A stretch of DNA of 64,000 nucleotides from Campylobacter hepaticus (GCF_001687475.2 NZ_CP031611.1:1302001-1366000); one strand, 5' to 3'; shown: positions 1-64,000, counted from the stretch's first letter. The notes: generated by a model not told the origin, from the sequence alone. Made by a program: numbers and translations.

Positions 1-354
1 GCTAATGCTGGGGTGAATTTATCTAATATTGATCTTAAAGTACTTTTTTCAGGTGTAAGTATAGGTATTTTTTTAGGGCTTTTTGTAGGTAAACAAGTTG
101 GGGTGTTTTTGTTTTCTTACTTGGCAATTCGATTTAAATTTGCAAGCTTACCTCAAGGTTGCAATATAAAACAACTCTATGGAGTGTGTATATTAACAGG
201 TATAGGTTTTACTATGAGTTTGTTTATTGATGGTTTAGCTTATGAAGCAAGTGATATTTTTAATTATGCTGATAATTTAGCTATTCTTATAGCTTCTTTT
301 TGTTCTGGAATTTGGGGTTTGATTTATCTTAATTTTTTTGCTAAAAAGTCTTAG
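1..354 (+). CDS. nhaA: Na+/H+ antiporter NhaA, C-terminal part (cut by window edge)
   Basis: This is the C-terminal 117 codons of an inner-membrane Na+/H+ antiporter, which exports sodium in exchange for protons for pH and salt homeostasis. The frame is open from base 1 (A-N-A-G-V-N), so the GTG at 13 is internal and the real start lies outside the window. The NhaA-typical segments FANAGV-like (start), [11 protein letters not shown] and [18 protein letters not shown], plus a last hydrophobic helix, are visible. The gene ends 3 bases before the following lipoprotein gene. In C. jejuni two nhaA genes lie in tandem here; only one end is seen. Confidence 0.93.
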
Positions 355-357
355 AAT

Positions 358-819
358 ATGAGAAAGATTTATTTTTTTATTGTTGTAGTATTTTTTATGA
401 GTGGATGTAGTTTTTATCAAAATTTATATCCTGATTTTACTCCTTCTCATGTAAATAAAGAAAGAAAACTTAAATTTATTGCTAAAGAGTGGAAAAATAC
501 TCCCTATGTTTTAGGGGGGAGAAGCAAAAAAGGTGCTGATTGTTCAGCTTTTACACAAAATGTTATGGCTGAGTTTAAAATACATATACCACGTACCACT
601 CAAACTCAATTAGCCTTAGGTACTAAGGTTTCTAAATCTAAATTAAAAGCCGGAGATCTTGTTTTTTTTAAAACCAATAGAGGACCAAATGGCATGCATG
701 TAGGTATTTATACAAATAAAGGAAAATTTATACATTTATCCACAAAAGGTGGAGTAAAAGAAGCTAGACTTGATAGTTCTTATTGGAAATCACGTTATAT
801 AGGAGCAAGAAGATATTAG
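358..819 (+). CDS. NlpC/P60-family lipoprotein (peptidoglycan endopeptidase-like)
   Basis: A 153-residue envelope lipoprotein with an NlpC/P60 cysteine-peptidase domain, a family that cuts peptide stems of peptidoglycan. The signal peptide ends in lipobox MSGC (Cys17). The domain fills about residues 36-153: catalytic Cys62 in GADCSAF, followed by His114 (GMHVGIY) and His126 (FIHLS). This is a minimal single-domain protein with no targeting domain such as SH3 or LysM. It is squeezed between nhaA and murI with 1-3 base gaps, so the genes are probably cotranscribed. The substrate is inferred from the family. A six-G run at 513-518 lies inside the frame but is short for phase variation. Confidence 0.85.
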   Translation: MRKIYFFIVVVFFMSGCSFYQNLYPDFTPSHVNKERKLKFIAKEWKNTPYVLGGRSKKGADCSAFTQNVMAEFKIHIPRTTQTQLALGTKVSKSKLKAGDLVFFKTNRGPNGMHVGIYTNKGKFIHLSTKGGVKEARLDSSYWKSRYIGARRY

Positions 820-820
820 T

Positions 821-1564
821 ATGAAAGTGGGTGTATTTGATAGTGGTGTTGGAGGATTAAGTGTTTTAAAATCTCTTTATGAAGCTAGGCTTTTTGATGA
901 GATTATTTATTATGGAGATACTGCTAGGGTTCCTTATGGTGTAAAAGATAAAGATACTATTGTTAAATTTTGTCTTGAAGCATTAGAATTTTTTAGATCA
1001 TTTCAAATTGATATGTTAATTATTGCGTGTAATACCGCTAGTGCTTATGCTTTAGACGTTTTAAGACAAAAAAGTACTTTTTCAGTGTATGGAGTTATTG
1101 ATGCAGGTGTTAAGGCAACAAGTAAAGCTTTGTGTGATAAAGATAAAGAAATTTTAGTGATTGGTACAAAAGCTACTATTAATTCAAAAGAATATCAAAA
1201 ACGTTTATTGCTTGAAGGTTTTACTAAGGTTAATGCTTTAGCTACAGGGCTTTTTGTTCCTATGGTTGAAGAAGGTATTTTTGAGGGTAAGCTTATGCAA
1301 AGTACTATGGAGTATTATTTTAAAGACCTTTTAACTCCTGATGCTTTAATACTTGCTTGCACTCATTTTCCTTTATTGAGTTCTTCTTTGAGTGAGTATT
1401 TTGGTAATCAAACAAAATTAATTCATTCAGGGGATGCTATAGTTGATTTTCTTAAGCAACAAGAGAATATAAAAACTAAAAATTATAAGGCAAATTTACA
1501 TTTTTATGCTTCTAGTGATGTTGATTCTTTAAAGAATACTGCTAGAATTTGGCTAAAATTATAA
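821..1564 (+). CDS. murI: Glutamate racemase
   Basis: Converts L-glutamate to D-glutamate for peptidoglycan stem peptides, in the cytoplasm. It has 247 residues, normal for the family. The two catalytic cysteines are in their conserved settings: Cys70 in IIACNTASA and Cys180 in LACTHFPLL. The N-terminal Asp-Ser pair lies in GVFDSGVGGLS (residues 5-15). ATG at 821 follows the upstream stop by one base. Its place beside an NlpC/P60 lipoprotein fits a cell-wall theme. Confidence 0.97.
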   Translation: MKVGVFDSGVGGLSVLKSLYEARLFDEIIYYGDTARVPYGVKDKDTIVKFCLEALEFFRSFQIDMLIIACNTASAYALDVLRQKSTFSVYGVIDAGVKATSKALCDKDKEILVIGTKATINSKEYQKRLLLEGFTKVNALATGLFVPMVEEGIFEGKLMQSTMEYYFKDLLTPDALILACTHFPLLSSSLSEYFGNQTKLIHSGDAIVDFLKQQENIKTKNYKANLHFYASSDVDSLKNTARIWLKL

Positions 1565-1575
1565 GGAAATGAAAA

Positions 1576-2337
1576 ATGATAGAAATAAAAAAACCAGATG
1601 AAATAGAAAAATTAAGAATAGCAAATCAAGTTGTAGCAAAAACTTTAGATTTTTTAGAAAAAGAAATTAAAATAGGAATGAGTTTAAAACAAATTGATCA
1701 AATGGCCGAAGATTATATTTTAAGTCTTGGAGCTAAACCTTCATTTAAAGGACTTTATGGTTTTCCAGGTGCAATTTGTACTTCTTTAAATCAGGTTTGC
1801 ATCCATGGAATTCCAGATGATAAAATTTTAAAAGCGGGTGATATTTTAGGAATAGATGTTGGGAGTGTGGTTGGTGGATATTATGGAGATGCTGCAAGGA
1901 CTATTGCTATAGGAGAGATTTCATCTTTAGATCAGGCATTAATTTCTTGCGCTAAAGATGCTTTATATCATGCTATAGATATTATCAAAGAAGGCATGCG
2001 TTTTAAAGAGCTTTCGGCTGCTTTGGGTGAATTTATCCAAACTAGAGGTTTTGTTCCGCTTCGTGGGTATTGTGGGCATGGTATAGGACGTAAACCTCAT
2101 GGAGAACCTGAAATTTTAAATTATTTAGAAAATGGAGCTAATGCAAAAAGTGGTCCAAAAATTAAAAATGGTATGGTTTTTTGTATAGAGCCTATGATAT
2201 GTCAAAAAGATGGGACTCCAAAGCATTATAATGGTAAATGGGATGCTGGAAGTGTTGATGGGCTCAATAGCGCACATTATGAGCATTGTGTTGCTGTAGT
2301 TAATGGGCGTGCTGAAATTCTTTCTGCAATTGTGTAA
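1576..2337 (+). CDS. map: Methionine aminopeptidase, type I
   Basis: Removes the initiator methionine from new proteins. It has 253 residues, the short type I form without a zinc-finger extension. All expected residues are present: His77 (CIHGIP), metal ligands Asp94 (GIDVGS), Asp105 (YGDAAR), His168 (GHGIGR), Glu205 (CIEPM) and Glu236 (HYEHC). The start ATG at 1576 has an AAGGAA ribosome-binding site (1563-1568). It is the last gene of the nhaA-murI-map run. The following 303 bases carry a structured RNA locus rather than a protein gene. Confidence 0.97.
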   Translation: MIEIKKPDEIEKLRIANQVVAKTLDFLEKEIKIGMSLKQIDQMAEDYILSLGAKPSFKGLYGFPGAICTSLNQVCIHGIPDDKILKAGDILGIDVGSVVGGYYGDAARTIAIGEISSLDQALISCAKDALYHAIDIIKEGMRFKELSAALGEFIQTRGFVPLRGYCGHGIGRKPHGEPEILNYLENGANAKSGPKIKNGMVFCIEPMICQKDGTPKHYNGKWDAGSVDGLNSAHYEHCVAVVNGRAEILSAIV

Positions 2338-2478
2338 AATTGTGAAAAATAGTATTTTATTTGAAAAATTATAGTAATATTATTTAATAATTTAAATTAC
2401 TAAATAATATTTTAAGTATTTTTAGAATAAAATACTTAAAATATATTAAATTAAAACGTAGATATGATTTGATATATT

Positions 2479-2484
2479 TAGAAT
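2479..2484 (+). promoter_or_regulatory. -10 box of the plus-strand sRNA
   Basis: TAGAAT lies 5 bases upstream of the first base of the long hairpin that begins at 2490. Campylobacter sigma70 promoters rely on the -10 box with little -35 conservation, which fits. This is inferred from sequence only. Confidence 0.4.
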
Positions 2485-2487
2485 TTT

Positions 2488-2598
2488 TGGCTTAAAGAGA
2501 TCTTTTGTGGGTCTCATTTGAGCTAGGCTAATTTTCCCTCCCCTTTTTTATTTATAGCCTGGCTCTTTTTGGTATTTTAGAAAATCTCTTTAAGCTAA
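2488..2598 (-). ncRNA. CJnc180-like antisense sRNA
   Basis: On the minus strand a perfect TATAAT (2604-2609) sits just outside the hairpin. Transcription from about 2597 would therefore produce the full antisense of the plus-strand RNA, with a GGGGAGGG loop. In C. jejuni the antisense partner CJnc180 is encoded opposite CJnc190 and antagonises it. The promoter is seen in the sequence; the identity is inferred from locus and arrangement. The 3' end is unknown. Confidence 0.5.
2490..2598 (+). ncRNA. CJnc190-like sRNA: long hairpin with C-rich loop
   Basis: The RNA folds into one long imperfect hairpin. A perfect 12-bp outer stem pairs GCTTAAAGAGAT (2490-2501) with 2584-2595. An inner 11-bp stem pairs 2520-2530 with 2555-2565, with one G-U. 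The 24-base apical loop holds CCCTCCCC (2536-2543) followed by a run of T. C. jejuni carries the sRNA CJnc190 in this same map-Cj1650 gap; it uses a C/U-rich loop to block a G-rich ribosome-binding region (ptmG) and is matured by RNase III. The synteny, loop and duplex all fit. The ends are estimates. Interestingly, rnc is also in this window (16112-16786). Confidence 0.65.
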
Positions 2599-2603
2599 AA
2601 CAT

Positions 2604-2609
2604 ATTATA
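2604..2609 (-). promoter_or_regulatory. -10 box for the antisense sRNA
   Basis: The minus strand reads TATAAT, the consensus -10 hexamer, 8-9 bases upstream of the first base of the hairpin on that strand (2595). No protein gene starts downstream within the hairpin, so an RNA product is the simplest reading. Confidence 0.5.
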
Positions 2610-2640
2610 TTCATTAAAAGAAAACAAATAATTTCTTAAT

Positions 2641-3141
2641 TTATTTAAATAAATTTTTAAAGTCTATTGTGTCTTCATAAATCCCTCTATTATCAAGGGT
2701 TTGATCCATGCTAATAGTGCTAGCTAATTTTGATAAAATATTTTTTATTTCATCTTTTTTATCTTGAATATAAGCTAATACCCCTTCATAATTATCTGTT
2801 TTTAAAATTAAAAGAGGATTACTTATTTCAAATTCAAAAAGTTTTTTTCCCACATATACATTAAAAATATTTCCAAAAAGTCCTGCTCCCATAAAAGAAC
2901 AATTTTGTATAAGTTGTGATGTTGTTGCATCTAAAGTTCTTTTTTGTACATCATCTAAGTTTTCATCTATTCTTTTTAATATACTTTGTTCTATTTTTTT
3001 TAAAGTTATATCAAGTACTTGCAATGCTCCAATAAAATCATTTGCATCATTTATTTGTGAATAAATTTGTTTTGCTTGGAATTCGTTAAGACTTTGAATT
3101 TCACCTAAGTGTTTTTTGAAAATATTTAAATTATTATTCAT
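2641..3141 (-). CDS. Hypothetical protein, Cj1650-like, with sigma54-type promoter
   Basis: A 166-residue soluble protein that I cannot assign to a named domain family. It has no signal peptide or membrane segment. The first 85 residues are polar and helix-rich and could form coiled coil. It starts at ATG 3141 with AAAGG upstream. It is the positional equivalent of C. jejuni Cj1650. A sigma54-type promoter (GGAA at -24, TTGC at -12) lies 37-50 bases upstream, which suggests it is expressed with rod and hook flagellar genes, the main sigma54 regulon in Campylobacter. The function is unknown. Confidence 0.75.
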   Translation of the reverse strand: MNNNLNIFKKHLGEIQSLNEFQAKQIYSQINDANDFIGALQVLDITLKKIEQSILKRIDENLDDVQKRTLDATTSQLIQNCSFMGAGLFGNIFNVYVGKKLFEFEISNPLLILKTDNYEGVLAYIQDKKDEIKNILSKLASTISMDQTLDNRGIYEDTIDFKNLFK

Positions 3142-3177
3142 TGTTTGCCTTTCAAAAGTATAGCTTATCTTTGAAAA

Positions 3178-3191
3178 GCAAAAAGCGTTCC
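3178..3191 (-). promoter_or_regulatory. Sigma54 (RpoN)-type promoter of the Cj1650-like gene
   Basis: Minus strand GGAACGCTTTTTGC has GG and GC exactly 12 bases apart, as in the -24/-12 elements of sigma54 promoters. Campylobacter versions read GGAA-N6-TTGC. The predicted transcript start is about 12 bases after TTGC, giving a leader of roughly 25 bases. No enhancer site was sought. Confidence 0.6.
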
Positions 3192-3199
3192 TTAAATTA

Positions 3200-3796
3200 T
3201 TATAAATTACAATTTACCCATAAGACAATTTCATTTGTTAGGGTGTTTAAGGCTTTTTCAAAAGCATTATGGGTGGCATAGATATCTTTTTTTTCTATAT
3301 TTTCTTTAATACTAAAATTTTTATGAGCAATCATTTGATTTTTTTCAAGATCTATAAAATTAACGCTTATAGAAATTTGAACATAATTTTCATGAAGATT
3401 GATTATTTGATTAAAAGCATTGATTTTGCTTTCAAGAATATAATCAGCTTTTAAAGAACTTACTTGAGAAAATGCGCTTATAAAAATTTGACTTTGTTCA
3501 AATTTTGATAATATTAAAGAAGAGTAAAGATCACTTGGTAAATCAGCCCACAAATAATGAGCATATTTATTTGCAAAACCACGATTTAGATAAATGATAT
3601 GTTTTGAATTTAGATACAAAGGTGTGTCTATATTGCGGATTTTAAGAATTTTGTTAGTTTTTTTGAAATTTATACTTACTAAGCTTTTATCATCTTTAAG
3701 CAAAAGGCTTTGGTTTGGATTTACAAATTCACGCTTTAAAGAACATCCATTTAATATAAAAATAAAAATTAAAATACAATAAAATGCTTTTTTCAT
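3200..3796 (-). CDS. Mla-associated lipoprotein (PqiC/YmbA-like auxiliary component)
   Basis: A 198-residue lipoprotein with signal peptide and lipobox LNGC (Cys18). Placement at the end of an MlaE-MlaF-MlaD operon and its size suggest the ABC-transport auxiliary lipoprotein (PqiC/YmbA-like) that works with MCE proteins in the periplasm. The mature protein mixes strands and amphipathic helices as in that family. Its ATG (3794-3796) shares one A with the stop of the MCE gene, so translation is coupled. No periplasmic MlaC-type carrier is present here. The family call rests on context and overall look, not on a diagnostic motif. Confidence 0.65.
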   Translation of the reverse strand: MKKAFYCILIFIFILNGCSLKREFVNPNQSLLLKDDKSLVSINFKKTNKILKIRNIDTPLYLNSKHIIYLNRGFANKYAHYLWADLPSDLYSSLILSKFEQSQIFISAFSQVSSLKADYILESKINAFNQIINLHENYVQISISVNFIDLEKNQMIAHKNFSIKENIEKKDIYATHNAFEKALNTLTNEIVLWVNCNL

Positions 3797-4686
3797 TATT
3801 TTTCTCCTGGCCCTAACTTAGGTTTGCTTGTTTTAAAAAGCAAATCAGAAGGACTATTTTGTAAATTTTCTATTAAAATATTACTTTGAATTAAAACTTG
3901 TTTAAGAAGTTCTAAATTCTGCAATAAAGATATTTTTATATCATCATAACTATCTAGTTTTGTATTTGCTTTTTTTATAAAATCATCTAAATTTGATAAA
4001 GTATCTTTTATTTGTGTAAGACTAGAATTAAAATGATGAGTGCTAAGGCTTATATTATCAGCCATTTTTCCCATTTTAATGCTTGCGTTTGAAAGATTAA
4101 GGCTTAAATTTTTAGAGTGATTGTTTAAATTGGCACTTAATTGGGCTAGATTTTGCAACAATATTTCTAGATTTTTAAGATTTCTCTCGCTTAAAAGTTC
4201 TTTAGATTGGGTATCAAGAGTTGTTATAAGAGAAAAAATATGTTCACTTTGTTTATCTATACTTGTTAATAAACTTTCCTTAAAAGGAATAATAGGAAAT
4301 TGAGTCTTTGTTGGATTTAAGTCTTGACTATTTTTATTTCCACCTTGGAGTTCGATAAATTTAAGTCCTGTAATGCCTTGAAGTTGTAAAGTGGCAAAGG
4401 TATCTTCTTTTATAGGAGTATCATTTTTAACTTTTATGAGTATATTAACACCTAATTTATCTTTGTTGTAAATATTGATTTGTTCTACACTACCCACTTC
4501 TACCCCTAAAAGTCTTACAGGTGCTTTTATACTAAGTCCTGCAACAGATTCTTGCGTGTGAATTTCATAATACTTAAAACTTTCTTCTTTGGCGTATTCG
4601 CTAAGCCAAAGCATGAAAGCAAGAGTGGCAAAAAATATCCCAAAAACAAAAAGTCCTACAAAAAAATAATTTGATTTATTTTCCAC
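3796..4686 (-). CDS. mlaD: MCE/MlaD-family substrate-binding protein
   Basis: A 296-residue inner-membrane-anchored MCE protein. One N-terminal transmembrane helix (about residues 8-28) is followed by the MCE domain (about 38-115, including GLSIKAPVRLLGVEVGSVE and the ITGLKFIEL segment). A long helical, coiled-coil-like C-terminal region (about 135-285) follows. MCE proteins form hexameric rings that guide lipids between inner membrane and periplasm. It lies 3 bases after the ATPase gene and overlaps the lipoprotein gene by one base, forming one operon. The direction of lipid flow cannot be told from sequence. Confidence 0.88.
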   Translation of the reverse strand: MENKSNYFFVGLFVFGIFFATLAFMLWLSEYAKEESFKYYEIHTQESVAGLSIKAPVRLLGVEVGSVEQINIYNKDKLGVNILIKVKNDTPIKEDTFATLQLQGITGLKFIELQGGNKNSQDLNPTKTQFPIIPFKESLLTSIDKQSEHIFSLITTLDTQSKELLSERNLKNLEILLQNLAQLSANLNNHSKNLSLNLSNASIKMGKMADNISLSTHHFNSSLTQIKDTLSNLDDFIKKANTKLDSYDDIKISLLQNLELLKQVLIQSNILIENLQNSPSDLLFKTSKPKLGPGEK

Positions 4687-4689
4687 TTT

Positions 4690-5412
4690 TTACTCCATAA
4701 ATTTTTTAAAAAGTTTTTCATTTTGTTCGTATAATTGTTTATAAGTTCCACAAAATCCTACTTTTTTATTTTCTAAAATAATAAAACGATCAAGTAGGTT
4801 TTTCATACTTTCTTTATCGTGTGTGACTAAAACAATATTTAAGTCAAAACTTTTTTTTAATTTTAAAATTAAATCGTCAAATTCACGGCTGCTATGAGGA
4901 TCAAGTCCTGAGGTGGGTTCATCTAAAAAAAGCAATTTATTATCAAGAGCTAAAGCTCTAGCAATAGCTACTCTTTTTTGCATACCTCCACTAAGTTCAT
5001 TAGGAAATTGTTTTAAAACACTTTCGTTTAATCCTACCATTTTAAGCTTCATTAAAACGAGTTCCTCAATAGTACTTTCATCTAAATTGGTATATTCTTT
5101 TAAAGGAATGGCAATATTTTCGTAAATATTAAAAAAGCTAAAAAGAGCAGCAAATTGAAAAACTACTCCCCATTTTTTACGTAAAGCTAAAGCATTTTGT
5201 GTGCTAATATTTTTTAATTTATATCCTAAAATTTCATACTCACCATCGTTGAAATTTTCAAGCATAAGCATTTGTTTTAAAAGTATAGATTTCCCACTTC
5301 CGCTTTCACCTAAAATCCCAAAAATTTCATTTTTTTGTACTTGAAAACTTATGTTATCGTGGATAATATTTTGTCCAAATTTGGTTGTGATATTTTGTGC
5401 TTTAATAATCAT
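4690..5412 (-). CDS. iamA: MlaF-type ABC transporter ATPase (IamA)
   Basis: The 240-residue ATPase of the lipid ABC transporter. It has Walker A GESGSGKS (35-42), a Q-loop in VFQFAAL (86), signature LSGGMQKR (140-147), Walker B LLFLDEP with Glu165, and the His switch at 198 (LVTHD). Abutting the permease gene directly (gap 0), it forms the MlaE-MlaF core. In C. jejuni this gene is called iamA, named from an invasion-associated marker; that phenotype is from literature and not visible here. Confidence 0.92.
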   Translation of the reverse strand: MIIKAQNITTKFGQNIIHDNISFQVQKNEIFGILGESGSGKSILLKQMLMLENFNDGEYEILGYKLKNISTQNALALRKKWGVVFQFAALFSFFNIYENIAIPLKEYTNLDESTIEELVLMKLKMVGLNESVLKQFPNELSGGMQKRVAIARALALDNKLLFLDEPTSGLDPHSSREFDDLILKLKKSFDLNIVLVTHDKESMKNLLDRFIILENKKVGFCGTYKQLYEQNEKLFKKFME

Positions 5413-6522
5413 TTAAATTCCTATAGAAGTTAAAACTACTGAAAATAAAGCATCAAAAGCTATAACCCAAAAAATAGTGTTTACAACACTTTTTGTTGTA
5501 TAAATTCCTATACTTTGAGTGGTGTTTTTAACTTCAAAACCACGAAAGCAAGCAATAATGCCTATTAAAAATCCAAAAATAGGGGCTTTAATAAGACCTA
5601 TGATAATGTGTTTTAATGCTACAGCTTCTTTAAAGCGTCTTAAAAATTCATTAAAAGAGATATCAAGACTTAGTTTTGCAACTAACATTCCACCTAAAAT
5701 ATTTATCGCATCACTTATAGCAACGATTAAAGGCATGGCTACAACTAAAGCCATAACGCGTGGAATAATAATAAATTCAAAAGATCCAAATCCCATGGTG
5801 TTCATAGCTGCAATTTCATCTGTGATTTTCATTACCCCAATTTGTGCTGTGTAAGAACTAGCACTTCTTCCTGCAATCACAATAGCAGCGATTAAAGGAG
5901 CAAGTTCTCTTGTGGCTGAAATTCCCATTAAATCTACAATGAAAATATTTGCACCAAATTGAGCAAGTTGATAAGCAGCTTGATAAGCTAAAACTATACC
6001 TACTAAAAGAGCGGTTAATATCACTATGGGTAGGGCTTTTAAGGCTGAGTGTTCTATGTGGTATAAAAAGGCTATAAATCGGAAATTTTTAGGATGTTTT
6101 AAACAGGAAAAAAGGCTGATAAAAAAAGCTCCTGTAAAATTAATGAATTTTTTTAAAATTATTAAAAGTTCTAAAGTCGATTTTCCAAGATTGATAAAAT
6201 ATTCATTAAGATTTTTATGAGGTTTATTGTTTTTATCTAGTCTTTGATAATTTTTTGCACAAAGTTCAAATAGTGCTTGAAAACGTGTATTTAAACCTTG
6301 TTTAATGGTTTTAATATTTTTATTTTTAAGATCATTTTCTAAGGCAAGGAAAAATCTTACTCCTACAGTATCAATTTCTTCTAAAGAGTGAAAATCAAAA
6401 ATAATTTCCTTGCTTAAAATTAAAGTTAAAAAGTCTTGAGTTTTTAACTTGTAAGTACTTGTTTTATCCCAAGTACCCAAAATAAAAAGAGTATTGTTTT
6501 CTAGCTTAAAATTAGCACTCAT
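5413..6522 (-). CDS. iamB: MlaE-type ABC permease with N-terminal STAS-like domain (IamB)
   Basis: A 369-residue permease. Residues 1-105 look like a STAS domain, related to the MlaB accessory subunit (DFHSLEEIDTVGVRFF segment). The MlaE permease domain with about five membrane spans follows (about 155-365), including the family-typical ATRELAPLIAAIVIAGRS and GSFEFIIIPRV stretches. The fusion removes the need for a separate MlaB gene, and none is present. It is the first gene of the four-gene Mla-like operon, 3 bases after tkt, so tkt may be cotranscribed. Confidence 0.9.
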   Translation of the reverse strand: MSANFKLENNTLFILGTWDKTSTYKLKTQDFLTLILSKEIIFDFHSLEEIDTVGVRFFLALENDLKNKNIKTIKQGLNTRFQALFELCAKNYQRLDKNNKPHKNLNEYFINLGKSTLELLIILKKFINFTGAFFISLFSCLKHPKNFRFIAFLYHIEHSALKALPIVILTALLVGIVLAYQAAYQLAQFGANIFIVDLMGISATRELAPLIAAIVIAGRSASSYTAQIGVMKITDEIAAMNTMGFGSFEFIIIPRVMALVVAMPLIVAISDAINILGGMLVAKLSLDISFNEFLRRFKEAVALKHIIIGLIKAPIFGFLIGIIACFRGFEVKNTTQSIGIYTTKSVVNTIFWVIAFDALFSVVLTSIGI

Positions 6523-6525
6523 GTA

Positions 6526-8424
6526 TTATTGATTAAGGATAAAATTTAAAAGGTTTGAAACATTAAAACCAAAATGATTAAATACTTCTTGATCTTTGCC
6601 ACTTTCTCCAAAGCTTTTTATGCCATAAACTCTGTGACAGAATTTATATAGCTCATTTGAATGGGCTGCTTCAATACCTATAACTTCACCTTGTAATAAT
6701 CTTTCTTGATAGGCTTTATCTTGTTTTTCAAAAAGTTCAAAACAAGGCATAGAAATAACATTGCATTTTAGATTTTGTTTTTCTAATTCATTGACTAAAT
6801 CTAAACACAGTGAGACCTCGCTACCACTTGCTAAAAGTGTAAAATTAGGGTTTTTGCTTTCTTTTAATAAATATGCTCCATTTTCAACATCACCAAAAAT
6901 AGGTTCGTTTAAGGCTTTAAGTTTTTGACGTGAAAGTATAAAAGCACTTGGAATGTCAGCTTTTAAAGCTACTTGCCATGCTTTAACATTTTCTACCCCA
7001 TCGGCTGGTCTAAAGCTTAAAAAATTAGGCATAGCTCTAAAAGTACTAAGTTGTTCTATGGGTTGATGTGTTGGTCCATCCTCTCCAACACCTATGCTAT
7101 CATGGGTAAAGATAAAAAAATGTTTGATTTTCATTAAGGCTGCTATCCGTGCAGCAGGTTTTAAATATTCACTAAAGATGAAAAAAGTTGCTGAAAAAGG
7201 AAGAAAAATTCCATATCTTGCAAAGGCATTATTGATTGCTGCCATAGCATGTTCTCTGATACCAAAATGGAGATTTTTCCCTTCTATAAAATCACCCATA
7301 TTATAAAGCTCTGTTTTATTTGAAGGTCCTAAGTCTGCACTTCCTCCTAAAAAACCTTCTAAATTTGAAGCTAAAACATTTAAGATTTCACCATTGCTAT
7401 CTCTTGTGGCTAAGTCCTTGCCTTTAAAATCAGGATATTGTATTTTAGTAAAATCAGGATTTAAAAGTTTTTCTAAAAGTTCTTTTTTACCAGATTTTTT
7501 AAGTTTTTCTTTCCATTTTGCTTCTTCTAAATCTCCAAGTTCTATAGCACTTTCAAAGCGAATTTTCACAAATTCTGGTATATAAAAGCTTAAATTTGGA
7601 TCAAACCCCGCTTTTTCTTTAGCTTTTTTAATTATTTCTTCGCCTAAAGGTGAACCATGGCTTTTATGACTGCCTTCAAGTTCTTGTGCACCTTTTGCTA
7701 TAATGGTTTTTGCTATGATAAGGCAAGGTTTTGTAGCTTTTTGTGCTTTTTTTAAGCTTTGGTTGATTTCTTCATAATCATGTCCATTGGTATTTAAAAC
7801 TTCAAATCCTTGTGCTTGAAAACGCATTTTAACGTCTTCATTAAAAGCTAAGTCTACATCTCCTTCTATAGAAATATTATTACTATCATAAATGAGTATT
7901 AAATTATCAAGTTTATGAAATCCTGCTATAGAACAAGCCTCATAAGCAATACCTTCTTGCAAGTCTCCATCCCCGCAAAGACAATAAATTTTATGATCAA
8001 TTAAATCATCTCCTAGGATATTTTGAGCTTTTTTGGCTGCCATAGCAAAGCCTACTGCATTTGCAACACCTTGACCTAAAGGACCTGTAGCAATTTCTAC
8101 CCCAGGTGTTGTAATTTCAGGATGACCTGGGGTTTTAGAATGGAGTTGGCGGAAGTTTTTAAGATCATCTAAGCTTAAATCATAACCACTTAAATGTAAA
8201 AAGCTATAAAGTAGAGCACTAGCATGTCCACCTGAGAAAATAAGTCTATCACGATTTAGCCAAGTAGGATTTTTAGGATTGTGTTTTAAATGATAGCTTA
8301 AAACGCTAAGTATATCTGCTAAACCCAAGGGTGCACCAGGGTGACCTGAATTAGCTTTTTGTATCATATCTGCGCTTAAAAATCTTAAAGTATTTGCTTG
8401 TTCTTGTAAAATTTTAATGTCCAT
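6526..8424 (-). CDS. tkt: Transketolase
   Basis: Thiamine-diphosphate enzyme moving two-carbon units between sugar phosphates. In Campylobacter, which lacks an oxidative pentose-phosphate route and full glycolysis, it supplies ribose and erythrose phosphates. It has 632 residues. The ThDP/Mg motif CGDGDLQEG...DSNN spans about 149-182, and substrate-binding His residues appear in SGGHASA and GPLGQG settings near the N-terminus. The C-terminal pyrimidine-binding domain contains FGIREHAM. It lies 10 bases after ispA and 3 before iamB. Confidence 0.96.
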   Translation of the reverse strand: MDIKILQEQANTLRFLSADMIQKANSGHPGAPLGLADILSVLSYHLKHNPKNPTWLNRDRLIFSGGHASALLYSFLHLSGYDLSLDDLKNFRQLHSKTPGHPEITTPGVEIATGPLGQGVANAVGFAMAAKKAQNILGDDLIDHKIYCLCGDGDLQEGIAYEACSIAGFHKLDNLILIYDSNNISIEGDVDLAFNEDVKMRFQAQGFEVLNTNGHDYEEINQSLKKAQKATKPCLIIAKTIIAKGAQELEGSHKSHGSPLGEEIIKKAKEKAGFDPNLSFYIPEFVKIRFESAIELGDLEEAKWKEKLKKSGKKELLEKLLNPDFTKIQYPDFKGKDLATRDSNGEILNVLASNLEGFLGGSADLGPSNKTELYNMGDFIEGKNLHFGIREHAMAAINNAFARYGIFLPFSATFFIFSEYLKPAARIAALMKIKHFFIFTHDSIGVGEDGPTHQPIEQLSTFRAMPNFLSFRPADGVENVKAWQVALKADIPSAFILSRQKLKALNEPIFGDVENGAYLLKESKNPNFTLLASGSEVSLCLDLVNELEKQNLKCNVISMPCFELFEKQDKAYQERLLQGEVIGIEAAHSNELYKFCHRVYGIKSFGESGKDQEVFNHFGFNVSNLLNFILNQ

Positions 8425-8434
8425 TTTTTACCTT

Positions 8435-9280
8435 TTATAAATATTGAGTGATTAAATTTTGTATCATTTGTGCGAGTTTTTGATCAATTTTTTCTAAGTC
8501 TTTTTGGTATTCATAAAGAAGATCTTGTTTTGTTTTTATAGCTTGATTTAAACCTAAAAGATTAACAAAAGAATTTTTATATGTATCTTTATGGGAGGAT
8601 TTTCCACTTTGTTCTTGACTCATTGTTGCATCTATGATGTCATCATTAATTTGAAAAATTAAACCCAGTTTTAAACCTAGTTTATAAATTATATCATTTT
8701 GATAAGGTTCTAACTCACAAATTTCACAACCCATTTTCAAGGCTGCAGCAATTAATTTTGCAGTTTTGTGAATATGTAAAAACTCAAGTTCATCTAGTTT
8801 GAGTTTTTGATTTTCAAAAAAACAGTCAATAGCTTGACCTATAATCATACCATTAATTCCTGCATTAAAAGCTAGAGTTTGAATGAGCTTTATTTTAATA
8901 CTATCTTTTAAATTAGCATGGGCTAAAATTAAAAAAGCTTCAGTATTTAGAGCATCTCCTATTAAAATAGCGGTGCTTTCATCGTATTTTTTATGTAAGG
9001 TTGGAAGAGTGCGTCTAAAATCAGCATTGTCCATAGCAGGTAAATCATCATGAATTAAAGAATAAGTATGGATAAATTCTAAAGCTAGGGCTGCATCAAG
9101 AGCTTGATTTAATAGTTGAGGTTTAGTGCTTTGTACTACGCTTAAGAGTAATTGTGCGCGAAAATGTTTACCTCCTGCTTTAAGCATCATGGCTAAAGCT
9201 TCATTAAAAAAAGGATGAAAACTTTCTATTTGAGGCAGGTTTTTATCCAAGTGTTGGATAAAAAGTTCTTTTAAATTCAC
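8435..9280 (-). CDS. ispA: Polyprenyl (geranyl/farnesyl) diphosphate synthase
   Basis: A short-chain trans-prenyltransferase condensing isopentenyl diphosphate with allylic diphosphates for quinones and bactoprenol. It has 281 residues. The first aspartate-rich motif is DDLPAMD (78-84), with an RR pair following, and the second is DDIID (213-217). The start ATG overlaps the end of the PDZ gene by 4 bases (ATGA). Chain length (C10, C15) is not decidable by eye. It pairs functionally with ispDF at 48120-49235. Confidence 0.92.
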   Translation of the reverse strand: MNLKELFIQHLDKNLPQIESFHPFFNEALAMMLKAGGKHFRAQLLLSVVQSTKPQLLNQALDAALALEFIHTYSLIHDDLPAMDNADFRRTLPTLHKKYDESTAILIGDALNTEAFLILAHANLKDSIKIKLIQTLAFNAGINGMIIGQAIDCFFENQKLKLDELEFLHIHKTAKLIAAALKMGCEICELEPYQNDIIYKLGLKLGLIFQINDDIIDATMSQEQSGKSSHKDTYKNSFVNLLGLNQAIKTKQDLLYEYQKDLEKIDQKLAQMIQNLITQYL

Positions 9281-10368
9281 TTTATAAGCCTTATGAAAAA
9301 TTGAAATTTGCCATCTCCTCCAAAGCTAGTATCTGCAATATTGTCAAAATTAGATAAAGGGAGTTTATTGCTTTTGCGTTCAATTAATATATTAAAATCA
9401 TTTCCTGTGGTTAAAATATCTTGTAATTCTTTAGAATTATTAAAAATGATATTATTGACCCTTAAAATTTTATCTCCTACCATAAACCCTGCTTTTTGTG
9501 CTTTAGAATTAGGATCTATTTTTGTAATTATAGAAGAATTATTTATGGTTAAACCAAGATTGCTTCTAAAATTTGTTATTTTAGATTTTGGTTTGGTATT
9601 TAAGATATTAAATTTGCTTAAATCTTTAGCAAAAATTTCAGTAGAAATATTTAAATCTTGATTATCGCGTAAAACTTTAAAATAAAGAGTGCTTCCACGA
9701 TCTGCAAAAAGAATTTTTTCATTTAATTTTCTTAAATTATTTACTGCTACACCATCTACACTTATGATTTGATCATTGATTAAAAATTGAGGATTTTTTC
9801 TTACTTTATTGACATAAATTTTATTTTCTCTCATAACAAAATCAACCCCAATATCCCCCCAATATACATCATTGTATTTCATAAAATGCTTTAAATAACG
9901 ATTGCCTATAAAAGAGCTATTGTTTAAAGCAATACCCATCATTTCACAACAAGGAGTTCCTAAAAGACCTATTTTAGAATTAAAATCAAGTTGATCTTTT
10001 TCATTAATATCTTGAGCTAAATATTTAATATGTCCTATATAGGGTTCATTAATATTCCAAATTCCAACCCAATCATTGCGCGTGAGTTTTTCTTCATCAC
10101 CCATGGAAGCAGGGAATAGGCTAAAATCAGTTCTTACAAGATATAAATTTAAAAATGGATCATATTTTACGTATTTATTGAGTTTGGTGTTAGATTGTTT
10201 TAAAACTGCAAGTAAGTTTTCGCTTAAGGCAAAAGCAGGCATGCCTTCATAAGTTAACATACTTGCTTTATTTCTTTCATAGCCGGCTATGAAGTCTTCA
10301 AATTTGGGTCTTTCTATAGAAAAACATAGGCCAAAAAGTGTGCAAAAAACCAGAATTTTTTTTATCAT
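9277..10368 (-). CDS. Periplasmic PDZ-domain protein (Cj1643-like)
   Basis: A 363-residue exported protein with signal peptide 1-18 (ending CFSIE). The first 260 residues have no family I recognise, but contain a conserved-looking GTPCCEMMGIAL stretch. A small PDZ-like repeat is around 185-230 (INDQIISVDGVAVNNLR), and a clear C-terminal PDZ domain at about 280-345 (LGLTI...AGFMVGDKILRVNN). No Ser-His-Asp protease signature is evident, so it is probably a scaffold or non-peptidase. It overlaps its neighbours by 4 bases on both sides, making it part of one tight operon from murE to ispA. Function unknown. Confidence 0.75.
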   Translation of the reverse strand: MIKKILVFCTLFGLCFSIERPKFEDFIAGYERNKASMLTYEGMPAFALSENLLAVLKQSNTKLNKYVKYDPFLNLYLVRTDFSLFPASMGDEEKLTRNDWVGIWNINEPYIGHIKYLAQDINEKDQLDFNSKIGLLGTPCCEMMGIALNNSSFIGNRYLKHFMKYNDVYWGDIGVDFVMRENKIYVNKVRKNPQFLINDQIISVDGVAVNNLRKLNEKILFADRGSTLYFKVLRDNQDLNISTEIFAKDLSKFNILNTKPKSKITNFRSNLGLTINNSSIITKIDPNSKAQKAGFMVGDKILRVNNIIFNNSKELQDILTTGNDFNILIERKSNKLPLSNFDNIADTSFGGDGKFQFFIRLIK

Positions 10369-10673
10369 TTTACACCTCCAAAACTACCTAATACATCATT
10401 TGCCATACTAGAGCGATTTTGCGCTACCATGCTTAAAACATCATTGATGGCAGAAATTAATAAAATTTGTAAAGATTCTTTATCATTAAGTAAAGAGTCA
10501 TCTATGTTAACATCAATAATTTCGCCTTTTCCATTAGCACTTACTTTAACAAGTCCAGCTCCACTTTTAGCGCTAAATTCACGGTTTGCAAGTTCTAATT
10601 CTATATTTTTTGCTTTTTCTTGAACTTGATTTAAAAGTTCTCCCATTTTAGAAAGATCCATATTTTCAAACAT
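10365..10673 (-). CDS. YbaB/EbfC-family nucleoid-associated protein
   Basis: A 102-residue DNA-binding protein of the YbaB/EbfC family, dimeric and usually encoded near dnaX-recR. It has an N-terminal helix (GELLNQVQEKAKNIELEL), the sheet with GLVKVSANGKGEIIDVNID (about 40-60) and the C-terminal helix with NDVLSMVAQ. Here it sits between murE (3-base gap) and the PDZ gene (4-base overlap), not near recR. It probably acts as a minor nucleoid protein. Confidence 0.88.
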   Translation of the reverse strand: MFENMDLSKMGELLNQVQEKAKNIELELANREFSAKSGAGLVKVSANGKGEIIDVNIDDSLLNDKESLQILLISAINDVLSMVAQNRSSMANDVLGSFGGVK

Positions 10674-10676
10674 TTA

Positions 10677-11960
10677 TTATCCTTGATTATTTAAGATTTC
10701 ATTTACTATTAATTTGTCATTAAAGGGGTATTTAATTCCTTTGATTTCTTGAGTTGTTTCATCCCCTTTACCTAAAATAACAACTAAATCGTCTTTTTCT
10801 TTAAGTTCTAAAGCTTTTTGAATAGCTTTTTTTCTATCTTCTATCATTAAAACTTTATGCTTTTGTTTAAAACCACTTAAAATTTCTTTCATGATATTTT
10901 GAGCTTCTTCATCGCGTGGATTATCACTTGTAATAATAGCAGTTTTTGCAAAATGTTCAACAGTTTTTCCCATTAAAGGGCGTTTACTTTTATCTCTGTT
11001 ACCGCCCGCTCCAAAAACGACAATGAGTTTTTTGTTTTTAAGGGCATCTAAAACTTTTTCTATACCATCAGGTGTGTGCGCAAAATCTATAATCACACCT
11101 TTTGCAACTTGTTCAACCCTGCCACAAACACCTCCAAATCCGCTTATAGCTTTTTCTAATTTTTTTAAATCAGGTTTAATGAGTTCATTTATACAAGCAC
11201 TTGCGGCTAAAAGATTATAAAGATTAAAAAGCCCTAATAAAGGCGAATCAATATGAAAACTTTGGTTTTTAGTCATTACAATAGCTTCAATACCATGTTC
11301 TAAAGAATAAGCTTTGATCTGATATAAAGCAGGATTTTCAATGCCATAAGTATAAGCATTATGAAAGTTAAAATTGATTGCCAAGGCGTCTTTATTGATA
11401 AATTTTAAACTTTCATCTTTAAAAAAAAGCTCCTTGGCTTTTTTATAATTTTGAAAAGTTCCATGAAAATCTAAATGATCTTGAGTAATATTAGTAAAAA
11501 TTTTGGCTGCAAAGTTTAAACCTTCTATACGGTTTTGTATTAAAGCGTGTGAGCTAACTTCCATGATGAAAAAATTGCATTGTTTTTCTGTAGCAATTTT
11601 TAAATATTCTAAAGTTTTTAAAATAGCAGGAGTGGTTAAAGATTTTTCATCAATTTGTTCATCATTGATGAAAGTTCCTCTTGTTCCACAAAGCGCACAT
11701 TTATATCCTAAATCAAGTAAAATAGAATAAATAGCAGCTGCGGTTGTGGTTTTGCCATTAGTTCCTGTAATGCCAATGATTTTAATATTTTCATTAATAT
11801 GAAGAAGTTTTTTACAAGTATTAATATCTATAATTTTTGCACCTTGTTTTAAAGCTTGGTCTTTAAATTTAGTGTTTTGAGCAGTATACAAGAAAAAACA
11901 ATCTTTTTCACATTCTAGGCTATTATCTGTAATAAATGAATGTTTAAGTTTTAATTTCAC
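10677..11960 (-). CDS. murE: UDP-MurNAc-tripeptide synthetase
   Basis: Adds meso-diaminopimelate to UDP-MurNAc-L-Ala-D-Glu in peptidoglycan synthesis. It has 427 residues, shorter than the about 495 of enterobacteria because the N-terminal uridine-binding domain is reduced to about 60 residues. It has ATP loop [10 protein letters not shown] (63-72), conserved Ser-His SSHA (136-139), and DNPRDE (346-351), the signature of meso-DAP-specific enzymes. Its 5' end overlaps the upstream gene by 17 bases. DAP is supplied through dapD at 50493-51653. Confidence 0.95.
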
Positions 11961-12495
11961 TTTTAAATCCTATAAGTTTTTCTTGAAGTTTGATAAATCT
12001 ATCATTAGCCCAAAAATGAGGTATAACACTTTCTATATAATTTAAGGTCATTTCTTTATAGCCATTTTCTAATAATTTTTCTAAAAAATCTAAAAAATCA
12101 TCACGATTATCAATAACTAGTTTTGCACTATGAGTAATATTTTCAAAACTTTTTTTAAAACCTAGTTTTTCCTCACTTTTTAAAAAATCTTGATAATTTA
12201 ATGCGTACCCATCTTCAAATTCTATGGTTTGTTTGTTTTCTTGTTGTCTTAATTCAATAGCATTTAAAATTTCTTCTAAATCTTGATCAATTTTAGCACT
12301 TTTATAATGTTCTATGTAAAAATCAAAGAGTAAGATAGCTTCTTTAGGGGATTTTAAAGCTAAATCACAAAGGTAAATAAAATAAAATAAACGTTTGTTT
12401 TTATGTTTTTCATAGGCCATAGAAAAGTACATTTTGGCAGTTTTAAAGTCTTTTTTATAAAAGTGCTTAATGCCAAGTTTTTTATAATTTTGCAA
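11944..12495 (-). CDS. Hypothetical TPR-like helical protein (Cj1640-like)
   Basis: A 183-residue soluble protein, rich in Lys/Glu and helices. Residues 1-60 resemble tetratricopeptide packing ([20 protein letters not shown]). No signal peptide, membrane helix or catalytic motif is visible. It overlaps both nfu upstream (14 bases) and murE downstream (17 bases), so it is translated as part of the same operon. It matches the position of C. jejuni Cj1640. Function unknown. Confidence 0.65.
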
Positions 12496-12754
12496 ATTCT
12501 TCTGCTCCGCCGTTTAAATTCACTATGGTGATTTCAGGATGAATATCAATTTTAAGTTGTCTTTCAAGTCCATATTTTAGCGTTGTTCCACTAGAAGCAC
12601 AGCCCTTACAAGCACCAATTAAATGCACATAAACTACACCTTGTTTAATTCCTAAAAATTCAAGACCTCCCCCATCGCGTTCAAGCATAGGCATGCTTTT
12701 ATTTAAGCTTGCTTTTACAGGATTTATAAGCTCTTCATCACTAAAAGGCATCAT
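12482..12754 (-). CDS. NifU C-terminal-domain (Nfu-type) Fe-S protein
   Basis: A 90-residue single-domain Nfu protein that carries or delivers Fe-S clusters. The diagnostic CxxC is Cys49/Cys52 in GACKGCASSG, preceded by RDGGGLEFL. The full NifU scaffold is not attached. Candidate clients in this window include MutY, SdaA and the radical SAM protein. It lies in the same operon as murE, with a 14-base overlap with the next gene, and its start ATG has TAAGGAT upstream. Confidence 0.9.
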   Translation of the reverse strand: MMPFSDEELINPVKASLNKSMPMLERDGGGLEFLGIKQGVVYVHLIGACKGCASSGTTLKYGLERQLKIDIHPEITIVNLNGGAEEFAKL

Positions 12755-12835
12755 AATTTATCCTTAAAATTTTTGTATACTTTAGCGTTATTGTGTTTAA
12801 AAAAAGGTAAATTAGCTTTTGAATTTTTAAATAAA

Positions 12836-14647
12836 TTAAAATGGTTCATTACTGTCTTTAGTGTAAAACCCTAAATCATGGGACGTAAAAAATTTATGGG
12901 ATAAAGTTTTATTTAAATTTTTAAATGTTTTTTCTAGTTTTTCTTCATTTTTTTCATTTTTTAAAAATGATAAATAGTATTTTAAAAAATCAATCCATTC
13001 TTCATTTTTTAAATTTTTGGATAAAAGAAGAGCATTTTTATCAATAAGTGTAAAAAGTTGTTTTTTAAAACCAAGTATGGGATTTGTAATTTTTATATTG
13101 TTTAAAAAAGCTAAATTGACTTTGCAAATACCTAGTAAAAAATCGCTATAAGTTAAATTTTTTCGTATATTTTTGCTTTCAAATTCTCTAATATCAACAT
13201 CTTCATAACCTTTTTTTTCTAAAATTTTATCTAATAAGATTTTATGTTTAAAACAAGCACTATCGCTAATTTGCTTGAAATAATTGTGAATGTAAGGGTT
13301 TTGTTGTAAAAAACTTATGAGTTCTAATTCTACAATGTGAATTTTTTCTTTGTAAAAATTGTTTTGGGTGTTTAAAGAAATTTGTAAATTTTTTTTTGAA
13401 TTTTTTGATAAAAGGATAAATTTTTGTTCTACTCCTAATAAACTAGCTACTAAATTTGTATAAGAATTGGCTATTAAAGGTTCAAGGGCAAAGGTATATT
13501 TTTGTATATTTTCTAAGGCTTTTTGTTTATCAAGAGCTGAATTTAAGGAATGATTTGTTAATAAGCGTCTAATATAAAACTCTCCAAGTTCCATTCCTTT
13601 TTCAAGTATGTCATAAAGTTTTGTTATTTCATTATTTGCAATGAGTTCTGCGGGGTCTTTTCCTCCTTTTAAAAGTGCAACTTTGCCATCGATTTTATGA
13701 GTACTTAGTAAAAAAGCTGATCGTGTTGCTGCGTTTAATCCTGCTTCATCATTGTCAAAACATAAAATAACTTTTGCTTCATAACGGCGTATAAGGGGTA
13801 AATGGTGTTGGGTTAATGCTGTTCCAAGAACGGCTACAGCATTATTAAAACCTGCTTTATGTAAAGCTATAACATCCATGTATCCTTCACATATTATCAT
13901 TTCTTTTTTTTTAATTATATTTTCTTTAGCTATATTAAAAGCATAAAAAATTTTGCTTTTATCAAAAAATATATTTTGAGGGGAATTGATGTATTTTGCC
14001 ATAGCATGCGAATTTAAAGTGCGTCCACCAAAACCTACTAGAAAATTTTTATGATCATAAATAGGAAAAGTAATACGCCAAGTAAAGCTAGCATAAAATT
14101 GATTTTTTTCATCTTTTTTTAAAGCACCAACGCTTAATCCATCTTCTAAAGCAATGTTTTCATTTTGAAGCAATCTTATGCTATCTTCGCTGGCTTTAGC
14201 AAAACCTAATTCAAATTGAACTATATCTTTATCATTTAATTTTCTTTGATAAAGATAATTTAAAGCTTCTTTATTGTGTTTTAAATTATCTTTAAAATAT
14301 GCATTTAACATGGGTAATATAAACTTAAGTTCTTTTTTATTCCCTTGTTTTTCTTTGGTATAACTTAGGGTAAAATTACTAAGGCTTGCTACTTTTTCTA
14401 CTGCATCAGCAAAGCTTAGTTTTTCATAGTCCATAACAAATTTAAAAGCATCTCCTCCAGCTTTACATGCAAAACAGTGATAAAAACCTTTAGTGGGATT
14501 AATGTGCATAGAAGGATTTTTATCTGCATGAAAAGGACAAACACAAACAAAGCTTGATCCTTGTTTTTTTACTTCAATATAGTTTTCAATAATGTCAACT
14601 ATATTAAGTCTTTGGGATAAAATTTCTATACTTTCTTTAGCTATCAT
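12836..14647 (-). CDS. dnaG: DNA primase
   Basis: Synthesises RNA primers for replication. It has 603 residues: an N-terminal CHC2 zinc finger with CPFH (Cys37, His40) and Cys58/Cys61; the catalytic TOPRIM region with ICEGYMD (Glu254) and CFDNDEAG (Asp298-Asp300) at about 150-340; and a divergent C-terminal helicase-interaction region. It is separated by 81 bases from the nfu gene and transcribed divergently from the LapB-like gene. Confidence 0.96.
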   Translation of the reverse strand: MIAKESIEILSQRLNIVDIIENYIEVKKQGSSFVCVCPFHADKNPSMHINPTKGFYHCFACKAGGDAFKFVMDYEKLSFADAVEKVASLSNFTLSYTKEKQGNKKELKFILPMLNAYFKDNLKHNKEALNYLYQRKLNDKDIVQFELGFAKASEDSIRLLQNENIALEDGLSVGALKKDEKNQFYASFTWRITFPIYDHKNFLVGFGGRTLNSHAMAKYINSPQNIFFDKSKIFYAFNIAKENIIKKKEMIICEGYMDVIALHKAGFNNAVAVLGTALTQHHLPLIRRYEAKVILCFDNDEAGLNAATRSAFLLSTHKIDGKVALLKGGKDPAELIANNEITKLYDILEKGMELGEFYIRRLLTNHSLNSALDKQKALENIQKYTFALEPLIANSYTNLVASLLGVEQKFILLSKNSKKNLQISLNTQNNFYKEKIHIVELELISFLQQNPYIHNYFKQISDSACFKHKILLDKILEKKGYEDVDIREFESKNIRKNLTYSDFLLGICKVNLAFLNNIKITNPILGFKKQLFTLIDKNALLLSKNLKNEEWIDFLKYYLSFLKNEKNEEKLEKTFKNLNKTLSHKFFTSHDLGFYTKDSNEPF

Positions 14648-14717
14648 TTTTCAAACCTTAATTAAAATTATACAAAGATTTGGCTATAATTTAGCATAAA
14701 ATTTTTAGAGTGAGACT

Positions 14718-15698
14718 ATGGATTTTTTCTTTGTAGAATACAGAGACCCTTTAGTTGGGCTTATTATTTTAAGTATTTTGGTTTTTGTTGTAGCTCTTGC
14801 AAATTATATTTGGAGAATATTTGCAAATAAAGATGAAGAACAAAAACTTGAAAAATTTATCAAAAAATTTGAAATGGATCATGTCCATAAAGAATTATTA
14901 AGAAATAGTAGTTTAAGCTTTGGAAATTTGAGTTTTTTAGCTGATATTTTTACTAAAAGCGGGGAATTTGAAAAAGCAACTCAAATTTATTTGATAGCTT
15001 TAGAAAAATGTAAAGATAAGCAAGAAAGAGAATTTATTTTCCTTGCTTTAGCAAAGGTTTATTTTAAAGCAGGATTTTTAGAACGTGCTAAAGAAGTTTT
15101 ATTGCAAGCTTTAAAATTGCGTCCAAGAAATATACAAGCTTTAAAGCTTTTAAAAATAGTTTATTTAAAATTACGAGCTTATAAAGCAAATTTAGAACTT
15201 TTAGAATGTCTTTTTGAGCTTAATGAAAATGTACAAAAAGAATATGATTTTATTAAGGCTTTAGAATTTTGTAGTTTTAATATAAGTGATGAAGAAAAAA
15301 AGAAAAAACTTTTAGAATTAAAAGTGGTTGATAATTCTATGCTAGGACGTTTGATTTTTGAAAAATACGGTTTATTTTTAGGGCAAAATTTTTTTGATAT
15401 TTATGATTTGCTTTATAAAGAAAATAAAGCATTTAATTTACAAGATCAAGATTTTTTGGAATTTTTTTATGCTTTGGGTAGGGTTAAACAAGATGCTAAT
15501 TGTTTTACTTTTAAAAATTCTAACTTTAAAATGTTGAAGATTTTAAAAGATAATGCTTTTAATGCAAGTTTAGAATTTTCTTATCGTTGCGCTGAGTGTA
15601 AAAATATTATGCCTTTATTTTTTTATCATTGTCCTATTTGTTATGAGTTTAATACTTGTAAAATTATTTGTGAAGTGAAAAATAGTGAAACATGTTGA
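14718..15698 (+). CDS. LapB-like TPR protein with rubredoxin-type zinc ribbon
   Basis: A 326-residue membrane-anchored protein. An N-terminal transmembrane helix (about 10-32) is followed by helical repeats of TPR type (about 75-240, for example FEKATQIYLIALEKC and LERAKEVLLQALKLRP). A C-terminal metal ribbon has Cys291/Cys294 and Cys305/Cys308 (YRCAEC...HCPIC). This order is that of LapB/YciM, which in Escherichia coli tunes lipopolysaccharide synthesis through FtsH and LpxC. The architecture is seen; the same role here is inference. The 3' end overlaps rnhA by 14 bases. Confidence 0.78.
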   Translation: MDFFFVEYRDPLVGLIILSILVFVVALANYIWRIFANKDEEQKLEKFIKKFEMDHVHKELLRNSSLSFGNLSFLADIFTKSGEFEKATQIYLIALEKCKDKQEREFIFLALAKVYFKAGFLERAKEVLLQALKLRPRNIQALKLLKIVYLKLRAYKANLELLECLFELNENVQKEYDFIKALEFCSFNISDEEKKKKLLELKVVDNSMLGRLIFEKYGLFLGQNFFDIYDLLYKENKAFNLQDQDFLEFFYALGRVKQDANCFTFKNSNFKMLKILKDNAFNASLEFSYRCAECKNIMPLFFYHCPICYEFNTCKIICEVKNSETC

Positions 15699-16125
15699 AA
15701 TTTATACGGATGGATCTTGTCTTAATAACCCAGGTTTTGGAGGTTGGGCTTATATTTTATCTTATAAAAATTATAAAAAAGAAAGTTTTGGATCTGAGGT
15801 TAATACGACTAATAATAGAATGGAACTTGTTGCAATTATTGAATCTTTAAAGGCTTTAAAAGAACCTTGTAAGGTTTCAATTTTTACTGATTCTCATTTA
15901 ATGGTTAAGAGTATTAATGAGTGGTTAGATGGTTGGATAAAAAAAGATTTTAAAGGTAAAAAAAATATAGATTTATGGAAAGAATACATTAAAGTGGCAA
16001 AATCTCATGAAATTAAAGCTTTTTGGATAAAAGCACATAATGGGCATTTAGAAAATGAAAGGTGTGATACTTTAGCGCGTGAAGCTGCTTTAAAAATTGC
16101 AAGGGAAAATAATGAAAAAAATTGA
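15685..16125 (+). CDS. rnhA: Ribonuclease HI
   Basis: Cuts RNA in RNA-DNA hybrids. It has 146 residues. The catalytic tetrad is in place: Asp9 (YTDGSC), Glu47 (NRMELVA), Asp69 (FTDSH), Asp128, with the helper His118 (KAHNGH). The GTG start at 15685 lies inside the end of the preceding gene, and the first residues KHVEIYTDGS match the family start, so the upstream overlap is real. Its 3' end overlaps the rnc start by 14 bases. Confidence 0.95.
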   Translation: MKHVEIYTDGSCLNNPGFGGWAYILSYKNYKKESFGSEVNTTNNRMELVAIIESLKALKEPCKVSIFTDSHLMVKSINEWLDGWIKKDFKGKKNIDLWKEYIKVAKSHEIKAFWIKAHNGHLENERCDTLAREAALKIARENNEKN

Positions 16126-16786
16126 AAAATTAGAACAAAATTTAGCTTATAAATTTAAAGATAAAAACCTTCTTATTCACGCTTTAACACATAAAAGTTA
16201 TAAAAAACCTTATAATAATGAACGTTTAGAATTTTTAGGTGATGCTGTTCTTGATTTGGTTGTAGGAGAATATCTCTTTCATAAATTTGCTAAAGATGCT
16301 GAAGGGGATTTATCTAAGCTTAGAGCAGCTTTAGTTAATGAAAAATCTTTTGCAAAAATTGCAAAGAGTTTGAATTTGGGAGATTTTATTTTTATGAGCA
16401 TGGCTGAGGAAAATAATGGTGGGAAACAAAAACCTTCTATACTTTCTGATACTTTAGAGGCTATTATAGGAGCTATACATTTAGAATCAGGTTTTAATCG
16501 TGCAAAAAATATTGCTTTAAAGCTTATAGATAAGAATTTTCCACAAATTGATGCGAAAATTCTTATAAGAGATTATAAAACTAAATTACAAGAGCTTACT
16601 CAAGGTAAAATTGGACAAACCCCACAATATGAAACTATACGTGCTTTTGGTCCTGATCATTTAAAGCGTTTTGAAGTGGCTTTAATACTTGATGGTCAAG
16701 AGCTTGCAAGGGCTATTGCAGGAAGCAAAAAAGAAGCACAACAAATGACAGCAAAAATTGTGCTTGAGCAATTAGGAGCCTTATAA
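16112..16786 (+). CDS. rnc: Ribonuclease III
   Basis: Double-strand-specific ribonuclease for rRNA and sRNA processing. I place the start at ATG 16112 (224 residues), because AAGG (16101-16104) stands 7 bases upstream; an in-frame TTG at 16097 has no such site. The catalytic signature NERLEFLGDAV is at 36-46, and a double-stranded-RNA-binding domain is at about 152-222 (DYKTKLQELTQ...GSKKEAQQMTA). It is relevant to the hairpin sRNA pair at 2490-2598, which in C. jejuni is matured by this enzyme. Confidence 0.95.
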   Translation: MKKIEKLEQNLAYKFKDKNLLIHALTHKSYKKPYNNERLEFLGDAVLDLVVGEYLFHKFAKDAEGDLSKLRAALVNEKSFAKIAKSLNLGDFIFMSMAEENNGGKQKPSILSDTLEAIIGAIHLESGFNRAKNIALKLIDKNFPQIDAKILIRDYKTKLQELTQGKIGQTPQYETIRAFGPDHLKRFEVALILDGQELARAIAGSKKEAQQMTAKIVLEQLGAL

Positions 16787-16787
16787 T

Positions 16788-17891
16788 ATGAATACTTTTG
16801 GTACAAGATTAAAATTTACAAGCTTTGGTGAATCTCATGGAGTTGGAATTGGGTGTGTTATTGATGGAATGCCTGCAGGAGTTAAATTTGATGAAGATTT
16901 TTTACAAAGTGAACTGGATAAACGTAAAGGTGGAACACGATTTAGCACCCCAAGAAAGGAAAGCGATAAGGCTCAAGTTTTAAGTGGAGTATTTCAAGGA
17001 TATACTACAGGTCATCCTATAGCTATCATGGTTTTTAATGAAAATGCACATTCTAAAGATTATGATAATATAAAAGATTTATTCCGTCCTGCTCATGCTG
17101 ATTTTACTTATTTTTATAAATATGGTTTAAGAGATCATAGGGGTGGAGGAAGATCAAGCGCTAGAGAAAGTATAGCTAGAGTGACTGGTGGTGCAGTTTG
17201 TGCTATGCTTTTAAACGAATTTGGTATTTGCGCTCAAAGTGGAGTTTTTGCAGTAGGCTCTTTGGTTTCAAATTTAAAAGAAGATGAATTTGATTTTGAT
17301 TTTGCTAAAAAAAGTGAAATTTTTTGCCTTGATCCTAAATTAGAACAAGATTTTAAAAATGAAATTTTAAATGCCAGAAATTCTAAAGATAGTGTAGGAG
17401 CTGCAGTTTTTACTAGGGTTAGTGGTATGCCTATAGGACTTGGAGAAGTTCTTTATGATAAATTAGATTCTAAATTAGCTCATGCTTTAATGGGGATAAA
17501 TGCCGTAAAAGCTGTAGAAATAGGTGAAGGGATAAATGCGAGTAAATTACGTGGTTTTGAAAATAATGATGCTTTAAAAGATGGAAAATTTTTAAGCAAT
17601 CATAGTGGAGGTATTTTAGGAGGTATTTCAAATGGAGATGATTTGCTTTTAAAAACTTATTTTAAACCTACTCCTTCTATTTTTATTAAGCAAAAAAGTA
17701 TGGATAAATTAGGAAATAATTTAGAATTTGAACTTAAAGGCAGGCATGATCCTTGTGTGGGGGTTAGAGGAAGTGTGGTTGTTAATGCTATGGTGCGTTT
17801 AGTTTTAGCTGATTGTTTGCTTTTAAATGCCAGTGCAAATTTAAAGAATTTAAAAAATGTTTATTATTATCAAAACTATTTCAAAAAATAG
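16788..17891 (+). CDS. aroC: Chorismate synthase
   Basis: Last step of the shikimate pathway, turning EPSP into chorismate with reduced FMN. It has 367 residues. The family signatures FGESHGVGIGCVIDG (about 12-26), the Arg-rich RDHRGGGRSSARE (about 116-128) and RHDPCVGVRG (about 322-331) are present. It starts one base after the rnc stop. Its last codons form the left arm of an 18-bp terminator hairpin. It is the last conserved gene before the two-partner secretion locus. Confidence 0.96.
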   Translation: MNTFGTRLKFTSFGESHGVGIGCVIDGMPAGVKFDEDFLQSELDKRKGGTRFSTPRKESDKAQVLSGVFQGYTTGHPIAIMVFNENAHSKDYDNIKDLFRPAHADFTYFYKYGLRDHRGGGRSSARESIARVTGGAVCAMLLNEFGICAQSGVFAVGSLVSNLKEDEFDFDFAKKSEIFCLDPKLEQDFKNEILNARNSKDSVGAAVFTRVSGMPIGLGEVLYDKLDSKLAHALMGINAVKAVEIGEGINASKLRGFENNDALKDGKFLSNHSGGILGGISNGDDLLLKTYFKPTPSIFIKQKSMDKLGNNLEFELKGRHDPCVGVRGSVVVNAMVRLVLADCLLLNASANLKNLKNVYYYQNYFKK

Positions 17892-17904
17892 TTTTGATAA
17901 TAAT
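17863..17904 (+). terminator. 18-bp hairpin at the end of aroC
   Basis: ATTATTATCAAAACTATT (17863-17880) is perfectly repeated in reverse complement at 17887-17904, with a 6-base loop. The aroC stop codon lies inside the right arm. ATTTTAAAA follows. It probably ends the rnhA-rnc-aroC transcript and insulates the secretion locus. Confidence 0.65.
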
Positions 17905-18139
17905 ATTTTAAAAAAGATTTAATATCATACTATTTACTTACTAAAAACTTTTCTATGACTTTTTAATTTTGTTTTGAAAATTAAATAACAAATTAATATT
18001 TTATTTATTTTATAGTGTGTAAAAAAGAAATAAAATTAATTTTTTTTTATTTTTTGTTTGTAATTTAGTAAAAATTATTATATAAAATTACTGATTTAAT
18101 AGTAAAATATATATGTAAATATAAAAGAGGAGGCTTTAT
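17905..18139 (+). promoter_or_regulatory. Leader and probable promoter of the two-partner secretion locus
   Basis: About 235 very AT-rich bases without an ORF. Candidate -10 boxes are TATAAAAT (18081-18088) and TAAAAT (18103-18108). A very strong ribosome-binding site GAGGAGG (18127-18133) stands 6 bases before the tpsA ATG, stronger than most in this window. No sigma54 or sigma28 element, Fur box or repeat tract that could phase-vary was seen. Confidence 0.45.
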
Positions 18140-21100
18140 ATGAATTTCAATAAAGGAAAATTTGTTCGTTTATCGTTGAATTTAACGCTGCTTAGCGCTT
18201 TATTCCCGTGCGTCTTGTTATCTGCAGACTTAAGACAAAGAAATGGTAATGTTATTGTTTCAAAAAATACCAGCATTACACATTCTAGCAATGGTACAGA
18301 CGTAATTAATGTTAATAATCCAAATAAAAATGGGGTTTCACACAATCAATTTGATGATTTTAATGTTCAAGATGGTGTGATTTTTAATAATAGTTTAATA
18401 GGTGGTAATTCACAAATTGGTGGTTGGGTTGATAAAAACCCTAATTTACAACAAAATGCTAATACTATAATCAATGAAATTATGAGTAAGCAAGCATCTG
18501 GGATCCATGGTAATATTGAGGTATTTGGAAAGAGTGCTAATTTAATTTTTGCTAATGAAAACGGTTTTAGTATTAATGGTGCGTCTTTTTTAAATACAAC
18601 AGGAGTTACTTTTAGTACAGGTAAATTTAATGGAGATAATATTACAGATGTAGGAAGCAATGGCAAGATATCTATTGGAGATAAAGGTGTTGCAGTTGAT
18701 GGGGATTATTTTAATGTGATTAGCCGTAGCATAGATATTGCCGGTAGTATAGCTCATTATCGACAGGGAAAAAATTTATCTAATATTAATTTTATAGCCG
18801 GGCTTAATAAGGTAGATTTAAGTAATCCTAATTTACCTAAAATTCTTGCTTCAAGACAAACAAATGATAAAATTGATTATGGTATAGATGGTAGAAATTT
18901 AGGTTCTATGTATGCTAATACTGTTACTCTTGTAAGTACTGAAGAAGGTGTTGGTGTAAGACATACTGGAGTTATAAGAGGGCTTAAAGATATTATTGTT
19001 AAAGTTAATGGTGATGCTCAGTTTCAAGCTCTTGGTGTAAATAGTGGAGGAAGTGTTGGTATAGATGCTAGAAATATTACAACATCTTTAATTGATGCAG
19101 ATAATATGAATTTAAATGCCGATGGTAAAATTACTAATGAGGGCTTATATAGAGGTAAAAATATTAAAATCGATGCTAAAGATTTTGAAAATGCAAAAAA
19201 AGATACTTTAAGTAAAGAAACTAGAGATATTTTCAAAACAGATCAAGATGGATCAAAAATACTTGCTGAAAATTTAGATTTGCATACTACAGGCAAAATG
19301 TCTAACTTTGGTTCTATAAACACTTTAAAAGATCTTAGAATTACTACAGGAGGATTTGAAAATAAAGGTAAAATTTCATCTAATGAAGATGTATACTTAA
19401 CTTTAAATAATGATGATTTTGTAAACCGCGGTCAGGTATTTAGTCAACATGATATTAAGGTGCAAGCTAACAAAGATTTAACTTTAAATGATGGTAATTT
19501 ATTTGCTGATCATTTACTTAGTGTTAAAAGCTCCGGTGATTTAAATATCAATGGGAAACTTGAAAATTCTTCTTCAGTAGATCTTGAAGCTCAAAATATT
19601 TATAATAGAAATCTTGTTGCTAGTGGTAAAAATTTAAGTCTTCATGCTAGCAATAATATTATCAACAATGGTTATTTCTTTGCAGTTAATGATTTAATAG
19701 CAAAAGCTTTTCATATTGGAAATAATTCAACTTTTAATAGTTTAAATAATATGTATTTAAATGCTGAGGCTATTGATAATTATGGTTTGATTGTTGCTAG
19801 CAAAGACATTAATATTGAAACAATAGTTTTAACTAATAATGCAAGTTTAACAAGATCTCTTGATGCATCAAGCCAAAGAATTGAAGGTAATGGTTGGGCA
19901 AATTATGGTGATACAGCTTTTAAACGTTGGAATATGGATATTGGAATTGATATTTTAAAATATACTAATAATTTAGATAGTAAACAAGCTTCAATTCAAG
20001 CAGGTGGAAATATTAATATCAATGTTAATTCAAAAAATCAATCAGCGTTTATTTTCAACAGAGGAAAAATAATAGCTCAAGGTGATATTACAACTTTTGG
20101 AAATATAGATAATAAAACTTTAAGTCAGGATATGAGTGTAGAAGAAATTTTAGCTCGTATGAAACTTGATAAGCTTTTTGCTAAAGAATTTCTTGGATCT
20201 TGGAATACAAATTGGAAAGATTATTTAGCTAGAGGCGGTAATTTACTTAATGCTTTAAGATATTTTGCTACAGCTAATTTAAAAGATCATCAAAGAGAAT
20301 CAGCTTGGAATGCTTTTAAAGATGCTGCTGCTCATAATGAAACTTTAAATTTATATTTTTCTTTATTGTTTGGCAGTGATTATGCTTCTAAGAGATTTAT
20401 TCCAAAAGTTAGCGAATGGAATCATGATGCTAAGATAGTCTTTAAATCAAAATCTGAAGCTGTAATATCATCTAATGGAAAATTAAATGTAAATGCTAAT
20501 GAATATGATCAAGGTTTGGTAAGTTCTTTTAATAAAAATTCTTCTTTAATCAAATCACAATTAAAAGATGAGCTTAATAAACAAGATTTACTCTCTACAA
20601 TACCAGATATGGCTAATACAGGATTATTCCATTATACTAATAAAAAAGATGGAGAAATTACTTATCAGTATACTTCAAATCATGCTATAGTAGATCCTGA
20701 TTATTATGGATTTAAAGATGTTGCAAAAGAATTTAAAAATAAAGATTCAGATACTAATAATGTTATAGGAGATTCTTTTTTCCAACATCAACTTCTTAAA
20801 TCAATGTATGAAAAATATGGTCTTGGTGGGGTTTTAAGTGATGAGGATATTGAGCGTCTTCTTAAAAACGGTGCAGATTATGCTAATAAACATAATTTAA
20901 AATTAGGTCAAGGCTTGGGTAAAGATCAAGAAGTTGACAATGATATGATTATATTTGAAAAAGTTAATAGAGATGGAAAAGAAGTTTTAATTCCTAGATT
21001 TTATTTCTCTAAAAAAACTTTAGAAGATAATAAGCTTAGCTCAAATCTTTCTGGAAAAAATGGTGTTAATGTCAATACAAATTCATTTAATTCTTCACTA

Positions 21101-23839
21101 GGTAGTGTTGATTCAAAAGGTAAAGTTAATATCAATGCTAAAGATAAAGTTGATTTACACAGCACAAGTGTTAAAGGAGATGATGTTAATATCAATGCAG
21201 GAGAAGTAAATATAGATACTTTCTCAGGCATAGATGAAAAAGGTTCTCGTAATTCTATTGATAAGAGTGAAGTGAGTGCAAAAAATCATATTAATATTGA
21301 TTCTGATAAGGATATTAATATTAAAAACAGTGATCTTGTTGGAGAAGCTGATGATTCTAAAATTGTCTTACATTCTAAAGATGGAAATATTAATATAACC
21401 AATGATTATTCTAATACTTCATCTTTTAAAAATACTGATACAAATAATGAAAAATCTAATACTTCTAAAACAACAGATGGAGTTTTAAGTTCAAATCTTA
21501 AAGCAGGGGATGTAGATATTATTTCTAATAAAGATGTTAATATACAAGGTAGCAATATAGATGCAAATAGTGAAATTAACATTAAAGGAAATAATGTTAA
21601 TATAACAGATGCTCATGAAAAATCTAGTACTACTTTTGATGGAATATATTTTGGAACAGCATCTATTACTCATCAAAGCGGTAGTTCACAAAGTTCTAAA
21701 TCAATTGGCAGTAAATTAAGCTCAAAAGGAGATATTAAAATTGATGCTAAAAAAGATATTAATATTGAAGGTTCTGATCTTAAAGCTCAAAAATCAGCAG
21801 ATTTAGATGCAGAAAATATTAATATTAAAAATGGAGAAAATAAAGTTTCTTATTCTTTGGATTCTTCAAGTCTTAGTGCATTAGGATATAGATATGATTC
21901 TGTAAATAGTGATAGTACTTTAGCTTCTTCATCTAATGTTGAAGCAGGTAATTTAAATTTACATGCAAAAGATAAAGCAACTATTACAGGAAGCCATTTA
22001 GGTGGTGGAGATATTAATATACATGCTAATGGGGTTGATTTTAAAGCAGCACAAAATAAAACTCACACACAAAGCAATTCTTCTGCTATAGGATTTTTTG
22101 CTAATACTGACATAGGTTTAGGTGGATATGGAGTTGGTGCAAAATACAGCTTTACAGATGGAATATCAAGTGCTGGTAAAACTTATGATGATAATTTTAG
22201 AGGATCTAGTACCTTAGGTTCTTCTGAAGTTGGAATAGAATTTGCTAGAACTCAAAAAACAGAAAATGAAGTTTCTCATCTTTCTAGCTCAGTTACAGGA
22301 TCAAATATCAATATTGATGCAGATGGTACTTTAGATATAGGTGGAGGTAACTTTGAAGCAGAGAAAGATATTAACTTAAAAGGTGGAGAGGTTATAAGCA
22401 CTAAATATGAAGATAGCAAAACTGAGGATAGTTCAAGATTTGGTATTTATGTTAAAGAAAGACTTGAAGTGGGTGGCTTAGCAGTGTCTGCTCTTAATCA
22501 AGGTATTGCTACTCTTAGCAGCGATAGAGGTGTAAATCATGGGATACCAGTAGTTCAAGGTCTTGCTACTACTCTTGGTGTGCTTCATGATCATATCGCA
22601 GAAGCAAGTGCTGGTGAAAGCGTAGGTTTAGGATTTGAAAAAGAACATGAAAGAAGCTCTAAAGAAAATACTACCCATCTTAAAGCCGGGGGTAAATTAA
22701 ATATAGAAAGCACTAAAGGAGATGTGACTTTAAATGGGGTTGATGCTAAAGCAGGTGAAATCAATATTAATGCAAAAGAAAATTTCACAGCTAATGCTTC
22801 AAAATCAAGCCATTCTTCTTCAAGTACTTCTTTTGAAATGGAAGTAGGCAAAAAAACAGTAGCAGGATATAATGTTTTTGATGGAGGAACTGTTGGAGGT
22901 GAAATTGAGTTTTCTGCTGGAGGATCACGTTCTAAAGAAGATGAAACTAAATATCATAATTCTCATTTTGATGGAAAAAATGTTAGTATTAAAACAGGAA
23001 AAGATGCTACTTTAAATGGAGCTAATGTTAAAGCTTCTAATGATGTTAATTTAGATATAGGTGGAGATTTAAATGTTAATTCTTTAAAAGATCAATCTCA
23101 TTCAGATAAATATAGTGTTTCATTAGGCGGAACTGTAGAATTAGACTTATCATCAAATCATATTGTTTCGGGAGATTTTTCAGGCACAGTAGGAGTAGGA
23201 TATGGTAAAAAAGATAGTCAAACTGTAGGAGAGCAAAGTGGCATTAGTGCAAAAAATGAGATTAAGGGTAATGTTAATGGAGATTTGTCTTTAGATGGCG
23301 GGGTTATTAATTCTGATACTCAAAAAGGCAATTTAAATGTTGGAGGAAAGGTTAAAGGATCTGATATTAAAGTTTATGAAAAAGGTGATGGGGCTCATGT
23401 TTCATTAACTGGAACATCAGACCATGTTTATAAAGCAAAAATTAATATAGATGATCATATTGATAAAACAGGTAGTGTTAATTCTGCAATCAATATTGAT
23501 GTTAATGGTAAAAAAGATCATGGTTTAAGTCAAGATACTAAAGATACTCAACATATGCAAGATAATTCTTGGGATGGAGGAAATGTTAATATTGGTATCT
23601 TTACTCATAAAATTAAAGATGGAGTTAATAAATTTATTGATTCAGGTTCTGATGGTCATGGAGCAAATAATCATGGAGGAGCAAATAATCATGGAGGAGC
23701 AAATGCTGGAGCCCAAAATCCAAATGTTAATGGACCTCAAGCAAATAATCATGGAGGAGCAAATGCAAATGGAGCTCAAAATGGAGGTGCTGATAATGGA
23801 CCTTATATCAATGAGACTACTCAAACTACAAGGTTATAA
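18140..23839 (+). CDS. Two-partner secretion exoprotein TpsA, filamentous-hemagglutinin/CdiA-like
   Basis: A 1899-residue secreted filamentous protein. The signal peptide is 1-29. The TPS secretion domain (about 30-270) has the family motifs VSHNQFDDFNV, NPNL (100-103) and NENG (139-142, in place of the usual NPNG). Beta-helix FHA repeats run to about 640. A helix-rich middle part (about 660-960) includes a shortened copy of the module found between the FHA-1 and FHA-2 repeats of CdiA/HecA proteins (around 848-958). FHA-2-like repeats follow to about 1700, rich in INI/VNI strands and Asp/Asn/Gly/Ser. A low-complexity tail at 1836-1899 holds ANNHGG repeats. The mature protein has no cysteine. 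There is no VENN motif, pretoxin domain or recognisable toxin domain, and no immunity-like gene follows. Best read as an adhesin or effector-less CdiA relative. Confidence 0.9.
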   Translation: MNFNKGKFVRLSLNLTLLSALFPCVLLSADLRQRNGNVIVSKNTSITHSSNGTDVINVNNPNKNGVSHNQFDDFNVQDGVIFNNSLIGGNSQIGGWVDKNPNLQQNANTIINEIMSKQASGIHGNIEVFGKSANLIFANENGFSINGASFLNTTGVTFSTGKFNGDNITDVGSNGKISIGDKGVAVDGDYFNVISRSIDIAGSIAHYRQGKNLSNINFIAGLNKVDLSNPNLPKILASRQTNDKIDYGIDGRNLGSMYANTVTLVSTEEGVGVRHTGVIRGLKDIIVKVNGDAQFQALGVNSGGSVGIDARNITTSLIDADNMNLNADGKITNEGLYRGKNIKIDAKDFENAKKDTLSKETRDIFKTDQDGSKILAENLDLHTTGKMSNFGSINTLKDLRITTGGFENKGKISSNEDVYLTLNNDDFVNRGQVFSQHDIKVQANKDLTLNDGNLFADHLLSVKSSGDLNINGKLENSSSVDLEAQNIYNRNLVASGKNLSLHASNNIINNGYFFAVNDLIAKAFHIGNNSTFNSLNNMYLNAEAIDNYGLIVASKDINIETIVLTNNASLTRSLDASSQRIEGNGWANYGDTAFKRWNMDIGIDILKYTNNLDSKQASIQAGGNININVNSKNQSAFIFNRGKIIAQGDITTFGNIDNKTLSQDMSVEEILARMKLDKLFAKEFLGSWNTNWKDYLARGGNLLNALRYFATANLKDHQRESAWNAFKDAAAHNETLNLYFSLLFGSDYASKRFIPKVSEWNHDAKIVFKSKSEAVISSNGKLNVNANEYDQGLVSSFNKNSSLIKSQLKDELNKQDLLSTIPDMANTGLFHYTNKKDGEITYQYTSNHAIVDPDYYGFKDVAKEFKNKDSDTNNVIGDSFFQHQLLKSMYEKYGLGGVLSDEDIERLLKNGADYANKHNLKLGQGLGKDQEVDNDMIIFEKVNRDGKEVLIPRFYFSKKTLEDNKLSSNLSGKNGVNVNTNSFNSSLGSVDSKGKVNINAKDKVDLHSTSVKGDDVNINAGEVNIDTFSGIDEKGSRNSIDKSEVSAKNHINIDSDKDINIKNSDLVGEADDSKIVLHSKDGNINITNDYSNTSSFKNTDTNNEKSNTSKTTDGVLSSNLKAGDVDIISNKDVNIQGSNIDANSEINIKGNNVNITDAHEKSSTTFDGIYFGTASITHQSGSSQSSKSIGSKLSSKGDIKIDAKKDINIEGSDLKAQKSADLDAENINIKNGENKVSYSLDSSSLSALGYRYDSVNSDSTLASSSNVEAGNLNLHAKDKATITGSHLGGGDINIHANGVDFKAAQNKTHTQSNSSAIGFFANTDIGLGGYGVGAKYSFTDGISSAGKTYDDNFRGSSTLGSSEVGIEFARTQKTENEVSHLSSSVTGSNINIDADGTLDIGGGNFEAEKDINLKGGEVISTKYEDSKTEDSSRFGIYVKERLEVGGLAVSALNQGIATLSSDRGVNHGIPVVQGLATTLGVLHDHIAEASAGESVGLGFEKEHERSSKENTTHLKAGGKLNIESTKGDVTLNGVDAKAGEININAKENFTANASKSSHSSSSTSFEMEVGKKTVAGYNVFDGGTVGGEIEFSAGGSRSKEDETKYHNSHFDGKNVSIKTGKDATLNGANVKASNDVNLDIGGDLNVNSLKDQSHSDKYSVSLGGTVELDLSSNHIVSGDFSGTVGVGYGKKDSQTVGEQSGISAKNEIKGNVNGDLSLDGGVINSDTQKGNLNVGGKVKGSDIKVYEKGDGAHVSLTGTSDHVYKAKINIDDHIDKTGSVNSAINIDVNGKKDHGLSQDTKDTQHMQDNSWDGGNVNIGIFTHKIKDGVNKFIDSGSDGHGANNHGGANNHGGANAGAQNPNVNGPQANNHGGANANGAQNGGADNGPYINETTQTTRL
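23663..23778 (+). repeat. 18-bp in-frame repeats coding for Ala-Asn-Asn-His-Gly-Gly
   Basis: GCAAATAATCATGGAGGA occurs in tandem at 23663-23680 and 23681-23698 and again at 23741-23758, with degenerate copies around them. Being a multiple of three, copy-number change would alter the length of the exoprotein tail without a frameshift. Near-identity of the units at DNA level suggests recent duplication. Confidence 0.85.
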
Positions 23840-25492
23840 GTGAGAATTATTAAAATTGTATTTTTGTCTATGAGTTATATCTGCTTTTTACAAGCAGATG
23901 ACTCAGCAAAAATGCTTAATTTGTTAGAAAAAAGACAACAACAAATCTATATAGAAAAAGAATTTGATGAATTAGCAAGAAAGCAACAAGAAGAAGATGA
24001 AATTATCTTAGAAAATCCCAATTTTGAAGATAAGTTTTATACTTTTGAACATATTCAATTTAAAAAAGAAGATGAACTTACAAAAAAAGCTGAAGTAATT
24101 TTGCAAAAATATCTTAATAAGGCTTTAAATATTAATGATATTTATAATATGATTAAAGAGCTTACTAATTTTATTGTTTCAAAGGGTTATTCTACTTCAG
24201 GTATAAGTATTGATAAAATAGATGAGAGCAATCATACTCTTTTACTTGATTTAAAATATGGCTTTGTTGGAGAAATATATCTTAATGGGGATAATAATGC
24301 TACAAAATTAGAGCTTGGTGTGCCTTTAAAAAAGGGAGATAAATTTAATATTTATGATTTAGATACAGGAATAGAAAATTTAAGCAATGCTGCTGAAAAT
24401 GTTAAAATTTCTATAAAAGCTAGCCAAGATTATGATTATTCAGATATATTTATTGAAAGTGAACCAAATCCTATTGATATACTTATTGATTTTGATAATA
24501 GTGGAAGTAAAGATCAAGGAGAATATAAGACTAGCACTCAAGTTGTTTTGAAAAATCCATTTAATGTTAATGATTCTATGCAATTTGGTTTTATCCAAAG
24601 TTTATTAAAAGATATGGGAAAAGAACATAAAAATGTTTATTTGTTAAATTATCTTTTACCTTTGCAAACTTATGAATTTATTTATTCTTTACAATACAGT
24701 GATAATAAAAATTTGATTGAAGGTTATGGTAATTCTTACATAGTAAATAAAGATACAAGTTTAAGACATAAAATTACATTAAGGAAAATTTTACACCGTA
24801 CTAATACGGATAAGTTTTCAATTTATGCTAATTTATCTATTAAAGATGATGTTAATGAAATTGATGATTTTGTTTTAAAAAGTTCAAGTGGTAGGTATTC
24901 TAGTATTGCTAGTGGTATTGAGTATTCAACTCTTGCATTTGATGGGTTTTTATTTTTAAATTTAGAATATGAAAAAGGGGTTCCATTTTTAGGATCTAAA
25001 AGAGATTCTATTAATTCTTTATATAAGGTAGAATTTAATAAGGTAAATTTTAATTCAAGTTATAAAAAGAATTTTTATTTTAATGATGATTTAGCCTTTT
25101 TATATCAGGGTAATATAGGGGGAAGTTATTCTAATGAACCCTTGCTATATGCAAATAAATTTTTAATAGGTGATGAATATACTGTTAGAGGATTTAAGGA
25201 AAGTTCAGCAGCACTTGATTATGGAGTATATGGAAATCATACTATATATTTACAATTTTTACACTTCCCAAAATATTTAAGAGCTTTACAACCTTTTATT
25301 GGTTTAGATTTGGGTTATGGTAGAGATTATCTTTTGCCTAATAAAGATTTTTTAGCAGGCATTGCTTTTGGATTTAGATACAATTTAGATTATTTATCTT
25401 TAAATTTTACTGCATCTAAGGCATTGCATAAATCTTCTAATATGCCAAGTGAAAGAATGCCTATTTACTTTAGAGCTTCGATGTTTTTTTAA
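23840..25492 (+). CDS. TpsB outer-membrane transporter (FhaC/ShlB/CdiB family)
   Basis: A 550-residue Omp85-superfamily pore that exports the TpsA protein across the outer membrane. It has signal peptide 1-20 and an N-terminal charged helix region (about 22-60). Two POTRA domains follow (about 66-136 and 137-205; the second has the family-like IENLSNAAENV). A 16-strand-type barrel follows, with the loop-6 signature VRGF at 449-452, and it ends in a terminal Phe. The GTG start follows the tpsA stop with no gap; AAGG at 23830-23833 serves it. Its stop overlaps the convergent PP-loop gene by 4 bases. The order tpsA-tpsB is the reverse of cdiB-cdiA. Confidence 0.9.
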   Translation: MRIIKIVFLSMSYICFLQADDSAKMLNLLEKRQQQIYIEKEFDELARKQQEEDEIILENPNFEDKFYTFEHIQFKKEDELTKKAEVILQKYLNKALNINDIYNMIKELTNFIVSKGYSTSGISIDKIDESNHTLLLDLKYGFVGEIYLNGDNNATKLELGVPLKKGDKFNIYDLDTGIENLSNAAENVKISIKASQDYDYSDIFIESEPNPIDILIDFDNSGSKDQGEYKTSTQVVLKNPFNVNDSMQFGFIQSLLKDMGKEHKNVYLLNYLLPLQTYEFIYSLQYSDNKNLIEGYGNSYIVNKDTSLRHKITLRKILHRTNTDKFSIYANLSIKDDVNEIDDFVLKSSSGRYSSIASGIEYSTLAFDGFLFLNLEYEKGVPFLGSKRDSINSLYKVEFNKVNFNSSYKKNFYFNDDLAFLYQGNIGGSYSNEPLLYANKFLIGDEYTVRGFKESSAALDYGVYGNHTIYLQFLHFPKYLRALQPFIGLDLGYGRDYLLPNKDFLAGIAFGFRYNLDYLSLNFTASKALHKSSNMPSERMPIYFRASMFF

Positions 25493-26472
25493 GAAATAAA
25501 AAATTGACTTATGCTATTTTTATCTTCAAAGGCTATGCTTTGATAAGTTTTATTTTTAAAACTAAGTTCATAGCTTTTTCCTATTTCATGTTTAGTATAG
25601 CTTAAAGCGATTTTCATAGCAAGTTCTAAATCTTTTTCTGAAATTTTTTCATCTACTAAAGAATAAGCACCTATTAGATTTTTAAGTTCTATAACTTCAT
25701 ATTTTGGAGTTTTTAAATTTTTTAAAATAGCGTTTTCTAGTTCATTGCGCCCTATAATCATTTTAGCTCCATGAGGTAGTCTTAAGTGTCTACCGTATTT
25801 TAAAAGTTGTGCATCATTAACTTGCATGTCTTTATCAAATTCTATAAAGTCACGGATTTTTTTAGTGAAACTATCAAGAGTTAGTAAACAACCTCCTCCA
25901 GGGCTTTCAAAATCTTCTAAGCCAAATAATTTTGCAAGTTCAAGCTGTCTTTTGCGGCTTCTTCCACTGATATTTTCAAGTTTTTCTCTATCTACCCAAC
26001 CTTCTCTTTCTGGCTTGCTTGGGGGCAATTTTTTTGCACACATGGGACGTAAGATTAAATCTTCTTGATCTAAAGCAAGTTTTTTAACTTTAACCATAGC
26101 ATCGTTTCTTTGACTCATGGGTCTTTGTCCTAAAACTTCTCCTGTGATAATAAAGCTTGCTTTTTCTTCTTTTAACATAGAAAGTGCCGTTTTAAACATA
26201 AAAGCATGGCAATCTATACAAGGGTTGAAATGTTTTCCATAACCATATTGAGGGTTAAAAAGTACTTCTTGAAGATAAGAATTTCTTACATCTATCATTT
26301 CAAAATCAGCACCTACCATAGCCGCACGTTTTTTCATGATTTCACTTTTGTCACTTGTGCTTCCAAAACCTATATTAATATTTAAAGCTTTAACTTCTAT
26401 GTTTTGTAAGGTGATAAGCTTCATGGCAAGCATGCTATCAAGCCCACCACTAAAAAGAGCTAATGCTTTCAT
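25489..26472 (-). CDS. PP-loop ATPase, MnmA/ThiI-like (probable tRNA thiolation)
   Basis: A 327-residue cytoplasmic protein with the PP-loop SGGLDS at 8-13, which activates a substrate by adenylation. Cysteines Cys85/Cys88 (NPCIDCHAF) and Cys195 (GGGCLLT) sit where MnmA/ThiI-type enzymes carry catalytic or metal-binding thiols. A tRNA sulfuration or related role is inferred; it could also be another member of the adenine-nucleotide alpha-hydrolase group. It corresponds to C. jejuni Cj1633. Start ATG 26472 has GGGAG upstream. It converges on tpsB with a 4-base overlap. Confidence 0.75.
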   Translation of the reverse strand: MKALALFSGGLDSMLAMKLITLQNIEVKALNINIGFGSTSDKSEIMKKRAAMVGADFEMIDVRNSYLQEVLFNPQYGYGKHFNPCIDCHAFMFKTALSMLKEEKASFIITGEVLGQRPMSQRNDAMVKVKKLALDQEDLILRPMCAKKLPPSKPEREGWVDREKLENISGRSRKRQLELAKLFGLEDFESPGGGCLLTLDSFTKKIRDFIEFDKDMQVNDAQLLKYGRHLRLPHGAKMIIGRNELENAILKNLKTPKYEVIELKNLIGAYSLVDEKISEKDLELAMKIALSYTKHEIGKSYELSFKNKTYQSIAFEDKNSISQFFIS

Positions 26473-26534
26473 TTCTCCCTTTCTATAATTAAAAATTATT
26501 TTTTATTTCAAAACTATAATTTTAACTAAAAATT

Positions 26535-26562
26535 TTTAAATAAGAATGAGTTCTTATTTAAA
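26535..26562 (-). terminator. Hairpin ending the exbB-exbD-tonB transcript
   Basis: A perfect 12-bp inverted repeat TTTAAATAAGAA/TTCTTATTTAAA with a 4-base loop, followed on the minus strand by AATTTTTAG, lies between tonB and the PP-loop gene. T-rich sequence on both sides means it could act in both directions. It is too symmetrical and GATAAT-free to be called a Fur box. Confidence 0.5.
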
Positions 26563-26619
26563 ATCATTTTTTACCATAGGTAATAAAAATATATAAAAAG
26601 TTTTAAATTTAAAAATGTA

Positions 26620-27258
26620 TTAGCTTAGATGGTATACTATAGGTAAAACTATTTTTAAATCTTTTTCATAAGAAGGGAAGAAAACTGAAGCTTTAAGTAT
26701 ACTTTTTAAAGCATTTTTGTCTAATAAATCATATCCTGAACTTTCAAGGATTTTAAGTTCTGCTAAGCTTTTATTTTTTTTCCATAAAAATTCTACTTTT
26801 ACTATGCCTTGCATACGCATTTTTATAGCTTGTTTGGGATAAATTTGTACTTGTTGTATGGCTTGTTGAATTTCTTGCAAGATAGAAGTATTATCTTGCA
26901 AGATTTGATTTGTTTGTATATGTTTAGTTTTTAAAAAGGATATATCTTCTTTATTTACTTGCATGGTGTTTAAAGATGGTTTTTTTAGGTTTGTGTGTTT
27001 TTTTATTGCTTTGTTGGGATTAGAAGTTTTTTTTATTATTTGTTTTTGAGCTTGTTTTATGGTTGTTTGTGTGATTTTGTTTTCTTGGTTTTGATTGATT
27101 TGTATAAAATGTTTCATTGTTAAAGAAAAAGTGTTTTGATTTTTTATTTCTGTTTTAAAAAAATTATTAAGATGTAAAAAAATAAAAACTAAAGGCATGA
27201 AAATGAAAAAAGTGATATAAAAAGCTTGATATTTGTGGTTAAAAAATAAAGTTTTCAT
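26620..27258 (-). CDS. tonB: TonB energy-transducing protein
   Basis: A 212-residue inner-membrane-anchored periplasmic protein that couples proton-motive force to outer-membrane receptors. It has an N-terminal membrane helix (about 12-30) and a Lys/Gln/Asn-rich spacer without the usual Pro-Glu/Pro-Lys repeats. The C-terminal TonB domain is at about 138-212 (YPKQAIKMRMQGIVKVEF, LLDKNALKSILKASVFFP). It is the last gene of exbB-exbD-tonB. The likely client is the heme receptor ChuA in the same window; the syntenic C. jejuni gene is named tonB2. Confidence 0.92.
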   Translation of the reverse strand: MKTLFFNHKYQAFYITFFIFMPLVFIFLHLNNFFKTEIKNQNTFSLTMKHFIQINQNQENKITQTTIKQAQKQIIKKTSNPNKAIKKHTNLKKPSLNTMQVNKEDISFLKTKHIQTNQILQDNTSILQEIQQAIQQVQIYPKQAIKMRMQGIVKVEFLWKKNKSLAELKILESSGYDLLDKNALKSILKASVFFPSYEKDLKIVLPIVYHLS

Positions 27259-27644
27259 TATTTTTTCTCTGTAATAATTTGAAAATTTTCATGTTCTTTA
27301 GCTTTTAATAAATCTATAATTTTAATAAAGCTTTCAAATTTGGCATTTTTATCACTTTTTAATTCTACTAAGGTTTTTTTATCAAGTGAAGAAAGGACAT
27401 TATTTATTTCATTTAAAGGACTTAAGGCATCATTAAGGTAGAATAAATTTTTTTCATCAATACTTATAAGCAGTTTTTTTTGTTCATTATTTATATTAGT
27501 AGCATTTTCGCTTAAAGGAAGATTGATTTTGATTTTTCCATATGCAATAAAACTTGAAATACTAAGCACTATAGCTAATAAAACAAGCATAATATCTATA
27601 AAAGGGATTATGTTTAAACCTTCATTTTTAGGTAATTTAAGCAT
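27258..27644 (-). CDS. exbD: Biopolymer transport protein ExbD
   Basis: Part of the ExbB-ExbD proton channel powering TonB. It has one N-terminal membrane helix with the conserved Asp in IIPFIDIMLVLL and a periplasmic domain. I choose ATG 27644 (128 residues), which has AAGG upstream and overlaps exbB by 8 bases, over ATG 27665, which would overlap by 29 and lacks a ribosome-binding site. It shares one base with tonB. Confidence 0.92.
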   Translation of the reverse strand: MLKLPKNEGLNIIPFIDIMLVLLAIVLSISSFIAYGKIKINLPLSENATNINNEQKKLLISIDEKNLFYLNDALSPLNEINNVLSSLDKKTLVELKSDKNAKFESFIKIIDLLKAKEHENFQIITEKK

Positions 27645-28062
27645 TTTTGTATACCTTATAAGCATTGCTTAAAAGTGAAATTTTACGCAGTAAAGCATTA
27701 TATGCTATAAGAGAAGGAATAGCTACTAAAAGTCCTAAAGCTGTCGCTTTTAATGCTAAAGATAAGCCTGTAACTATAGATTTTACCTCGATATTATCTG
27801 CTAAACCCATTTGGTAAAAGGTAATCATAATACCTATAACAGTCCCTAAAAGCCCTATATAAGGAGCATTAGAATAAATGATATATATTGGAGTTAAATT
27901 TTCACTAATAGCATCATCAAATTGTTCTTGATTATCATAATCTTTAAAATTAATATTTTTTAAGAAAAGTATTCTTTCAATAACACACCAAAGGGCTATA
28001 AATGCCATTATTCCAAGAATAATGAAGATAATTAAGTCTATATAATTTTTCAGAAATTCCAT
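27637..28062 (-). CDS. exbB: Biopolymer transport protein ExbB
   Basis: A 141-residue proton-channel subunit with three membrane helices (about 8-28, 68-90, 100-125). The family-typical segment APYIGLLGTVIGIM leads into helix 2 and GLSLALKATALGLLVAIPS forms helix 3. It is the short ExbB form usual in epsilonproteobacteria. It is the first gene of the operon, preceded by a GGGAG ribosome-binding site, a TATAAT and a Fur-box-like palindrome. Confidence 0.93.
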   Translation of the reverse strand: MEFLKNYIDLIIFIILGIMAFIALWCVIERILFLKNINFKDYDNQEQFDDAISENLTPIYIIYSNAPYIGLLGTVIGIMITFYQMGLADNIEVKSIVTGLSLALKATALGLLVAIPSLIAYNALLRKISLLSNAYKVYKNA

Positions 28063-28091
28063 AATTTACTCCCAAAAATATGTAAATAAAA

Positions 28092-28097
28092 ATTATA
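28092..28097 (-). promoter_or_regulatory. -10 box of exbB-exbD-tonB
   Basis: The minus strand reads AGTATAAT, with TATAAT 30 bases before the exbB ATG. A palindromic Fur-like site stands 20-40 bases further upstream, in the -35 region. Confidence 0.6.
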
Positions 28098-28116
28098 CTA
28101 TTTAAAAAATAAATTT

Positions 28117-28138
28117 ATAATTAATATTAATTATCATA
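28117..28138 (-). promoter_or_regulatory. Fur box upstream of exbB
   Basis: The minus strand TATGATAATTAATATTAATT contains the GATAAT half-site followed by AT-rich repeats, as in Fur operators. It lies over the -35 region of the TATAAT at 28092-28097, a position suited to iron-dependent repression. The call is by pattern. Confidence 0.55.
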
Positions 28139-28174
28139 ATCTTTTAATCTTTGGTATTTGTTATTTTTATAAGC

Positions 28175-28180
28175 TATAAT
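28175..28180 (+). promoter_or_regulatory. -10 box of the DUF4261-like gene
   Basis: AGCTATAAT with TATAAT at 28175-28180 predicts a transcript start near 28187. This places the start codon of the downstream gene at 28214 rather than at the upstream in-frame codon at 28151. Confidence 0.55.
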
Positions 28181-28213
28181 TATTTTAATACAATTTTTTA
28201 TAAAGGGTGGAAA

Positions 28214-28957
28214 ATGACTACAGATTTAAATCGTAATTTTACTTCTTTTGTTCTTTTAGATAGTCTTGATTTTGATTTTATGGCACTAAAAAAGAGCTTA
28301 GAAGATAAATTAAATATAACAATAGCTGATGAGAATTTTAATGAAGAGGGGGTAATTTTTTATTATAAAAATATATTAATTACTTTAAATTTAATCAAAA
28401 ATCGTATACCTAATGATGAAGCAGAGTATTATGCTAATTTTAATTTTATGTGGAAAGATGCTTTAGTACAAACTAAAAAACATCAAGCACATCTTCTTGT
28501 AGCTGTTTTAAGTCAAGATGAAAGTAAGATAGAACAAGCTAAGCTTTTTACTCAAATTGCAGCTTTGTGTTTAGAGGATAAACATGCTTTAGGTTTTTAT
28601 ACAGGTGCTGTTGTTTTAGAACCTCATTTTTATATAGAAAATGCAAAAATGTTAAATGATAATCGCTTACCTGTTTACAATTGGGTATATGTTAATGTTT
28701 ATCCTGGAGAGAATGGGGTTAATGCTTATACTTCTGGGCTTAGAAATTTTAATAAATTAGAGCTTGAAGTTTGTGATGCAAAGATAAAAGAAAAAGAACT
28801 TTTCTTTTGTATTTATGATATTATTTTACATCTTTTAACTTATGATCTTAGTTTAAAAGATAAAGATATATTAAAATTTGAAGATGGTAAAAAGGTTAAA
28901 TTTATTAAAAGTCAAGGTTTAAAGATTGAGCATGAAAGTTTAAAAATTATTTTTTAA
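28214..28957 (+). CDS. DUF4261-like protein (Cj1627c-like)
   Basis: A 247-residue soluble protein, function unknown. The C-terminal half (VYVNVYPGENGVNAYTSGLR, FNKLELEV) looks like the DUF4261 family, often found with cell-envelope or toxin-related genes but uncharacterised. I place the start at ATG 28214, which has AAAGGGTGG upstream and lies after a clear -10 box; the open frame continues back to 28151. It stands alone between the tonB operon promoter and the PepSY-like gene. Confidence 0.6.
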   Translation: MTTDLNRNFTSFVLLDSLDFDFMALKKSLEDKLNITIADENFNEEGVIFYYKNILITLNLIKNRIPNDEAEYYANFNFMWKDALVQTKKHQAHLLVAVLSQDESKIEQAKLFTQIAALCLEDKHALGFYTGAVVLEPHFYIENAKMLNDNRLPVYNWVYVNVYPGENGVNAYTSGLRNFNKLELEVCDAKIKEKELFFCIYDIILHLLTYDLSLKDKDILKFEDGKKVKFIKSQGLKIEHESLKIIF

Positions 28958-29018
28958 ATTCACATTTGCTTCACAGTATTTAGTTAAATTTTTATGGATA
29001 AAAGTAAGGAGGAATTAA

Positions 29019-29438
29019 ATGAAATTAAAATTAAGTTTATGCGCTTTATTTAGTGCTATGGTGCTTTTTGCTAAAGATATGGTTATTCCCGCTAATGAAC
29101 TTCCACAAAATGCTCAAGAATTTATTGCTAAAAATTTCCAAAACACTCAAATTGTTTTAGTGAAAAAAGATCTTGATTCTTATGAGGTGACTTTAAATGA
29201 TGGGACAGAAATTGATTTTATGTTTAATGGAGAGTGGAAAGATCTCGATGGAAAACATAAAGCTTTACCTTATAGTATCTTACCTGTTGTTATGGAAAAA
29301 ATAAGCAATACTGAACTTAGTTCCTATATTGTTGAACTGAGTAAAGAAGTAAATGGTTATAAATTTAAGTTTAATAATGGTATAAAAGTATATACAGATA
29401 TGCAAGGTAATATTTTAAGAAAAAAACTAGATGATTGA
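29019..29438 (+). CDS. Periplasmic PepSY-like protein (Cj1626c-like)
   Basis: A 139-residue exported protein with signal peptide 1-18 (ending LFAKD). Two PepSY-like half repeats follow: residues about 28-85 (AQEFIAKNF...VTLNDGTEIDFMFNGEW) and 95-138 (YIVEL...FKFNNGIKVYTDMQGN). Such small periplasmic proteins resemble DUF2874/PepSY-like members; their ligands are not known. AAGGAGG stands close upstream of the ATG. A long hairpin follows the stop, so it is probably monocistronic. Confidence 0.75.
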   Translation: MKLKLSLCALFSAMVLFAKDMVIPANELPQNAQEFIAKNFQNTQIVLVKKDLDSYEVTLNDGTEIDFMFNGEWKDLDGKHKALPYSILPVVMEKISNTELSSYIVELSKEVNGYKFKFNNGIKVYTDMQGNILRKKLDD

Positions 29439-29448
29439 AAATAGGATT

Positions 29449-29488
29449 GTAAAATTTTTTAAAGTATATATTCTTTAAAAAATTTTAC
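29449..29488 (+). terminator. 16-bp perfect hairpin after the PepSY-like gene
   Basis: GTAAAATTTTTTAAAG (29449-29464) is repeated as reverse complement at 29473-29488, with an 8-base loop. It lies 10 bases after the stop codon. The T-rich stem rather than a long T-tail would give the pause. It separates this gene from sdaC. Confidence 0.6.
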
Positions 29489-29722
29489 TAATCTGTCTAA
29501 AATTTATACTTTATAAATTAAATTTAAATAATTTTATTTATAATATAAATATAAAATAAATAAAATTGAATTAAATATGATAAGCTAAATTATTATTTTT
29601 CTATTATAGTAATTTACTAAATGTAACATATTTTGAAACATATTATTAAAAATTCTTTTGTTTTTTAGTAAGTATGTTAAAATAAATTTATTTATAATGT
29701 ATTAAATTTTTAAGGAAAATAC
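29489..29722 (+). promoter_or_regulatory. Promoter region of sdaC-sdaA
   Basis: 234 AT-rich bases without a gene. A probable -10 box is TAAAAT within TATGTTAAAATAAA (around 29677-29687), with AAGGAAA just before the sdaC ATG. An imperfect direct repeat AACATATTTTGAAACATATT lies at about 29626-29645; whether it binds a regulator is unknown. Confidence 0.4.
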
Positions 29723-31045
29723 ATGGACACTCTTAAATGGACAAGTTACGATACTAGATGGGTTTTATCTTTATTTGGAACTGCAGTTGGGGCTGGAATT
29801 TTATTTTTGCCCATTAAAGCCGGTGTTGGTGGTTTTTGGCCAGTTGTTGTAATGGCTTTAATTATTTTTCCTATGGTGTATTTAAGTCATAGGGCTTTGA
29901 GTCGTTTTGTGTGTCAAGCAAATGGAAATGATAAAGATATCACTCATGCGGCTGAAGAGTATTTTGGTAGGAAGGTGAGTGTTTTTATTTCTGTACTTTA
30001 TTTTTTTGCGATTTTTCCTATTTGTTTAGCTTATTGTGTGGGTATAACTAATACTTTTGAAAGTTTTATTTATAATCAGTTTTTACCACTTTTAGATCCT
30101 AAAAGTACTTGGGCTAATGCTATTTCTTTTATGTATCAAGTACATATCAATGAACAAGGAAAAACTATAGCAAATTTGTTTCCTTTTTATAGGGCTATTT
30201 TTGCTTTTGTTTTGGTAAGTATTTTTATGCTTATTATGCTTTTTAGTGAGGAGTTAATTACTAAAGTGTGTGAGTGGCTTGTATATCCTTTATGTGCTAT
30301 TTTATTTATCTTTTCTTTATATCTTATTCCTCAGTGGTCATTTGAGAGTTTTGGTATTATTTCTAGAACACAAGAATTTATTACTATAGTATGGCTAACT
30401 TTACCTGTTTTAGTATTTTCGTTTAATCATTCACCAGTTATTTCTACCTTTTCTTTAAGTGTAAAGAGAAGGTACGATAAAAATTCTGTACAAAAAGCCA
30501 ATCAAATTTTATTTAGAACTTCTGTAATGTTACTTTTTTTTGTTATGTTTTTTGTTTTATCTTGTGTGCTTTCTTTAAGTCCTGATGAATTAGCTGAGGC
30601 TAGATCTCAAAATATACCTGTACTTTCTTATTTTGCAAATAAACTTGATAATCCATTTATTTCTTATGGGGGTCCTTTGGTCGCTTTTTTTGCTATTTCT
30701 AGTTCGTTTTTTGGACATTATTTTGGTGCTAGAGAGGGTGCTTATGGTATAGTAAGAAAATGTTTTAAATTAGCAGGTAATCAAAACCCTAATTTGAAAA
30801 AAATTGCAATTTATTCTACTTTAACTATGTATATTATTATGTTAATTACTGCTTATGTAAATCCTAGTATTTTAGGTTTTATTGAAAGTTTGGGTGGTCC
30901 TATTATTGCTGCAATTTTATTTTTAATGCCAATAATTGCTATTTATACTGTTTCTAAAATGAAAAAATTTCAAAATAAAGCTTTAGATGCTTTTGTATTT
31001 ATCACAGGGATTTTAACAATTATAACTGTAATTTATACTTTTTAA
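29723..31045 (+). CDS. sdaC: Serine/proton symporter
   Basis: A 440-residue inner-membrane transporter of the amino acid/auxin permease superfamily (SdaC/TdcC type), with about 11 membrane helices. The first helix region contains GTAVGAGILFLPIKAG, typical of the group. It imports L-serine, a preferred carbon source of C. jejuni. It is followed after 9 bases by sdaA, so uptake and breakdown are coexpressed. Confidence 0.93.
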   Translation: MDTLKWTSYDTRWVLSLFGTAVGAGILFLPIKAGVGGFWPVVVMALIIFPMVYLSHRALSRFVCQANGNDKDITHAAEEYFGRKVSVFISVLYFFAIFPICLAYCVGITNTFESFIYNQFLPLLDPKSTWANAISFMYQVHINEQGKTIANLFPFYRAIFAFVLVSIFMLIMLFSEELITKVCEWLVYPLCAILFIFSLYLIPQWSFESFGIISRTQEFITIVWLTLPVLVFSFNHSPVISTFSLSVKRRYDKNSVQKANQILFRTSVMLLFFVMFFVLSCVLSLSPDELAEARSQNIPVLSYFANKLDNPFISYGGPLVAFFAISSSFFGHYFGAREGAYGIVRKCFKLAGNQNPNLKKIAIYSTLTMYIIMLITAYVNPSILGFIESLGGPIIAAILFLMPIIAIYTVSKMKKFQNKALDAFVFITGILTIITVIYTF

Positions 31046-31054
31046 GGTTTTAAA

Positions 31055-32419
31055 ATGGGTAGTAATTTAAATATTTTTAAAATTGGGGTAGGTCCTTCAT
31101 CATCGCATACTTTAGGACCTATGTTAGCTGGTAATTTATTTTGTAAGCAAGCTTTTAAAAATCTTGATGAAATTGTTAGAATTGAAGTTATTCTTTATGG
31201 TTCTTTGTCTTTAACAGGCAAAGGACATTTAAGTGATAAAGCTGTAATTTGGGGATTAAGTGGTTTGGAAGCTAAAAATTTAAGTGCATCTATACAAGAT
31301 GAAGTTAATCAAAATGCTTTTAAAAAGGGTGAAATTAATTTTTGTGGAAGAAAAAAGCTTAATTTTAATTATGAAAAAGATATGATATTTTCTAAAGATT
31401 TTTTACCTTTACATGAAAATGGGATGCTTATTAAAGCTTATAATTGTAAAGGTGTTTTAGTGCAAGAACAAACTTATTATTCCATAGGAGGAGGTTTTGT
31501 TTTAACAGCTTTAGAGCTTGAAAAACAAGGTAAAAATTCCCATCAAAATCAAAAACAATTGGATATAAAATTAAATAATGCTAAAGAAGCTTTAGAACTT
31601 TGTGATAAACAAAATTGGGATTTAGCAGAACTTTCTTATCAATATGAATTGCAATTTCATACTAAAGAAGAAATTTATACTTATTGTTTTGAAATTTGGG
31701 AGGTGATGCAAGAAGTTTATTATAATGGTACACATTCAAATGAAATTTATTTACCCGGAACGCTCCATTTAAAGCGTAGAGCAAAGGGGCTTAAGGAAAG
31801 AATAAGTATGACAAGTGATCCTATGGGTATTATTGATTTTATTTCTTTATATGCTATTGCAATTGCTGAAGAAAATGCTAGTGGAGCTAAGGTAGTAACA
31901 GCTCCTACTAATGGTGCTTGTGCTGTTATCCCTGCAGTAATGCTTTATCTTAAAAACCATACTATAGGTTTTAACGATGAAAAGGTTGTTAAATTTTTGC
32001 TTACGGCTATGCTTATAGGGTCTTTTTATAAGAAAAATGCAAGTATTAGTGGGGCAGAAGCAGGTTGTCAAGCAGAAATTGGTAGTGCTAGTTCCATGGC
32101 AGCAGGTGCTATGGCAACGGTTTTGGGTGCTAATGCATTTAAAGCTTGTAATGCTGCTGAAATGGCTATGGAGCACCATTTAGGTTTAACTTGCGATCCA
32201 GTTGGAGGACTAGTACAAATTCCTTGTATAGAAAGGAATGCTTTTGGTGCTATTAAGGCTATTAGTGCTGCTAGAATGGCTATGACGCGTAAATCTACTC
32301 CTAGAGTAAGTCTTGATGAGGTTATAGAAACTATGTATGAAACTGGTAAAGATATGAATTATAAATATAAAGAAACTTCTTTAGGGGGTCTTGCGACTAA
32401 TTTAAAAACAATATGTTAA
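31055..32419 (+). CDS. sdaA: L-serine dehydratase (Fe-S type)
   Basis: Deaminates L-serine to pyruvate and ammonia using a [4Fe-4S] cluster. It has 454 residues, the single-chain form: beta-like N-terminal domain with GVGPSSSHTLGPM (about 8-20) and catalytic alpha-like domain with SGAEAGCQAEIGSASSMAAG and GLTCDPVGGLVQIPCIERN holding the cluster cysteines. It ends 4 bases into the convergent Cj1623-like gene. Confidence 0.95.
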   Translation: MGSNLNIFKIGVGPSSSHTLGPMLAGNLFCKQAFKNLDEIVRIEVILYGSLSLTGKGHLSDKAVIWGLSGLEAKNLSASIQDEVNQNAFKKGEINFCGRKKLNFNYEKDMIFSKDFLPLHENGMLIKAYNCKGVLVQEQTYYSIGGGFVLTALELEKQGKNSHQNQKQLDIKLNNAKEALELCDKQNWDLAELSYQYELQFHTKEEIYTYCFEIWEVMQEVYYNGTHSNEIYLPGTLHLKRRAKGLKERISMTSDPMGIIDFISLYAIAIAEENASGAKVVTAPTNGACAVIPAVMLYLKNHTIGFNDEKVVKFLLTAMLIGSFYKKNASISGAEAGCQAEIGSASSMAAGAMATVLGANAFKACNAAEMAMEHHLGLTCDPVGGLVQIPCIERNAFGAIKAISAARMAMTRKSTPRVSLDEVIETMYETGKDMNYKYKETSLGGLATNLKTIC

Positions 32420-32925
32420 GTATTTTTTCTTTGTTTTAAAAATTCTTTAATTTCTTTTTTTGAAGAGTTTTTTAAAATATTAATTTGTTTAAAAAGTAAA
32501 ATAAGATTAATAAAACCCATAGTTAAAAGTAGAAAACCTATCATCAAAAAAAGAAGATCTACAGTATTAAACTCATTTATTATGGCTAGATTTATAAAAA
32601 ATATATTAGATAAAAATAAAAAAAATAAAAGCCATCCTTGTTTAGATTTAGCTTCTTTGAAATTATCTGTATTTTGGGTAAAATTTTTAAAAAGTATGAT
32701 CTTTTTATTCAAATAAGAAATTAAAATTTCATCATTTTCTTTAAATAAATTTGCTTTTTGACTATTATAAAAAAAGCTTTTATTGTTTAAATTTAATTCA
32801 TCTTTGAAATTTACTAAAATATAATTATTATAAAAGAAAGTTTTTAATACTTTTTTATTTGCTATTTTAAATAATTTTATATCATTTCTTGCATAAAAAA
32901 ATCCACTAAAGTTCATAAATGCCAT
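32416..32925 (-). CDS. Two-helix membrane protein (Cj1623-like)
   Basis: A 169-residue protein with a soluble N-terminal part (about 1-95) and two adjacent membrane helices (about 99-118 and 124-148) followed by a basic tail. No family was recognised. Its start overlaps the end of ribD by 20 bases, so it is expressed with ribD. It corresponds in position to C. jejuni Cj1623. Function unknown. Confidence 0.65.
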   Translation of the reverse strand: MAFMNFSGFFYARNDIKLFKIANKKVLKTFFYNNYILVNFKDELNLNNKSFFYNSQKANLFKENDEILISYLNKKIILFKNFTQNTDNFKEAKSKQGWLLFFLFLSNIFFINLAIINEFNTVDLLFLMIGFLLLTMGFINLILLFKQINILKNSSKKEIKEFLKQRKNT

Positions 32926-33886
32926 AAATATTATTTCCTAAAAAACCTCTATAAAGAACTTTAAAATTTAAAGGTATTGTAACATTTTTTTCATTATTTA
33001 AGTTAGGATTTTGAAAAATTAAAAACATATCTATTTCATTTTTAAATATTTTGAGGAAATTTTCCCCACCTTCATACATTAAAAATTTAGCTTCATGCGG
33101 GACTTGAGTATAAATTTGACGCTTTGGTACTTTAAATAAGGGAATATTTTTGTCAAAATCATCAAGTTGTTTACGAGTTAAAATACAAATATCAGGTGCT
33201 TTTCCTTTGCAAAGTCTAGCATCAAGAATGGGGCGGTCTTTTCTTATAGTGTCCCCACCTACTACAAGTAAATCAATAACTGATCTGATTTTATGGGCAT
33301 AAGTGCGACTTAATTCATTGCTTACGATTTTGCCAAAAGGTGATCCATTCATAGAAAGGGCAAGTTTAAAAAGTTTAAATTGTTTTTTTTGCCATATTAA
33401 AAAAGGTTTTAAAAGTTGTTTCCCTTTTTCTTCTAGTATCCCTAATTCAACTTCTATACCTTGTTTTTTTAAGAATTCTGCCCCCCCGCTAGCAAGTTTA
33501 TTTTCATCTTTGACACTGATAAAAATTGTTTTAAAGCCAAGTTCACTAAAAAGTTTTGCACAAGGTGGGGTTTTGCCTTGATGAGTACAAGGTTCAAGTG
33601 TAACAAAAGCTATACTATCTTTAAAAATTCCTTGATGATTTTTGCAAATAAACTCATGTAAGGCGTTAGCTTCTTTAGGTAGAGGAATTTCAGGTTTTAA
33701 AGATTTAAAAGCATGGCTTATGGCATTTAATTCTGCATGCGCACATCCTGCTTTTTCGTGTGCCTTTATAGCTAAAATTTTCCCATTTCTATCCAAAATT
33801 ACACAAGCTACGGCTGGATTGGGATAGGTTAGAAATTGATATTTCCATGCTTCACTTAAAGCTAGATTCATATAAAATTCTTTCAT
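32906..33886 (-). CDS. ribD: Riboflavin biosynthesis deaminase/reductase RibD
   Basis: A bifunctional enzyme of riboflavin synthesis. The N-terminal deaminase (about 1-150) has the zinc motif HAE (50-52) and LEPCTHQGKTPPC. The C-terminal reductase (about 175-326) is shorter and more divergent. I choose ATG 33886 with AAGGTG upstream; the frame stays open to a TTG at 33919, which lacks a ribosome-binding site. A seven-G run occurs inside the frame (plus-strand C at 33481-33487). Confidence 0.9.
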   Translation of the reverse strand: MKEFYMNLALSEAWKYQFLTYPNPAVACVILDRNGKILAIKAHEKAGCAHAELNAISHAFKSLKPEIPLPKEANALHEFICKNHQGIFKDSIAFVTLEPCTHQGKTPPCAKLFSELGFKTIFISVKDENKLASGGAEFLKKQGIEVELGILEEKGKQLLKPFLIWQKKQFKLFKLALSMNGSPFGKIVSNELSRTYAHKIRSVIDLLVVGGDTIRKDRPILDARLCKGKAPDICILTRKQLDDFDKNIPLFKVPKRQIYTQVPHEAKFLMYEGGENFLKIFKNEIDMFLIFQNPNLNNEKNVTIPLNFKVLYRGFLGNNIYGIYEL

Positions 33887-34002
33887 TGTGTGCACCTTGT
33901 ATTTTTTTAAGACAATCAACTGAAATTTTTTAAATATTAGTTATAATCAATGTATTTTATATTTAATTTCTATAAAGTATGATTAATTAAGTTGAAAATT
34001 AG

Positions 34003-34090
34003 TGGCCGGGAGAAAGGGATTCGAACCCCTGGAGGTGTTACCCTCAACGGTTTTCAAGACCGCCGCTTTCGACCACTCAGCCATCTCCCG
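34003..34090 (-). tRNA. tRNA-Ser (UGA)
   Basis: 88 bases including an encoded CCA. Acceptor stem CGGGAGA/TCTCCCG, long variable arm of class II type, T-loop GTTCGAATC. The anticodon loop CTTGAAA gives anticodon TGA (UGA), reading UCA/UCN serine codons. It is last of a four-tRNA cluster on the minus strand. Confidence 0.97.
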
Positions 34091-34111
34091 ATAAAGTATT
34101 TTGCCTTTTTT

Positions 34112-34185
34112 TGGAGGCGACATCCGGATTCGAACCGGAGATCAAGGCTTTGCAGGCCCATGCCTTACCGCTTGGCTATGTCGCC
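34112..34185 (-). tRNA. tRNA-Cys (GCA)
   Basis: 74 bases with encoded CCA. Acceptor GGCGACA/TGTCGCC, anticodon loop CTGCAAA giving GCA, T-arm with GTTCGAATC. Second-last in the cluster, 21 bases from tRNA-Ser. Confidence 0.97.
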
Positions 34186-34201
34186 TGATAATGCTTGAAA
34201 A

Positions 34202-34290
34202 TGGTGCCCGAGGCCGGACTTGAACCGGCACGGAAGAAAAATTCCGAGGGATTTTAAGTCCCTTGTGTCTACCAATTCCACCACCCGGGC
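34202..34290 (-). tRNA. tRNA-Leu (UAA)
   Basis: 89 bases with encoded CCA. Long variable arm; acceptor GCCCGGG/CTCGGGC with one G-U pair. The anticodon loop CTTAAAA gives TAA (UAA), decoding UUA, the commonest leucine codon in this AT-rich genome. It is 16 bases from tRNA-Cys. Confidence 0.97.
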
Positions 34291-34299
34291 GGGTGATTA

Positions 34300-34374
34300 T
34301 GGAGCGGGAAACGAGATTCGAACTCGCGACCCCAACCTTGGCAAGGTTGTGCTCTACCCCTGAGCTATTCCCGC
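34300..34374 (-). tRNA. tRNA-Gly (GCC)
   Basis: 75 bases with encoded CCA. Acceptor GCGGGAA/TTCCCGC, anticodon loop TTGCCAA giving GCC, T-arm GTTCGAATC. It is the first tRNA of the minus-strand cluster; the spacing of 9-21 bases between members suggests one precursor transcript. Confidence 0.97.
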
Positions 34375-34401
34375 AAAATTTTTTGAAAGGATTAAGGTGA
34401 A

Positions 34402-34407
34402 ATTGTA
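34402..34407 (-). promoter_or_regulatory. -10 box of the tRNA cluster
   Basis: The minus strand reads TGCTACAAT, an extended -10 with TACAAT, 28 bases upstream of tRNA-Gly. It lies just after the terminator hairpin of the envelope-protein gene. Confidence 0.55.
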
Positions 34408-34409
34408 GC

Positions 34410-34436
34410 AAAATAAACTTAAAAGGAGTTTATTTT
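34410..34436 (-). terminator. Hairpin terminator after the SIMPL-like gene
   Basis: A 10-bp inverted repeat AAAATAAACT/AGTTTATTTT with a 7-base loop starts 9 bases after the stop of the gene at 34445-35191 on the minus strand, with TTTT in the right arm. It partly overlaps the -35 region of the tRNA promoter. Confidence 0.55.
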
Positions 34437-34444
34437 GTATCCAC

Positions 34445-35191
34445 TTATTTGCACACAAATAAAGCTTTTGCACTTAAAATTTGTTCTTTTTCATGGATAA
34501 TAGGAGATGAAAGTTCTATATTGTTTGATTTGGTATTTAATAAAGGTGTATTAATATAGTTATTTACTTGTAGATTTTTTAATGTGCAAGTTTTATTAAG
34601 ATCTAAAGAATAAGTTTTTTCATATGAATAAGCTGTGTGTAATAATTCTTTGTAAAGTTTTTCTTTATTTTTATTCAAAATATCTTTTGAAAATTTTGTT
34701 TTGATAGCAGGTGTTGAAACACCAATAAAAATGTTTTTTTCAAGAATAAAATCAATATCATTTAACATTTTGTTAAAATCTTGAATCTGATTTTCTTTAA
34801 ATTCACATATTAAATTCGCATGAAGTGTTTGACCTTTTAAGATTTTAGCACCTTCTTGATAAGAAAAGTTAGGATTTAAATCAAAACTACCGCCTTGACA
34901 AAAATTTTCTTTTTGAGTGCGTTTTATGATTTCATTAAAAGTATTTGCGATTTGAGCTTTTTCATCTTTACTCAATGTAATTTTAGAGCTTAAATTTTCA
35001 TTTGCCCAAAAATTAATATTAGCATATAAAAGATCAGGTTTTAAAGTATTGCTTACTTCTATATTTCTTGAAAAATATAAATTATGATTAGATTTTTCTT
35101 TATTTAAAAATTCTACATTAAAAATTACTCCTGCAACAAAAAGCAATAAACATAAAAATCCTATGCCTAAACCTTTTAAAAAAGCTAACAT
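34445..35191 (-). CDS. Membrane-anchored periplasmic protein, SIMPL/DUF541-like (Cj1621-like)
   Basis: A 248-residue protein with an uncleaved-looking N-terminal membrane helix (about 5-25) and a periplasmic domain. The mature part has long amphipathic helices flanked by strands (LLYANINFWANENLSSKITLS; TLHANLICEFKENQIQDF), resembling SIMPL (DUF541) proteins. Two cysteines (about 98 and 134) could form a disulfide. The family call is tentative and the function unknown. It corresponds to C. jejuni Cj1621. Confidence 0.6.
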   Translation of the reverse strand: MLAFLKGLGIGFLCLLLFVAGVIFNVEFLNKEKSNHNLYFSRNIEVSNTLKPDLLYANINFWANENLSSKITLSKDEKAQIANTFNEIIKRTQKENFCQGGSFDLNPNFSYQEGAKILKGQTLHANLICEFKENQIQDFNKMLNDIDFILEKNIFIGVSTPAIKTKFSKDILNKNKEKLYKELLHTAYSYEKTYSLDLNKTCTLKNLQVNNYINTPLLNTKSNNIELSSPIIHEKEQILSAKALFVCK

Positions 35192-35264
35192 TTATATCCT
35201 TATTTTATATTAATTATTTAATAATTTTAGCAGAAATTTTTCAATTTTTGTTATACTTTGATTT

Positions 35265-36284
35265 ATGCAAAAAGCAACAATTGAAAAATTACAAAATGAT
35301 TTACTTTTTTGGTATGAAAAAAATGGACGCAAAAGCTTACCTTGGAGGAATTTGCAAAGTCAAAATTGTGATGCAAGATTAAAACATATTAATAGAGCTT
35401 ATGGGGTTTATATTAGTGAAATTATGCTTCAGCAAACCCAAGTAAAATCAGTTTTAGAAAAATTTTATTTTCCTTTTTTAGAAAAATTTCCTAATTTAAA
35501 AAGTTTAGCTTATGCAAATGAGGATGAAATTTTAAAACTTTGGCAAGGTTTAGGGTATTATACTCGTGCTAGAAATTTAAAAAAAGCAGCTTTAAAATGT
35601 ATGGTTGAATTTAAGGGTAATTTGCCTAAAGAACTTAATAATTTAAAAAAGTTAAACGGGATAGGAGCTTATACAGCAGGGGCTATTGCTTGTTTTGCTT
35701 ATGATCAAAAAGTTTCTTTTGTAGATGCTAATATACGTCGTGTAATTTCAAGACTTTTTGCTTTAGAAAACCCAAGCATGAAAGAGCTTGAACAAAAAGC
35801 TCAAGAACTTTTAAATTTAAATGATGCTTTTAATCACAACCAAGCCTTGTTGGATATAGGTGCTTTAATATGTATAAGTAAAAATCCAAAATGTGGAGTA
35901 TGTCCTTTATGTGATTTTTGTCAAGGTAAGATTCATCCCAAGCTTTATCCTAGGGCCAAAAAAATATTTTACGGTGAACTTAATTTAGATCTTTTTTTAT
36001 TTGAACTAGATAATAATTTTGCTGTACAAAAAAGTAATAATAAGTTGTATAAAGGTATGTATAATTTTCCTTTTTTTAACGAAGGTGAGTTTAAAATTCA
36101 TAAAAATATGCGTTTTTTAACTCAATTTAGACACAGTTATACTAAATATAAATTAAGCATTAAAGTTTATCATCAAGTTTTAGAATTTAAAGATGAAAAA
36201 TATGAATTTAAAAGTTTAAAAGAAATTGAAAATTTACCACTTTCAACTTTATCTTTAAAGGCTTTAAAATTAATTAAGCTCTGA
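35265..36284 (+). CDS. mutY: A/G-specific adenine glycosylase
   Basis: Removes adenine mispaired with 8-oxoguanine. It has 339 residues. Catalytic Glu52 (YISEIMLQQTQ), helix-hairpin-helix LKKLNGIGAYTAGAI (127-141), catalytic Asp154 (FVDANIRR), and the [4Fe-4S] loop Cys203-X6-Cys210-X2-Cys213-X5-Cys219. The C-terminal part (about 235-339) is the shortened NUDIX-like 8-oxoG recognition domain. It converges on kgtP with a 15-base overlap. Confidence 0.95.
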   Translation: MQKATIEKLQNDLLFWYEKNGRKSLPWRNLQSQNCDARLKHINRAYGVYISEIMLQQTQVKSVLEKFYFPFLEKFPNLKSLAYANEDEILKLWQGLGYYTRARNLKKAALKCMVEFKGNLPKELNNLKKLNGIGAYTAGAIACFAYDQKVSFVDANIRRVISRLFALENPSMKELEQKAQELLNLNDAFNHNQALLDIGALICISKNPKCGVCPLCDFCQGKIHPKLYPRAKKIFYGELNLDLFLFELDNNFAVQKSNNKLYKGMYNFPFFNEGEFKIHKNMRFLTQFRHSYTKYKLSIKVYHQVLEFKDEKYEFKSLKEIENLPLSTLSLKALKLIKL

Positions 36285-37529
36285 TTTTTTAGGTAGAAAT
36301 AAACTTGCTATAAACATGAGTAAAATCACTACAGCTATATAAATAAAAAAACCTTTTTCTATTCCTGCGTTTTTAAATTGTAAGGCAACCCAAGGTGCAG
36401 ATCCTCCAAAGATGGCATTTGAAATTGCATAACTTAAACCTGTACCTAAAGCTCTTATATACTCAGGAAAAAGTTTGGCTTTAAAAATTCCAGCTACTGA
36501 GGTATAAAAACTTAGAATTGTAAATAAAAATACCAAAGAGATAAATACCGCTAAAGAATTATTTTGTGCGTTATTAGATATAAAATTAAAGATAGGATAA
36601 ATTCCTATAAAAGCTAAAATACAAAATATGATTAAAGAATTTTTATGTCCTATTTTATCATCTATATATCCAAAAAGTGGTTGTATGATCATAAGTATAA
36701 ATAAGGCACCTAAAAAAAGATTATTAACTAGTATTTGATCCATGCCTGAATTTTCTAGGAAAGTTTTAGCATAAGTAGTAATAGTGTAAAAGGTTAAAGA
36801 CCCTCCTGCAGTAATTCCAAGCACCATTAAAAAAGCTTTCCAAGAATTTTTAAATAATGCTTTTAGTGTTCCCCTATCATCGTGTTTGTGAATTTGTGTT
36901 GCGCTTTCATTCATAATTTTACGTATGAAAAGTGAACTAAGGGCTAAAATTCCTCCTATAATAAAAAGTATTCTCCAAGCATAATCTTTCATTTCATCAA
37001 CACTAAAAAAGAAAAGCATTATGCTAATACTAGCTACAGCTAAAAGTTGTCCACCTATAAGGGTTACATATTGAAAAGAAGAATAAAAACCACGTTTGCC
37101 TTCTGTGGCAAGTTCACAAAGATAAGTTGCTGCTATGCCATATTCTCCACCCACACTAAGTCCTTGTATTAATCTTGCAATTAAAAGCAAGATGATAGCA
37201 AAATCTCCCATAATATCTTTACTAGGTAAAATTGCTATCATAAAAGATCCTAGTGCCATTAAAATTATAGAAATAAGCATAGATTTTTTACGACCCATCT
37301 TATCAGCTAAAGATCCAAAAAGCCAAGATCCTATAGGACGCATGAAAAATCCTGCAGCAAAAACTCCAAAAGCATTGATTTGCTGTATGATAATATTATC
37401 TGAAGTGGAAAAAGCATGAGCAAAATAAGTTGCGCTAAAAGCATAAATGTAAAAATCAAACCATTCTACTAGATTTCCACTACTTGCACCTATAATAGAG
37501 CGAATTTTTTTAGCTTTAAGTTTTTGCAT
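36270..37529 (-). CDS. kgtP: MFS dicarboxylate transporter, KgtP (alpha-ketoglutarate permease)
   Basis: A 419-residue, 12-helix major-facilitator transporter of the metabolite:proton symporter branch. Its loop 2-3 signature is GSLADKMGRKKSM (about 72-84), preceded by MRPIGSWLFG. Its position matches C. jejuni kgtP (Cj1619). Import of 2-oxoglutarate would feed the TCA cycle directly; specificity is taken from the orthologue. A paralogue of the same branch lies at 62106-63413. Confidence 0.85.
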   Translation of the reverse strand: MQKLKAKKIRSIIGASSGNLVEWFDFYIYAFSATYFAHAFSTSDNIIIQQINAFGVFAAGFFMRPIGSWLFGSLADKMGRKKSMLISIILMALGSFMIAILPSKDIMGDFAIILLLIARLIQGLSVGGEYGIAATYLCELATEGKRGFYSSFQYVTLIGGQLLAVASISIMLFFFSVDEMKDYAWRILFIIGGILALSSLFIRKIMNESATQIHKHDDRGTLKALFKNSWKAFLMVLGITAGGSLTFYTITTYAKTFLENSGMDQILVNNLFLGALFILMIIQPLFGYIDDKIGHKNSLIIFCILAFIGIYPIFNFISNNAQNNSLAVFISLVFLFTILSFYTSVAGIFKAKLFPEYIRALGTGLSYAISNAIFGGSAPWVALQFKNAGIEKGFFIYIAVVILLMFIASLFLPKKSELN

Positions 37530-37698
37530 GAAAATCCTTATTTTTAAGGTTTTAACTTTACTAAAGTATAATCTAGCTTTTATTTATAAAGTTTTAAAAT
37601 TATGTAAGATCATAAAAAAATAAATAAAATTGGTATTAAATGTTACTTATTTTAATTTATTTTCTAAAAATATCTTAAAGGCATTTTTAGGTGTATTA

Positions 37699-38556
37699 AT
37701 GAAATTTAAAAAAATATATATAGAATTAAGTGATATTTGTGGTTTAAAATGTGATTTTTGTCCTTCAAAAAAAGCTTCGCGTGGAATAATGAGTGTGGAT
37801 AATTTTTCTAAACTTGCTAAGCAAATTTATGATAAAAGTGAAATTTTTACCTTTCATCTTTTGGGCGATCCTTTGCTTTTGGATAATTTAGAAAACTATT
37901 TGCAAATTGCTAAAAATTATGAAATGAAACTAGAAATCACTACAAGTGGTTTTTATTTTAGTTCTAAAAATTCTAAATTATTATTAGAATATGATAATAT
38001 TCGTCAAATTAATATTTCTTTAATGGCTTTTTTAAGTCAAAAAAAACTTACTTTAAAGGAATATTTAAAACCTATTTTAGCATTTTGTAAAGAGCATTTA
38101 GAGAATAAAAAATTAAGTTTTATCAATCTTAGGCTTTGGAATTTAGATGCTTATTTTAAAGCTCCTAAAGAAAATGATGAAATTTATAAATTTTTAGCTC
38201 AAGAATTTGGGGTTGAAATTTTTACACATTTAGCTAAAAATCGTCTTCAAAGGCATATTTTGCTTCATCAAGATAAACTTTTTAAATGGCCCAATCTTAA
38301 AGAAAAAGCTTTTTATAAAAAAGGTAAATGTCATGCTTTAAAAGAGCAAATTGGAATTTTAAGCAATGGAAATTTAGTACCTTGTTGTTTGGATACTCAA
38401 GGTGATATTTATTTGGGGAATGTTTTTAAGGATGATTTTATTAAGCTTCTTAAATCACCTCATGTAGAGGCGATGAAAAAAGCTTTTAAAAAAAATGAAC
38501 GCATAGAAAAACTTTGTCAAACTTGTGAATTTTTTAAAACAAGATTGAATGGTTAA
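37699..38556 (+). CDS. Radical SAM protein with SPASM-type C-terminus (Cj1618c-like)
   Basis: A 285-residue Fe-S enzyme using S-adenosylmethionine. The radical SAM motif is CGLKCDFC (CX3CX2C) at about residues 14-21. A C-terminal cysteine-rich SPASM-like segment (CHALKEQ, LVPCCLDTQGDIYLGN, LCQTCEFF) should bind an auxiliary cluster. Substrate unknown; no peptide precursor gene was seen nearby. I place the start at ATG 37699 with AGGTG upstream, because the open frame back to TTG 37630 lacks a site. It overlaps convergent chuD by 4 bases. Confidence 0.85.
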   Translation: MKFKKIYIELSDICGLKCDFCPSKKASRGIMSVDNFSKLAKQIYDKSEIFTFHLLGDPLLLDNLENYLQIAKNYEMKLEITTSGFYFSSKNSKLLLEYDNIRQINISLMAFLSQKKLTLKEYLKPILAFCKEHLENKKLSFINLRLWNLDAYFKAPKENDEIYKFLAQEFGVEIFTHLAKNRLQRHILLHQDKLFKWPNLKEKAFYKKGKCHALKEQIGILSNGNLVPCCLDTQGDIYLGNVFKDDFIKLLKSPHVEAMKKAFKKNERIEKLCQTCEFFKTRLNG

Positions 38557-39359
38557 AAATTTTTGTTTTTTATTGTCATTTTAAACTCTTGAATTCTATC
38601 TATTATTTTTGGACTTAAACGTAAAAGTATAGTTGTATTTTTATTATAATAAATTTGTCCCATTTTGGCTGCTTTTGTTTGATTTAACAAAGTATGCATG
38701 CTTAAAAGCTTATCGTTTGCATTCATACCTAAAATCAGTAAATCAGGATTTTGTTCTAAGATATATTCTGCTGATATAATAGGGCGAGCTATATCACTTT
38801 TAGGGCTTAAATTATTTATTCCTATTGTTCTTAATATATCAGCGATTAAAGAATTATCATTAAAAGCCATGAGTGGATGATTAGAATATAAATAAATAGC
38901 ACTTTTGTTTAAAGGGTTTTGTCGTAATTTTTCCAATCCTTCTTCAAAATCTTTTAAAAGTTGTTCGCCTTCTTTTTGCTTATTTGTGATTTTTGCAAGA
39001 GTTTGTATATTGGTTTTTATTTCATTGAGATTTTGAGCCTTTAAATAAATACTTTTGATGCCAAAATTTTTAAGTCCTTCTTCTAAATTTAAAGAATAAG
39101 AACTAAGAATAACTAAAGTGGGTTTTAAAGAGATGATTTTTTCAAGAGAAGGATTTGAAAAAGTTCCAACACTTGTAAGCTTTGAGCTTTTATCTTGAGG
39201 ATAGATGTTTGCATGTTGCAAGTTTGCTATACCAACAATTTGATCATTTGCATGTAACATAAAAAGGGTTTCTATACTTGCAGGATCAAGAACTACAAGG
39301 CGTTCTTTAGCCTGTAATAGGGTTAAAAATAAACCTATTATAATTAAAATTTTTTTCAT
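38553..39359 (-). CDS. chuD: Heme ABC transporter, periplasmic binding protein
   Basis: A 268-residue exported substrate-binding protein of the TroA/BtuF-like fold, delivering heme to ChuBC. Signal peptide 1-17. The two lobes are joined by a long helix (about 120-150, NEIKTNIQTLAKITNKQ). VVLDPASIETLFML near the N-terminus is typical of the family. Last gene of chuABCD, 2 bases after chuC. Confidence 0.9.
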   Translation of the reverse strand: MKKILIIIGLFLTLLQAKERLVVLDPASIETLFMLHANDQIVGIANLQHANIYPQDKSSKLTSVGTFSNPSLEKIISLKPTLVILSSYSLNLEEGLKNFGIKSIYLKAQNLNEIKTNIQTLAKITNKQKEGEQLLKDFEEGLEKLRQNPLNKSAIYLYSNHPLMAFNDNSLIADILRTIGINNLSPKSDIARPIISAEYILEQNPDLLILGMNANDKLLSMHTLLNQTKAAKMGQIYYNKNTTILLRLSPKIIDRIQEFKMTIKNKNF

Positions 39360-39361
39360 TT

Positions 39362-40132
39362 TTACTCCTTTAAAATTAAGATATAAGGTTTAGAATTTTT
39401 ATAGATAATTTCACAATTTAAATTATAAATTTCTTTTAAAATTTCTTTAGTAAAGAGTTCTTTACTTGTTCCAAAATATTGAATTTTTCCTTCTTTTAGA
39501 AAAATTATTTTATCGCAAAATATAGAAGCTAAATTTAAATCATGTAAAATAGCAATGACGGTTATGTTTTTTTCTTTGATTAATTTTTCACAAAGGCTTA
39601 AAAGTTCTATAGCATAGTTTAAATCAAGTGCTGAAGTGGCTTCATCTAAAAAGAGAATTTTTGGTTTTTTTAATAAGGCTCTTGCTAAAAGTACTCTTTG
39701 GAATTCTCCTCCACTTAAAGAAAGTACATTTCTTTCTAAGAAATTTTCAAGTTTGAAGTGTTTTGAAAATTCTGTAATTTCTAAAATATCTTCTTGAGTA
39801 TAAGAGCTAAAAGTATGTTTTAAATGAATATATTTTCCCATTAAAAGTATATCTATTACTTTTAATGGTGTATTTAATCCTGAATTTTGAGGGACAAAAC
39901 CACAAATTTTAGAAAATTCTTTAAGGGAAAATTGCTGTATGTTGGTATTAAAAAAACTTATTTCTCCTGAATCAGGTTTTAAGTTTTTAAGCATGAGTTT
40001 TAAAAGTGTACTTTTTCCTGATCCATTAGGACCTAAAATACCAATAAAAGATTGACTTTTAAGTTCTAAATTAATGTTTTTAAGTAAGTTTTTTTTATAA
40101 TAGGAAAAATTTAAATTGTCTATTTTTAGCAT
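39362..40132 (-). CDS. chuC: Heme ABC transporter, ATPase
   Basis: A 256-residue ATPase. Walker A GPNGSGKS (34-41), signature LSGGEFQR (139-146), Walker B ILFLDEATS (159-167), His switch in AILHDLN. FepC/BtuD-type. It shares one base with chuB. It energises heme import across the inner membrane. Confidence 0.93.
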   Translation of the reverse strand: MLKIDNLNFSYYKKNLLKNINLELKSQSFIGILGPNGSGKSTLLKLMLKNLKPDSGEISFFNTNIQQFSLKEFSKICGFVPQNSGLNTPLKVIDILLMGKYIHLKHTFSSYTQEDILEITEFSKHFKLENFLERNVLSLSGGEFQRVLLARALLKKPKILFLDEATSALDLNYAIELLSLCEKLIKEKNITVIAILHDLNLASIFCDKIIFLKEGKIQYFGTSKELFTKEILKEIYNLNCEIIYKNSKPYILILKE

Positions 40133-41118
40133 TATAAAAATCTCCTAGCCCTTAAAGCTAAATATAAAAATATAGGGGCTCCAAAAAATGCAGTTAAAAC
40201 TCCTATAGGAATTTGTACAGGAGCTATAAGAGTTCTTGCTAAGGTATCACAAATTAATAAAAAAAGTCCTCCAAGTATAGTGCAAAATGGTATTACTAAA
40301 GCATTGTCATAATTTTTTAATACAAGTCTTATAATATGAGGTATAATCAGCCCAACAAAGGCTATAAGTCCTGTAAAAGCAACTGCAAATGATACAGCCA
40401 AAGATGAGACAATAAGTAAATTGATTTTTAATTTTTGAGCATTAACTCCTAAATTTTTAGCTTCATCATCCCCGCTTAAAAGTATGTTTAATTCATTTTT
40501 GTGAGCATAAAAATAAAGCAAGCAAAATAGTAGTGGTAAAATCAGTATTTTTACATGAAACCAAGAGGCTACTCCTATATTTCCCATAAGCCAAGCTACT
40601 ATTTTAAAAGAATCTTCTCCTATAAGATAGGTAAAAAAAGAAGTAAAAGCACCTAAAAAAGATGAAGTGGCTATGCCTATGATAAGTAAACTAGCTATAG
40701 AAGCTTTAGAAGAAATTTTAAATACCATTAATGCAAAAAGGGCAGAACAAATAAAGCCTATAATTCCATAATAATAATCAGCTAATTTTAATAAATATGC
40801 TAATACTGCGCCAAAGGTTGCTGCAGAAGCTATGCCTATGATATAAGGGTCTGCTATAGGATTTGAAAATACATTTTGAGTAATAGCCCCACTACTAGCT
40901 AAGAGCATTCCAATTAAAATAGCCATTATGATGCGAGGTAAGCGTCCATGGATTATGATTTGGCGTAAAATTTCATCTTCTCCAAAAATATAAGAAAAAA
41001 GTTGTTTAGGATTTAAATTTTCATCTCCTAAGCAAAGTGCAGTAAAACAGCTAATAATATAGGCTAGAAAAAGTCCTAAAATGATTAAATTTTTAGAATG
41101 TATATTTAAATTCAACAT
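40132..41118 (-). CDS. chuB: Heme ABC transporter, permease
   Basis: A 328-residue FecCD/BtuC-type permease with about 9-10 membrane helices. Family stretches LPRIIMAILIGMLLASSGAITQNVFSNP-like and GLIAFVGLIIPHI are present. I choose ATG 41118, where the hydrophobic protein begins (MLNLNIHSK), giving a 26-base overlap with chuA; ATG 41133 is an alternative, and upstream in-frame codons to 41190 would only lengthen the overlap. Confidence 0.88.
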   Translation of the reverse strand: MLNLNIHSKNLIILGLFLAYIISCFTALCLGDENLNPKQLFSYIFGEDEILRQIIIHGRLPRIIMAILIGMLLASSGAITQNVFSNPIADPYIIGIASAATFGAVLAYLLKLADYYYGIIGFICSALFALMVFKISSKASIASLLIIGIATSSFLGAFTSFFTYLIGEDSFKIVAWLMGNIGVASWFHVKILILPLLFCLLYFYAHKNELNILLSGDDEAKNLGVNAQKLKINLLIVSSLAVSFAVAFTGLIAFVGLIIPHIIRLVLKNYDNALVIPFCTILGGLFLLICDTLARTLIAPVQIPIGVLTAFFGAPIFLYLALRARRFL

Positions 41119-43213
41119 AGTAATTTCTGCCATTTCCAGGTAAATATTGATCATTAATGCTATCTTGATAGGTATAATATTTTTTATCAAAAAGATTTCT
41201 AATGCCTGCTAAAAATTGTAAATTTTTATAATTATAATTGATGCCTATATCTGTTAAAAAATAATCTTTTATCCAAGAATTTTTAGACATTTTTCCTGTT
41301 TTTTCATCTATAATTCCTCCATCTTTTGCTCTAGAAAAATAAGTTAAATCTATAAAGCTTGATAAATTTTTACTCCAGCTGTATTCAATTCCAGCACTAG
41401 CTTTTATTTTAGAAACATAAGGAATTTTAAGATTTTTATTAACACCTTTAGAAATTGTAGCGTCAAGATAAGTTAAACTTTCTTTAAAGATTAATATATC
41501 ATCTAAAAAATTTTGATTAAGGTTTAATTCTATTCCTAAACGGCGTGTTTGATCTATATTATAATATTTCCAAAATGCTCCATTTGTAGCATGTGGATTT
41601 CCAAGATAAGCAATTTCATCTTTACTTAAAGTGTAAAATAAAGTTAAATTAAAACCATAAAAATCCCACCAAAAATCTTCTATACCTAATTCAAAGGTAT
41701 CAAAGATTTCAGAATCTAAATTAGCAGTATAGTATTTTTGAGTTTTTTGATCTTTATTGATAAATTGTGCAGGAGTAGGTGAAATAAAACCTCTTTCATA
41801 TTTGATATAAAATTTTCCTGTATTTGAGTATTGAAAATTAGGAGTGAGTTCAAAAGCGAAATTATGGCTTATATCCTCTGTATTAAAAAATTCATTATTA
41901 TTTTTATATTTTTTCAATAGGGTCATATTGCTTGTATAGTTTTTATTTGTATTATAAAGACTATATTCATATCTTATTCCAGTTAAAAGGTTTAAAATAT
42001 CATTTAATGCATGAGAATCAAGTGCAAAAACAGAATGACTTAGTTTATTCATATCCATGAGTGTTGTCATAGTATGATTCATTGTAAATGAGACTTGATT
42101 GATATCATAGTGGATAATATTTTTTCTTTTTGCATCATGATTTGCAAATTCGTAGCCAAAAATAAAATAAGAATTATCAGTATAATGGAGTTTATTTTTT
42201 AAATTAATACCTGTGAGTGTATCTTCAAAACCACTTCCGTTTTGATATATAGGAACATTTAAACTTTTATAATTTATTGTAGATATATCTTTAAGATATT
42301 TTATTTTTTGGTTTTGCCAAAAAGTTTCTAAATCAAATTCCCATATGTCATTAAAATAATAATGATAATTTAAAGCAATTTCAGGCTTATAAGTTTGTGA
42401 GATATTATCACTATCGCCTTTTTGAGTTGGATTTTTTTGTATTTGTGCTTTTGTTAAGTATCCGCTACTAGTATCTTTACTTTTAAAATAATTATAAATT
42501 AAGCTTATAGTAGCATCATTAGTAGTATTTATATAAGTTTTTGTGTTGATAAAATAACCTTTTTGACTATAACCTTCTTGATATCCTTTATGATAAAATC
42601 CTTGTATATTAAAATTTAGTGCTAGATTTTCATTGATTTTTTTAGTCCCATCAAAACCTAAATCACCACTAATTTTATCATCATCATAATTATTGTTTTT
42701 AAAATTAATGGCAAAAGAGTCTGCTTTTTGTTTTTTTGTAATGATATGAATTACCCCGCCTCTTGTACCATTTCCATATAAAACAGAACCACCTCCAGGT
42801 ATAATTTCTATGCGTTCTATATTATTTAAATTGATACTTTGTAAAGGTGTTATACCATGAGAATTATCGAGTAAATTAATACTACGTCCATCAACCATAA
42901 CTTTTACGGCTATATTAGCTTTATTTCCTTGCCCACGCATATCTATATTGCGACCTAATCCAAAATTGACAAAACTAATATTTGCAATTCTTTCTAAAGC
43001 TTGCTCTAAGGTATTAAATCCTTTTTTTTGTAAATCTTTACCATCAATGATAATGGTATTGCGTAAATTCTTATCTGCATCTTGTTCAAAGCCTGTTGCA
43101 CTTACAACAACTTTTTGTAAATTAATACTTTCATTTAATTCTTGAGAATTTACATATGTTGTGCTTAAAAATATCAACAAAGACAATTTTAAAACCTTTG
43201 TATTTTGTTGCAA
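41093..43213 (-). CDS. chuA: TonB-dependent heme receptor
   Basis: A 706-residue outer-membrane receptor. Signal peptide 1-24, TonB box region near LQKVVVSATGF (about 28-38), plug domain (about 40-160, with IERIEIIPGGGSVLYGNG and GGVIHIITKK), then a 22-strand barrel ending in terminal Phe (VEFKYTF). The start codon is TTG at 43213, supported by AAGGAG 5 bases upstream. A Fur box lies 25-45 bases further upstream. It takes up heme for ChuBCD; energy comes from TonB-ExbBD. Confidence 0.93.
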   Translation of the reverse strand: MQQNTKVLKLSLLIFLSTTYVNSQELNESINLQKVVVSATGFEQDADKNLRNTIIIDGKDLQKKGFNTLEQALERIANISFVNFGLGRNIDMRGQGNKANIAVKVMVDGRSINLLDNSHGITPLQSINLNNIERIEIIPGGGSVLYGNGTRGGVIHIITKKQKADSFAINFKNNNYDDDKISGDLGFDGTKKINENLALNFNIQGFYHKGYQEGYSQKGYFINTKTYINTTNDATISLIYNYFKSKDTSSGYLTKAQIQKNPTQKGDSDNISQTYKPEIALNYHYYFNDIWEFDLETFWQNQKIKYLKDISTINYKSLNVPIYQNGSGFEDTLTGINLKNKLHYTDNSYFIFGYEFANHDAKRKNIIHYDINQVSFTMNHTMTTLMDMNKLSHSVFALDSHALNDILNLLTGIRYEYSLYNTNKNYTSNMTLLKKYKNNNEFFNTEDISHNFAFELTPNFQYSNTGKFYIKYERGFISPTPAQFINKDQKTQKYYTANLDSEIFDTFELGIEDFWWDFYGFNLTLFYTLSKDEIAYLGNPHATNGAFWKYYNIDQTRRLGIELNLNQNFLDDILIFKESLTYLDATISKGVNKNLKIPYVSKIKASAGIEYSWSKNLSSFIDLTYFSRAKDGGIIDEKTGKMSKNSWIKDYFLTDIGINYNYKNLQFLAGIRNLFDKKYYTYQDSINDQYLPGNGRNYYVEFKYTF

Positions 43214-43237
43214 AATAACTCCTTAAATAAAATGAAT

Positions 43238-43257
43238 ATGATAATTTATATCATTAT
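43238..43257 (-). promoter_or_regulatory. Fur box and promoter of chuA
   Basis: The palindrome ATGATAATTTATATCATTAT holds two GATAAT/ATATC-type half-sites. On the minus strand a TATAAT (43253-43258) overlaps its edge, so a bound repressor would cover the chuA -10 and start site. It stands 25 bases before the chuA TTG. The pattern fits iron-dependent repression as known for C. jejuni chuA. Confidence 0.6.
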
Positions 43258-43348
43258 AATTTAAATTGAAATTTATCCTTTATTCACTTAATTTAGTATA
43301 AATTTTTGTTAAAATAATAATTTATTTATTATTTAAGTCCTTTTTAAT

Positions 43349-43364
43349 TTGATAATTGATACCA
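43349..43364 (+). promoter_or_regulatory. Possible Fur box upstream of chuZ
   Basis: TTGATAATTGATACCA carries one good GATAAT half and one degraded half, 45 bases before the chuZ start. It is separate from the chuA-side palindrome about 100 bases away, allowing the two divergent promoters to be controlled separately. Confidence 0.4.
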
Positions 43365-43408
43365 TTTTTATATTGGAATTTTATTTTAAAACTAAGAAAG
43401 GCTAAATA

Positions 43409-44161
43409 ATGAATTTTGAAAGTATTATTTCTCATATGAATGATCATCACAAATCTAATTTAATAGATCTTTGTAAAAAATTTGGCGGCATCAATGATCT
43501 TAAAGATGTTTTTTTAAAGAGTGTTGATTTTAATGGCTTGGATATTGTTTATAATAACAATGAAAATTTGCGTATAGAATTTCCTAAAAAAGCAGATGAA
43601 AACACCATAAAAGATACTATTATATCTCTTTGTATGGGTGCAAAGAGTGAACAAAATTTTAATGCTATAGAGAAAGAATTTAATGATTTTATGTTAAGTT
43701 TTAATTCTGTATCTTTAGCAACTTTAAATGCACAAGGTGAAGTTGTTTGCTCATATGCACCTTTTATAAGCACTCAGTGGGGAAATTATATTTATATTAG
43801 TGAAGTAAGCGAGCATTTTAATAATATTAAAGATAATCCAAATAATATAGAAATAATGTTTTTAGAAGATGAGAGCAAGGCAGCATCTGTGATATTACGT
43901 AAAAGATTGCGTTATAGGGCTAATGCAAGTTTTTTAGAGCGTGGTGAACAATTTGATAAGATTTATGATGAATTTGAAAGGCAAACAGGAGCTCAAGGTG
44001 GTATTAAAACTATACGTACAATGCTTGATTTTCATTTAGTTAAGCTTGAGTTTGGAAAGGGTCGTTTTGTTAAAGGTTTTGGTCAAGCTTATGATATAGA
44101 AAATGGTAATATAACTCATGTAGGTTCTAAGAATCCCCATCAATTTCCACATAAATCTTAA
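43409..44161 (+). CDS. chuZ: Heme oxygenase, HugZ/ChuZ family
   Basis: Breaks heme to release iron. It has 250 residues: N-terminal DUF2470-like domain (about 1-80, MNDHHKSNLIDLCKKFGG) and a split-barrel flavin-type domain (about 90-240, SVSLATLNAQGEVVCSYAPF; KRLRYRANASF). The C-terminal His residues 244 and 248 (PHQFPHKS) are in the region that ligates heme iron in HugZ enzymes. Divergent from chuA; AAAGG precedes the ATG. Confidence 0.92.
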   Translation: MNFESIISHMNDHHKSNLIDLCKKFGGINDLKDVFLKSVDFNGLDIVYNNNENLRIEFPKKADENTIKDTIISLCMGAKSEQNFNAIEKEFNDFMLSFNSVSLATLNAQGEVVCSYAPFISTQWGNYIYISEVSEHFNNIKDNPNNIEIMFLEDESKAASVILRKRLRYRANASFLERGEQFDKIYDEFERQTGAQGGIKTIRTMLDFHLVKLEFGKGRFVKGFGQAYDIENGNITHVGSKNPHQFPHKS

Positions 44162-44172
44162 TATTTTTAAAA

Positions 44173-45240
44173 TTATAAATTTTCTTTTTGTAAAGATTGG
44201 GCTTGATAATGAGCGATTAAAGGTTCTATAATTTCATCAAAAAGCCCATCTTCCATAATAGCATCTAAGCGGTACAAAGTAAGATTAATACGATGATCGC
44301 TAATACGATTTTGTGGAAAATTATAAGTGCGTATACGCTCACTTCTGTCTCCACTACCTACTTGAGATTTTCTTGCTTGACTTTCTTGAGCTAATCTTTC
44401 GTTTTCTTGCATTTCATAAAGTCTTGCTTTTAAAACTTTCATGGCGCTTTCTTTATTTTTATGTTGACTTTTTCCATCTTGATTTACCACTACTATACCT
44501 GTAGGTATATGGGTAATGCGAACAGCTGAATCTGTGGTATTGACGCTTTGTCCACCATGTCCTGAAGAACGCATCACATCAATTTTAAGATCGTTGGGAT
44601 TAATTTGAATTTCTATATCATCAACTTCTGGCATTACTGCTACAGTAATAGCAGAAGTGTGTACACGACCTTGAGATTCTGTTTGAGGGACACGTTGAAC
44701 TCTATGTGTGCCACCTTCGTATTTTAATCTTGAATAAGCACCCGCACCTTTAATAAGCATAATGATTTCTTTAAATCCTCCAACACTTCCTTCACTAGAA
44801 CTTACAATTTCAAGTTTATAAGCACGATTTTCAGCATATTTTGCATAAGCTTTTACAAGATCTCCTACAAATAAAGAGGCTTCATCTCCACCTGTGCCTG
44901 CTCGAATTTCAAGAAAAATATTTCTTTCATCATTAGGATCTTTGGGGATTAATAAGATTTTGAGTTCTTTTTCAAGCTGGATTTTAGTTTCTTCAAGAAT
45001 TTTTAATTCTTCTTTTGCAAGTTCTCCAAGTTCAAAATCATTGATTAAAGCTTTATTTTCTTCTATATTTTGTATGGTTTTTAAGTATTCTTTAGTTTTT
45101 AAAACAATAGGTTCTAAATTTTTTTGTTCTTTAGAAAGTGCAGTCATTTTACTGATATCATTAATGATATCAGTTTTACTAAGAAGAGAATTTAATTCTT
45201 CAAAGCGTTTTAAAAAAGGATCTAATTTACTAATTAACAT
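44173..45240 (-). CDS. prfA: Peptide chain release factor 1
   Basis: Reads UAA and UAG stop codons. It has 355 residues. The codon-recognition tripeptide region reads [13 protein letters not shown] (PQT at 185-187, where Escherichia coli has PAT), and the catalytic GGQ is at 229-231. It lies 15 bases after rpsT. Confidence 0.96.
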
Positions 45241-45255
45241 TAAAATGATAAAAAA

Positions 45256-45519
45256 TTATGCAATTTTATTTACTAAAAGGGCTAAACGACTTACACGTCT
45301 TGATGCTGTTTGTTTTTTAAGAAAACCACGACTTACCATAGCATGAATACTTTTATTTGCTATTTTTAAAGCTTCATTTGCAGTATTTTTATCTCCATTT
45401 GCAGCAGCTTCTCTTACTGCTTTGGTAAGATTTTTAAGTCTTGTTCTATAAAATCTATTTCTTTCTGTTTTTTTAATAGTTTGTCTTGCTCTTTTTTCAG
45501 CAGATTTATGGTTTGCCAT
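45256..45519 (-). CDS. rpsT: 30S ribosomal protein S20
   Basis: 87 residues, basic, helical, with the typical start [14 protein letters not shown] and the C-terminal [13 protein letters not shown]. Binds 16S rRNA. The start ATG is preceded by AAGGAAA. Probably cotranscribed with prfA, a pairing conserved in epsilonproteobacteria. Confidence 0.97.
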
Positions 45520-45597
45520 TTATATTTTCCTTTTTTTAAATTAAAGACTAAATTATATAAGAATAAAATTTAAAATTTAATTAATTTAAGAAAAATT

Positions 45598-46098
45598 TCA
45601 AAATAAATCTTCTAGCTTAATATCCCATATTAAAAGATTAAATCGTATTAAAAATCCATAAATTATGCTACTTAATAAACCAGCAAATAATCCTGCTAGC
45701 ATATCATCAAGCATAACTCCTAATCCACCTTTGACTTTTTTATCTATTTTTCCAATTAAAGAAGGTTTTGTAATATCAAAAAATCTAAATAAAATAAAAG
45801 CCATGATAAAATTAATGATTGAGTTTTCAGCACTTGCGGCAATGGCACAAGCTAGAAAAACCCCTGCAACTTCATCAATAACAATATGCTTATCATCATG
45901 AATACCTGTTTGTTTTTCATAATCATCTATGATGCGAATACTTATAATAAAAATTAAAATACTAAGTAAAAATAAAGTACTAATTCCTAAGTATTTGAGT
46001 ATGAAAAAAGCTGGAATTAAAGCCGCAATAGTTCCAAAAGTCCCACTTGCTTTTTTTGTGCAACCTGAATAAAAAAAGGTTAAAAATAATTTTTGCAT
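45598..46098 (-). CDS. pgpA: Phosphatidylglycerophosphatase A
   Basis: Dephosphorylates phosphatidylglycerophosphate in the inner membrane. It has 166 residues, with the family motifs GTFGTIAAL (about 20-28), DDKHIVIDEVAG (68-79) and KPSLIGKIDKKVKGGLGVMLDDM (about 110-132), where acidic residues bind the metal. Four membrane segments. It lies 2 bases after the ATP-sulfurylase-like gene. Confidence 0.92.
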   Translation of the reverse strand: MQKLFLTFFYSGCTKKASGTFGTIAALIPAFFILKYLGISTLFLLSILIFIISIRIIDDYEKQTGIHDDKHIVIDEVAGVFLACAIAASAENSIINFIMAFILFRFFDITKPSLIGKIDKKVKGGLGVMLDDMLAGLFAGLLSSIIYGFLIRFNLLIWDIKLEDLF

Positions 46099-46100
46099 GA

Positions 46101-47258
46101 TTACACCATATAAGACATTTGATGAATTTCTAAAAGTTTTTGATAAAATTCTTCATCATTTTTATACTCTAAAATTCCATTAGTTGAAAAAAGTTCATTA
46201 TACATTTTTTGCATATTTTTTAATCTATTTGGAAAAAGAGAAGCTAAAATGATACTTGATACTTCTTTACGCATAAAAATTGCTGGAGGAATAATACCTG
46301 CTCTTAATAAATCTTTTAAAGATTGAGAATTATAATGTAAATGATGGTGGGAACCATGTGGACAAGATCTTGTACTAACAATCATACGGCATTGATCACA
46401 AAATACAAATTCGGGTAAAACAATGACTTCTATACCATAATCTTTAGAAAAATCATCAAGTATGGTTTTGGGTTGGTTATGATCATAAAACATTCCAAGT
46501 CCTGTATGATTTTGCATTACAACGAGTTTGGTACAACCTAAACTTTTTGCAATAATGCTTTCTAAGCCAGGGTTTAAATGAGCATGAAAAATATTAATAT
46601 CTTTTAAAGGAAAAATAAAAATTCTATCTGGCGGTAAATAATTTTGTATAAAATTTCTTAAATAAGTTTCTTTAAGTGTAAAATCTAAACCATTGTTTTC
46701 ATAAGATTCTATTAGAAAAAGGACAACTAAATCTGCTTTATCTATAGTCCAACGAAACATTCTTTCATGAGCTCTATGTAAAGGATCAAAACTTGAAACT
46801 ATAGCAGTAATTTTTTGAGCATTAAGATTGTTTTTAACTTCTTGAAAATTTGCTTTTATTTCTTGGATTGGAGAATGATAAATTTCTATTTCTCCACTTA
46901 TATAAGTTGCGCCCATATCTTCTAATGAGCAAGTGTTAGGGCTAAAAATATCAGAAAAATTTTTATTATTTTTAAATTTAGTTTTAAATTCTATATGTCC
47001 AACTATTTCTTCTTTTAATATAAGATCAATTTGAGTACCACTTTTAATATTGTGTAAAGTGTCTTCATTTTTTGGAGTAAAACTTAAAGGATAAGGGAAG
47101 CTTTCTCCTTTAAATTTACCAGTTTTTACTATTTCTTTTACTTCTTTTTCATCCATTAAATGAGTACAAGTGCCAAGTAAACCTTCTTTGATTAAAGAAA
47201 AAATCCCAAATTCATTTTGATCTATCTTAATGCTTTTATTTTTTTTTACTGATTTCAT
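46101..47258 (-). CDS. ATP-sulfurylase-like protein with altered active-site motifs (Cj1609-like)
   Basis: A 385-residue protein with the fold order of ATP sulfurylase: N-terminal PUA-like domain (about 20-140) and a nucleotidyltransferase domain (about 150-385). HxxH is kept (His161, His164 in DPLHRAHERMF), as are HTGLG, STRSCPHG and LLRAGIIPPAIFMRKEV. However, the sulfate-binding QxRN is replaced by SSFD, and the GRD before HxG reads MQN. Known sulfurylases need both, so sulfate activation is doubtful. No other sulfate-assimilation gene is nearby. It overlaps the regulator gene by 23 bases. True substrate unknown. Confidence 0.8.
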   Translation of the reverse strand: MKSVKKNKSIKIDQNEFGIFSLIKEGLLGTCTHLMDEKEVKEIVKTGKFKGESFPYPLSFTPKNEDTLHNIKSGTQIDLILKEEIVGHIEFKTKFKNNKNFSDIFSPNTCSLEDMGATYISGEIEIYHSPIQEIKANFQEVKNNLNAQKITAIVSSFDPLHRAHERMFRWTIDKADLVVLFLIESYENNGLDFTLKETYLRNFIQNYLPPDRIFIFPLKDINIFHAHLNPGLESIIAKSLGCTKLVVMQNHTGLGMFYDHNQPKTILDDFSKDYGIEVIVLPEFVFCDQCRMIVSTRSCPHGSHHHLHYNSQSLKDLLRAGIIPPAIFMRKEVSSIILASLFPNRLKNMQKMYNELFSTNGILEYKNDEEFYQKLLEIHQMSYMV

Positions 47259-48123
47259 ATTTTTTCCTTTTTTCCCATAAAGATTTACGTGAAATGCCTA
47301 ACTTTTTTGAAAGATCTGTATCTGGAAAGATATTTTGATAGTTTATAATAATATATTTTACATATTCATCTATAGTTAAAATTTCATTACTGTCTATATT
47401 TTTTTCATTATCATTTAAATTGATGCAATGAAAATTTAAATCATCTGTATTTGAATTAGTATGTAAAATAACATTTTTATTTTGTATAAAATCTAAAAGT
47501 TTTTCCCTTTCTACCGCTTTTAAAGCTTGAAAATTACTTAAAAATAAAAGATTGTTTTCTGTAGGAAGTTTTATAGCTTTTTCTACTGCATTGGTAATGG
47601 TTAAATCTATAAAAGAAAGAGTAATATTGTATTCATTAATATAATTAAACACAAAAGCATCTGCACTGCTTTGTTTATTAGATTTTAAAATTAAAGGAAG
47701 TTTTAATTTTTTATAATTATATTCAGCAATTTTAACTGTTTCTAGTCGAGATTTAATATAATTACGATAAGCTTCATTAAGGATTGAAAGTTTTCTAAAA
47801 TCTTGATAGTGTTTAATTTTTCTGATTAATTCTTCTATCATAAAAGGCTTTTGAATATAATCACTAGCACCTAATTTTAAAGGATTTGAAACAGTATCTG
47901 TGCTGATATAAGAAATAAGTAAAATAATAATACTATGTTTAAATTCTGTCACAGCCTTTAAAAAATTATTAGTATTAGTAGAAAGTAGTATAATATCATA
48001 ATATTTTTCATGATTATATTCATCAAATGAGCTAATAATTTCACAATGATATCCTACGTCACTTAATTTAATACTAATGCTTTGTGCTAAATAAATTTCA
48101 TTTTCTATAATTAAAACTTTCAT
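47236..48123 (-). CDS. HP1021-type orphan atypical response regulator (Cj1608-like)
   Basis: A 295-residue DNA-binding regulator. The N-terminal receiver-like domain (about 1-115) lacks the phospho-accepting Asp: the usual LLD is LLS in YDIILLSTN. The C-terminal DNA-binding helix-turn-helix lies at about 265-290 (DLSKKLGISRKSLWEKRKKY). It is the positional match of C. jejuni Cj1608, homologue of H. pylori HP1021, which controls energy metabolism and binds oriC. The start is ATG 48123, overlapping the ispDF stop as ATGA; the frame extends to TTG 48135. No histidine kinase gene is adjacent. Confidence 0.82.
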   Translation of the reverse strand: MKVLIIENEIYLAQSISIKLSDVGYHCEIISSFDEYNHEKYYDIILLSTNTNNFLKAVTEFKHSIIILLISYISTDTVSNPLKLGASDYIQKPFMIEELIRKIKHYQDFRKLSILNEAYRNYIKSRLETVKIAEYNYKKLKLPLILKSNKQSSADAFVFNYINEYNITLSFIDLTITNAVEKAIKLPTENNLLFLSNFQALKAVEREKLLDFIQNKNVILHTNSNTDDLNFHCINLNDNEKNIDSNEILTIDEYVKYIIINYQNIFPDTDLSKKLGISRKSLWEKRKKYEISKKK

Positions 48124-49235
48124 AATTTTGTCCAATCAAAATATTTTAAATTTGCGCTGCTAAGTACAGCTATTCCTTCCTCTCTACCAATAAAACCTAA
48201 TTTTTCTGTTGTGGTAGCTTTAATATTAACTCTAAATTCATCAATATTTAAAGTATTTGCTATATTTGTTTGCATAGCTTCTTTAAAATCTTTGAGTTTA
48301 GGTGTTTGTGCGATTATGCAAATGTCTATATTAACAAGCTCAAAGCCTACTTCTTTTACCTTATCGTAAGCTTGTTTTAAAAGTTGCATAGAATTAGCAT
48401 TTTTAAATTTCATATCCGTATCAGGATAGAGTTCGCCTATATCCTTAAGTCCTGCTGCACCTAAGATGGCATCAGTTAAAGAGTGTGCTAAAACATCTCC
48501 ATCGCTGTGTGCTTTTAAACCCATGCTAGCATGTACTTGTATACCGCCTAAAAGCAAGGGTCGATTCTCTCCAAATTCATGGACATCAAAACCATTGCCA
48601 TTAAAAATTTCAAAACTAGGTTTAGGTAAATCAAAGTTTTTTAAATCTTCTTTAAAGGTGAGTTTTCTCGCACTTTCTTCCCCTTCTATGTACCAAATTT
48701 TTCCTCCTATAGCTGCTATTGCAGTACTATCATCTGTAAAATCTAAATTTTGATTAAGGGCTTTTTTAAGCAATTTAGTTTTAGAAATTTGAGGAGTTTG
48801 AATAAGTTTGATTTTTTCTCTTTGTAGGGCTTGATTATCAAAAAGGGTTGTATCTGTTATTTTTAAAGCAGGAGTAATGCAATCTGCTTTGTCTATGTTT
48901 TCAATTAAGCGTTTAAATAGGTTTTTACTGATTAATACTCTTGCAACATCGCTTACCATTACTAATTCACTTTCAACAAGTTCTAAGGCTTTTTTTAAAG
49001 ATTGTGCACGAGTATTACCCCCTTCTACGAATTCATAATTTTTGGCAAATTTTTTCATATAAGTAATATCATTTGAAGCGATAATAATTTTATCAAAATT
49101 ATAAAAAGAGCTTAAATTTTTTGTTGCATAAAGCCAAAGCGGATCACACCCAAGTCGTAAAAATTGTTTTTTTACACCAGTGTTAAATCGAGTAGAATTG
49201 CCAGCTGCTAGCATAATAAGACTAATTTTATTCAC
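48120..49235 (-). CDS. ispDF: Bifunctional IspD-IspF enzyme of isoprenoid synthesis
   Basis: A 371-residue fusion of two steps of the methylerythritol phosphate pathway: IspD cytidylyltransferase (about 1-205; LAAGNSTRF at 9-17) and IspF cyclase (about 212-371; metal-binding DVHEF and HSDGDVLAHSLTDA). The fusion is usual in Campylobacter and Helicobacter. Products go to IspA (8435-9280). Confidence 0.95.
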   Translation of the reverse strand: MNKISLIMLAAGNSTRFNTGVKKQFLRLGCDPLWLYATKNLSSFYNFDKIIIASNDITYMKKFAKNYEFVEGGNTRAQSLKKALELVESELVMVSDVARVLISKNLFKRLIENIDKADCITPALKITDTTLFDNQALQREKIKLIQTPQISKTKLLKKALNQNLDFTDDSTAIAAIGGKIWYIEGEESARKLTFKEDLKNFDLPKPSFEIFNGNGFDVHEFGENRPLLLGGIQVHASMGLKAHSDGDVLAHSLTDAILGAAGLKDIGELYPDTDMKFKNANSMQLLKQAYDKVKEVGFELVNIDICIIAQTPKLKDFKEAMQTNIANTLNIDEFRVNIKATTTEKLGFIGREEGIAVLSSANLKYFDWTKL

Positions 49236-49358
49236 TTTATTTTGATCCTAATTTTGGTATAGTTAGTTTGTGTAATGTTACCATATTATACACTTATAAA
49301 AAGCTAAATTTTATAATTTTATTAGTAAAATTGATTTTAAAAAATTATGGGGAAAATA

Positions 49359-50468
49359 ATGAAAGAAGAAATTTTAAAAAAATTACAAGAAGTAAAATAT
49401 CCTGGTTTTGAAAAAGATATAGTGAGTTTTAATTTCGTAAAAGATATTAAAATTGAAAATGATAATGTAAGTATTGATATACAAATTGTTTCAGCAAATC
49501 CTGAAGTAGCAAATGAAATTCGTCAAAATGCTCAAAAAGCTTTATCAAGTTTAAATTTAAAGAATATACAATTAAATATTATTGCTCCAAAAATTCCTGA
49601 AGAAAAAAGTAATTCAAGAAGCGGTAAAAATATTGTTCCACAAGTTAAAAATTTTATTATGGTTTCAAGTGGAAAAGGAGGGGTAGGTAAATCTACAACT
49701 ACGGTAAATTTAGCTATTTCTATGGCTAAAATGGGTAAAAGAGTAGGGGTTTTAGATGCTGATATTTATGGGCCAAATATTCCAAGGATGTTGGGTGAAA
49801 CTAAAACTCAACCCGAAGTTATAGGTCAAAGATTAAAACCTATTTTAACTCATGGCATTTATATGATGAGTATGGGGGTTTTAATTGAAGAAGGACAAGG
49901 GCTTATGTGGCGTGGAGCTATGATTATGAAAGCTATTGAACAATTACTGGCTGATGTGATTTGGCCTGAACTTGATGTATTGTTTTTAGATATGCCTCCA
50001 GGAACAGGTGATGCGCAAATCACTTCTGCTCAAAGTATTCCAATTACTGCTGGTGTGTGTGTAAGTACCCCTCAAATTGTATCTTTAGATGATAATAAAA
50101 GAGCTTTAGATATGTTTAATAAGCTTCATATTCCTATTGCTGGTGTTATTGAAAATATGAGTGGGTTTTTATGTCCTGATAATGGTAAAGAATATGATAT
50201 TTTTGGTAAAGGTACAGCTTTGGCTATGGCTGAGGCTTACAAAAGCGAGGTTTTAGCACAAATTCCTATTGAAATGATAATAAGGGAAGGAGGAGATGAA
50301 GGTAGACCTGTAAGTTTTTATCATCCTGAAAGTATCAGCTCTAAACGGTATTTAATGGCAGCTGAAAAAATTTGGACTTTTATAGAAAGGGTTAATAATG
50401 AAGGTGGCGGTGATAATTCTGCTATTCAACCTGTGATGAATGGAAAAAGTGCTTGTTCTTCACATTAA
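49359..50468 (+). CDS. mrp: Mrp/ApbC-family Fe-S cluster carrier ATPase
   Basis: A 369-residue P-loop protein that carries or inserts Fe-S clusters. Residues 1-75 form a MIP18/DUF59-type domain; the deviant Walker A SSGKGGVGKST is at 103-113. A cysteine in SGFLCPDNG and C-terminal Cys residues may ligate the cluster. I choose ATG 49359 because GGGG stands about 9 bases upstream; ATG 49347 in the same frame lacks a site. Confidence 0.92.
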   Translation: MKEEILKKLQEVKYPGFEKDIVSFNFVKDIKIENDNVSIDIQIVSANPEVANEIRQNAQKALSSLNLKNIQLNIIAPKIPEEKSNSRSGKNIVPQVKNFIMVSSGKGGVGKSTTTVNLAISMAKMGKRVGVLDADIYGPNIPRMLGETKTQPEVIGQRLKPILTHGIYMMSMGVLIEEGQGLMWRGAMIMKAIEQLLADVIWPELDVLFLDMPPGTGDAQITSAQSIPITAGVCVSTPQIVSLDDNKRALDMFNKLHIPIAGVIENMSGFLCPDNGKEYDIFGKGTALAMAEAYKSEVLAQIPIEMIIREGGDEGRPVSFYHPESISSKRYLMAAEKIWTFIERVNNEGGGDNSAIQPVMNGKSACSSH

Positions 50469-50492
50469 ATTTATTATTTTGAGGAAAATAAA

Positions 50493-51653
50493 ATGATTAG
50501 TACTAAAGAGGATTTTTTACTTTTAGTTAAACAAATCGAGCAAAAAAGTGGATATAAAAAGCCCAAGGCTTTTGGTATAGCAAGGCTTGATAGAGGTCAG
50601 CTTAATAAGAATAAAATCTTGCAAGCTAGTTTTGCTTTAATAAATTATGAGCAAAACTTTGGATCAGCAGCTATTATGCTTGAAGCTTTTATGTTAAGAG
50701 GGATAAAGATTGATTTTAATGCAAGTGAATTTGTTCAGGTTTTAAAATTAGAGGATATTGATTTTGCGCTTTCATGTTTTAAACCTTTTTTAGAAGAAGA
50801 AGGGCATCAAAATATAGATCTTTTAAAAATTGTTAAAGATAAATTTAAAGATGATGAGTTTGCTTTTGTGTGTCTTTTTGAAGATAAAGAACCTTTAAGT
50901 GTTGAGAGTGTTTATTTAAAGCTTTATTTACTTTCCACTAAAAAGGTTCCTTTAAGAAGTTTAAATCTCAATGGTGCTTTTGGACTTTTAAGTAATGTAG
51001 CATGGAGTGATAATAAACCCTTTGAATTAGAATATTTAAGAGAAAATGAAATGCGTTTAAAAATGAGTAATCAATATCCAAAAATTGATTTTGTTGATAA
51101 ATTTCCACAATTTTTAGCTCATATTATTCCTGAGGATAATACAAGAATTTTAGAAAGTTCTAAAGTAAGAATGGGTGCTTGTTTAGCTGCTGGTACAACT
51201 GTAATGCCAGGAGCATCTTATGTGAATTTTAATGCAGGTACAACAGGTGCTTGTATGGTTGAAGGACGCATTAGTTCAAGTGCTATTGTGGGTGAAGGTT
51301 CTGATATAGGTGGAGGGGCTTCAATTTTAGGCGTTTTAAGTGGAACAAGTGGAAATGCTATAAGTGTGGGTAAAGCTTGTCTTTTGGGGGCTAATTCAGT
51401 TACAGGCATTCCTTTGGGAGATAATTGTATAGTAGATGCAGGTATTGCAGTTTTAGAAGGTACTAAATTTTTACTTAAAGATCGTGAGGATCTTGTTAAA
51501 CTTAATCCTTGTTTTGATTTTAGTAAAGACATTTATAAGGGTATTGAGCTTAAAGGATTAAATGGGCTTCATTTCCGCCAAGATTCTATTAGTGGTGCAA
51601 TGATAGTAAGTTTAAATAAAAAGGCAGTTAAACTTAATGAGGCTTTACATTAG
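50493..51653 (+). CDS. dapD: Tetrahydrodipicolinate N-succinyltransferase
   Basis: Succinylates tetrahydrodipicolinate in DAP/lysine synthesis. It has 386 residues, the long form (enterobacterial DapD has about 274), with a left-handed beta-helix of hexapeptide repeats at about 225-330 (GACLAAGTTVMPGASYVNF, VGEGSDIGGGASILGVL). It follows mrp with GAGG upstream. A good terminator follows. Confidence 0.93.
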   Translation: MISTKEDFLLLVKQIEQKSGYKKPKAFGIARLDRGQLNKNKILQASFALINYEQNFGSAAIMLEAFMLRGIKIDFNASEFVQVLKLEDIDFALSCFKPFLEEEGHQNIDLLKIVKDKFKDDEFAFVCLFEDKEPLSVESVYLKLYLLSTKKVPLRSLNLNGAFGLLSNVAWSDNKPFELEYLRENEMRLKMSNQYPKIDFVDKFPQFLAHIIPEDNTRILESSKVRMGACLAAGTTVMPGASYVNFNAGTTGACMVEGRISSSAIVGEGSDIGGGASILGVLSGTSGNAISVGKACLLGANSVTGIPLGDNCIVDAGIAVLEGTKFLLKDREDLVKLNPCFDFSKDIYKGIELKGLNGLHFRQDSISGAMIVSLNKKAVKLNEALH

Positions 51654-51656
51654 CAA

Positions 51657-51681
51657 ATAAAAGCCTCAAATAGGCTTTTAT
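51657..51681 (+). terminator. Rho-independent terminator of dapD
   Basis: A 10-bp stem ATAAAAGCCT/AGGCTTTTAT with 5-base loop begins 3 bases after the dapD stop and is followed by T-rich sequence. With A-runs on the left side it may also serve hisI from the other strand. Confidence 0.8.
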
Positions 51682-51744
51682 TATATATGTACAATTTTCT
51701 TATTTTTTTGATTTGTAAATTTTTAAAAATATTGCAATAAAAAT

Positions 51745-52368
51745 TTATTCTTTGTGTCTTTCTTTAAGTTTAGCAATAATATCTGAAAAACTTAAATTCG
51801 CATCAGCAAGTAAAACACTTAAATGATATATTAAATCAGCCGCTTCACAAATAAGTTCATCTTTGTTTTTAATAGTTGCTGCTAAGGCAGTTTCAACACC
51901 TTCTTCACCTACTTTTTGTGCGATACGTTTAGTACCACTTTTCAAAAGTTTTGCAGTGTAAGAAGTGTTTTCATCAGCATTTTTACGTGAATTTATAAGT
52001 TTTTCCAGTCTAGCTAAAAAGACAAAGTCTGCATTTTTAGATAGTTTTTCAAAGCAAGAAATATTGTTTAAATGGCAAGTAGGACCTATGGGATTGACTA
52101 AAATTAAAAGTGTATCATTATCACAATCAAGACTTAAATCAATGATATTTAAAAAATTCCCACTTTTTTCACCTTTCATCCAAAGGCGATTTTTACTACG
52201 TGAAAAAAATACAACTTTTTTATTTTCTAAACTTTTTTCTAAAGCTTTTTTATCCATAAAACCTAACATTAAAACTTCGCAAGTTTTTGCATCTTGTATG
52301 ATAGTAGGGATAAGTCCCTTTATTTTTTCCCAATTGATTTTTTCATTTAAGCTTTGGAAATTTTGCAT
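51745..52368 (-). CDS. hisIE: Bifunctional phosphoribosyl-AMP cyclohydrolase/phosphoribosyl-ATP pyrophosphatase
   Basis: Steps 2 and 3 of histidine synthesis in one 207-residue chain. The cyclohydrolase part (about 1-115) has DCDNDTLL and GPTCH metal ligands; the MazG-like pyrophosphatase part (about 120-207) has GTKRIAQKVGEEGVETALAA. Last gene of the his operon, 1 base after hisF. Confidence 0.95.
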   Translation of the reverse strand: MQNFQSLNEKINWEKIKGLIPTIIQDAKTCEVLMLGFMDKKALEKSLENKKVVFFSRSKNRLWMKGEKSGNFLNIIDLSLDCDNDTLLILVNPIGPTCHLNNISCFEKLSKNADFVFLARLEKLINSRKNADENTSYTAKLLKSGTKRIAQKVGEEGVETALAATIKNKDELICEAADLIYHLSVLLADANLSFSDIIAKLKERHKE

Positions 52369-52369
52369 T

Positions 52370-53137
52370 TTATATCCTTACATTTAAACCTTGAGTTTTT
52401 AAGTAATTTTTTAATTCTTTAATATTAATGGTTTTTTGATGAAAAACAGAGGCTGCTAAAGCTCCATCAATTCCAATCTTAAAAGCTTCTAAAAAGTGTT
52501 CCATTTTGCCTGCTCCACCACTTGCAATTAAGGGTACTTTGCATTCTTTTTTTCCTATTTTTAATTGTTCTAAATCATAGCCATTTTTAAGACCATCTTG
52601 ATTCATCATGTTTAGTACTATTTCTCCAGCACCCAAATCTTGTACTTCTTTAATCCATTCAAGTGTATATTTTCCACTATGTTTGCTAGTGTTTTCATCA
52701 CCTGTGTATTGAAAAACTTTTAAATTTCCATTTTTATCTTTAAAGCTATCAATCCCTACTACAACACATTGTACACCAAAACTTTTTGCTAAACGTGTGA
52801 TAAGATATGGATCATTTAAAGCAGGAGAATTAATAGAAATTTTATCTGCTCCATGGGCTAAAAGTTCTGCTGCATCTTCTTCGCTTTTAATCCCTCCTGC
52901 TACACAAAAAGGGATATTAATATTTTTAGCTACTTTGCTTACCCATTCTCTTGAAATACGTTCTTTTTTAGCACTAGCACTAATATCATAAAATACAAGT
53001 TCATCAATGCCATTTTGAGAATAATATTTTGCAAGTTCTATAATATCTCCCATATCTTTATGATTTTTAAATTGTGTTCCTTTTACCACTCTACCATCTT
53101 TTACATCTAAACATGCAATTATGCGTTTTGTAAGCAT
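52370..53137 (-). CDS. hisF: Imidazole glycerol phosphate synthase, cyclase subunit
   Basis: A 255-residue (beta-alpha)8 barrel that with HisH makes IGP and AICAR. It starts [20 protein letters not shown], with the catalytic Asp in CLDV and a second in GIDSF. It overlaps hisA by 19 bases. In C. jejuni a small gene (Cj1602) is, from memory, placed between these two; it is absent here. Confidence 0.96.
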
Positions 53138-53847
53138 TTTATCCCTTCTTCTACGCTAAAAATTCCATCAAGTAAAGCTTTGCCTACAATAATCCCGCTA
53201 CAAACACCTTTTAGTTTTTTAAGGTCTTCTAAGCTTGCTACACCTCCACTTGCTTGAGTATGAATGTTAGGAAAGTTTTTGTGTATGAGTTTATAAAGTG
53301 TAGTATTGCTTCCTTGCATGGTACCATCTTTTGAAATATCAGTACAAAGTATGTGTTTTAAACCTTTGGTATTATAAAATTTTAAAACTTCTAAAAGTTT
53401 TTTATCACTAGTATCTTGCCAAGCATTAATAGCTATCATATAATCTTCTTTTAAAATTGTATCAAGTGCTAAAACAATAACTTCATTTCCAAAGTGTTCT
53501 AACATGTCAATACAAAGTTTAGGATTTGTAATCGCTAAAGAGCCAATTACTACACGTTTTACTCCACAATCAAGTAAGGCTTTTATTTCTTCTTTGGTGC
53601 GAATTCCACCACCTACTTGTAAATTGACATTAACTTGAGCGGCTAATTTTTTTATTAAGCTAAGTTGTCTTTTGTTTGGATTTTTTGCCCCGTTTAAATC
53701 TACTAAATGAAGCCAGGTTGCTCCTGCATTTTCGTATTCTCTAAATTTTTCTAAAGCATGATATTTATATACTTTTTTTTGTTTATAATCACCTTTGACA
53801 AGACGCACTACTTCTCCATCAATCAAGTCAAGTGCAGGGATTATCAT
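53119..53847 (-). CDS. hisA: ProFAR isomerase
   Basis: A 242-residue (beta-alpha)8 barrel isomerising ProFAR to PRFAR. It starts [19 protein letters not shown] with catalytic Asp in ALDL and conserved GGGIRT and [10 protein letters not shown] phosphate-binding segments. ATGA overlap with hisH. Confidence 0.96.
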
Positions 53848-54431
53848 GCTATATCCTTAATGAAATTTGATATTAAAATTTCTCCTGTTTCAGCACTTCT
53901 TTCAGGATGAAATTGCACCCCATAAAAATTATTTTTTGCTAAACTTGCGCTAAATTGCACCCCGTATTCGCTTGTAGCTATAGTGTGGTTGTTTAATGCT
54001 ACATGATAACTATGTACAAAATAAAAATAAGCTCCATTTAATCCTTTAAAGAGTGGGTGAGAGCTTGTGATTTTATTCCATCCCATATGAGGTAAAGAAT
54101 ATTCTTTTGCAAGTTTAAATTTTTGAGTTTTAAAAGGGATGATGCCTAGAGTTTTTTGATCGAGTTCTTCTGAAAAATCTCCTAAAATTTGCATTCCTAA
54201 ACAAATGCCAAGTAAAGGTTTTTTGGTGTTTTTAATGAAATGTATTAGATTAAAATTTTCTAGATTACTCATTGCTTTTAATGCTGTTCCAACACCTGGT
54301 AAAAAAAGTTTGTCTGCATTTTCTAAATCTTTTAAATCTTTGCTGATTTTAGCATTAAAGCCTAGTCTATCAAGACAAAATTTCAAAGATGCTAAATTGG
54401 CACAAGCTGTATCGATAATAATTAGTTTCAT
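53844..54431 (-). CDS. hisH: Imidazole glycerol phosphate synthase, glutaminase subunit
   Basis: A 195-residue class I glutamine amidotransferase feeding ammonia to HisF. The triad Cys77 (GICLGMQ), His175 and Glu177 (FHPERS) is complete. The start ATG at 54431 overlaps, as ATGA, the stop of a short open frame that is a fossil of the gene formerly in front of it. AAGGAG precedes the ATG. Confidence 0.95.
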
Positions 54432-54586
54432 ATTGCTCCTTGAAACAAACTGTTTTTATCTAATGATTTTAAATTATTAATTTTATTTTTAATAGCATTA
54501 AAATTAATTTGCAATTCTTTCTTTTTAGTTATTGATAAATTGATTTTCTTTCTCAAAATTATCACCCCTATAATTTTTTCTTGCAT
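54428..54586 (-). pseudogene. 52-codon open frame coupled to hisH, probable gene remnant
   Basis: A second frame opens inside the end of the restriction-gene fragment (ATG 54586) and runs to a TGA overlapping the hisH start codon as ATGA. The product is Lys/Asn-rich and helical ([30 protein letters not shown]). The ending has the look of a specificity-subunit or methyltransferase C-terminus, but I cannot place it. The stop-start coupling suggests it is the true end of a former gene, now joined out of frame to the DpnII-like piece. Confidence 0.4.
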
Positions 54587-55010
54587 TGGTATTAAGTTCC
54601 ATTTCTATTCCAAATGCAAAATCGTTTAAATTTTTAATTTTTTCATTGTAAAATATTTTAGATAATTTGCTTTGATGAATAAATTTATAAATTTTATATG
54701 GTGTTTTTAAGCAAGAACTCATAACACATATTTGACCTTGGCTGTTAAATAGTTTATTATTAGCAGCATTTTTAATTGTAATTAACAAAGGTAAAATATT
54801 GAAAACTTTTGGATATTCTTTAAAAAGTGTTTTAATTTTTCTTTGTAATTGTTTTTTTTTAGCTTTTAATAACAGATTTAAATAATTTAAAGCCATTTCA
54901 ATTTTATCTTTATTTTTTAAACATTTTTCCCAATCTATATAAAATCCTAAATATGTATTTGTAGGCTGTGGTTTGTCTATAAAACCGTTAAAAGTAAGCT
55001 TGTTTTTCAT
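54525..55010 (-). pseudogene. DpnII-family type II restriction endonuclease, N-terminal fragment
   Basis: 161 residues. They line up with the N-terminal half of DpnII (GATC-cutting): IEMALNYLNLLLKAKKK and FKEYPKVFNILPLLI match its helical region, and FAFGIEMELNTNARKNYRG matches its conserved FGVEVGxDTNxRKNRTG stretch. The frame then ends (KENQFINN), before the PD-(D/E)XK nuclease core, so it cannot cut DNA. A full enzyme has about 290 residues. The start overlaps the hisB stop as ATGA. No GATC methyltransferase gene lies beside it. Remnant of a restriction-modification gene inside the his operon. Confidence 0.75.
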
Positions 55011-56065
55011 ATTATCCCTTTAGAGCTGGCTAATTTTTCACTTTCAATTTTAATTGCCATTTTTAAAGCTTTTGCAAAAGCTTTAAAAAGTCCTTCGGCT
55101 TTATGATGTTCATTTTTACCTTTTACTTTTAAATGTAAACTTACTCCCATAGTATAGCTTAGAGAATAAAAAAAATGTTCTATCATTTCTGTGCTTAAGG
55201 CTCCTAGGTGGGATTTTTTAAATTTTGCTTTATAAATTAAATGAGGACGATTACAAAAATCAATCGCACAACTTGCTAAACATTCATCCATAGGTAAACA
55301 AAAACCATATCTTGCAATACCTATTTTATCTCCTAAAGCTTTTTTAATGCAAGTACCAAGTGCTAAGGCTACATCTTCAACACTATGGTGTTCATCAATT
55401 TCTAAATCACCTTTACAAAAAATTTCAAGTCCTATATTAGCATGTATGGCAATTTGTTCTAACATATGATCAAAAAAATCAATACCTGTATGAATATCTA
55501 TTTTTCCACCGTTTAAACACACTTTTACTCTGATTTTTGTTTCTTTGGTGGTTCTTTCATAATTTGCACTTCTAAAAGAGCTTAAAATTTCATTTTCTAT
55601 ATCTTTCCAGGTTAAAATACCATATTTTAAACCACGTATACCTAAATTTGAAGCTAAGTTTATGTCACTATCTCTATCACCTATAACAAAACTTTGTTCT
55701 TTATCATAAAGCTGGTGTTTGATATATTCTTCTAATAAACCCGTTTTTGGTTTTCTACATGTACAATTTTCATGTTCAAAATGCGGACAAATAAAAATAT
55801 CTTGAAATTCTATCCCACAACTTTGTAAAATATCTAGCATTTTTTCATGAGGGTTTTGAAATGTTTTTTGTGGGAAGCTATGGGTTCCTAAACCATCTTG
55901 ATTGCTTACCATAACAAATTTAAAACCAAAATTTTTAAGCTTTAAAAGCACAGGAATAGCATCTTTTTCAAAATATAATTTTTCAAGAGAATCAACTTGA
56001 AAGTCATTTTTTGGTTCTTTTATTAAGGTTCCATCTCTATCAATAAAAAGAATTTTTTGACTCAT
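55007..56065 (-). CDS. hisB: Bifunctional histidinol-phosphatase/IGP dehydratase
   Basis: A 352-residue fusion. The N-terminal HAD phosphatase (about 1-160) has DxD Asp9/Asp11 in FIDRDGT and a zinc-binding [11 protein letters not shown] loop. The C-terminal dehydratase (about 165-352) has the HHSVED and HHKAEG metal motifs. I choose ATG 56065, which overlaps the hisD stop as ATGA; the frame continues upstream to 56116 inside hisD. Confidence 0.95.
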
Positions 56066-57348
56066 TTTAAACTCTTTAAACGAAAAGTTACTGCATTTTT
56101 GTGTGCTTGTAAACACTCATTTTGAGCTAAAATTGTAACACTTTTACTTAAGGCTAAAAAACCTTCTTTATTAAGTTCTTGTACTGTCATTCTTTTACTA
56201 AAATCAGCTAAACCTAAGCTAGAATGGGTTTTAGTAAAACCATAAGTTGGTAAAACATGATTAGTCCCGCTTGCATAATCTCCCATAGATTCTGGAGAAT
56301 AAGCTCCTAAAAATATTGATCCTGCATGTTTAACATCTTTTAAAAGTTCACGTGGATTTTGAGTTTGTATGATTAAATGTTCTGGGGCATAAGCATTAGA
56401 AATTTCTAATGCTTGTTTTAAATCTTTAGCAATAATAATTCTTGAATGATTAATACTTTTGCTTGCAAGTTCATATCTTGGAAGTTTTTGAATTTGCTCA
56501 TCAATTTGTTTGCTTACTTTTTTAGCAAAGTCTTCACTTAAGCATATTAAAATAACTTGAGAATCTGCTCCATGTTCAGCTTGAGATAATAAATCACTGG
56601 CTACAAATTCCACATTAGCTTTTTCATCAGCTATGACTAAAACCTCGCTAGGACCTGCTTGCATATCAATGGTTACTCCATTAATATCATTACTAACTTG
56701 ACGTTTAGCTTCAGTAACAAAGGCATTGCCTGGACCAAAAATTTTATCTACTTTTGTAACACTTTGTGTTCCATAAGCTAAAGCTGCTATAGCTCCTGCG
56801 CCACCCATTTGATAAATTTCATCTACACCGCAAAGTTGGGCACAAAAAAGTACAGCATCATGGATTTTTGCAGGACTTGCTAAAACAATTTTTTCACACT
56901 GGGCAATTTTTGCAGGAATAGCAAGCATTAAAACAGTTGAAAATAAAGGTGCTAATCCACCTGGTATATAAAGTCCTACCTTTTCTATAGGACGTGTTAA
57001 AACTTCACATTTAACCCCTTTAGTAGTTTCAAGAGAAATATCATGAGGGATTTGTGCTTCATGAAATTTCTTTATATTGTTATAAGCTACTAAAATTGCT
57101 TCTTTTAAGTCTTGATCCAAGCGTGTACTTGCTTGCTGGATTTCTTCCTGAGTGATTGCGATATTTGTAATTTTAGCTTTATCAAATTTTAAAGCTTGAT
57201 TGATTAAAGCTTCATCACCTTGTTTTTGGACTTCTTTAATGATAGAACTTACTATTTTTGTGATTTCATCTTGTGCTTTTATAGCTGGACGTTTTAAAGC
57301 TTCTTCTTTTTGTTTTTGATTTAAATTATCATAAATTAAAATTTGCAT
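56062..57348 (-). CDS. hisD: Histidinol dehydrogenase
   Basis: A zinc enzyme oxidising histidinol to histidine in two NAD-dependent steps. It has 428 residues with the family stretches [37 protein letters not shown] and AEHGADSQV with metal-binding His. Second gene of the operon, 7 bases after hisG. Confidence 0.96.
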
Positions 57349-57355
57349 TTTTGAC

Positions 57356-58255
57356 TCACTTTAACATTTTTTCTATAGGTAAAACTAAAATGGAACTCGC
57401 CCCTTCTTCTTTTAAGGCTTCCATAGTTTCCCAAAAAAGATTTTCTTTACTTACCATGTGTAAAGCTACATTTTTTTCATCATGCGCTAAAGGCAAAATG
57501 GTCGGTTTTTCAACTCCTGGTAATAAAGATTGGATTTTATCAAGTTTTTCTTTTGGGGCATGTAGCATAATGTATTTTGATTCTTTTGCTTGCATAACTC
57601 CTGAAACGCGTAGCATAATTTTATCTACTAAAGCTTGTTTTTCTTTACTTAGAACACTTTCTTTTTGGATTAAACAAGCACGCGATTGGTAGATTACTTT
57701 AACTTCTTTAAGGTTATTGGCTTGTAAAGTTGCACCACTTGAAACCAGATCGCAAATTGCATCAGCTAAATTAGATCTTGGAGCTACTTCAACTGAACCT
57801 GTTAGCATACAATTTTTGTAATTTATATGATTTTCTTTCATAAAACGTCTTAAAAGTTGTGGATAAGAAGTAGCTATTCTTAAGCCTTCAAAATCTTTTA
57901 AATTATCAAATTTTTTATTTTGAGGTAAGGCAAGAGAAAGACGACAAAAACCAAAATCTAATTTTTTTAATAATTTATAATTTGGATTTTCGCCTAAAGA
58001 TTGACGTTCAAGTTCATTTTCTTCTAAAACATTTTCTCCTATAATTCCTAAATCTACAACCCCATCAAAAATAAGTCCAGGGATATCATCATCCCTAACG
58101 CGTAAAATATCTATAGGTAAATTTGTAGAAAAAGCAATTAAACTTTGTTCATGGATATGCATTTTAATCCCACATTTTAAGAGCAGATCTATAGATTCTT
58201 TTGAAAGTCTACCTGATTTTTGTATAGCTATACTCAAACGAGTATTTTCTTGCAT
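57356..58255 (-). CDS. hisG: ATP phosphoribosyltransferase (long form)
   Basis: First and feedback-controlled step of histidine synthesis. It has 299 residues, the long form with a C-terminal regulatory domain (about 225-299) that binds histidine, so no HisZ is needed. Catalytic part includes [14 protein letters not shown] and the PRPP loop [14 protein letters not shown]. First gene of the operon, with AAGGAT before the ATG. Confidence 0.95.
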
Positions 58256-58288
58256 ATCATATCCTTAGAAATTAAAATTAAAATGACT

Positions 58289-58294
58289 ATATTA
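58289..58294 (-). promoter_or_regulatory. -10 box of the his operon
   Basis: The minus strand reads TATGCTAATATAG, an extended -10 (TGnTAATAT), about 33 bases before the hisG ATG. The leader is too short for a peptide-coding attenuator, and no run of His codons was seen. Confidence 0.5.
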
Positions 58295-58382
58295 GCATAA
58301 GTAGTTGAATTTTTAGCAAGGCTTTTTAAAATAAATGAATTTAATTTTTATTTAAGATAATATTTGAAGCTTTTTTTATTTT

Positions 58383-58422
58383 TTAAAAAAAATAAAAAGA
58401 TAAATCCTAGCAAGGCTAGGAT
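58383..58422 (-). terminator. Rho-independent terminator of the rpoA operon
   Basis: Immediately after the rplQ stop, an 8-bp stem ATCCTAGC/GCTAGGAT (58404-58422) with a 3-base loop is followed on the minus strand by TTTATCTTTTTATTTTTTT. Among the clearest terminators in the window. Confidence 0.85.
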
Positions 58423-58423
58423 A

Positions 58424-58777
58424 TTAAGCTACAAATTCAATAAAAGCCATTTCAGCAGCATCACCGCGGCGTATTCTTGTTTTAATAATTCTTGTGTATC
58501 CACCATTGCGATCTTTAAATTTTGGAGCAATTTCTGTGACTAGTTTATTTGTAACGTTTTTATCTTGTAAAGAAGCAAAGACCACTCTATGAGCGTTAAA
58601 ATCTCCAAGTCTTGCTCTGGTGATCAATTTTTCTATATAAGATCTTAATTCTTTAGCTTTTGGCAAGGTTGTTTCAATCTTGCCACTATTAACTAAAGCT
58701 ATGGTTAAATTTTTTAATAAGGCAGCACGATGAGATGAAGTTCTGCCAAGTTTTCTATATCCATGTTTATGTCTCAT
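58424..58777 (-). CDS. rplQ: 50S ribosomal protein L17
   Basis: 117 residues starting [17 protein letters not shown], the L17 signature, and containing [13 protein letters not shown]. Last gene of the infA-rplQ operon, 4 bases after rpoA. Confidence 0.97.
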
Positions 58778-58781
58778 TCTT

Positions 58782-59795
58782 TTATCCTTCGTTTTGTGCT
58801 TTTAATTCTGCGATTTTATTTTTAAGTATTTCTTTATTATCGCTAAGCTTAGAAGTTCCCACAGGAAAACCTATACTCTCCATAATATTTTTAATTTCAT
58901 CAAGAGATTTTTTACCTAAATTTTTAAGTCCTGCTAGTTCATTTACACTCATTAAAGCAAGTTCTCCTATGTAAACTATTCCTGCCTTTTCGAGGCAATT
59001 ATAGCTTCTTGCACTTAAATTTAAATCTGTGATATTTTGTAATAATTTTGTATTTTCTAATTCATTACTCGTTGCTTGATTTTTGATCATACTTCTAACA
59101 TTAGTAATCTTATCAAATACTGATAATTGTTTATACATAGCTTCTAAAGCATTTTGAAAAGCTTCATTAGGTGTGATTTGCCCATCAGTTGCTACAGTTA
59201 AAACTACTTTTTCATAATCAGGATTATCTTCAAATAAAACTTTTTCAATATCATAGGTTGCTTCTCTTACGGGTGTAAAAAATGCATCAAGAGCAATAAA
59301 TTTAGGATCATCAAGAAGTTCTTTAATTTCCTCGCTTGGAACATAACCAATACCTTTTTCAATGATTAAGGTAAATTTAAGTTCTGCATCTTCATTAATA
59401 GTTGCTAAATAAGCATCTGTGTTGACTACTTCTACTTGATCATTATTTAAATCTTTACCATAAATTTCTTTAGAACCTTTAAAATTAAATTCTACTATTT
59501 CTTTATTAGAATCATTTTTAATTTTAAAACGTAGTTTTTTAAGATTGATAATAAAAAGTGCTATATCTTCAAGCATACCACGCATACTATCAAATTCGTG
59601 AGCTACACCATCAATATAAATTGCAGTGGGAGCATATCCTATAGTGCTAGTATAAAGTAAGCGGCGTAGAGGATGGGCTAGGGTGATTCCATAACCAATC
59701 TCAAAAGGCCAAGCACTGATTTTAGCCACAGTATCGCTAATATTTTCTATCGTAAATTCTGTTGGCGTATAAGCTGATGTTGTAATATTTCTCAT
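58782..59795 (-). CDS. rpoA: RNA polymerase alpha subunit
   Basis: 337 residues: N-terminal dimerisation domain (about 1-230; [24 protein letters not shown]-type segments) and C-terminal domain (about 250-325; [31 protein letters not shown]) that contacts UP elements and activators. Standard place between rpsD and rplQ. Confidence 0.97.
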
Positions 59796-59807
59796 ATTTA
59801 GCCCTTA

Positions 59808-60434
59808 TTATTTAGAGTAAAGCTCGACGATAAATCTTTCCTCTACTGGAATGACAACTTCTTCTCTTTCAGGTTTTCTAGTGAAAATTCCAAATCTTTT
59901 GTCCTTTTCAACATCAACCCAAGCAACTATACCAGTTTGTGCTGTAAGCTCAATAGCTCTTGTAATTTGTGGATTGTTTTTGCTTTTTTCAATAATTTCA
60001 ATTTTCGCTCCAGTTTCTACTCTAAAACTAGGAATATCTACCCTTTTGCCATTTACTAAAACATGTCCATGAGTTACAAGTTGTCTAGCAAAACGGCGTG
60101 TTGTAGCAAAACCCATTCTATAAACTACATTGTCTAATCTTTGTTCTAAAAGTTGTATAAGTAAAACCCCAGTATTCCCTTCTTTTCTAGCTGCTTCGCT
60201 GAATAAACGACGGAATTGTTTTTCACTTACGCCATACATAAATTTAGCTTTTTGCTTTTCTCTTAGTTGTAATCCGTATTCGCTAATTTTCCCTTTTCTT
60301 GCTCCGTGTTGTCCTGGTGCATAAGGGCGTTTATCTAGGGCACTTTTACCTGCTAGCCTTCTTTCTCCTTTTAATGCTAAGCTAACACCAAAGCGTCTTT
60401 CTAATTTTTCTACTGGTCCTCTATATCTTGCCAT
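59808..60434 (-). CDS. rpsD: 30S ribosomal protein S4
   Basis: 208 residues starting [16 protein letters not shown], with the S4 RNA-binding domain at about 95-160 ([36 protein letters not shown]). Assembly-initiating protein of the small subunit. 27 bases after rpsK. Confidence 0.97.
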
Positions 60435-60461
60435 AATATTCTCCTAAATTTTTCTTATATT

Positions 60462-60854
60462 TTAGACACGACGACGTTTAGGTGGTCTGCAACCATTATG
60501 AGCTAATGGGGTAATATCTTTTAAGAAAGTTACTTTAATACCTTCTATAGCACCTACGCTTTTAACAGCAGTCTCTCTACCGCTTCCTGGTCCTTGCACT
60601 TTAATACCTACTTCTTTAATTCCGTGTTCTTTTGCCTTATTTAAAGCATCTTCTACTGCTTGTTGTGCTGCATAAGGAGTAGATTTTTTAGAACCTTTAA
60701 ATCCTAATCCACCTGCACTACTCCAAGCAATAGCATTTCCCATTTCATCTGTAACAGTTACCATAGTATTATTAAAAGTTGCACTAATGTAAACAATACC
60801 TTTTGCTATATTTTTTTTAACTACTTTTTTCTTTACAATTTTTCTTTTTGCCAT
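60462..60854 (-). CDS. rpsK: 30S ribosomal protein S11
   Basis: 130 residues. It has the S11 signature [20 protein letters not shown]-like region and the C-terminal [23 protein letters not shown]. The N-terminus is a Lys/Val-rich extension. 9 bases after rpsM. Confidence 0.97.
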
Positions 60855-60863
60855 GATTTATCC

Positions 60864-61229
60864 TTATGATTTTGCACCAACAGTTTTGCGTTTACCTTTT
60901 CTAGTTCTTGCATTTGTTTTTGTTTTTTGTCCACGAACTGGTAAACCTTTTCTATGTCTTAAGCCTCTAAAGCTTCCTAAATCCATTAGTGCTTTAATAT
61001 CCATAGCAACTTGTTTTCTTAAATCTCCTTCTACCATGTAGTTTTCTTGAATTTCTTTTCTGATTGCTGCTGCTTCATCTTCGCTTAATTCATGAACTCT
61101 TTTATCATAAGAAATTCCTACTTTATCTAAGATTTTTTTTGAAGTAAAAAGTCCTATACCATAAATATAGGTTAGTCCATACTCTATTCTTTTTTTCTTT
61201 GGTAAATCAACACCTGCAATACGAGCCAT
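60864..61229 (-). CDS. rpsM: 30S ribosomal protein S13
   Basis: 121 residues starting [19 protein letters not shown], with the helix-two-turn-helix IYGIG and C-terminal [19 protein letters not shown]. 2 bases after rpmJ. Confidence 0.97.
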
Positions 61230-61231
61230 AT

Positions 61232-61345
61232 TTATCCTTGTCTTTGTTTATGTTTTGGATTTTCGCAAATAATGCGAACTATACCCTTGCGGCGAACTAT
61301 TTTACATTTATCGCACATTTTTTTAACCGATGGTCTCACTTTCAT
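61232..61345 (-). CDS. rpmJ: 50S ribosomal protein L36
   Basis: 37 residues, too short for routine gene tracks. [19 protein letters not shown] with zinc-binding Cys11/Cys14 and the [11 protein letters not shown] ending, the C+ form of L36. AAGGAG stands before the ATG. The frame stays open 45 codons upstream, but the conserved protein starts here. Confidence 0.96.
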
Positions 61346-61523
61346 GAGAATCTCCTTGTAAATAAATTCCACTTGATTTACGACTACATCAGGTTTTTTT
61401 ATGAATAACCAACTATTTTTAAAATAAGTGGTAGATTTTAAAAATACTTCTTTCATAGAGTTTGATGTAATTTGTCGCAAAAATTCTAATTGTATCTAAA
61501 ATTAACTTTTAAATAACTTAGAA
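61346..61523 (-). other. Spacer between infA and rpmJ, possible internal promoter
   Basis: 178 bases, unusually long for this operon. The minus strand has a possible -10 TACAAT in TAGATACAATTAG (about 61490), which could give extra expression of the ribosomal genes. No terminator-like hairpin was seen. Confidence 0.3.
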
Positions 61524-61742
61524 TTACTTATATCTAAAAGTTATACGTCCTTTATCAAGACTATAGGGCGTAAGTTCAACTTTAACTTTATCCCCTGGCA
61601 TAATTCTTATATAATGCATACGCATTTTTCCAGCAATATGACATAAAATTACATGTTTATTGTCAAGTTCTACTTTAAAATTTGCATTTGGTAATGCTTC
61701 AAGTACTGTGCCATCAATTTCGATTACATCATCTTTTGCCAA
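61524..61742 (-). CDS. infA: Translation initiation factor IF-1
   Basis: 72 residues, exactly family length when started at TTG 61742: [11 protein letters not shown]...[30 protein letters not shown] (61748-61754) stands 5 bases before that TTG. The upstream in-frame TTG (61757) would place the ribosome-binding site inside the coding sequence and add five residues not found in IF-1. OB-fold protein binding the ribosomal A site; first gene of the operon. Confidence 0.93.
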
Positions 61743-62105
61743 ATGTTCTCCTTTCAAAAATTTAAAAAGGCTTTATTTTATCTAAAATTATAAAAATTTT
61801 TACTTAATTTAAATAATTTATTTAAGATTAAAATTCTTATTTTCAATGTATGAATTTTTAAATTTTTTATGTGAAATTTTTTATTTATTAGGTAATATTT
61901 AAGATTTAAGTTATATTACAGATTTTGTTTGTATTATAATTAAGAACATCTAAATAATTTAAGATTGATTCTTTTTGAATTTTTGTTTGACTAAGTTTAG
62001 AAATAAATTAATAAAATAAAGCCTATTTTATAAAATGAGATGATATTTTAGAATTATAGTATAATTAAAAATTGATGTTTTTAAATTTTTTAAGGTATTA
62101 ATATA
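61743..62105. promoter_or_regulatory. Divergent promoter region of infA and the MFS gene
   Basis: About 360 bases without a gene, strongly AT-rich. On the minus strand TAAAAT (61775-61780) in TAGATAAAATAAAG is a likely -10 for infA. On the plus strand TATAAT (62060-62065) in ATAGTATAAT is a likely -10 for the MFS gene, with AAGG before its ATG. The middle (61800-62040) holds only AT-rich sequence; I see no conserved RNA structure. Confidence 0.45.
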
Positions 62106-63413
62106 ATGGAAAAAAAGAAATTAAAAGCTAAAGAATTAAAAATTTTAGGACTATCTTCTTTAGGTGGAACTTTAGAATTTTATGATTTTATTATTTTTGT
62201 TTTTTTTGCTCAATATATTGCTAATGTATTTTTCCCTAAAGGTATAGATGAATTTTGGGCTTTATTAAATACTTATGGGGTTTTTGCTATAGGATATTTG
62301 GTGCGTCCTTTAGGAGGCATAGTTATGGCACATTTTGGGGATAAATTCGGACGTAAAAATATGTTTATGTTGAGTATTTTACTTATGGTGCTTCCTACTT
62401 TTATTTTAACTTTTATACCAGGTTATGAAATTCTTGGATTTATGGCCCCTGTTTTGCTTATAATAATAAGAGTTTTTCAAGGTATAGCTATAGGCGGAGA
62501 GCTTCCTGGAGCTTGGGTTTTTATAAGAGAACATTGTCAAGAAAATCATAAAGCTTTCTTTTTAAGTTGTTTAAATTCTGCTATGGCTTTAGGGATTTTA
62601 TTAGGAAGTGTGGTATTTTTATTTATTAATCTTCTTTTTAGTGTAGAAGAAATTGGAGCTTATGCTTGGCGTATTGCTTTTTTTATAGGTGGAATTTTTG
62701 GAATCATTTCTGTTTATTTACGTAAATTTTTACAAGAAACTCCTATTTTTAAACAAATGCAAGAAAAATCAGATCTTAGTTCTTTTCCTCTTAAAGATTT
62801 GTTTAAAGAAAAAGGTATTTTTAAAAAAATATTTTCATCTATGGCTATAAGTTGGGTTTTAACAGGTTGTGTTGTGGTGCTTGTTTTATTAATGCCTAAA
62901 TTTATGCCTAGTATTTTGAATTTAAGTGAGGTTCAAGCTAGTTATTTACAGATTTTAGGAATTTTAGGTATAGCTTTTGGTGGAGTTTTTGTAGGTTATC
63001 TTGTGGATAAATTGGGTTTATTTAAAATTTGTATTGTATTTTCTTTGGTTTTTATGTTCTTTTCTTGTTTATATTTTTATGTTTTATATGAATTTAAAAA
63101 TTTGATTTTTGTATGTATTTTATATGCTATTGTTTGTTTTTTAGGAGGAATTAATGTTTTTGCTCCAATTTTAATGAGTGAGGTTTTTAAAGCTAAGATA
63201 AGATTTTCAGGAATTTCTTTTTCATATAATATTGCCTATGCTATTTCAGGAGGCATAACTCCACAACTTGTTTTTTGGTTTAATACTCTTGCTACTAAAA
63301 GAGAAAATCCATTTTTATACGGTATGAGTATATATATGATTTTTTTATCTTTTTTGGCTATTTTAGCTGTTTTAATTGTAAAAGATCAAATACAATTTAA
63401 TAAACATTCTTAA
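62106..63413 (+). CDS. MFS transporter, metabolite:proton symporter branch (Cj1588c-like)
   Basis: A 435-residue, 12-helix transporter. The loop 2-3 motif AHFGDKFGRKNMF (about 75-87) follows VRPLGGIVM, as in KgtP at 36270-37529, its paralogue in this window. IAIGGELPGAWVFIREH in helix 4-5 is typical of the proline/citrate/ketoglutarate branch. Substrate unknown. The next gene starts 19 bases downstream and could be cotranscribed. Confidence 0.82.
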   Translation: MEKKKLKAKELKILGLSSLGGTLEFYDFIIFVFFAQYIANVFFPKGIDEFWALLNTYGVFAIGYLVRPLGGIVMAHFGDKFGRKNMFMLSILLMVLPTFILTFIPGYEILGFMAPVLLIIIRVFQGIAIGGELPGAWVFIREHCQENHKAFFLSCLNSAMALGILLGSVVFLFINLLFSVEEIGAYAWRIAFFIGGIFGIISVYLRKFLQETPIFKQMQEKSDLSSFPLKDLFKEKGIFKKIFSSMAISWVLTGCVVVLVLLMPKFMPSILNLSEVQASYLQILGILGIAFGGVFVGYLVDKLGLFKICIVFSLVFMFFSCLYFYVLYEFKNLIFVCILYAIVCFLGGINVFAPILMSEVFKAKIRFSGISFSYNIAYAISGGITPQLVFWFNTLATKRENPFLYGMSIYMIFLSFLAILAVLIVKDQIQFNKHS

Positions 63414-63432
63414 TTATTTATGGAATAAATAT

Positions 63433-64000
63433 ATGTCTTTTATTTTAGAACTGCTAAAACAAAATAAATTGAAATTAATATTTTTTTTATTATTTTCTTT
63501 TATAAGTAGCATACTTGGGGTTTTAATTCTAGTTTTTATTAATAATTATTTACTTAAAAATGTACAAAATATTCCTATTTTTTATTTCATTGTTTTACTT
63601 GGGATATTTTTTATAAGTTCTACTATGGTTGAATTTGGACTTAATATTTTTGGTCAAAATTTTATTTTTAAAATGCAAAGGCGTGTAGTAAAACAAATTT
63701 TAGATACTCCTTTATTAAAAATAGCTAAAATAGGTAAAGCAAAAATTTTAGCATCTTTGGGGAGTGATATAAGAAATATATCTTTTGGACTTTTAAGACT
63801 GCCTGATTTTTTACAATCAAGCATATTAATTTTTTGTACTAGTATTTATTTGTATTATCTTTCAAAACCTATTTTTATTTTGTGTATGATATGGATAATG
63901 GTTGTTTTTCTTACTAATAATTTTTTAATGATTAAAGTGTATCAATATTTTCGTAAAGCAAGAGAAAATGATGATGCTTTACAAAATAATTATCAAAATA
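63433..64000 (+). CDS. ABC exporter, N-terminal membrane part (cut by window edge)
   Basis: 189 codons seen from ATG 63433 (MSFILELLKQNKLK), open to the last base. At least four membrane helices are visible (about 14-36, 50-70, 130-150, 153-170) with MQRRVVKQILDTPL as the coupling-type loop. The layout and position match the Cj1587c fused permease-ATPase exporter of the SyrD/PvdE (cyclic peptide) type; the ATPase domain would lie beyond the window. Substrate unknown. Confidence 0.75.
   Translation, partial: MSFILELLKQNKLKLIFFLLFSFISSILGVLILVFINNYLLKNVQNIPIFYFIVLLGIFFISSTMVEFGLNIFGQNFIFKMQRRVVKQILDTPLLKIAKIGKAKILASLGSDIRNISFGLLRLPDFLQSSILIFCTSIYLYYLSKPIFILCMIWIMVVFLTNNFLMIKVYQYFRKARENDDALQNNYQN

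Follow-up and report, generated by a model that had tools for sequence, protein, structure and literature searches.

An FHA-type two-partner secretion locus of Campylobacter hepaticus with no visible toxin, and depletion of the PglB sequon in TpsA proteins of glycosylating Campylobacterales

Several two-partner secretion (TPS) systems provide points of reference for the locus described here. Bordetella FhaB is a much longer protein with a prodomain that is cleaved, and Haemophilus HMW1 is a TPS protein that is exported bearing N-linked mono- or dihexoses of cytoplasmic origin. Within Campylobacter, an intact TPS pair was noted in C. lari in 2005 (PMC539331). For C. hepaticus, a pathogen of the chicken liver, those sections of a report on the protein FHA that are drawn on here (PMC9811313) describe it (PEG 1316, 1899 aa) as the largest protein of strain HV10, as the match of a 220-kDa band with which the sera of infected hens react, and as the source of a fragment (residues 1628–1899) on which an ELISA is based. 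The locus analysed here lies in a window of 64,000 nucleotides (NZ_CP031611.1:1302001-1366000) of the HV10 chromosome, which is 1,520,669 bases in length (CP031611.1; PMC6371046), and its exoprotein TpsA is the protein already published as C. hepaticus FHA (PMC9811313). The finding of the locus itself is therefore ordinary, this being a known kind of adhesin that is already a diagnostic antigen. A ‘Hemagglutinin’ gene, HV10_01341, given as down in vivo (-2.89; PMC6371046), is probably tpsA, judging from the gene number. The partner pore, the question of a toxin, the synteny of the orthologues and the sequons are not treated in those sections of the FHA report, and are considered here.

The tpsA and tpsB genes are both located on the plus strand, between aroC at the left boundary of the occupied site (16788..17891, plus strand) and a converging gene for a Cj1633-type ATP-binding protein at the right boundary (25489..26472, minus strand), both of which were assigned by profile and synteny. 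The tpsA gene (18140..23839) has an ATG start 6 nt downstream of a Shine-Dalgarno sequence, AGGAGG (18128..18133), and encodes an FHA-type exoprotein of 1899 aa. Its computed mass of 203 kDa is near the published 220-kDa band; this gel mass fits the whole chain, and there is therefore no sign that a large C-terminal part is removed. Comparison with the orthologues reveals a hypervariable tail rich in H, G, A and N (about residues 1850–1886; 23687..23797), followed by a conserved C-terminal peptide, GPYINETTQTTRL (23798..23836), within whose codons lies the Shine-Dalgarno sequence of tpsB, AAGG (23830-23833). The tpsB gene (23840..25492) begins with a GTG at the base right after the tpsA stop codon, and encodes an FhaC/ShlB-type transporter of 550 aa. 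Because tpsB abuts tpsA and shares its last bases with the Cj1633-type gene, there is no space for an immunity gene, and none is adjacent. A search for phase-variable tracts found no homopolymer longer than 7 in either gene, with poly-G tracts of 5 at most, and a search for plasmid copies of the locus found none. At the left boundary, a perfect 20-nt inverted repeat (17862-17905) spans the aroC stop codon, gives C. hepaticus AroC the C-terminus YYYQNYFKK, unlike that of its relatives, and occupies the place of a G+C-richer terminator-like hairpin in those relatives.

The two genes are an intact two-partner secretion pair (type Vb) of the FHA type. Behind a predicted signal peptide (about residues 1–29; 18140..18226) TpsA has a TPS domain (PF05860, residues 43–292, 18266..19015; E=1.2e-30) containing NPNL at residues 100–103 and NENG at residues 139–142, the latter invariant among the orthologues, and by profile the N-terminus matches the FHA secretion domain of PDB entry 1rwr (E 9e-56). 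Fil_haemagg_2 (PF13332) is matched at E=1.3e-39 in five stretches, the best of them at residues 1501–1660, in a repeat region with approximate limits of 21200..23119. TpsB matches ShlB at E=2.8e-57, with PF03865, PF08479 and PF17287 all above the Pfam cut-offs and two POTRA domains, and profile matches to structures give it 141 bits with FhaC and 100 bits with CdiB. The original prediction of a signal peptide, a TPS domain with both motifs, FHA-2-like repeats and a dedicated FhaC/CdiB-type pore directly behind, all placed between aroC and a Cj1633-like gene, is thus borne out; the CdiA/HecA-like middle module that it also proposed finds no support, with residues 640–960 matching no Pfam family and no CdiA family. 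This module (about residues 663–960; 20126..21019) is conserved in the orthologues, and profile positions 841–970 are unmatched in two more distant relatives (G050 and G063, see below). AlphaFold models of residues 1595–1899 and 575–1000 have mean pLDDT values of 39 and 42, which do not suffice for a fold search, and in the latter, low-confidence model the middle module is predicted to be partly helical.

Comparison of the aroC-Cj1633 interval across 49 genomes of the genus Campylobacter, one per species, shows a site that is occupied in some and empty in others. The pair is present in eight genomes, C. hepaticus included, with C. bilis VicNov18, C. coli C8C3 and C. jejuni 414 among the other carriers; it is intact in seven and broken in one, and the gene order aroC, tpsA, tpsB, Cj1633-type gene is common to all eight. 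In seven other genomes there is a clean empty site, where aroC adjoins the Cj1633-type gene with about 100 bases between them. The TpsA orthologues of the other species are 57–71% identical to that of C. hepaticus, and orthologue lengths are 1858–1903 aa, all without a toxin. The dN/dS values of 0.11–0.45 for tpsA and 0.09–0.25 for tpsB indicate purifying selection on both genes. We consider it extremely improbable that tpsA is a decaying, non-functional adhesin gene of the kind described for several TPS loci of C. jejuni and C. coli: both genes of C. coli LMG 9860 (L026 8498-15694) are indeed broken by frameshifts and stops, and disrupted TPS copies are reported elsewhere (PLoS Biol 2005, PMC539331), but the C. 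hepaticus reading frame is open, the dN/dS values are well below 1, and the protein is detected and immunogenic in hens (PMC9811313).

More distant relatives of TpsA are present at other sites in two other genera (G050, 1745 aa; G063, 1743 aa; G127, 1872 aa), with tpsB behind tpsA and no toxin. In the three genera, the intact orthologues and near relatives all finish in a short tail, with tpsB following at once, and a terminal peptide with the pattern (Y/H)(I/V)NE.T..TRL is common to all three, while absent from G023 and C. bilis. We considered this peptide as a mere effect of the tpsB Shine-Dalgarno sequence and rejected that reading, as AAGG accounts for the last codons only, and G023 and C. 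bilis have the AGG/AAGG but lack the peptide. In TpsA itself, Pfam and NCBIfam give no PT-VENN, pretoxin or toxin match, even at E<1. Because no orthologue or near relative carries a toxin, the lineage most likely never had one, and because the same end and terminal peptide extend across three genera, its root was most likely already without a toxin.

The alternative, that TpsA is a contact-dependent inhibition protein of the CdiA type whose toxin and immunity gene have been lost, is unlikely. The Fil_haemagg_2 repeats are of a kind seen in CdiA, other Campylobacteraceae TPS loci resemble polymorphic-toxin loci with repeated downstream cassettes, and three deeper relatives that share the FHA-2 part (G296, 5300 aa; G066, 5374 aa; G101, 4426 aa) run on for a further 2,300–3,300 residues at the C-terminus, one of them with an HExxH string. 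Against this, the close relatives in three genera end alike, most with the terminal peptide and all with tpsB abutting, the gene order is A-B without an I gene, TpsB is nearer to FhaC than to CdiB, and there is no toxin remnant; nor does the C. hepaticus genome contain a second TPS protein or a PT-VENN elsewhere, although this search is a weak one, PT-VENN being silent in control genomes too. Given the long-tailed relatives, loss of a toxin deeper in the tree is conceivable. The original claim that neither a toxin nor an immunity gene is visible therefore holds, with a blank domain search and tpsB starting at the next base. As to the suggestion of an adhesin that lost, or never had, a toxin, it is the never-had half that gains support, whereas the CdiA-type architecture proved unspecific, given the FhaC-like TpsB, the gene order and the unmatched middle module.

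The longer proteins have features of their own. The 5300-aa relative (L113 1287-17189, minus strand) shares the middle and FHA-2 parts and has tpsB behind it, and its C-terminus holds an HEMTH string, from which it is perhaps a metallopeptidase-type effector. The giant TpsA of 5374 aa (L114 2946-19070, minus strand) has a C-terminal module that recurs every 2424 bases (808 residues), and another giant TpsA, of 4426 aa, is found at L115 3981-17261 (minus strand). At three further TPS loci (L096 4304-18589, L097 2809-18003 and L117 3474-17370), partial copies of tpsA recur and small or lipoprotein genes follow each of them, an arrangement that resembles orphan toxin/immunity cassettes.

The main pattern concerns the PglB sequon, [DE]xNx[ST] with no Pro between, which is precisely the site of N-glycosylation in more than 35 proteins of C. 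hepaticus (PMC9816155). With expected counts obtained by shuffling, each of the seven intact TpsA orthologues would have 4.0–5.0 sequons, and all seven have none. Distantly related TpsA proteins of four other genomes (G127, G296, G218 and G368) have ordinary numbers, including seven in G127. The hypothesis of PglB-dependent depletion was fixed before the enzyme was sought, using a single profile for STT3/PglB, PF02516, in 75 genomes; it matches in every genome with a purged-looking TpsA, and in none of these four. The depletion of sequons in TpsA is tied to the presence of pglB and the pattern is strong: among 67 TpsA proteins of the Campylobacterales, some with ORFs cut at contig ends, the 49 from genomes with pglB have 10 sequons against 211.6 expected, and the 18 from genomes without it have 82 against 83.5.

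TpsA sequences contain many repeats and have a high content of Asn, Asp and Ser, and numerous TpsA proteins share ancestry, such that the depletion might be a by-product of composition or repeat periodicity, unrelated to PglB. This is very unlikely for several reasons. First, the reversed motif is not depleted (221 observed against 209.6 expected with pglB, and 82 against 85.8 without), nor are the Q and K variants of the sequon. Secondly, composition is removed as a cause by a 2x2 test that crosses an acidic residue at -2 with Ser or Thr at +2 for every Asn, because it runs within each protein; the pooled odds ratios are 0, 0.12 and 0 in three groups with pglB, and 1.18 without. Thirdly, because proteins of one genus are related, we used per-genus tests, and the depletion holds with one protein per genus (2 observed against 31.8 expected with pglB, versus 53 against 44.4 without) and in the comparison by genus (Mann-Whitney p = 0.0009). 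Fourthly, counts are normal or elevated in genera that lack pglB but belong to the same families (g5 in f1, g41 in f6). Two genomes without pglB have zero sequons in TpsA, both of them small samples (G297, 79% complete, 4.9 expected; G399, 2.5 expected, whose congeners have pglB), and the ten sequons left in the presence of pglB are distributed among the genera g3 (five), g9 (three) and g2 (two). We found no paper on sequon avoidance with PglB, TPS or autotransporters in the open-licence literature, and the rule is apparently undescribed so far.

Genus g9 (L129, L130, L131) is distinctive in that N-x-S/T is depleted about threefold whatever the -2 residue, suggesting that its oligosaccharyltransferase is relaxed. 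The loss of the acid-binding Arg from g9 PglB, predicted in advance, was not found, with Arg present in two and Lys in one; this Arg, which contacts the -2 acid, need not be what chiefly determines PglB specificity (PMC4894442). Two other genomes, G080 and G087, have second PF02516 matches (L226 and L228) without the RIS-motif Arg, the residue aligned with the -2-acid-binding Arg of Campylobacter PglB, and these second copies may differ in specificity. There is no more than a weak tendency to stronger N-x-S/T depletion in genomes with two PglB copies.

Other proteins of C. hepaticus, sampled from 304 kb of the genome, provide a control. Signal-peptide proteins have 11 sequons against 9.4 expected and membrane proteins 14 against 10.5, with cytoplasmic proteins at 37 against 47.3 (reversed motif, 38 against 46.7); exported proteins of the ordinary kind thus show no avoidance of the sequon. 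A PglB N-glycoprotein has at least one sequon; TpsA has zero and TpsB, another protein that crosses the periplasm, has two, at N131 and N153. The latter is in the POTRA region (TpsB residues 151–155; 24290-24304), where the sequon takes the forms DNNAT, DNNTT and ENNNT; one is kept near this position in every TpsB checked from genomes with pglB (genera g1 and g2), there is none in the TpsB of the pglB-less G127, and N153 is a likely glycosylation site. FHA goes unmentioned in the main text of the C. hepaticus glycoprotein paper (PMC9816155). Autotransporter passengers have 15 sequons against 39.2 expected in genomes with pglB, and 26 against 30.9 in those without; their depletion is moderate, and the strongest is that of chains passing through a TPS pore. 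The C. hepaticus genome has ten matches to the autotransporter barrel PF03797, the best at only E 3.7e-9, and these are possibly many small or fragmentary genes.

We favour, with a probability of roughly 0.7, the interpretation that this is a toxin-less FHA-type two-partner system in which the sequons have been purged because a PglB glycan hinders the export or folding of TpsA. The signal peptide would direct TpsA through Sec across the inner membrane, to emerge unfolded in the periplasm; its TPS domain would be recognised by the POTRA domains of TpsB, and passage of the chain by way of the TpsB barrel would yield a long beta-helical rod at the cell surface, which would most likely serve as an adhesin. 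En route, the unfolded chain would pass the periplasmic oligosaccharyltransferase PglB, and a bulky N-glycan (the heptasaccharide) would interfere with translocation by the pore or with beta-helix folding, such that selection would strip nearly every acceptor sequon from TpsA in PglB-bearing species. We thus infer that the sequons were removed probably because the sugar tag would stop TpsA from leaving the cell. Beta-helix folding or surface exposure could instead be the selected trait, with a glycan disrupting the rod or presenting an unwanted epitope irrespective of export through the pore. The chain is expected to adopt a beta-helix for much of its length and the protein is immunogenic (PMC9811313), but we regard this as possible rather than probable: the seven orthologues lack sequons also in the non-helical middle module and in the variable tail, structurally diverse autotransporter passengers are depleted too, and the outer-membrane compartment tolerates glycan, because four outer-membrane proteins are reported to be N-glycosylated in C. 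hepaticus (PMC9816155).

We lean towards a general rule that strong selection acts on pore-threading proteins to lose the sequon of the host oligosaccharyltransferase, a periplasmic N-glycan being incompatible with translocation, in TPS proteins and to a lesser degree in autotransporters. In glycosylating bacteria, the PglB sequons of TPS exoproteins are down to some 5% of expectation, whereas PglB-less relatives show no such effect. If the rule is true, such proteins would report naturally on oligosaccharyltransferase specificity, which could then be read from genome sequences alone. It would also join protein glycosylation with type V secretion, provide a direct genomic test of what a TpsB pore tolerates, and advise caution in E. 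coli glyco-engineering, where surface display by TPS or autotransporter systems may fail with a sequon-bearing passenger.

The relationships to described systems can be set out as follows. The pair is like Bordetella FHA/FhaC in its 1rwr-matching TPS domain and in the best TpsB matches being FhaC structures, and differs from FhaB in that the gel mass fits the whole TpsA chain. C. lari RM2100 likewise has an intact FHA-like adhesin gene beside a TpsB gene (CLA0151/CLA0150), a likeness drawn from their description (PMC539331). CdiA/CdiB shares the TPS domain, the Fil_haemagg_2 repeats, which are not specific to CDI, and a dedicated Omp85-type pore, but the C. hepaticus locus has no VENN, toxin or immunity gene and a different gene order. 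Haemophilus HMW1A/HMW1B/HMW1C is similar as a TPS adhesin system to which N-glycosylation matters, and by analogy the export of HMW1 with N-linked sugars would count against a glycan that blocks export, although those sugars are small and cytoplasmic. Whereas HMW1 receives its one or two hexoses in the cytoplasm, TpsA has been purged of the sequon for a heptasaccharide that is added in the periplasm.
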